The position numbers and the translations under genes are program-made. The notes beneath the pieces are model-generated. The model made no database searches, was not told the origin of the DNA, and was given only the letters and a program-made list of their open reading frames with translations. From a virus, in the IMG/VR virus record IMGVR_UViG_3300046532_001378, positions 1 through 21,642 of that record: a DNA stretch of 21,642 nt. One strand, 5' to 3'. The first letter of the stretch is position 1. Each line of letters opens with the position of its first letter. Below are positions 1 through 21,642 of the stretch, piece after piece.

Positions 1-957
1 AGTAACACTAGTTTGATCTCGTTTTATATTATAACCAACTAAGTTCTCATATTTATAACCAACTCCATTTTCTTCTTCTTCTTCGGTTAGTATTTCTCCT
101 GTTTCTACACTTATTTTATCTCCTAGTTGTCCTAATTTATCCTTAAACTGTTCTTCTGCAATTTTATTTAAATCTCTTTGTAATGAAGGTTGTGCTTCGT
201 TTATGTTTATATATGGATCTATAAAGCCAGCATTTAAAAAATCTCCCTCTTTTGAATAAGTTCTTTGATCCAAATACTTTAATATTTCATTTTTAGTATA
301 TTTTTTACTTACCCCTCTACCAAGATCATTTAAAGCATTAGCAATATATTTAAATAATGGAGGATCATTTTGACTTAGATTAGAATCTTTAATATATTTT
401 CCCCACTGTTTCTTGTTATAACCTTGTTCTGGAATGTCTATTAATGCTTCATCAGCCAGCGTTAATACTTCTTCTGCTTTTTTCTTTCTTCTTTCGGAAA
501 TAGTGCTTTCAGATTCTTTACTAGAAATACCTTTAGTATTGTCAATTTCTTTTAGATCTGGATTCTTATTTAATAACTCCTCAAAAGTAATACCTTTAGC
601 AATAGCCATGTCATTCAACTGAGTTTGAGTATATTCTTTGTTATTAAACAAGTACTTTTTTTCTGGATCTGTGTCTTTTAGTAAAGTTTTATTAGTTTCT
701 TCATCTTCTTCTATTACACTAGGTCCTTCCATAACATTGCTTTCTATCACTAAGTCCTGCGAATCAACATCTTCTCCTTTGTCGTTATAGTTAGCTTTCG
801 CGTTTGATAAAACACTAAATTTATTTTGTTTTTTTAACTTTAAGTCTGGGTTTTTATCTAATAATTCGCTAAAAGTAATATCTTTAACCTCTGCCATGCC
901 AGTTAATTCATCTGTAGTATAATCTACGTCATTAAAAGTATATATATCTTCTGCCAT
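1..957 (-). CDS. Partial large protein with a duplicated 35-residue module (C-terminus off the left edge)
   Basis: The frame is open from an ATG at 957 to the window edge: 319 codons with no stop, so the C-terminal part is missing. The start follows the TAG stop of the preceding gene by 9 bp and has an A/T-rich leader without Shine-Dalgarno, like its neighbours. Residues 6-40 and 102-136 are two ungapped copies of one module with 21 of 35 identities, both ending in KNPDLK. The stretch between them is acidic and looks like a linker. Residues 140-290 are charged and probably helical, with a run of five Glu at about 291-295. I do not recognise the family with certainty. Its place after the candidate ejection proteins suggests a large internal or ejected virion protein, as for the big T7 gp15/gp16-type genes in similar positions, but no enzymatic domain is visible here. 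The coding call is firm; the role is inference. Confidence 0.85.
   Translation of the reverse strand, partial: MAEDIYTFNDVDYTTDELTGMAEVKDITFSELLDKNPDLKLKKQNKFSVLSNAKANYNDKGEDVDSQDLVIESNVMEGPSVIEEDEETNKTLLKDTDPEKKYLFNNKEYTQTQLNDMAIAKGITFEELLNKNPDLKEIDNTKGISSKESESTISERRKKKAEEVLTLADEALIDIPEQGYNKKQWGKYIKDSNLSQNDPPLFKYIANALNDLGRGVSKKYTKNEILKYLDQRTYSKEGDFLNAGFIDPYININEAQPSLQRDLNKIAEEQFKDKLGQLGDKISVETGEILTEEEEENGVGYKYENLVGYNIKRDQTSVT
550..654 (-). repeat. Copy 2 of duplicated protein module
   Basis: This encodes residues 102-136 of the left-edge protein and aligns end to end with the copy at 838-942. About 60 acidic, low-complexity residues separate the two. The spacing suggests two independently folded modules joined by a linker. 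Confidence 0.8.
838..942 (-). repeat. Copy 1 of duplicated protein module
   Basis: This encodes residues 6-40 of the left-edge protein. The pattern is Y-x-F-N, then Y-T, then L-x-x-M-A, K-x-I-T-F, E-L-L and finally KNPDLK. It matches the second copy at 550-654 without gaps (21 of 35 residues identical by direct comparison). It is probably a small helical module. Confidence 0.8.
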
Positions 958-966
958 TATTATTTA

Positions 967-2439
967 CTAAAAATTTAGACCTGTTGCATCGGCCTCTTTA
1001 AGTTTTACTTCACCAGCTGCCATAGCTTCTTTTTCTTCTGTACTAAGATGGCCATCACCATCAGTGTCCCCGTTAGAAGGGTTTGGTAAATTCACACTAG
1101 TTGCACTAATATTGGGGTCATTTTCATCTGGTAAATTCCCGCTAGAATTAGGTTCCGGTACAATAAATTGTTTTTCATAATCTAATATCAAACCATTAGA
1201 TAGAATATTTCTTTGCCATTGTACGATATTGCTTTCTGCGGCTTCCCCTTGCTCATCACCTATATATGGTCCAAATCCAGCTGTTCCGTTTTTCTCATAT
1301 TCAGCAAAAACATCTCCTACATCAACCGTTCCTTTATCTAAATTATCTATCCAATTAGTACCATACCAAGTTTCCATTAAACGTCTTTCAGTTTGATTAA
1401 GATCCTCAGATTTTTTATTAGAATTTTTTATTTCATCTAATTTTGTTATATTCTTTTTTAAAGCATTTCCATATAAATTCACTGCAGTACTTGAATTTAA
1501 AGTATTGCTAAAATCATATCCATTAACTCTTTTTCTTAAGATTTCATTTACTTTTTCTGGCTTATCAATTACTTCTGTTTCTTCAGTTATATTACCTTGT
1601 GAATCTTTAACTTCATTAGTAATAGTTAAAACATTGTTTTCTAATCCTTCTCCTAATCCTGGGATTTCAGTTTCTTTATCTCCATCATGCATTATATTCA
1701 CAATACTAGCTGGATCTCCATGAGTAGGAAAAAATTGAATTGGGTTATTAGGATCTACTTGACTCTCTATTAATTGTTGATTATTCATTCTAGCTGGTAA
1801 AGTTTCTATATAACCAGCATCTTCATCGATCTCTCCATTTTCATCTAAAATAGCTTCTTTAGTTCCTGGTATTGTCCAATATATTTCTTTAGTTTTAGGA
1901 TCATAATTACACTTTACATTCTTTCCGCCATTATTTGCAAATTCTTCTCCAAATATAAAATTAGTATTCTCTAATCTATCTAAATCTAATGAATTAGGTT
2001 CTCCTTGTGCTGCGCCCTTCTTACCAATACTAGCATATTGTTTACTTAATACTCCTTGAGTTTCTATACCGGCCGAAATTAGAGAAGGCAGCGTATCTAA
2101 ATATGCCATCGTTTCACTACATTCCTCACTAGGATTCATTGCACATTGGTAATACTGATCTTTTATTTGTTTAATAACAGCTTTGGTACTACTAGGTGCA
2201 CTAGGATCTTGAGGGTTAAGACCTGCTGAAGTAAGCTTTTTATTAAGTCTATTAGATGCATCCATCTTCAGCTTCTGCTTTTTAGCTTCTGTTTTTTGAT
2301 TAGCATTAGCTCTCGCAATTTGTTGCTTTTTTAAACCTTCAAATTCCTTTTGAATAGAAGCATTAAAATCATTTGTAGCCTTAGTTCTCGCAGTTAATCC
2401 TTGCTCATCTTGTATTATTTTATAATCTCTATACCCCAT
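967..2439 (-). CDS. 490-residue virion-block protein with a C-terminal EF-hand calcium-binding loop
   Basis: The first 70 residues are rich in Lys, Gln, Asn and Ala and probably coiled-coil. The middle is polar without a fold I recognise. Near the C-terminus, residues 458-469 read DTDGDGHLSTEE, a perfect EF-hand loop with Asp at positions 1, 3 and 5, Gly at 6, a hydrophobic residue at 8 and Glu at 12. The helix-like EKEAMAAGEVKLKE follows. A dockerin-type single motif is an alternative reading. There is no signal peptide or membrane segment. The gene follows the small ejection-type protein by 15 bp and ends in TAG, the only TAG stop in the window. Its location suggests an internal or ejected virion protein, possibly stabilised or triggered by calcium. 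That role is inferred; only the calcium-loop motif is directly visible. Confidence 0.85.
   Translation of the reverse strand: MGYRDYKIIQDEQGLTARTKATNDFNASIQKEFEGLKKQQIARANANQKTEAKKQKLKMDASNRLNKKLTSAGLNPQDPSAPSSTKAVIKQIKDQYYQCAMNPSEECSETMAYLDTLPSLISAGIETQGVLSKQYASIGKKGAAQGEPNSLDLDRLENTNFIFGEEFANNGGKNVKCNYDPKTKEIYWTIPGTKEAILDENGEIDEDAGYIETLPARMNNQQLIESQVDPNNPIQFFPTHGDPASIVNIMHDGDKETEIPGLGEGLENNVLTITNEVKDSQGNITEETEVIDKPEKVNEILRKRVNGYDFSNTLNSSTAVNLYGNALKKNITKLDEIKNSNKKSEDLNQTERRLMETWYGTNWIDNLDKGTVDVGDVFAEYEKNGTAGFGPYIGDEQGEAAESNIVQWQRNILSNGLILDYEKQFIVPEPNSSGNLPDENDPNISATSVNLPNPSNGDTDGDGHLSTEEKEAMAAGEVKLKEADATGLNF
1033..1068 (-). other. EF-hand calcium-binding loop (coding motif)
   Basis: These 12 codons encode DTDGDGHLSTEE, which satisfies the canonical EF-hand loop at positions 1, 3, 5, 6, 8 and 12. 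No second loop is visible in the same protein, although EF-hands usually occur in pairs. Calcium binding might therefore require dimerisation, or the loop may act like a structural dockerin-type site. Confidence 0.75.
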
Positions 2440-2454
2440 TTTTATTTGTTTTAT

Positions 2455-3093
2455 TTAAACCCCATCTACTCCTGCCGGTATAGTACTTGCAATGTTACTG
2501 CTGCCACTTACTGCACTACTACCTATTCCACCTATTGCCGTCCACATAGCTTGATTTGCTGCTGCTTCATTTTGGCGTTCTTGATCTAACTGGGCTGCTG
2601 TTCTGTCCAAGTCCATCATTTCTCTTTCATCTTGTTTTTCAAACATAAACTTTTCTCCTTCTGCATGCATTCTATCAGCTTCCATTGCTCCTTGTGCTCG
2701 CGCTTTTTGATTAGCTACTTCTTGCTGTTCAATACTAGCTGCGATACCCTGTTTACTTTGCAAAGCAGCTTGTGCTAATGCTGTAGCGCCTCCTGCACTT
2801 GCTCCAGTAGCTCTTAACGTATCTAATGTATTAGCTAATGCTTTATCCGCTTCTTTAGCTTGAAATTTAGCAGCTTTAGTTGCAACACCTAAATTAGCAT
2901 ATTGATTAGTTATTCCCGCGTATGGGTTAGTAATCTCTTGCATGCTAGCACGTTGATCTTTTAATGCCGCATCTAATTCCTCTTGTTTTCCTTGAGCATC
3001 TTTAGCTTTTTGATTTGCATCTACAGCACCCGCTACCCCTGCTCCTGCGCCAATTACTAATCCTGCGACCGCTATTCCCGTTGCTACTCCCAT
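2455..3093 (-). CDS. Small Ala/Gly-rich protein, candidate internal virion (ejection) protein, T7 gp14-like
   Basis: The protein has 212 residues. Residues 3-24 form a Gly/Ala-rich hydrophobic segment with GxxxG-type spacing, compatible with membrane insertion. Residues 25-180 are rich in Ala, Gln and Glu and probably form a long helical coil. A second weakly hydrophobic Gly/Ser segment lies at about 184-203. This hydrophobic tip, coiled body and lack of cysteine resemble the small ejection proteins of podoviruses (T7 gp14 type), which enter the cell envelope during DNA delivery. The gene sits between the tail-hub block and larger candidate internal proteins, with gaps of only 5 and 15 bp, which fits that role. 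A generic structural cargo protein is the alternative. The leader is A/T-rich without Shine-Dalgarno. Confidence 0.8.
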   Translation of the reverse strand: MGVATGIAVAGLVIGAGAGVAGAVDANQKAKDAQGKQEELDAALKDQRASMQEITNPYAGITNQYANLGVATKAAKFQAKEADKALANTLDTLRATGASAGGATALAQAALQSKQGIAASIEQQEVANQKARAQGAMEADRMHAEGEKFMFEKQDEREMMDLDRTAAQLDQERQNEAAANQAMWTAIGGIGSSAVSGSSNIASTIPAGVDGV

Positions 3094-3098
3094 AATAT

Positions 3099-3509
3099 TT
3101 AGTTTATTTTTTTTATTAACTCATAAGATGGTGTACGGTCTACACTCCATCCTAAATCTTCAAAAGTATTAATTAAGTTATCGTGTTTACCTATAAATAA
3201 TACATATTTAAATCCTTGTTCTTTACATACGTTCTCTGCCGCATTGATTAGCAGCTCTAAGGCGTCCTGTCTATCACTTTCTCTATATTCTGGATCTGAT
3301 ATAATCCATTCCAACCAAACTCCCTTAGAGTTAGTCGTATAAATAAACCCACCAATTATAGGTTTACCTTCTTTTTCCACCATTAACCCACCTAATCCAT
3401 TATCGGGTAGAGCATCTCTTGATGGAGTTTTCCACTTAGGCCATTGTTCCCACCATATAGGTAAAATGTCCCAATCTTTTTCTGTAAGTCTACGTATATT
3501 TAATTCCAT
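3099..3509 (-). CDS. GNAT-like N-acetyltransferase fold protein within the tail block
   Basis: The 136 residues have the layout of a GNAT domain. An N-terminal strand (LNIRRLTEKDW) comes first. A central pair of strands covers about residues 42-72 (GLMVEKEGKPIIGG, then WLEWIISDPEY). A helix follows at 80-98, then a strand (KYVLFIG) and a C-terminal F-x-x-L-G-W stretch typical of the family's last helix. Known GNAT enzymes move an acetyl group from acetyl-CoA to an amine. The usual acetyl-CoA loop (R/Q-x-x-G-x-G/A) is not intact: after PEY the sequence is RESDRQDAL, with no glycine. The protein may bind the cofactor weakly, use it differently, or have a non-catalytic role. It lies 5 bp from both neighbours in a run of virion genes, so it is expressed with them. 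No substrate can be named. Confidence 0.75.
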   Translation of the reverse strand: MELNIRRLTEKDWDILPIWWEQWPKWKTPSRDALPDNGLGGLMVEKEGKPIIGGFIYTTNSKGVWLEWIISDPEYRESDRQDALELLINAAENVCKEQGFKYVLFIGKHDNLINTFEDLGWSVDRTPSYELIKKIN

Positions 3510-3514
3510 TTAAT

Positions 3515-5422
3515 TTAAGTTGAAGACATAACAAAATTAGAAGATACTGCAAAGAGTTCTTTTAATCCTCCTACATCTGTATTGTTATCTGTCTGCATTG
3601 CTACTGTGACGTAGTATCCTTTTATCCCTGTAGTAGGTGCAGCTGTATTGGGATCTCCATTCCAAAAAACTACTTCCTCTTGTTGAATTTCACTAGCATT
3701 TATTAAAGGAGCTACATATCTATTTTCTTTTCTATTAAAACCAGATCTGTATTTTTCTCCTTGATATTCATATCTCCCTTCTTCATAACTAACAATAGTA
3801 TTTGTTTTATCATTAAAAACTCTCCAATTTGTAGCATATGTTAATGGATCAGTATAAGTAGCTATTGGATTTTGACAAAACCCAGTTTCATCACTTATAT
3901 AGCTCATAACTTCCCATCCACTACTTCCTTCATAACTAATAGTTTGAAAAGACTTAATCATAGAAATATCAGGATTAAATATAAAAGTTATTTGAGATGG
4001 AGTATAAGATTGATCATAAAAATACCCTCGATTTTCCGCAGTTGTAGAATTGTAATAATGAGACCAAAGTTGCCAATCTGGACTAGAATAAAATACATTC
4101 TTCAAACTACACATGACTATAGGTTTATAATCATAGAAACTAACCCATCCATTTATATTTTCATCAAAGTTAAGAGTGGAATATTGAGTTTCTGGATTAC
4201 AACTATTCTGTATATTAGTAGGTTGTAAAGATAAAGTATAACATCTATTATGTATATCCCATCCTCCCACTATTTTGTCTTTAACGCTATATTTAACTTT
4301 TAAAGATGTAGGCCAAAATTCTATAAGCTCAAATGTAGGATCACCATTGTGACCAATAGGTCTACTTAAAGTTATAGTACAACTTTCTCCTGTTGTACCT
4401 ATAATATAAGCTCCTGTTGATTCCCAAGATCCTGTAGGTGTTTCCATATAAATTAAAGAACCCGGTTCTAAAATACAACAATCGCAATCTGTGCCTAATG
4501 ATAAAGTAATTTTATTAGTTCCTCCCGCAAAGTTACTAACAAGTGTCCCTGGAGGTGGAAAGACTAATTGAGCTGTTAAAGTTATTTCAGATGGATCAGT
4601 ATTTATTTCTTTTAAACTATCTCTAAAGAAATCTTTCATTCCATATTCAGAAATTTCTGTAATACCATCTCTAGATAATCGTCCTATTACTCCTCGGTTT
4701 TGATCTGCAAAATATTTTTGAAATCCAAAAGTAGCAAATGATTCAGGGTTTTTACTAATACCGAATTCTCCTAAGTAAGGCACTATTTGACCTATTACTA
4801 CATTAGATTGAGTTTGCATTGGAGAACCTTCAGCGGAATATACCGCATCTTTGTCTATTAATGCTTTTTGTACTTTATCTTCTTGAAATATATTTAAGTT
4901 AGTATTTTCTGCAAAAAGTTTTTGAATAGAACCATAAGCTGGATTTAAACTTTTAGTTATATCTTCGGCTATTGAAAACATATTAGTATTATTAATTCCA
5001 GTTCGTGAATTATATATACCAGAATATATTAAAGAACTTCCTCTATGTTCTTGCTGGCTAATGTCTTGAGTTGTATATGCTCGTTCTCCTAAACTAACAC
5101 TAGTATTATTATATCCTCCTCTAATTCTACTTTCTTCAATAAACCACTGTCGTTCTTCTCCTATTCCATCAGGACGCCCCGTGATTGGGTTTTGATTATT
5201 TATATAAGCTCCATTCCAAGGCCATATTGGATATCCAGCAGGTTGCCACGGTAATCCAGGCCAAGTTGGTAAAGGTTCAGAACTAAATCTATCACTTACT
5301 CCATCGTTTCCTGCTTGTACCTGAGCATTTACAGTAGCGGGATCATTTAATGGTGGAGCTTGCGCTACCACTTTCTTCATCCAAAACGAGTTAAAATATT
5401 TTACGTTATGTGCGTATGCCAT
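3515..5422 (-). CDS. 635-residue phage structural protein, partner of the tail hub
   Basis: The N-terminal 75 residues are Pro/Trp-rich (for example LPTWPGLPWQPAGYPIWPW). Residues 90-270 form a conserved-looking core containing IEESRIRGGYNN, LIYSGIYNSRTG and GRLSRDGITEISEYGMKDFF, which I associate with tail or hub proteins of marine podoviruses. Residues 275-400 look β-rich. Residues 415-515 include NFDENINGWVSFY and SYEGSSGW, also recurrent in such proteins. A DCDCC cluster lies at 312-316. The gene follows the 1622-residue hub protein by 35 bp. The alternating strands and turn-rich stretches suit a β-propeller or tail-hub fold. The protein may assemble with the larger one, or represent a domain that is fused to it in related phages. 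Virion role is fairly sure; the exact position in the particle is not. Confidence 0.8.
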   Translation of the reverse strand: MAYAHNVKYFNSFWMKKVVAQAPPLNDPATVNAQVQAGNDGVSDRFSSEPLPTWPGLPWQPAGYPIWPWNGAYINNQNPITGRPDGIGEERQWFIEESRIRGGYNNTSVSLGERAYTTQDISQQEHRGSSLIYSGIYNSRTGINNTNMFSIAEDITKSLNPAYGSIQKLFAENTNLNIFQEDKVQKALIDKDAVYSAEGSPMQTQSNVVIGQIVPYLGEFGISKNPESFATFGFQKYFADQNRGVIGRLSRDGITEISEYGMKDFFRDSLKEINTDPSEITLTAQLVFPPPGTLVSNFAGGTNKITLSLGTDCDCCILEPGSLIYMETPTGSWESTGAYIIGTTGESCTITLSRPIGHNGDPTFELIEFWPTSLKVKYSVKDKIVGGWDIHNRCYTLSLQPTNIQNSCNPETQYSTLNFDENINGWVSFYDYKPIVMCSLKNVFYSSPDWQLWSHYYNSTTAENRGYFYDQSYTPSQITFIFNPDISMIKSFQTISYEGSSGWEVMSYISDETGFCQNPIATYTDPLTYATNWRVFNDKTNTIVSYEEGRYEYQGEKYRSGFNRKENRYVAPLINASEIQQEEVVFWNGDPNTAAPTTGIKGYYVTVAMQTDNNTDVGGLKELFAVSSNFVMSST

Positions 5423-5424
5423 AA

Positions 5425-5449
5425 TTTATAATTACATGTATTTATAATT
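5425..5449. repeat. 9-bp direct repeat around ACATGTA in an intergenic leader
   Basis: TTTATAATT occurs at 5425-5433 and 5441-5449, separated by ACATGTA. It occupies most of the 35-bp gap just upstream of the 635-residue gene. It could be a promoter or operator element for the downstream tail genes, or chance in AT-rich DNA. I see no clear Bacteroidota -7 element (TAnnTTTG). Confidence 0.3.
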
Positions 5450-5457
5450 CTTTAACT

Positions 5458-8400
5458 TTACGCCCAAGGAGTACTGTCAAGAGTTGGGAATGTATTGGTT
5501 TTGTGGTTATTAACTACAAATGGACATGCTACTACAAGAGGTATATCCCATTCATAATATAATCCTACCCCAGATGGTATTTGAGTAGCTGGAGAACTAG
5601 GATAAGGATTAGTAATTGCAGATCTATCAGTAACTCTAACTGTTACAACATATCTTCCTGGAGGAATTGGATGATCATAATCTACAGGCCAAGGCATAGT
5701 ATTAACTCCTTTACTAACTAAAAACCCGAAATTATTAGTATAATCAGGAACAGGTGCATTGTTTGTCCATGTCTCGAAAGAAGGACTTGCTAATCCAGGA
5801 TTAACAAATGCATTATTACCTCCAATTCCTAGAGAAGGATCTGGTAAAAAACTACTCCAATCAAAAGATGCTTGTTGTAATGACACTTCATATTCACCAG
5901 GTGCCGTATCAACTTTAACTTCATTAACATAATAAAATCCCCATTTTGGATTTGGTGAGAAATCTGTTGTTACTCTAATATTTCTCATATCTGGATAATC
6001 AACGGCTGCAGCAGTTAAATCTGTCCAATAATGAATTCTTCCTGTAGCAGGAGTCATATATCTTTGTCCCACTACGTTTTCTCCAGCCCCTAATCCATTG
6101 TAATCTTGAGGATCTAACGTACCTGTAGCTGAATATTCAAAATCATAATATACTGGACCGGGTACTGGTATTCCAAAGTGTCCACCAAACGAATACGTGT
6201 CTTGTATAGTAGTTCTATCGTCTTCATAATTATAAATAGCTGGAGCTAATCTTTTGGTCATTGCTACTTCTCCAAATACAATTTCTCCTCTAAATTTCAT
6301 CTCCATATCACATAAATGGCTGTCCTCGTTACAAGGATCAGCTCCATATATTAATTGAGGATTACCTTCTTGAAACATAGGAACTTCGAAAAATGCACTT
6401 ACTTGATATGCTCTAGGCACGCTCCATACTAACTCTTGACCATGATTAGGGTTTCTAGGGAAAATATTACCAGGTGAACCATACGCGCCATTAGCTGCTT
6501 TTAACTGGCCATTCCATCGTGGAGTTAATCCTGTAGCTTGAGGATCGTTCATTGAAGCAAATGCTGAGCCAGTATACATTCCATAATCTGTTGTACAACA
6601 TGGACCTATCTTTGTTCCACCCCATGACGACCCATTACAATTAATATGTCCACACCAACATGTATAATCATATTGATTTCTGTATTGCATATCTGAAGTG
6701 CTTAATGAGAACGTATCACACTGTTCGTAACAAGCTCCTTCCCATTCATTTTCTGGAGTAAAAAAATCACCATTTGCACACCAATCGCCAGTTCCACAGC
6801 ATCCACAATTATCTGCATAAGTAATGTCGCTATAACTAACCATAGAAGGAGCAAACTTTACATTGCCCGTCCAAGGATCATAAGGTTTCCAAACATTTTC
6901 CATAGGAAATGCACAATCCCATAAACTTTGCTTAGTATCCCAAGGAGGTGGACTACTTGGGAAATAATATGTTTCTCCTTGTAGTGGAGCAGCGTTTTGA
7001 ACTGTTGCAATCTTTGTTACCGTAAAATTTTGGGCTTGAGAAGAACCAATAGCTGGACGATTAACTTGAAAAGTAAAATTATAAATTCTTCTATCATCAT
7101 CAGCCCATGCTAAGAAATATCCATGTGGATCGTTAGCAGTTTTTAATTGATATTCATTTAATGGTAAAATTTGCTCAAATTGAAATTTATTCATCACGTT
7201 AGTAGAAGGATCTGCATTAGTATATACTCCAATTAATGCTATAGTAGTTTGATTTATAGGATCACATAAGTTAGTACCATTAGCTGCGATAGCACAGAAA
7301 GTTCCAGAACATATAGTATTAGGCGCTTGACTTTCTATTAAATCTATACTTGGGTCTTGAATATCAGTGGGAATAGTATTATCTACATTGATAATATTGA
7401 AGTTTAAATCATCAATCAATCCGCTAGTAGAAGTTTCCCAATATATATCTAAATTAGAAATTACAGGCGAAGTTTCATATATAGATAAATAAGGTACCAT
7501 TCCTAAATCTGATAGTGCTTGATCAAACATTGGCCACCCTATTTGTTTTTTAGTGGAGAGTTTAGCTACGAGAGGATCAGTAGATCCATTATAAAAATGA
7601 ATAGGAATACAAGTAGCTAAAGAAGTAGGATAAGAAGTTGGTTTATTTGCAGCATTAACTACGCCCGCTTGCGCATTAACACCTAAATTTAATTCTAGTA
7701 GATTACCTATCACAGGAACAGTGTCAGGTATAACGCCCGGGTTATAGTTTCTATTATAAGAAGTCCAGCTAGTTCCGCTTAGATTTGCTTTTACATTTTC
7801 TACTCTACCAAAGAGCTTAACTTCACTTCCAAAAAGTTTTTGAGTAGGACCTGGATCTTCCATGTTCCTTGGAACTTTATTTATATTATCTCCTGTTAGA
7901 ACTGTAAAAGCCGTAACCGCATCATCTCCTTGTGGATAATTTATAGAACTTATTGCACCACTTTCATTAACAGCTTCTGTATATCCTACTATAAAATGAG
8001 GCCATCCTGCTAACATACCAGGTAAATATACATTATAATAGTCTTGTTGAGTCTGCTTTACTACAATTTTCCAGCTATACCACCCCAATGTATTTTGATC
8101 TCTTAGTGTTACAGCACGCCCACCGCTAGTAAAACCTTGAAACTCACATCCAAGAAGTGCCATACCGGTATCATTAACTATACTAATTATTGGTTCATTC
8201 TCTTGCCATGTATTATCACTGCTTATTACTACCATACTATCCCAGTTTAATGAACCACTGCCATCATCCTCGATATTTATAATTGCAGTAGATCCAAAGG
8301 CACCAGTAATAGTCAGTGTCCAAGAACATATTTTTGGGCAAAAAGGAGGGTAACAACCCCACCCGCTACTAGTTACATCTACTAACCCAATTAAAGTTCC

Positions 8401-10326
8401 GTTGTTTTGCTGATATAATCCTGGATAACCTTCTTTGTCTATAGTTTTAGGAATAACATCATGCCATGTCATGGTTATCATGTCTCCAGGCCAAGTATCG
8501 GTTGAAGTTATTATACCATTTTGAGAATTTCTGTAATCATGGAAAATAGTACTACCATATCCTCCTAGAGATTCGCTATATATACTTGATAGAATAACAT
8601 CTGATTGTCTACCATATCTATCACTTAATATTACTCCTACTTGATAGGTTCTGTTTTGTTTAACAGTATGGTTTTGATATTCTTTTCTTACAAAATCTTC
8701 CTTAGGTTCGTCTGCTACTGGAATTATAGGTTTTTCATTTATTGAAGTAACATAAGCTAATCTATCAGGAGAAGTATGTTTATCAATATAATTACCATAC
8801 ATTATTCTATTACCACTTGCTTCTTGCGCCAATGCTCGTATAGGAACTTTATCATAAACACGTAATAACGTAGAAGCTGGAAGAGTTTTCCAAGGTTCTC
8901 TAGATTGATAATCATAATTGTAAAAATCTGAAGTTAAATCATCAAATTCACTGGCTTCTATTGTATCTAATATATACGCAGTATTACTTTCTGAATCTTT
9001 ATAAATTATATCTATTTCTATTACTTTAAGCGTATTCCCTAAAGTGTCATAATCAATTCTATTATTATCAACAGAAGCACAAGGGATTTGTAATCCAATG
9101 TTTTGAATCTTATTCTCAAAAAAATCTACAATAGTACTATCATAAGCTCTTCCTTCGTCTCCTAATAAAGTAGTGGAAACATCTTGCACAATGTTTGGTG
9201 GAGCTACACCAGTGTTTAAAACGGGAGGAGTTACAGTTGGTAGATTATTATTAATAAAATACCCATCTTGTTTAGGAACAAAACACGCTTGAGTAAACGG
9301 AGCTAATAAAGAATATTCTCCATCATCAAATTTATATCTATAACTAAATCTAACAAATTTATCACTCAAAAAATTCTTATCTCCTGGCCAAGCAGCATCA
9401 TATAGTGGATTTGCAAAACTAAAGTAAATTAAATCTCCTTCTGCTAATGTTTGACCTTGATCTACTACTACGGTTGTACTACCTACTGGTGTATCAGGAG
9501 TGACACTAGTTATTAAAACATTATTACCTACAATATTTGGTCCCCCAGCTTTTACTCCTGGCTCTAAATTAGTATATACTCCTTCCAATTCAAAACTCAA
9601 TCCTCCTGATGGAACATCAATTTCTCCCACACAATAAACAGGTAAATATGGATCTGTTACATTTTCCATTGTAGACTTCCATTGCTCTGGTGCTGATGTT
9701 TTTTTCAACAAAGATATACACTCGAAAGGATAATACTTTGCTACTGAAATATGATCTTCATCTGTATAATACCCAGGCGCGCCATTTAAAATAAAAGGAC
9801 TATTTAAGGCTGTGTTTATGTTTATTTTTCTAGGTTGATTTCTATTATCTGTCCAAAATAATAAATCTTCTATTACATTTACTCCAGTAATAGGGTAATT
9901 TTTTGCAAAGTTTAGAAAATCACCACCTACTAATAATCCTCCAGTGTTATTAATTGCATCAAAATATGCAATGTAACTATTGTGAGCAGAAGAAGACGGA
10001 GTTATTAGTCCACTTGAGGAGTTTACTCCAGTGGTATTATTTGCTAATGTACTAGGAGAGTTATCTGTATAGTCTGTTATAAAAAAATAAATTCGGTCTC
10101 TGTCTTGATCTACAAAGTGCCCAATAATATCAAATGCACAATCATCTAGTTCAAAGCTAGTAATGAAATTTGTACCTAAAACATTTTCTAATGCTCCCAC
10201 ATCTGCAGCATCGGATCTACTAATTGAAACATTTTTACCGAATCTGTATTGTCCATTAGGAATTATTCTACCATCTAGATCTTGATTCATCTTAGACTGA
10301 ATAAATGTATTTTTTACTTCTGCCAT
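5458..10326 (-). CDS. 1622-residue tail hub/'muzzle'-type protein (P22 gp10-like stabilisation role inferred)
   Basis: This is the largest gene of the window. The N-terminus (NTFIQSKMNQDLDGRIIPNG, then ENVLGTN at 47-53) has a form I recognise from tail hub or stabilisation proteins of crAss-like and marine podoviruses. Short β-rich segments follow, for example IGHFVDQDRDRIYFFITD and EDLLFWTDNRNQPRKINI at 153-170, suggestive of propeller blades as in P22 gp10. The centre is rich in Asn, Thr, Gly, Trp and Tyr and has no membrane segment. Residues 1174-1244 hold 11 cysteines, unusual for a phage structural protein, with two more at 1332 and 1339. The gene starts 4 bp after the 413-residue ring-type gene, without Shine-Dalgarno. 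The protein would sit at the outer end of the connector and gate DNA exit, or hold fibres. A receptor-facing function for the Cys-rich part is possible but unproven. Confidence 0.82.
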   Translation of the reverse strand: MAEVKNTFIQSKMNQDLDGRIIPNGQYRFGKNVSISRSDAADVGALENVLGTNFITSFELDDCAFDIIGHFVDQDRDRIYFFITDYTDNSPSTLANNTTGVNSSSGLITPSSSAHNSYIAYFDAINNTGGLLVGGDFLNFAKNYPITGVNVIEDLLFWTDNRNQPRKININTALNSPFILNGAPGYYTDEDHISVAKYYPFECISLLKKTSAPEQWKSTMENVTDPYLPVYCVGEIDVPSGGLSFELEGVYTNLEPGVKAGGPNIVGNNVLITSVTPDTPVGSTTVVVDQGQTLAEGDLIYFSFANPLYDAAWPGDKNFLSDKFVRFSYRYKFDDGEYSLLAPFTQACFVPKQDGYFINNNLPTVTPPVLNTGVAPPNIVQDVSTTLLGDEGRAYDSTIVDFFENKIQNIGLQIPCASVDNNRIDYDTLGNTLKVIEIDIIYKDSESNTAYILDTIEASEFDDLTSDFYNYDYQSREPWKTLPASTLLRVYDKVPIRALAQEASGNRIMYGNYIDKHTSPDRLAYVTSINEKPIIPVADEPKEDFVRKEYQNHTVKQNRTYQVGVILSDRYGRQSDVILSSIYSESLGGYGSTIFHDYRNSQNGIITSTDTWPGDMITMTWHDVIPKTIDKEGYPGLYQQNNGTLIGLVDVTSSGWGCYPPFCPKICSWTLTITGAFGSTAIINIEDDGSGSLNWDSMVVISSDNTWQENEPIISIVNDTGMALLGCEFQGFTSGGRAVTLRDQNTLGWYSWKIVVKQTQQDYYNVYLPGMLAGWPHFIVGYTEAVNESGAISSINYPQGDDAVTAFTVLTGDNINKVPRNMEDPGPTQKLFGSEVKLFGRVENVKANLSGTSWTSYNRNYNPGVIPDTVPVIGNLLELNLGVNAQAGVVNAANKPTSYPTSLATCIPIHFYNGSTDPLVAKLSTKKQIGWPMFDQALSDLGMVPYLSIYETSPVISNLDIYWETSTSGLIDDLNFNIINVDNTIPTDIQDPSIDLIESQAPNTICSGTFCAIAANGTNLCDPINQTTIALIGVYTNADPSTNVMNKFQFEQILPLNEYQLKTANDPHGYFLAWADDDRRIYNFTFQVNRPAIGSSQAQNFTVTKIATVQNAAPLQGETYYFPSSPPPWDTKQSLWDCAFPMENVWKPYDPWTGNVKFAPSMVSYSDITYADNCGCCGTGDWCANGDFFTPENEWEGACYEQCDTFSLSTSDMQYRNQYDYTCWCGHINCNGSSWGGTKIGPCCTTDYGMYTGSAFASMNDPQATGLTPRWNGQLKAANGAYGSPGNIFPRNPNHGQELVWSVPRAYQVSAFFEVPMFQEGNPQLIYGADPCNEDSHLCDMEMKFRGEIVFGEVAMTKRLAPAIYNYEDDRTTIQDTYSFGGHFGIPVPGPVYYDFEYSATGTLDPQDYNGLGAGENVVGQRYMTPATGRIHYWTDLTAAAVDYPDMRNIRVTTDFSPNPKWGFYYVNEVKVDTAPGEYEVSLQQASFDWSSFLPDPSLGIGGNNAFVNPGLASPSFETWTNNAPVPDYTNNFGFLVSKGVNTMPWPVDYDHPIPPGRYVVTVRVTDRSAITNPYPSSPATQIPSGVGLYYEWDIPLVVACPFVVNNHKTNTFPTLDSTPWA
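6595..6807 (-). other. Cysteine-rich segment of the tail hub protein
   Basis: Residues 1174-1244 contain Cys at 1174, 1176, 1177, 1183, 1199, 1203, 1223, 1225, 1230, 1243 and 1244. Several are in CxCC, CxxxC and CxC spacings. This could be a metal-binding or disulfide-knotted domain inserted in an otherwise Cys-poor protein. No named zinc-binding family is evident to me. Confidence 0.7.
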
Positions 10327-10330
10327 TTAG

Positions 10331-11572
10331 TTAAAATTTAAGCCATTTTGATTTTCCTCTTAATACTTGAACGAATTCATCTAGTTTAATATTACTTAAT
10401 CTAATTTTAGCGTTTCTTAATGCAGCTCTTCTTTCTTTCTTAAAACGTTGAACAACATATTCTGGAGTGTTTATTCTTGTAGATAAAATACCGTGCAAAA
10501 TATGCATATATAATGCTGTTTCAGCCATTTTAGGAACTTTTGCATCTAAATCATATGCTAATCCATCAGTTATATATTCTATAGTTATAAGTTTTTTATG
10601 TAACACGCTACTAAATCCAAATTTGCCTTTTCGGTCATCTACCGTGAACCATCCATTTCTTTGAGCATATTCTGGAATTAATCCATATCGTTGTCCTAAT
10701 AATCTTATATCCCAATATCTATACCAATTATCTCCTAATCCTTGAGGATCAAACAGAGGATCAATAGTAAAGTCCTTATGTTGATCATCCCACCATTCTT
10801 CTGTTAAAGACGTGCCTTGAAGATTTTCTTCCCATTTATCTTGAATAGGTACTCCAATCTCGTTTTTAAACATTTCATCTAAATTAGCTGGAGTATTATC
10901 TTGTAAAGGAGTTTCATAAGGATTTATAGTCAAGTCTGTAGGATAAATAATATGTTTTATACCTGCTCTGTCAATCCACGAAAATTCTACATAATTTACA
11001 TAATCTTGAGGAATTATTATAGATAAATTATCTGGAACAGTAACCTCTTGAGACTTTATACTACGTAGTGTATCATAACTAAACTCTTGTAAACCTCTTT
11101 TTGCGTGGAAAATTACATCTCCTCTAGCTGCTTGAGAAACTAGTTTATCTTTACCTATATACATCATCATGAAGTTATTTACTATATCTTCTAAAGATAC
11201 GTATTGATATCCTCCATAATTATTCCATAATGCTGGAATTGTAATCTGAATACCTACCCATCCTATTGGCAGAGGAGCTGCGGGAATTATAGTATTTCCT
11301 TCTACTGTATATTGTAATATGTATTCTGTCCATGTGCTTCCTACTCCCACAAAAGGCCCAACCGCACTAGGAGAAGTATATATTTTAAAGTTATTTAAAG
11401 CATATTCAGGATCAGCCGGATCATAAGCTGTTGTTGAACCTATTTCTAATACTGTATTAAAATCAAAAAAGAAAGTTTCTCCTGCTATTCCATCTACTGA
11501 TAGTATAGATTGACCAGAGTAATATTGTGCATTTGTTTCATGGATTAATCCTCCATCTGGTGTATTTCCCAT
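10331..11572 (-). CDS. Connector/ring (tail tubular-type) protein with an N-terminal extension
   Basis: The protein has 413 residues. From about residue 125 it shows a pattern I recognise from marine phage connector proteins: VSLEDIVNNFMMMYIGKDKL, then VIFHAKRGLQEFSYDTLRS (153-171) and IIPQDYVNYVEFSW (186-199). The C-terminal helix-rich part ends in basic residues. These proteins are thought to form a ring below the portal, comparable to T7 gp11 or the crAss-like ring proteins. The first 120 residues are different: β-rich, Gly/Thr/Pro-containing, and apparently an extra domain in front of the usual start. The ATG at 11572 lies 6 bp after the preceding stop and no other leader fits better, so the extension is part of the gene as read. 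The link to the next, much larger hub gene is only 4 bp. The ring role is inferred from family resemblance and position. Confidence 0.78.
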   Translation of the reverse strand: MGNTPDGGLIHETNAQYYSGQSILSVDGIAGETFFFDFNTVLEIGSTTAYDPADPEYALNNFKIYTSPSAVGPFVGVGSTWTEYILQYTVEGNTIIPAAPLPIGWVGIQITIPALWNNYGGYQYVSLEDIVNNFMMMYIGKDKLVSQAARGDVIFHAKRGLQEFSYDTLRSIKSQEVTVPDNLSIIIPQDYVNYVEFSWIDRAGIKHIIYPTDLTINPYETPLQDNTPANLDEMFKNEIGVPIQDKWEENLQGTSLTEEWWDDQHKDFTIDPLFDPQGLGDNWYRYWDIRLLGQRYGLIPEYAQRNGWFTVDDRKGKFGFSSVLHKKLITIEYITDGLAYDLDAKVPKMAETALYMHILHGILSTRINTPEYVVQRFKKERRAALRNAKIRLSNIKLDEFVQVLRGKSKWLKF

Positions 11573-11578
11573 AGCTTA

Positions 11579-12373
11579 TTAAGATTTTTCGTTAATTTGT
11601 TCTTGATTCATCATTTGAGCAGCGTTTTGTACAATTTGTGGATCTCGTATAACTACTCCTGCATACATTAATATTTGTATTATTAAATCTGTTTGTTCAC
11701 TAGGATGTAATTCAAAATTAACAGAAGGTACAGGTTGATATATATAAGCACCAGCTCCTGCTTGACCTCCGGGAATAACACTATATCCCCAAATAGGATC
11801 ATTAGGTCTTCTAATACATAAAGCATCAACAGAATTACTCAATAATTCATTATCTTTTGGTCCATATATAGTAACGCGTTCAGGTAAAGCACTTACGCCG
11901 CCATTATATCCCCCAGCTTGACTATAGATAGGTTGAACTTCCGTAGGTTCAGTGTAATTGGAATTGCTTCTCAAAATCGCTTGGCCAGGATCTACTCTTT
12001 CAATAATGAATTGTTTACCTCTTTTTATGTTATTATAATATAAACTTCCAATAAAATATATTGCCTGTGTTCCATCAGGATTCAATGGCATTGTATAATG
12101 AGGTCTAGAAGGAGGAATATTTACATACGCTAGAGGAATAGTATCTTTAAATATAGACATCTTTTCATCTAAATTATCTAATCTATTTCCATATTCACTA
12201 TTGTTTTGAGGAACTCTAAATTGTTGATTAAAGTCTTCAAAATATTTCTCAAATATTTCTAGTTGAACTTGTTGACCAATTTTATTAAACTCTCTAGGAG
12301 TTATATATCCCCTTTGTTCTTTGTTTAAGATCAACAGTACTGTTTTATAAACATCATCTACATTTATTGCCAT
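11579..12373 (-). CDS. Head-tail adaptor/ring protein
   Basis: The protein has 264 residues. The N-terminus (VYKTVLLILNKEQRGYITP, then REFNKIGQQVQLEIFEKYF) is a helical signature I associate with the first connector protein of marine and crAss-like podoviruses. The middle is β-rich with Pro and Tyr, and the C-terminus (IIQILMYAGVVIRDPQIVQ) is a helix rich in hydrophobic residues. Such proteins attach to the portal and build the ring that receives the tail. The gene is the first after the terminator at 12391-12420, so its transcription needs read-through or a promoter nearby. It precedes the 413-residue ring-type gene by 6 bp, and the two probably act in one complex. The leader is A/T-rich without Shine-Dalgarno. 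The adaptor call is inference from motif memory and position; the coding call is firm. Confidence 0.78.
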   Translation of the reverse strand: MAINVDDVYKTVLLILNKEQRGYITPREFNKIGQQVQLEIFEKYFEDFNQQFRVPQNNSEYGNRLDNLDEKMSIFKDTIPLAYVNIPPSRPHYTMPLNPDGTQAIYFIGSLYYNNIKRGKQFIIERVDPGQAILRSNSNYTEPTEVQPIYSQAGGYNGGVSALPERVTIYGPKDNELLSNSVDALCIRRPNDPIWGYSVIPGGQAGAGAYIYQPVPSVNFELHPSEQTDLIIQILMYAGVVIRDPQIVQNAAQMMNQEQINEKS

Positions 12374-12390
12374 TATAATTATTTTCTTAT

Positions 12391-12420
12391 AAAAAAAAGG
12401 CGGCGATTAGGCCGCCTTAA
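12391..12420 (-). terminator. Rho-independent terminator after the 253-residue gene
   Basis: Read on the minus strand, AAGGCGGC and GCCGCCTT form an 8-bp stem with a 6-base loop, and the transcript ends in a run of eight U (A run at 12391-12398). It lies 18 bp after the stop of the 253-residue gene. The stem is far more GC-rich than its surroundings. Confidence 0.9.
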
Positions 12421-12436
12421 TTAGTATCACTTGTTA

Positions 12437-13198
12437 TTATACTTTTTTATCTATTGTTTTATAAACTTCAACTCCTTCATCTGTTTTAAACCAAGCAGCT
12501 AATGCTGAATAAGGGTTTTCATCAAATGGAATAGTAAATAGTTTACGTCCATTAGATCCCCATTTAAAAGTTCTTTGGTCTTGAGAAAGTGTTATAATAC
12601 CTGCTTCTCGAGCTTTTATTCCAAAATTTCTTAACTCTACATTTTCATCATTTAGTAATGTTAAAAATAAGATAGGGTCTCTTTTTGCAAACAATAAACA
12701 ATCTCTTTTAATTTCTTTAGAACTCATTTTAGAAACTATTGATCCTTCTTCAACTCTAAGGATTGCTTCCATATGAGAAACTTCTAGATCTCTAGCTGCA
12801 TTTAACGCATCTATTTCTATATTTAAATCTTCTAAAGCATCAATTGCTATTGCTTGAGGATTAATTTCTGCATATCTTCTTCCTAAGTGAGGATGATAAA
12901 TAGATAAAAGTTTTTGTAAAGCTTGTTTTTCTTTTGGCACATATAAAGTTCCATCTTTAAAAACAATATGCTGCATAGTACATTGTCCTTTCTGGTCTTC
13001 TACAAATACCGATTCTTGATTAGTTGCATATCTAATTTCTTTTTGTGATCCTTTTTCATTGTCAAACCAAAGTAAAGGAAAACGTCTTGTATGTTTCGAA
13101 GGTAAAGTATACGTTAATGGTGCTTTACCGTTTAAAAGATAATAATTTCTATCTTTAAGTTCCCAAGTTGGGTTTTCTGTTTTTATTTCTTCTTCCAT
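12437..13198 (-). CDS. Conserved-looking phage protein of unknown function, bracketed by terminators
   Basis: The protein has 253 residues. Residues 9-90 have β-type segments: NPTWELKDRNYYLLNGK, PLTYTLPSKHTRRFPLLWFD, IRYATNQESVFV and VFKDGTLYVPKEKQALQKLL. I have the impression of related proteins in other marine phages, but no function. Residues 115-200 are helical and charged (including EALEDL-type and DLEVSHMEAILRVEE stretches), and the C-terminus is mixed. There are no catalytic motifs, signal peptide or membrane segment. Terminators lie on both sides, so this gene may be transcribed at a level different from the capsid genes before it and the tail genes after it. Its ATG directly abuts four ATAAT repeats. 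It could be a minor head or completion protein, or a regulator of assembly; neither can be shown from sequence. Confidence 0.82.
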   Translation of the reverse strand: MEEEIKTENPTWELKDRNYYLLNGKAPLTYTLPSKHTRRFPLLWFDNEKGSQKEIRYATNQESVFVEDQKGQCTMQHIVFKDGTLYVPKEKQALQKLLSIYHPHLGRRYAEINPQAIAIDALEDLNIEIDALNAARDLEVSHMEAILRVEEGSIVSKMSSKEIKRDCLLFAKRDPILFLTLLNDENVELRNFGIKAREAGIITLSQDQRTFKWGSNGRKLFTIPFDENPYSALAAWFKTDEGVEVYKTIDKKV

Positions 13199-13216
13199 AA
13201 TATAATATAATATAAT
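13197..13216. repeat. Four perfect ATAAT repeats against the start codon
   Basis: ATAAT is repeated four times in tandem at 13197-13216; on the coding strand this reads ATTAT four times. The first copy overlaps the ATG at 13196-13198. The unstructured AT-only leader replaces any Shine-Dalgarno. Copy number could vary by replication slippage. Confidence 0.7.
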
Positions 13217-13228
13217 AAATAATTAGTT

Positions 13229-13256
13229 AAAAAAGACCCCTAATTAAAGGGGTCTT
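13229..13256 (-). terminator. Rho-independent terminator after the capsid and small protein genes
   Basis: On the minus strand, AAGACCCC and GGGGTCTT pair in an 8-bp stem with an 8-base loop and lead into six U (A run at 13229-13234). It lies 13 bp after the stop of the 124-residue gene. It probably ends or reduces the highly expressed capsid transcript. Confidence 0.9.
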
Positions 13257-13269
13257 GATAGTTTTAAAT

Positions 13270-13644
13270 TTAGGATACCTCTAACCCAGTGATAGTATAG
13301 AGCGTAGGCGCCTCTAAATACATCGTTGGAATAGAAACATTCGCAAATTCAGGTATATGATACGGATCACCAACTCCTGCTTCTAATGCAGAATTAAGAG
13401 AATCAATAGCTGATTGAGGAAGCGTACCTCCCATATCACCATCAAATTGAATCTCTAAAGTTGTTAAAGTTCCGCCTGCAGGATCTTGTATAGTAAGATC
13501 TATTACAGAAAGTGCACCAGCATTAGCATAAGCTGTGATTAGTATAGGAATGTCAACATCCACTATAATATCACCAGTTTGTATACCTCCACCACCAGTT
13601 AACTGGCTCGTGTTTGTGTTTGTGTTTATGAATTTTATAAGCAT
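13270..13644 (-). CDS. Small unknown protein after the capsid gene, candidate capsid decoration protein
   Basis: The protein has 124 residues with no cysteine and few basic residues. It is rich in Thr, Asn, Gly, Ala, Ile and Leu, and probably β-rich in its first half (IQTGDIIVDVDIPILI). The N-terminus INTNTNTS is encoded by a short 6-bp tandem repeat. A helix-like stretch (QSAIDSLNSALEAG) follows. No known family is evident. The gene lies 27 bp after the major capsid protein and before a strong terminator, so it probably shares the abundant capsid message. That is the arrangement expected of a capsid cement or decoration protein. The role is position-based inference only; a small tail or head-fibre component would fit equally. 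Confidence 0.75.
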   Translation of the reverse strand: MLIKFINTNTNTSQLTGGGGIQTGDIIVDVDIPILITAYANAGALSVIDLTIQDPAGGTLTTLEIQFDGDMGGTLPQSAIDSLNSALEAGVGDPYHIPEFANVSIPTMYLEAPTLYTITGLEVS

Positions 13645-13671
13645 AACTTTATATTTTTAATGATTAAACAA

Positions 13672-15129
13672 TTAAGCCGTAAATAATACGAAGTTATTAG
13701 CTGCTTGTACACAAAGACATCTCTCTGACAAGTAATGGACCTGCATAGCATCCAAGCTAGAAGTATAAGCACCTCCAACAGAACCAGTGATCCAAGATTT
13801 CAATCTTCTATCATCTGTTTCCGACGCTCTATATCTAACATGTAGAAAAGGTCGTCTAATGTTTTGACCAAGCATTTGATCATACACTGTTGAAGTACCA
13901 GCTGGTATCATAACACCTTTGATGTTATCAACCATACCTCTAGTAGAAGCATCATTTAAGTATTTCCAATCAGTTTTATAGAAGTCATAAGAACCTCTTC
14001 TAAATCCTGAAAATCCAAAATTTAATGCCATCTCATCGGAATTATCAAATAGACCATAAGAAGCTGAAGCAACTGAAGAATAACCTCCACCGGCTTGAGC
14101 ACCAATCATATCATCAAAATCCAAAGCTGTAGCTCTATCTAAGAAAAGCATGTTTTCTTCAATAGCACCCTGCTTATCTAATTGTTGCAATATTTGATCG
14201 AAATCTCCTAATGCACCTGTTCCTGGAGCCGCAGCACCTGAAAAACCAGCATAAACGTTTCCTCTATTTTCTAAAGCATCAAACATACCTTGAGTACCAC
14301 CACCACCTTGGGCTAATGCAGCCGAACCAGCAGCAGCAATTTCACCTTCAACAAGTGCCATTTCTAAGTAGTCTTCATATCTTAGTCTAGTTTCAGACTC
14401 AGCTTTCATATACCATAAAAATCCAGATCCTCCGTCTTCAGTAGATACTTCAACCCAGCCAATTTGTGCTGTGTCAGAACCATTTACTTCGTACTGATCT
14501 TTAATAATCATTGGTTTATTATTGAACTGTGTAAAGTTCGGAGTAACTCCACCGCCCATGCCTTCAGTTCCTTTAGCGAAATCTGAACCATAAACGAATA
14601 ATCTTAATCCTAGTGTATTTAATGGAATACCATCAGCTACGAAAGTATTGCCATCATATAAAGCAACTTGGATTGAACCTGCAGCTACACCTGGAGCTGG
14701 AGTTTGACCGTAGTTATAACCTGTATCTGTAACAATACCTTTTAGAGTAATGCCACTTGCAGGATCAAAAATAACAACAGTTTGATTAACTCTAATAACG
14801 TTTTCTCCTGCTGGAGCGTTTAACGCAATTAAACCATCTACTGCTACATCTTGATCAGCATTGTCATAAGCTATGTGTAATCTATTTTGTTCAGACCAGA
14901 TTACTTGATCTGAGGTCATTGGCATTTCTGCCCCGACCATTCTTAAGAATCCAGAGATGGTTCTATTACCATATCTTTCAACTTCTTGTTCGTATAATTC
15001 AGGTAAGTATTGTTGAGCAAAATCTGCAAAATCCCCTGCCAAAGGCTGAGTCCATTGCAAATAATTTGTCGTTAATGCTACCTGCTCGGGAAAAGGTTGT
15101 AATCCCGCATTCATTGTTGTAAACGCCAT
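13672..15129 (-). CDS. Major capsid protein (HK97-type fold expected)
   Basis: The protein has 485 residues, a usual length for HK97-fold capsid proteins. It lies after portal and scaffold-like genes, as expected. The N-terminus (DFADFAQQYLPELYEQEV, then NRTISGFLRMVGAEMP and IWSEQNRLHIAYDN) and the C-terminus (RRLKSWITGSVGGAY, then LDAMQVHYLSERCLCVQ and NNFVLF) match patterns I recall from capsid proteins of marine Bacteroidota phages. A Gly/Ala-rich region at about residues 265-320 resembles a flexible loop. There is no N-terminal protease or delta-domain of great length, which fits a separate scaffold gene. The leader on the coding strand is almost pure A (seven A directly before ATG) and lacks Shine-Dalgarno, as in strongly expressed Bacteroidota genes. 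By eye its codons look less AT-rich than its neighbours. The fold is inferred, not tested. Confidence 0.88.
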   Translation of the reverse strand: MAFTTMNAGLQPFPEQVALTTNYLQWTQPLAGDFADFAQQYLPELYEQEVERYGNRTISGFLRMVGAEMPMTSDQVIWSEQNRLHIAYDNADQDVAVDGLIALNAPAGENVIRVNQTVVIFDPASGITLKGIVTDTGYNYGQTPAPGVAAGSIQVALYDGNTFVADGIPLNTLGLRLFVYGSDFAKGTEGMGGGVTPNFTQFNNKPMIIKDQYEVNGSDTAQIGWVEVSTEDGGSGFLWYMKAESETRLRYEDYLEMALVEGEIAAAGSAALAQGGGGTQGMFDALENRGNVYAGFSGAAAPGTGALGDFDQILQQLDKQGAIEENMLFLDRATALDFDDMIGAQAGGGYSSVASASYGLFDNSDEMALNFGFSGFRRGSYDFYKTDWKYLNDASTRGMVDNIKGVMIPAGTSTVYDQMLGQNIRRPFLHVRYRASETDDRRLKSWITGSVGGAYTSSLDAMQVHYLSERCLCVQAANNFVLFTA

Positions 15130-15150
15130 TTTTTTTGTTTTATCGTTTTT
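15130..15150 (-). promoter_or_regulatory. A-rich, Shine-Dalgarno-free leader of the capsid gene
   Basis: On the coding strand seven A lie directly before the ATG, preceded by further A-rich sequence (AAAACGATAAAAC). No AGGAGG-like element is present. A-rich, unstructured leaders of this kind drive strong initiation in Bacteroidota. It decides the start at 15129. Confidence 0.55.
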
Positions 15151-16327
15151 TGTTTATTTTCAACCTAGAACTATCTACTCCGCTAACGGCTTTAATTTTC
15201 ATTCCTCCAATACTAATATCATCTCCACCCGTAGGTCTAGCTTTTTTATTTATATTTTTAGAACTAGCAACTACATTTTTAGTTGCATCTGATATTCCTT
15301 GTTCATAAAAATGTTTTACAAGGGTATCTACGTTACGAGCAGCATAAATAGCTTTATGATATCCATTATAATCTTTAACAGTACCGTCTTCGTTTAAGAA
15401 CGTCTTAACAAAATCTTGAATGTTTGATTGTTTACTGGCAACATCAGAAGGATTTCCAATTTGATATTTAAACTTCTTTTCTCCTACGTTAAAATCAAAA
15501 CCTTTGAATTCAGAGAAATAATGGTTAGTATCTTTTTTGAATACCTCGTGTTGTTGTTGTGCTACTTCTTGTCTATCGTTGTATCTATTAAAAAAATCCA
15601 TAGCTTTGGTCTGTTCTTGAGTAGTACCAGGTCTTAACTTAATCTCTTGGTAATATTTACTCTTAGTTTCCTCCAAAAAGCTTTTGGCTTTTTCAACTTC
15701 TTCTTTAATTGCAATTCTTTTTCTAAGAACTGATTTTTCATCATCATACTCTTCATCAAAAGCAAATTTATCTTCTAATTGTAGATCAATTTCTTCTTGA
15801 CTTAAATATGGTTTATTATTTTTATAATATTCTTTTAATAATTGTGTATCATTAATTTTAGAATAATCTGCATTTAATCTTACATAATCCTCTAAATCAC
15901 CACCAGTATTTTTCATAAATTCTACTAATTTATCAATATTTTCTGGTAGTTCTATAGAACTTTTTTGTTGAGTTTTTAAATTCCTTTCAACACTGTCTGT
16001 ATTTATATTTTCATTAGAATTTATTATTGTTACTTCTTTTTCTTCTTTCTTTTCGGAAGATTCTTTAGATTCGGTGTGTGTTGATCCCACTTCTTGCAAT
16101 CCCACGTTGTCTTCTTTCCTTTCTTCTGTGCTATTTTCAACAGGTGATAACACATCCCCCTTTGATTTAGGCTCTGATATGGCATCGTTTTCTTTTTTAC
16201 TTAAATCAATTTTTGAAGGAGTTATATCCTTTTTTACTAATTGTGTAGGTTTTTTCTTAATGGTCAAAGATTCAACCTTAGTATTTACTACAGGTTCTTC
16301 TCTAACAGGTTCTAATGTCGTGTCCAT
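15140..16327 (-). CDS. Putative capsid scaffolding protein
   Basis: The protein has 395 residues, is strongly charged and has no cysteine. Residues 1-128 are low complexity with alternating acidic and basic runs (Lys, Glu, Ser, Thr, Asn), probably disordered. Residues 130-275 are probably helical, including DLEDYVRLNADYSKINDTQL and LSQEEIDLQLEDKFAFDEEY, a style I recall from phage scaffold-like proteins. The C-terminus has a basic, Gly-containing tail (GGDDISIGGMKIKA and SSRLKINKKR). Scaffold proteins usually lie directly before the capsid gene, are acidic and helical, and bind the capsid protein through a basic C-terminal tail. All of these apply. It precedes the capsid ATG by 10 bp. An internal or cargo protein is the alternative. 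No protease motif is visible. Confidence 0.75.
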   Translation of the reverse strand: MDTTLEPVREEPVVNTKVESLTIKKKPTQLVKKDITPSKIDLSKKENDAISEPKSKGDVLSPVENSTEERKEDNVGLQEVGSTHTESKESSEKKEEKEVTIINSNENINTDSVERNLKTQQKSSIELPENIDKLVEFMKNTGGDLEDYVRLNADYSKINDTQLLKEYYKNNKPYLSQEEIDLQLEDKFAFDEEYDDEKSVLRKRIAIKEEVEKAKSFLEETKSKYYQEIKLRPGTTQEQTKAMDFFNRYNDRQEVAQQQHEVFKKDTNHYFSEFKGFDFNVGEKKFKYQIGNPSDVASKQSNIQDFVKTFLNEDGTVKDYNGYHKAIYAARNVDTLVKHFYEQGISDATKNVVASSKNINKKARPTGGDDISIGGMKIKAVSGVDSSRLKINKKR

Positions 16328-16344
16328 GATATGATATTATATAA

Positions 16345-18804
16345 TTATTGTATATTTACTTCTTCAGTAACTTCAGTTTGGGCTTCAGGAGATTCATTTA
16401 CTCCTTCTACCGGTAACGCAGGATCAGCTCCTGGTTGAGAAGATACTGGGGAAGTTTCGAAATTAATAGGTAAAGAATTATTTCTTCTTTGATCAATTAA
16501 TTCACTTTGTTGGCTAGCTTGCATTTGTGTTCTACCATCCTTTCTGTCTTCTATTCTATTTTCTTTTTGTTGCATTTGTTGCAAATCCATAGTCTTCAAT
16601 TGCTTGTCATATTCAAACTGAACTGCCATTATTTGCTTTTGAATTTCAGCTTGTTGTTGTAATTTTTGAATTTCAAATTGTGATTTGCCTTGTTCTACTT
16701 GTAACTCAGTTTGAGCTAAAGCTTGTTGTTTTTGGACTTCTGCCATAGCTGCCTTTTCAGCCGCTTCCGCATTAGCTTGTGCTTGAGCTTGCATCATTTG
16801 CTCTTGACGTTTTTGATCTTTTTCAGCTTTTTGCTTCTGTCTTAATTTAAGCAATTGATTAGCTAAACTCAAGTTATGAACTTCTCTAATATCAATAGCA
16901 TCAGATAATGATATAGTTTGTTGTTGTAAAGCCATTTGAATATTTTGTTCTAATAATGCCTTTTCTTCTTCATCTGGTTCAATTTGTAAGTATAATCCAA
17001 AATCACACATATGTATATTTTCAATTTCTTTTAAAGTCTCTACGTTATATAAACTAATACTACTTACTAAAGATTCTTTTAATAAATCAAATTGTATACT
17101 ATCTGCCACTCTTAAACAAATATTTTCACATGCTCTTAATGTTAAAAATAGACTAGCTTGCAAAATATGACGAGTTGCCACATTGGATTGAGCAGCCGCT
17201 AATTTTTGTAAACCAACTAACGCATCTTTGTCAGGTTGACTTCCATCTCTAGCTTCATTAAGTCCTGTAACATCTCTTATCATTTGAAGATAATATTGAT
17301 AAGTTTGAATAAGAGCTTGGATTTTTTGTAATCCACTAGAGGTAGTTAATTCTTGAATAGGTACTTTCGCATGATTAACATCCCCATCTTGCGTCATAGA
17401 TCGCCCTACTATGCTTCCTGTTTGAAAATACATATTTAAGGCTTCGGCAGGATTATAATTTGTGCCATTACCAAGATCTACTTCTGCTAATCCATCTACA
17501 TCTACGTATACTCCATCTGGAACTGTCCTTGCTAATACTTGTTGTAATTTTAAAGAAGTCAATTGAATCATATCGGCAAATCCAATCATTCTATGCACTA
17601 ACGACTCTATTCTTCCTTTGTATAGATTCGGTGCACAAATACTATAATTCATGTTAACCTTACAAGTATTAGAAAATGGCCTTGTCATATTCTCAGCAAT
17701 CTCCCATCTCAACAAAAGTGGATGTCCTACTATTTTAACCCCATGATACAATACTTCTATGGATCTAGATACTCTATCAAAATTGTCATTGGGAGGAGGA
17801 TTAAAACTATCAGTTTTCTCAATAGTTTTTTCTAATCCATGCTCAGTATGTTTTACTTTAAATACTTGATCAGCAAAAGTTTTATATTCAAAATATAATA
17901 CTTGAACAGTATTATTATTGTTTTGACCTTCCCAATTTCTTACATAATTAGTATTACCTGGAAATTTTTGTATTTCTTCTAATTCTTGTAAAGATATATC
18001 TGGAAATTCTTTTCTTAACTCTGGTAATGAAATATTTTTAACTTCTCCTACGTAGTATATATCTTGAAAATTAGGATCTTCAGTATATGACCAAACTAAA
18101 CAAGCGGGATCTACATATTCTACTGTTATACCCTCAGCTCTATTCCAATTAGTTTTTACAGCTCCTATTCCTAAAGTAACTAAATCTTTATTAAATCTTC
18201 TTCTTGTGAGATCATATTTATTTTTAGCTAATGTATTAGATATTAATTCTTCTTCTGCTAATTCAATAGATTGCTTATAATCTAATTGCATATGAATTTC
18301 TAATTCTTGTTCGCTCTCGGGAACATCATCCATGAATTGAGTGTCAGATATATCCATACCTAATGACTCTTGCACTTTGTTCATGTAGCCTCTAGTCTTA
18401 ATATCCTTATGTATTCTAGTTGCGTACTCAGTTCTTTTTTGTCTCGAGGCAGGGTCTTGAGCATATGCTCGTATATCATATATCTTGTCAGACATACCAT
18501 TTACTACTATATCTACAAATTTAGGTATTACGGGTACAATAGACCAATCTAAGTTTAAATAAGATAAATCCCCATTAATAGATATTTCATCTTTATATTT
18601 CTGGATAGGTTGTTCTCCTCTTGCATAGAGTCTTCTTCTGTGAAACACGTCCCAATTAAAAGAATATCTAGTTCCTCCAACTCCCTGTCTAAACCACTCT
18701 CCTTCTATAGCCCTAGCAACTAATAACCCATATTCTGGCGTCATTTTCTCTTCTTGAGAAACTACTTGGTCTGGAAAGGAACTTCTTGTATTTGTATAAA
18801 TCAT
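16345..18804 (-). CDS. Portal protein
   Basis: The 819 residues are long for a portal (often 450-750 in other phages). Residues 75-240 look like the usual β/α body. The stretch IRDVTGLNEARDGSQPDKDA at 509-528, then LVGLQKLAAAQSNVATRHI, is a conserved-looking helix signature I recall from portals of crAss-like and marine phages. The last 170 residues are a Gln/Ala/Glu/Lys-rich coiled coil (about 650-770) followed by an acidic, Pro-containing tail. The portal is the dodecameric ring at one capsid vertex through which DNA enters and leaves. The ATG at 18804 overlaps the terminase TGA in an ATGA tetranucleotide, so the two are probably translationally coupled. The gene is followed by the scaffold candidate after 17 bp. 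Portal identity is supported by position, length and the helix signature. Confidence 0.87.
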   Translation of the reverse strand: MIYTNTRSSFPDQVVSQEEKMTPEYGLLVARAIEGEWFRQGVGGTRYSFNWDVFHRRRLYARGEQPIQKYKDEISINGDLSYLNLDWSIVPVIPKFVDIVVNGMSDKIYDIRAYAQDPASRQKRTEYATRIHKDIKTRGYMNKVQESLGMDISDTQFMDDVPESEQELEIHMQLDYKQSIELAEEELISNTLAKNKYDLTRRRFNKDLVTLGIGAVKTNWNRAEGITVEYVDPACLVWSYTEDPNFQDIYYVGEVKNISLPELRKEFPDISLQELEEIQKFPGNTNYVRNWEGQNNNNTVQVLYFEYKTFADQVFKVKHTEHGLEKTIEKTDSFNPPPNDNFDRVSRSIEVLYHGVKIVGHPLLLRWEIAENMTRPFSNTCKVNMNYSICAPNLYKGRIESLVHRMIGFADMIQLTSLKLQQVLARTVPDGVYVDVDGLAEVDLGNGTNYNPAEALNMYFQTGSIVGRSMTQDGDVNHAKVPIQELTTSSGLQKIQALIQTYQYYLQMIRDVTGLNEARDGSQPDKDALVGLQKLAAAQSNVATRHILQASLFLTLRACENICLRVADSIQFDLLKESLVSSISLYNVETLKEIENIHMCDFGLYLQIEPDEEEKALLEQNIQMALQQQTISLSDAIDIREVHNLSLANQLLKLRQKQKAEKDQKRQEQMMQAQAQANAEAAEKAAMAEVQKQQALAQTELQVEQGKSQFEIQKLQQQAEIQKQIMAVQFEYDKQLKTMDLQQMQQKENRIEDRKDGRTQMQASQQSELIDQRRNNSLPINFETSPVSSQPGADPALPVEGVNESPEAQTEVTEEVNIQ
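16495..16857 (-). other. Gln-rich coiled-coil C-terminal extension of the portal
   Basis: Residues 650-770 contain long stretches of Gln, Ala, Glu, Lys and Met without Pro or Gly clusters. The heptad-like spacing suggests a long barrel or coil inside the capsid, comparable in place to the P22 portal barrel. It also lies where a scaffold or ejection protein might dock. Confidence 0.6.
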
Positions 18805-21029
18805 TTATTAACTATTTTTGAAATAACACCATCGTTGTCATATATCTTAATTCCTAAATCTATTTTCTTCATTGATCTATCTGCAATTGGTTTATATTTA
18901 TTTCGATTACAAGCCAATAAAGCTAATCCAGAACTAATACTAGCATCGTGCTTGGTTCTATTATGTATATTAAATTTTGCCCAATCTTCTAATGTTTCTT
19001 GAAAATACATTTCGCCACAGTAGCCAGTAGTGTTAACTCCTACATGATTTTCTATGTAAGATTCTATTGCTGAAGCATGAGCTTGTTTTATATCTTCACT
19101 TGAATTAGGAATACCACCTAATTCTCTTTCTGTTACAGATAATTTACTTAAAATTTTATCTGGTCTATTTATTGAGAAGTGTCTATATCCTCTTCGTTTT
19201 AAATAATATAATAACCTAGGTTTATTATTCTCAGCTAATATAGGCATTCCATAAAAAACTAAAGACATTAAAACATCTTCAAAGAACATTTCCGCAGTAG
19301 GAGGTCGTGATATATATTGTAAGAAAAAGAAATTGACTGGTCCATCTTCTAAATGAAATTTTGTTAACCCGTGCAAAGAACCTTTTGATCCTCTTCCATC
19401 TACTGTACCTGAAATATCATAAGGATCGCATCCAAAGGCTCCCATATGTGAGTTTCCTGGATATTTCAATCCTTGTTTTACTAATACTTGATTTTGTAAA
19501 CCAACAGCAGGAACCCAACCAATTTTAAATCTACCACTATTATTTGGTACGAAGATCACTTGAGTATCTTTAATACCATCTAACCACATGAAACTTCCTT
19601 GAGTAATCTGAGTCTGATTGTTTACATCTTCATTATAATCTATTTGCTCATAGATTTTTACTAAATTAAATAAAGATTGTTTTGTTTCATCTCTAAAAGC
19701 ATGTTTTTCCGTACGGGGAAATTGACGGTAATATTCATTTAAAGCATCTTGATCACTTTTTAAACCATCTACTTCATTATCCCAATGCTCAACAACACCA
19801 ATATGTATCCAATTATTATCTATACCTTTTATAGGATTTTTTGGAGTATCAAATACGGGCATTCCATATATATCAATAAATCCCTCATAATTCCATTCCA
19901 TAGGAATAAACAAAGAATATAATCCTTCTTTAGTTTGTAAATTACGATTTCTTATAAAAACATTAGATCCTGTGTAAATATCTTTAAAATTTTGTCCACC
20001 TTTATCTAGTGCATTAGAAGTAGATCCCATCATACATTTACCTACAATTCTACTACCTAATCTTAAACAGGTTTTAGTAACTTTCCAGTTGTTTTTAATG
20101 TTATCAGGTCTCTCCCATTTACCACTTTCATCATGAGCTAATATTTTCAATTTCTCCCCATCGTAACTGTTATCTCCAGTATTTTTCCAATCTATAGTTG
20201 TATCTAATCCTTCTAGTTCTCTAAGCTCTTCATTAATTTCCAGTTTTCTACGTGTGAGTTTAGATGCTGGTACTCTATACGCCAATTCGGTTTTAGGACG
20301 ATCCATACCATCTTGGATGGGTTTGAAGAAGAATGGATAGTTAATTGAGATGGGTACGACTTTATCTGTGAACATCTTTTTAGCATCTGCACCAGATTTA
20401 GATAAAATACCATATCTACTGTCGGATGATATGGTTGCTTGATTGACCAATTCAGCTGATGACATAAAAGAAAATCCTGATCGTCTGTTTTTAAGGTAAC
20501 ACATTCCGTAGCATCTGACATCAGCTTTACAGGCTTCCCAAAAGATATAAAACAATCTATTTGATTCTCTATAATCGGGAGCTCCGATATCGATTTTTGA
20601 CCATTGCAAGTACATGTAATGAGTACCAGTAATATAAGTAGGTTTACCATTATTGTAAAACCAAAACCCTTGATCACGTCTATTAAATTCTTCATCTATA
20701 TAATCCCACCATTTTTCTCTAAATTCTATAGGATACTTTTCCCAATCAAATCTATTTTTTATTTTACTTAATTCTTTTGGATATAAAGCTTTTTCCCAAT
20801 ATTGTTCTTGCTTATCTTCATGTCTTTTATATGACTCATGAACAGTTGGTAAAGCTATACGTAGATTTTGAATTTCTATAATAGACCCAATCTTTCCTGT
20901 TTTACTAATTACTACAAAATCATATTCAGGATTATATCCATACTCCCACTTTTTAAAACGATTTTGTTTTTTTAATATTTTAGGATTAACTATATCTTTA
21001 ACTTCCTTCCATAAGGTTTGTTGATACAT
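18801..21029 (-). CDS. terL: Terminase large subunit (ATPase and nuclease)
   Basis: The 742 residues include a 175-residue N-terminal part ahead of the motor. The probable Walker A lies at 179-188 (LKNRRSGFSF), a variant with Arg-Arg before Ser-Gly-Phe-Ser instead of classical GxxGxGKS/T. The Walker B is LKILAHDE at 294-301, with Asp300 and Glu301. Coupling motif III is GSTSN at 335-339. The RNase H-like nuclease starts with GCDPYDISG at 533-541 (Asp535), with a probable second acidic residue at Glu600 and a third at Asp695 in KHDASISSGLALL. Terminase packages DNA into the prohead through the portal and cuts concatemers. The start at 21029 overlaps the preceding stop as TAATG, and the stop overlaps the portal start, so the packaging genes are coupled. 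The order of motifs makes the call secure; the gene symbol is generic. Confidence 0.93.
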   Translation of the reverse strand: MYQQTLWKEVKDIVNPKILKKQNRFKKWEYGYNPEYDFVVISKTGKIGSIIEIQNLRIALPTVHESYKRHEDKQEQYWEKALYPKELSKIKNRFDWEKYPIEFREKWWDYIDEEFNRRDQGFWFYNNGKPTYITGTHYMYLQWSKIDIGAPDYRESNRLFYIFWEACKADVRCYGMCYLKNRRSGFSFMSSAELVNQATISSDSRYGILSKSGADAKKMFTDKVVPISINYPFFFKPIQDGMDRPKTELAYRVPASKLTRRKLEINEELRELEGLDTTIDWKNTGDNSYDGEKLKILAHDESGKWERPDNIKNNWKVTKTCLRLGSRIVGKCMMGSTSNALDKGGQNFKDIYTGSNVFIRNRNLQTKEGLYSLFIPMEWNYEGFIDIYGMPVFDTPKNPIKGIDNNWIHIGVVEHWDNEVDGLKSDQDALNEYYRQFPRTEKHAFRDETKQSLFNLVKIYEQIDYNEDVNNQTQITQGSFMWLDGIKDTQVIFVPNNSGRFKIGWVPAVGLQNQVLVKQGLKYPGNSHMGAFGCDPYDISGTVDGRGSKGSLHGLTKFHLEDGPVNFFFLQYISRPPTAEMFFEDVLMSLVFYGMPILAENNKPRLLYYLKRRGYRHFSINRPDKILSKLSVTERELGGIPNSSEDIKQAHASAIESYIENHVGVNTTGYCGEMYFQETLEDWAKFNIHNRTKHDASISSGLALLACNRNKYKPIADRSMKKIDLGIKIYDNDGVISKIVNK

Positions 21030-21307
21030 TACTTAGATCTTTTTTCTGCAAATCCTTTAAAAGTGTCTACTGGTTTTATTCTTTCTTTATTTCTACCTTC
21101 TAAAATTTCTTCTTCTTCTTCTATTCTAATTAAAATTTCAAATGCATCAAATATAGCTAGTTTCTTTGTTGCTGCTGCATTCTTTAGTCTATCTGCAGAG
21201 ATATCATCCCCTGAGTCAACTATCGGCTCTTTAGCGACCTTTATGAGTTCATCTACTGCTACTTGTCCAGCTTGGATTATATTCTTTTTCGTTTCCTTTA
21301 CATTCAT
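21029..21307 (-). CDS. Candidate terminase small subunit
   Basis: The 92-residue protein is highly charged and predicted helical. Its core reads DDISADRLKNAAATKKLAIF, then DAFEILIRIEEEEEILEG, a pattern I recall from the small gene directly before terL in marine phages. Position just upstream of the large terminase, with a TAATG overlap, is the usual place for the small subunit, which binds packaging-start DNA and stimulates the motor. The C-terminus is basic (FKGFAEKRSK). No helix-turn-helix is clear, so the call rests on position and pattern. The ATG at 21307 lies inside the previous gene, a 59-bp overlap in another frame. No later ATG occurs in the first part of the frame, so this start is the best available. 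Confidence 0.7.
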   Translation of the reverse strand: MNVKETKKNIIQAGQVAVDELIKVAKEPIVDSGDDISADRLKNAAATKKLAIFDAFEILIRIEEEEEILEGRNKERIKPVDTFKGFAEKRSK

Positions 21308-21642
21308 ATTTAATTATAATATCTTTTGATTTCATACAATATAATAAAGTTTCATCTATCACAAATTCAAACTCTCTATGTGGTTTAAATGATACTATAT
21401 CTTTTCTTAATATACCTTTTTTTTCCAACGCCTTATTCCCATACTTAATTATACCTTTCTGAATTTCATCTTCTATAGGTATTACAAAACATCTATCACT
21501 AAAACTGTTCCAAATATTATTTTGTTTATATAAATATAATTGATCAATACCACAGAAATATAAATTATCTTTAAAATAAGATCTACTATTTCTTTCTATT
21601 CCTTTGACATCATGCCATCTTCTAAATACATTGTGATGAATA
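21249..21642 (-). CDS. Partial gene, possible GroES-like co-chaperonin (N-terminus off the right edge)
   Basis: In the frame that begins at 21641 the minus strand is open for 130 codons to a TGA at 21249-21251. There is no start in view, so the 5' part is missing. The last 75 residues read like a GroES fold: CFVIPIEDEIQKGIIKYGNK, then a short loop, KDIVSFKPHREFEFVIDE and LLYCMKSKDIIIKYE. In GroES-type proteins a corresponding series of strands runs from a Gly-x-Val-x-x-x-Gly turn through a GD-x-V-x-F segment to a final DI. The N-terminal 55 residues (RRWHDVKGIERNSRSYFKDN) do not belong to a classical GroES and would be an extension. A phage co-chaperonin next to capsid assembly genes would be analogous to T4 gp31. 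The similarity is weak, so function is tentative; the open frame is well supported. Confidence 0.5.
   Translation of the reverse strand, partial: IHHNVFRRWHDVKGIERNSRSYFKDNLYFCGIDQLYLYKQNNIWNSFSDRCFVIPIEDEIQKGIIKYGNKALEKKGILRKDIVSFKPHREFEFVIDETLLYCMKSKDIIIKYECKGNEKEYNPSWTSSSR

Follow-up and report, generated by a model that had tools for sequence, protein, structure and literature searches.

The DNA analysed here, a virus record of 21,642 nucleotides called the window, carries phage structural genes as a module on its minus strand and encodes a crassvirus-type muzzle in two genes. The product of the first gene, P1, which the first-pass annotation had labelled a tail hub protein, is the N-terminal chain of this muzzle, the gatekeeper of the tail tip, as identified by its match to crAss_MUZ and by the gp44 profile. 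Beyond the part common to other muzzles, P1 continues into a long variable extension that contains a cluster of eleven cysteines. The two-gene muzzle outranks this cluster in interest, the cluster alone being local variation. The features of the window are the following:

5458..10326, minus strand: P1, N-terminal chain of a crassvirus-type muzzle, 1622 aa (crAss_MUZ, phrog_14478, gp44 profile)
7435..7476, minus strand: motif ETSPVISNLDIYWE, P1 residues 951-964, the last block common to single-chain muzzles before the extension (alignment)
5461..7434, minus strand: C-terminal extension of P1, residues 965-1622, 658 aa, with the cadherin/Ig-like domain and the cysteine cluster (length beyond the conserved motif)
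6982..7392, minus strand: predicted cadherin/Ig-like beta-sandwich, P1 residues ~979-1115, directly before the variable stretch (AlphaFold2, Foldseek, VIA-align)
6577..6996, minus strand: hypervariable stretch around the cluster, P1 residues 1111-1250 (alignment to nearest relatives)
6595..6807, minus strand: cysteine cluster, P1 residues 1174-1244 (11 Cys in 71 residues)
5423..5457, minus strand: gap between the P1 and P2 genes, 35 bp (ORF coordinates)
3515..5422, minus strand: P2, C-terminal chain of the muzzle, 635 aa (crAss_MUZ_C, phrog_14478)
5363..5422, minus strand: N-terminal motif of P2, MAxx..VKYFNSFWMKK (common to two-gene relatives)
4379..4486, minus strand: CxCC...C segment of P2, Cys 313, 315, 316 and 348 (conserved in nearest relatives)

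A muzzle encoded in two genes

The P1 ORF translates unbroken over its 1622 aa. Residues 8-171 match crAss_MUZ (PF25731) with 33 bits for a Pfam cut-off of 27, P1 matches phrog_14478 at 1.7e-47 over profile positions 1-185 of 1474, and a profile made from the N-terminal 220 residues of P1 and four named relatives retrieved the crAss001 muzzle gp44 (PDB 7qok) at 4e-5. P2 matches crAss_MUZ_C (PF25729) with 40.8 bits (cut-off 27) and covers positions 939-1096 of the 1474 in phrog_14478, a part separate from that of P1. Because the ORF that follows P1 is the C-terminal part of the muzzle, the window muzzle is encoded by two genes. The one-polypeptide form known from crAss001 is thus not found here, the two ORFs being 35 bp apart, and the Pfam models do not require a single chain.

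The crAss001 structure paper (PMC10172136) describes the muzzle as a hexamer at the tail tip that gates the tail, its distal (crass) domain being assigned to cell-surface contact. The N-terminus of P1 matches crAss001 gp44 (PDB 7qok, 7qol, 8ckb) by profile, and single-chain relatives align with the C-terminal region of gp44 with 99.6% probability in a profile comparison. By contrast, gp44 consists of a single 1371-aa chain whose 10 cysteines are scattered and form no cluster, whereas the window has chains of 1622 and 635 aa and an 11-Cys stretch in the extension.

Gene order around P1 and P2, including the upstream structural genes, is that of phi38:1, the elemo phages and ctfjg026, which encode the muzzle in a single ORF (1324-1551 aa). 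Among the matches listed, the virion structural protein gp097 of Cellulophaga phage phi38:1 and the Flavobacterium elemo homologues, which are syntenic with the window, are 26-30% identical to P1 residues 1-580, and they are 33-40% identical to the P2 core; they differ in being single chains of 1324-1493 aa with 3-6 cysteines. The muzzle homologue of Cellulophaga phage phi18:3 (gp114/gp115; L193 6262-11829) likewise lies in two genes, both annotated from virion MS/MS. Its break is however further downstream than that of the window, near P2 residue 416, and therefore represents a separate break. Phages phi38:1 and phi18:3 are assigned to Pervagoviridae and Pachyviridae, and the order name Crassvirales does not accompany these family names.

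Related loci were drawn with profiles of the conserved ends, as the best 80 of 592 and the best 80 of 550 confirmed candidates. Among the 166 best-match loci, 107 are split, 22 have a single ORF, 34 have the N part only and 3 the C part only; these loci include duplicates (L086 and L171 in G001, L087 and L173 in G002, L050 and L117 on the same contig), and L171 was scored as split with its first chain interrupted by a run of N. In all but six of the 107 split loci (101), -1 to 60 nt separate the two genes; L007 and L076, with 502 and 458 nt, depart from this usual range. In the same 107 loci, the motif ETxPxxSxLDIYWE is present in P1 in 104 cases, and 105 have a YFNSF-like motif close to the start of P2 (residues 1-25), with a consensus of roughly MAxxxEVKYFNSFWLKK.

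The single-chain relatives L061, L062, L063 and L145 run without interruption from an LDIYYE-type motif through an (S)STSGLI-like strand to a YFNTF-type motif, over ~20-35 residues. At this junction in the window, the extension and a stop stand between LDIYWE-TSTSGLI and M..VKYFNSF. As these four single chains continue directly across that point, the extension is inserted at the break, where 658 residues stand in place of ~20 residues of the single-chain relatives. Other single chains (L075, L077 and L085) are longer at the junction, with 99-143 residues. In a global profile alignment of low confidence, the junction falls at about gp44 residues 925-950, between two insertions that build the crass domain. 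Insertions in the IG2 and crass regions are reported in the crAss001 paper (PMC10172136) to vary muzzle length among crassviruses and to alter the surface of the distal domain.

A tree of the P2 core, which places the window beside G002 (82% identity), requires four changes between the split and the single form, indicating that this trait changed more than once. The single-chain L145 is placed among the two-gene relatives in this tree and is possibly a re-fusion. No mention of a two-gene muzzle was met in the crassvirus literature searched, which consisted of partial texts and lay outside most subscription journals.

A variable extension of P1 with clustered cysteines

Past the ETxPxxSxLDIYWE motif, P1 has 658 residues, and the two-gene relatives among the best-match loci have 31-992 (median 445). 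Identity with the nearest relatives is ~60% over P1 residues 350-560 and 801-1000. At residues 1171-1250, it amounts to 12 of 55 aligned residues for G001, 11 of 54 for G002 and 15 of 59 for L089, with 21-26 gaps, and conserved blocks (RAYQVS, PPGRYVVT) return downstream of the variable stretch. In the multiple alignment, the cluster cysteines are kept in one of 11 cases in G001, none in G002 (one by pairwise alignment) and one in L089; G002 has five cysteines of its own in the variable stretch, and L089, L179 and L180 have a lone Cys pair there. The low identity, the many gaps and the lack of the cysteines in the relatives show that the cluster region is a variable loop and not a conserved domain. 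Judged from these alignments, the cluster is lineage-specific local variation within a known tail part. The first-pass annotation had proposed a metal-binding or Cys-knot domain and had named Cys conservation among homologues as one check; with at most one of the 11 cysteines kept in each nearest relative, this check went against such a domain.

Searches with the Cys stretch alone detected no relatives in viral contigs or plasmids, and 18 pattern matches in genome contigs with none confirmed. Scanning viral contigs for close relatives with the whole of P1 or with a 301-aa Cys region as query gave nothing; comparison at the DNA level gave short chance matches only (16 records, 4-6% of the query), and comparison at the protein level one chance match (E 9). 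The PDB sequence search with P1, with the Cys region and with the P2-core profile returned nothing significant, and neither Pfam (up to E 5) nor PHROGs contained a family matching the Cys segment. The crAss-like phages use diversity-generating retroelements on tail fibres, according to PMC12386605. Such an element was considered here and rejected: no repeat copy overlaps 6595-6807 among the 20 listed of 22 direct families and the 6 inverted pairs, and the ORF family matches include no reverse transcriptase, a weak indication given that the window is only a fragment.

The part of the extension that precedes the variable stretch could be modelled. An AlphaFold2 model of P1 850-1622 (26 sequences) gave pLDDT values of ~76-94 for residues ~979-1115, for which Foldseek returned 8egw_B as best match (E 2.8e-4). 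Against viral models, Foldseek returned nothing at E 0.001 or better. VIA-align Z scores to cadherin repeats were 7.6-8.8 among the matches listed, where values below 8 can reflect a common arrangement only. The fold thus predicted is similar to that of cadherin repeats (PDB 8egw, 5tfm), with identities of 6-19% among the matches listed, the likeness being one of fold alone and at a level that may reflect a common arrangement. The Cys stretch had pLDDT values of 31-37 in this model, and a second AlphaFold2 model had a mean pLDDT of 27.9 overall; the structure prediction suggested by the first-pass annotation therefore yielded no confident fold for this stretch in either model.

The cysteines of the cluster occupy P1 positions 1174, 1176, 1177, 1183, 1199, 1203, 1223, 1225, 1230, 1243 and 1244. 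Their number and place, as first annotated, are exact, and in 3000 shuffles of the protein the maximum per 71 residues averaged 4.5 and never exceeded 9, so that none reached the 11 observed. The surrounding protein is not Cys-poor as had been thought, since the other 1551 residues of P1 include 17 Cys (1.1%), compared to a family median of 0.435%. When the extensions from 100 two-gene muzzles of the best-match loci are compared, the P1 cluster has the top Cys density, the runner-up reaching 8; among 146 homologous ORFs of at least 500 aa, the sole other with 11 Cys in 71 residues is L068, whose repeat is of a different type. TGT codons encode 26 of the 28 cysteines of P1 and 10 of the 11 within the cluster, and the GC content of the cluster segment is matched or exceeded by ~1/10 of equal-sized stretches of the P1 gene. 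Codon use and GC being ordinary for this gene, there is no sign of a foreign or mis-read patch at the cluster.

Cysteine enrichment is a property of the extensions as a group. After removal of relatives, 68 of the 100 extensions of the best-match loci remained and 67 were compared, the window being excluded: the median Cys content was 0.78% in the extension and 0.29% in the muzzle core, and the extension was the higher in 52 of the 67 representatives (p 1.3e-8). The extensions are also richer than the core in Gly, Trp and Phe and poorer in His, Met and Tyr. Cys-rich modules of quite different kinds occur elsewhere in the muzzles of L068, L084, L004 and L165, among them GCxDPxAxNxNPxAxxDDGSC repeats in the single chains L068 (starting at residue 2559) and L084 (starting at residue 1673). 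In Pfam, the Cys module of one relative matched HCV_env (E 0.041), a score under the cut-off that was taken as chance.

Disulfides, metal and neutral change

We consider it unlikely that the cysteines lack any special chemistry and arose neutrally in a glycine-rich loop that evolves fast. This explanation would agree with the lack of conservation of the cluster cysteines and with the lack of relatives of the Cys stretch in genome contigs, viral contigs and plasmids. It also fits the Cys counts of the extensions, which show no excess of even numbers (33 of 61 nonzero counts with relatives removed, p 0.61); the raw figure of 62 of 96 looked suggestive but included zeros and related sequences. 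However, no shuffle reproduced the density of the cluster, and an enrichment across the extensions is not readily produced by drift alone.

It is quite unlikely that the Cys stretch binds zinc or another metal and that this keeps the loop stable within the reducing cell. The CxCC and CxC spacings of the cluster could suggest ligands, and P2 has a CxCC...C...C set of its own, conserved in the nearest relatives: G001, G002, L089 and L054 all keep Cys 313, 315, 348 and 408, three of them also keep Cys 316, and L103 has none of these cysteines. Against this, the cluster segment contains a single CxxC (1174-1177) and a single His, paired CxxC/CxxH ligands are absent, the segment belongs to no Pfam or PHROG family, and nearly all of its cysteines are missing from the nearest homologues, so that the conserved metal-binding or Cys-knot domain first proposed is not upheld. 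The extensions moreover are depleted in His, and CxxC is not enriched in them over shuffles (4 observed, 3.4 expected). Being locally conserved, unlike the P1 cluster, the P2 set is the stronger candidate, whether for a metal site or for fixed disulfides.

Disulfides in the P1 Cys stretch are plausible by analogy with other phages. It had been argued that disulfides are rare in phage structural proteins, which is not generally true: disulfides between hub and ring proteins stabilise the crAss001 tail (PMC10172136) and an extensive disulfide network locks Agrobacterium phage Milano (PMC10811340). Among Cys spacings of 0-14 residues in the extensions, C-x4-C is the strongest (9 against 3.7 expected; as high in 2 of 300 shuffles, with 15 spacings tested). 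The lack of an even-number excess speaks against disulfide pairing within each extension, as does the odd number of cysteines in the cluster, although free or inter-chain cysteines would blur this signal. That the P1 cysteines and the conserved P2 cysteines form inter-chain disulfides stapling the muzzle after release is very improbable: CxCC-type cysteines on both window chains and the inter-protein disulfides of the crAss001 tail (PMC10172136) would fit, but the Cys contents of extension and P2 are uncorrelated (rho -0.06, p 0.57, for 96 pairs of the best-match loci, from which L087 and L171, identical rows, truncated ORFs and rows lacking the motif had been taken out), P2 chains are mostly near Cys-free (median 0.17%), which means that most two-gene muzzles cannot rely on such a staple, and G001 and G002 retain the P2 set and not the P1 cluster.

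A model of the muzzle tip

The reading that we prefer, and to which we give even chances, is a two-chain muzzle with a lineage-specific Cys loop in a surface extension, held by disulfides after release and helping host contact. In this lineage, a single surface position would be the point at which the muzzle chain was opened. There the first gene would go on to encode a long extension that diverges rapidly and includes a cadherin/Ig-like domain, and the second gene would restart at the strand where single-chain relatives go on. The 11-Cys stretch would most likely project from the tail tip, have its shape held by disulfides that form after the virion has left the cell, and help to contact the host surface. 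By analogy with crAss001, an added variable module at the position of the gp44 crass domain would most likely contact the host. The host-contact surface put forward by the first-pass annotation thus stands by inference, as the variable region appended at the tail tip adjoins the part assigned to cell contact in the crAss001 account (PMC10172136), but a conserved domain does not. The cluster is probably a lineage-specific surface loop, braced by disulfides, on a swappable host-contact module.

More tentatively, and with more doubt than belief, one may imagine, throughout a large phage lineage, a tail gate made from two chains in which the break, placed precisely at one point of the surface, turns the P1 C-terminus into a docking site that exchanges whole cadherin-like, Cys-rich host-contact modules. 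The tip could then be re-tooled with the gate undisturbed, and in the window the module would be disulfide-locked after release.

Taken together, these results describe a crassvirus-type muzzle that recurs in two-gene form, its second chain restarting at a conserved motif and its first carrying a variable, Cys-enriched extension. The named relatives infect Cellulophaga and Flavobacterium, and the extension is a concrete place to seek the determinants of tail-tip host recognition in this group.
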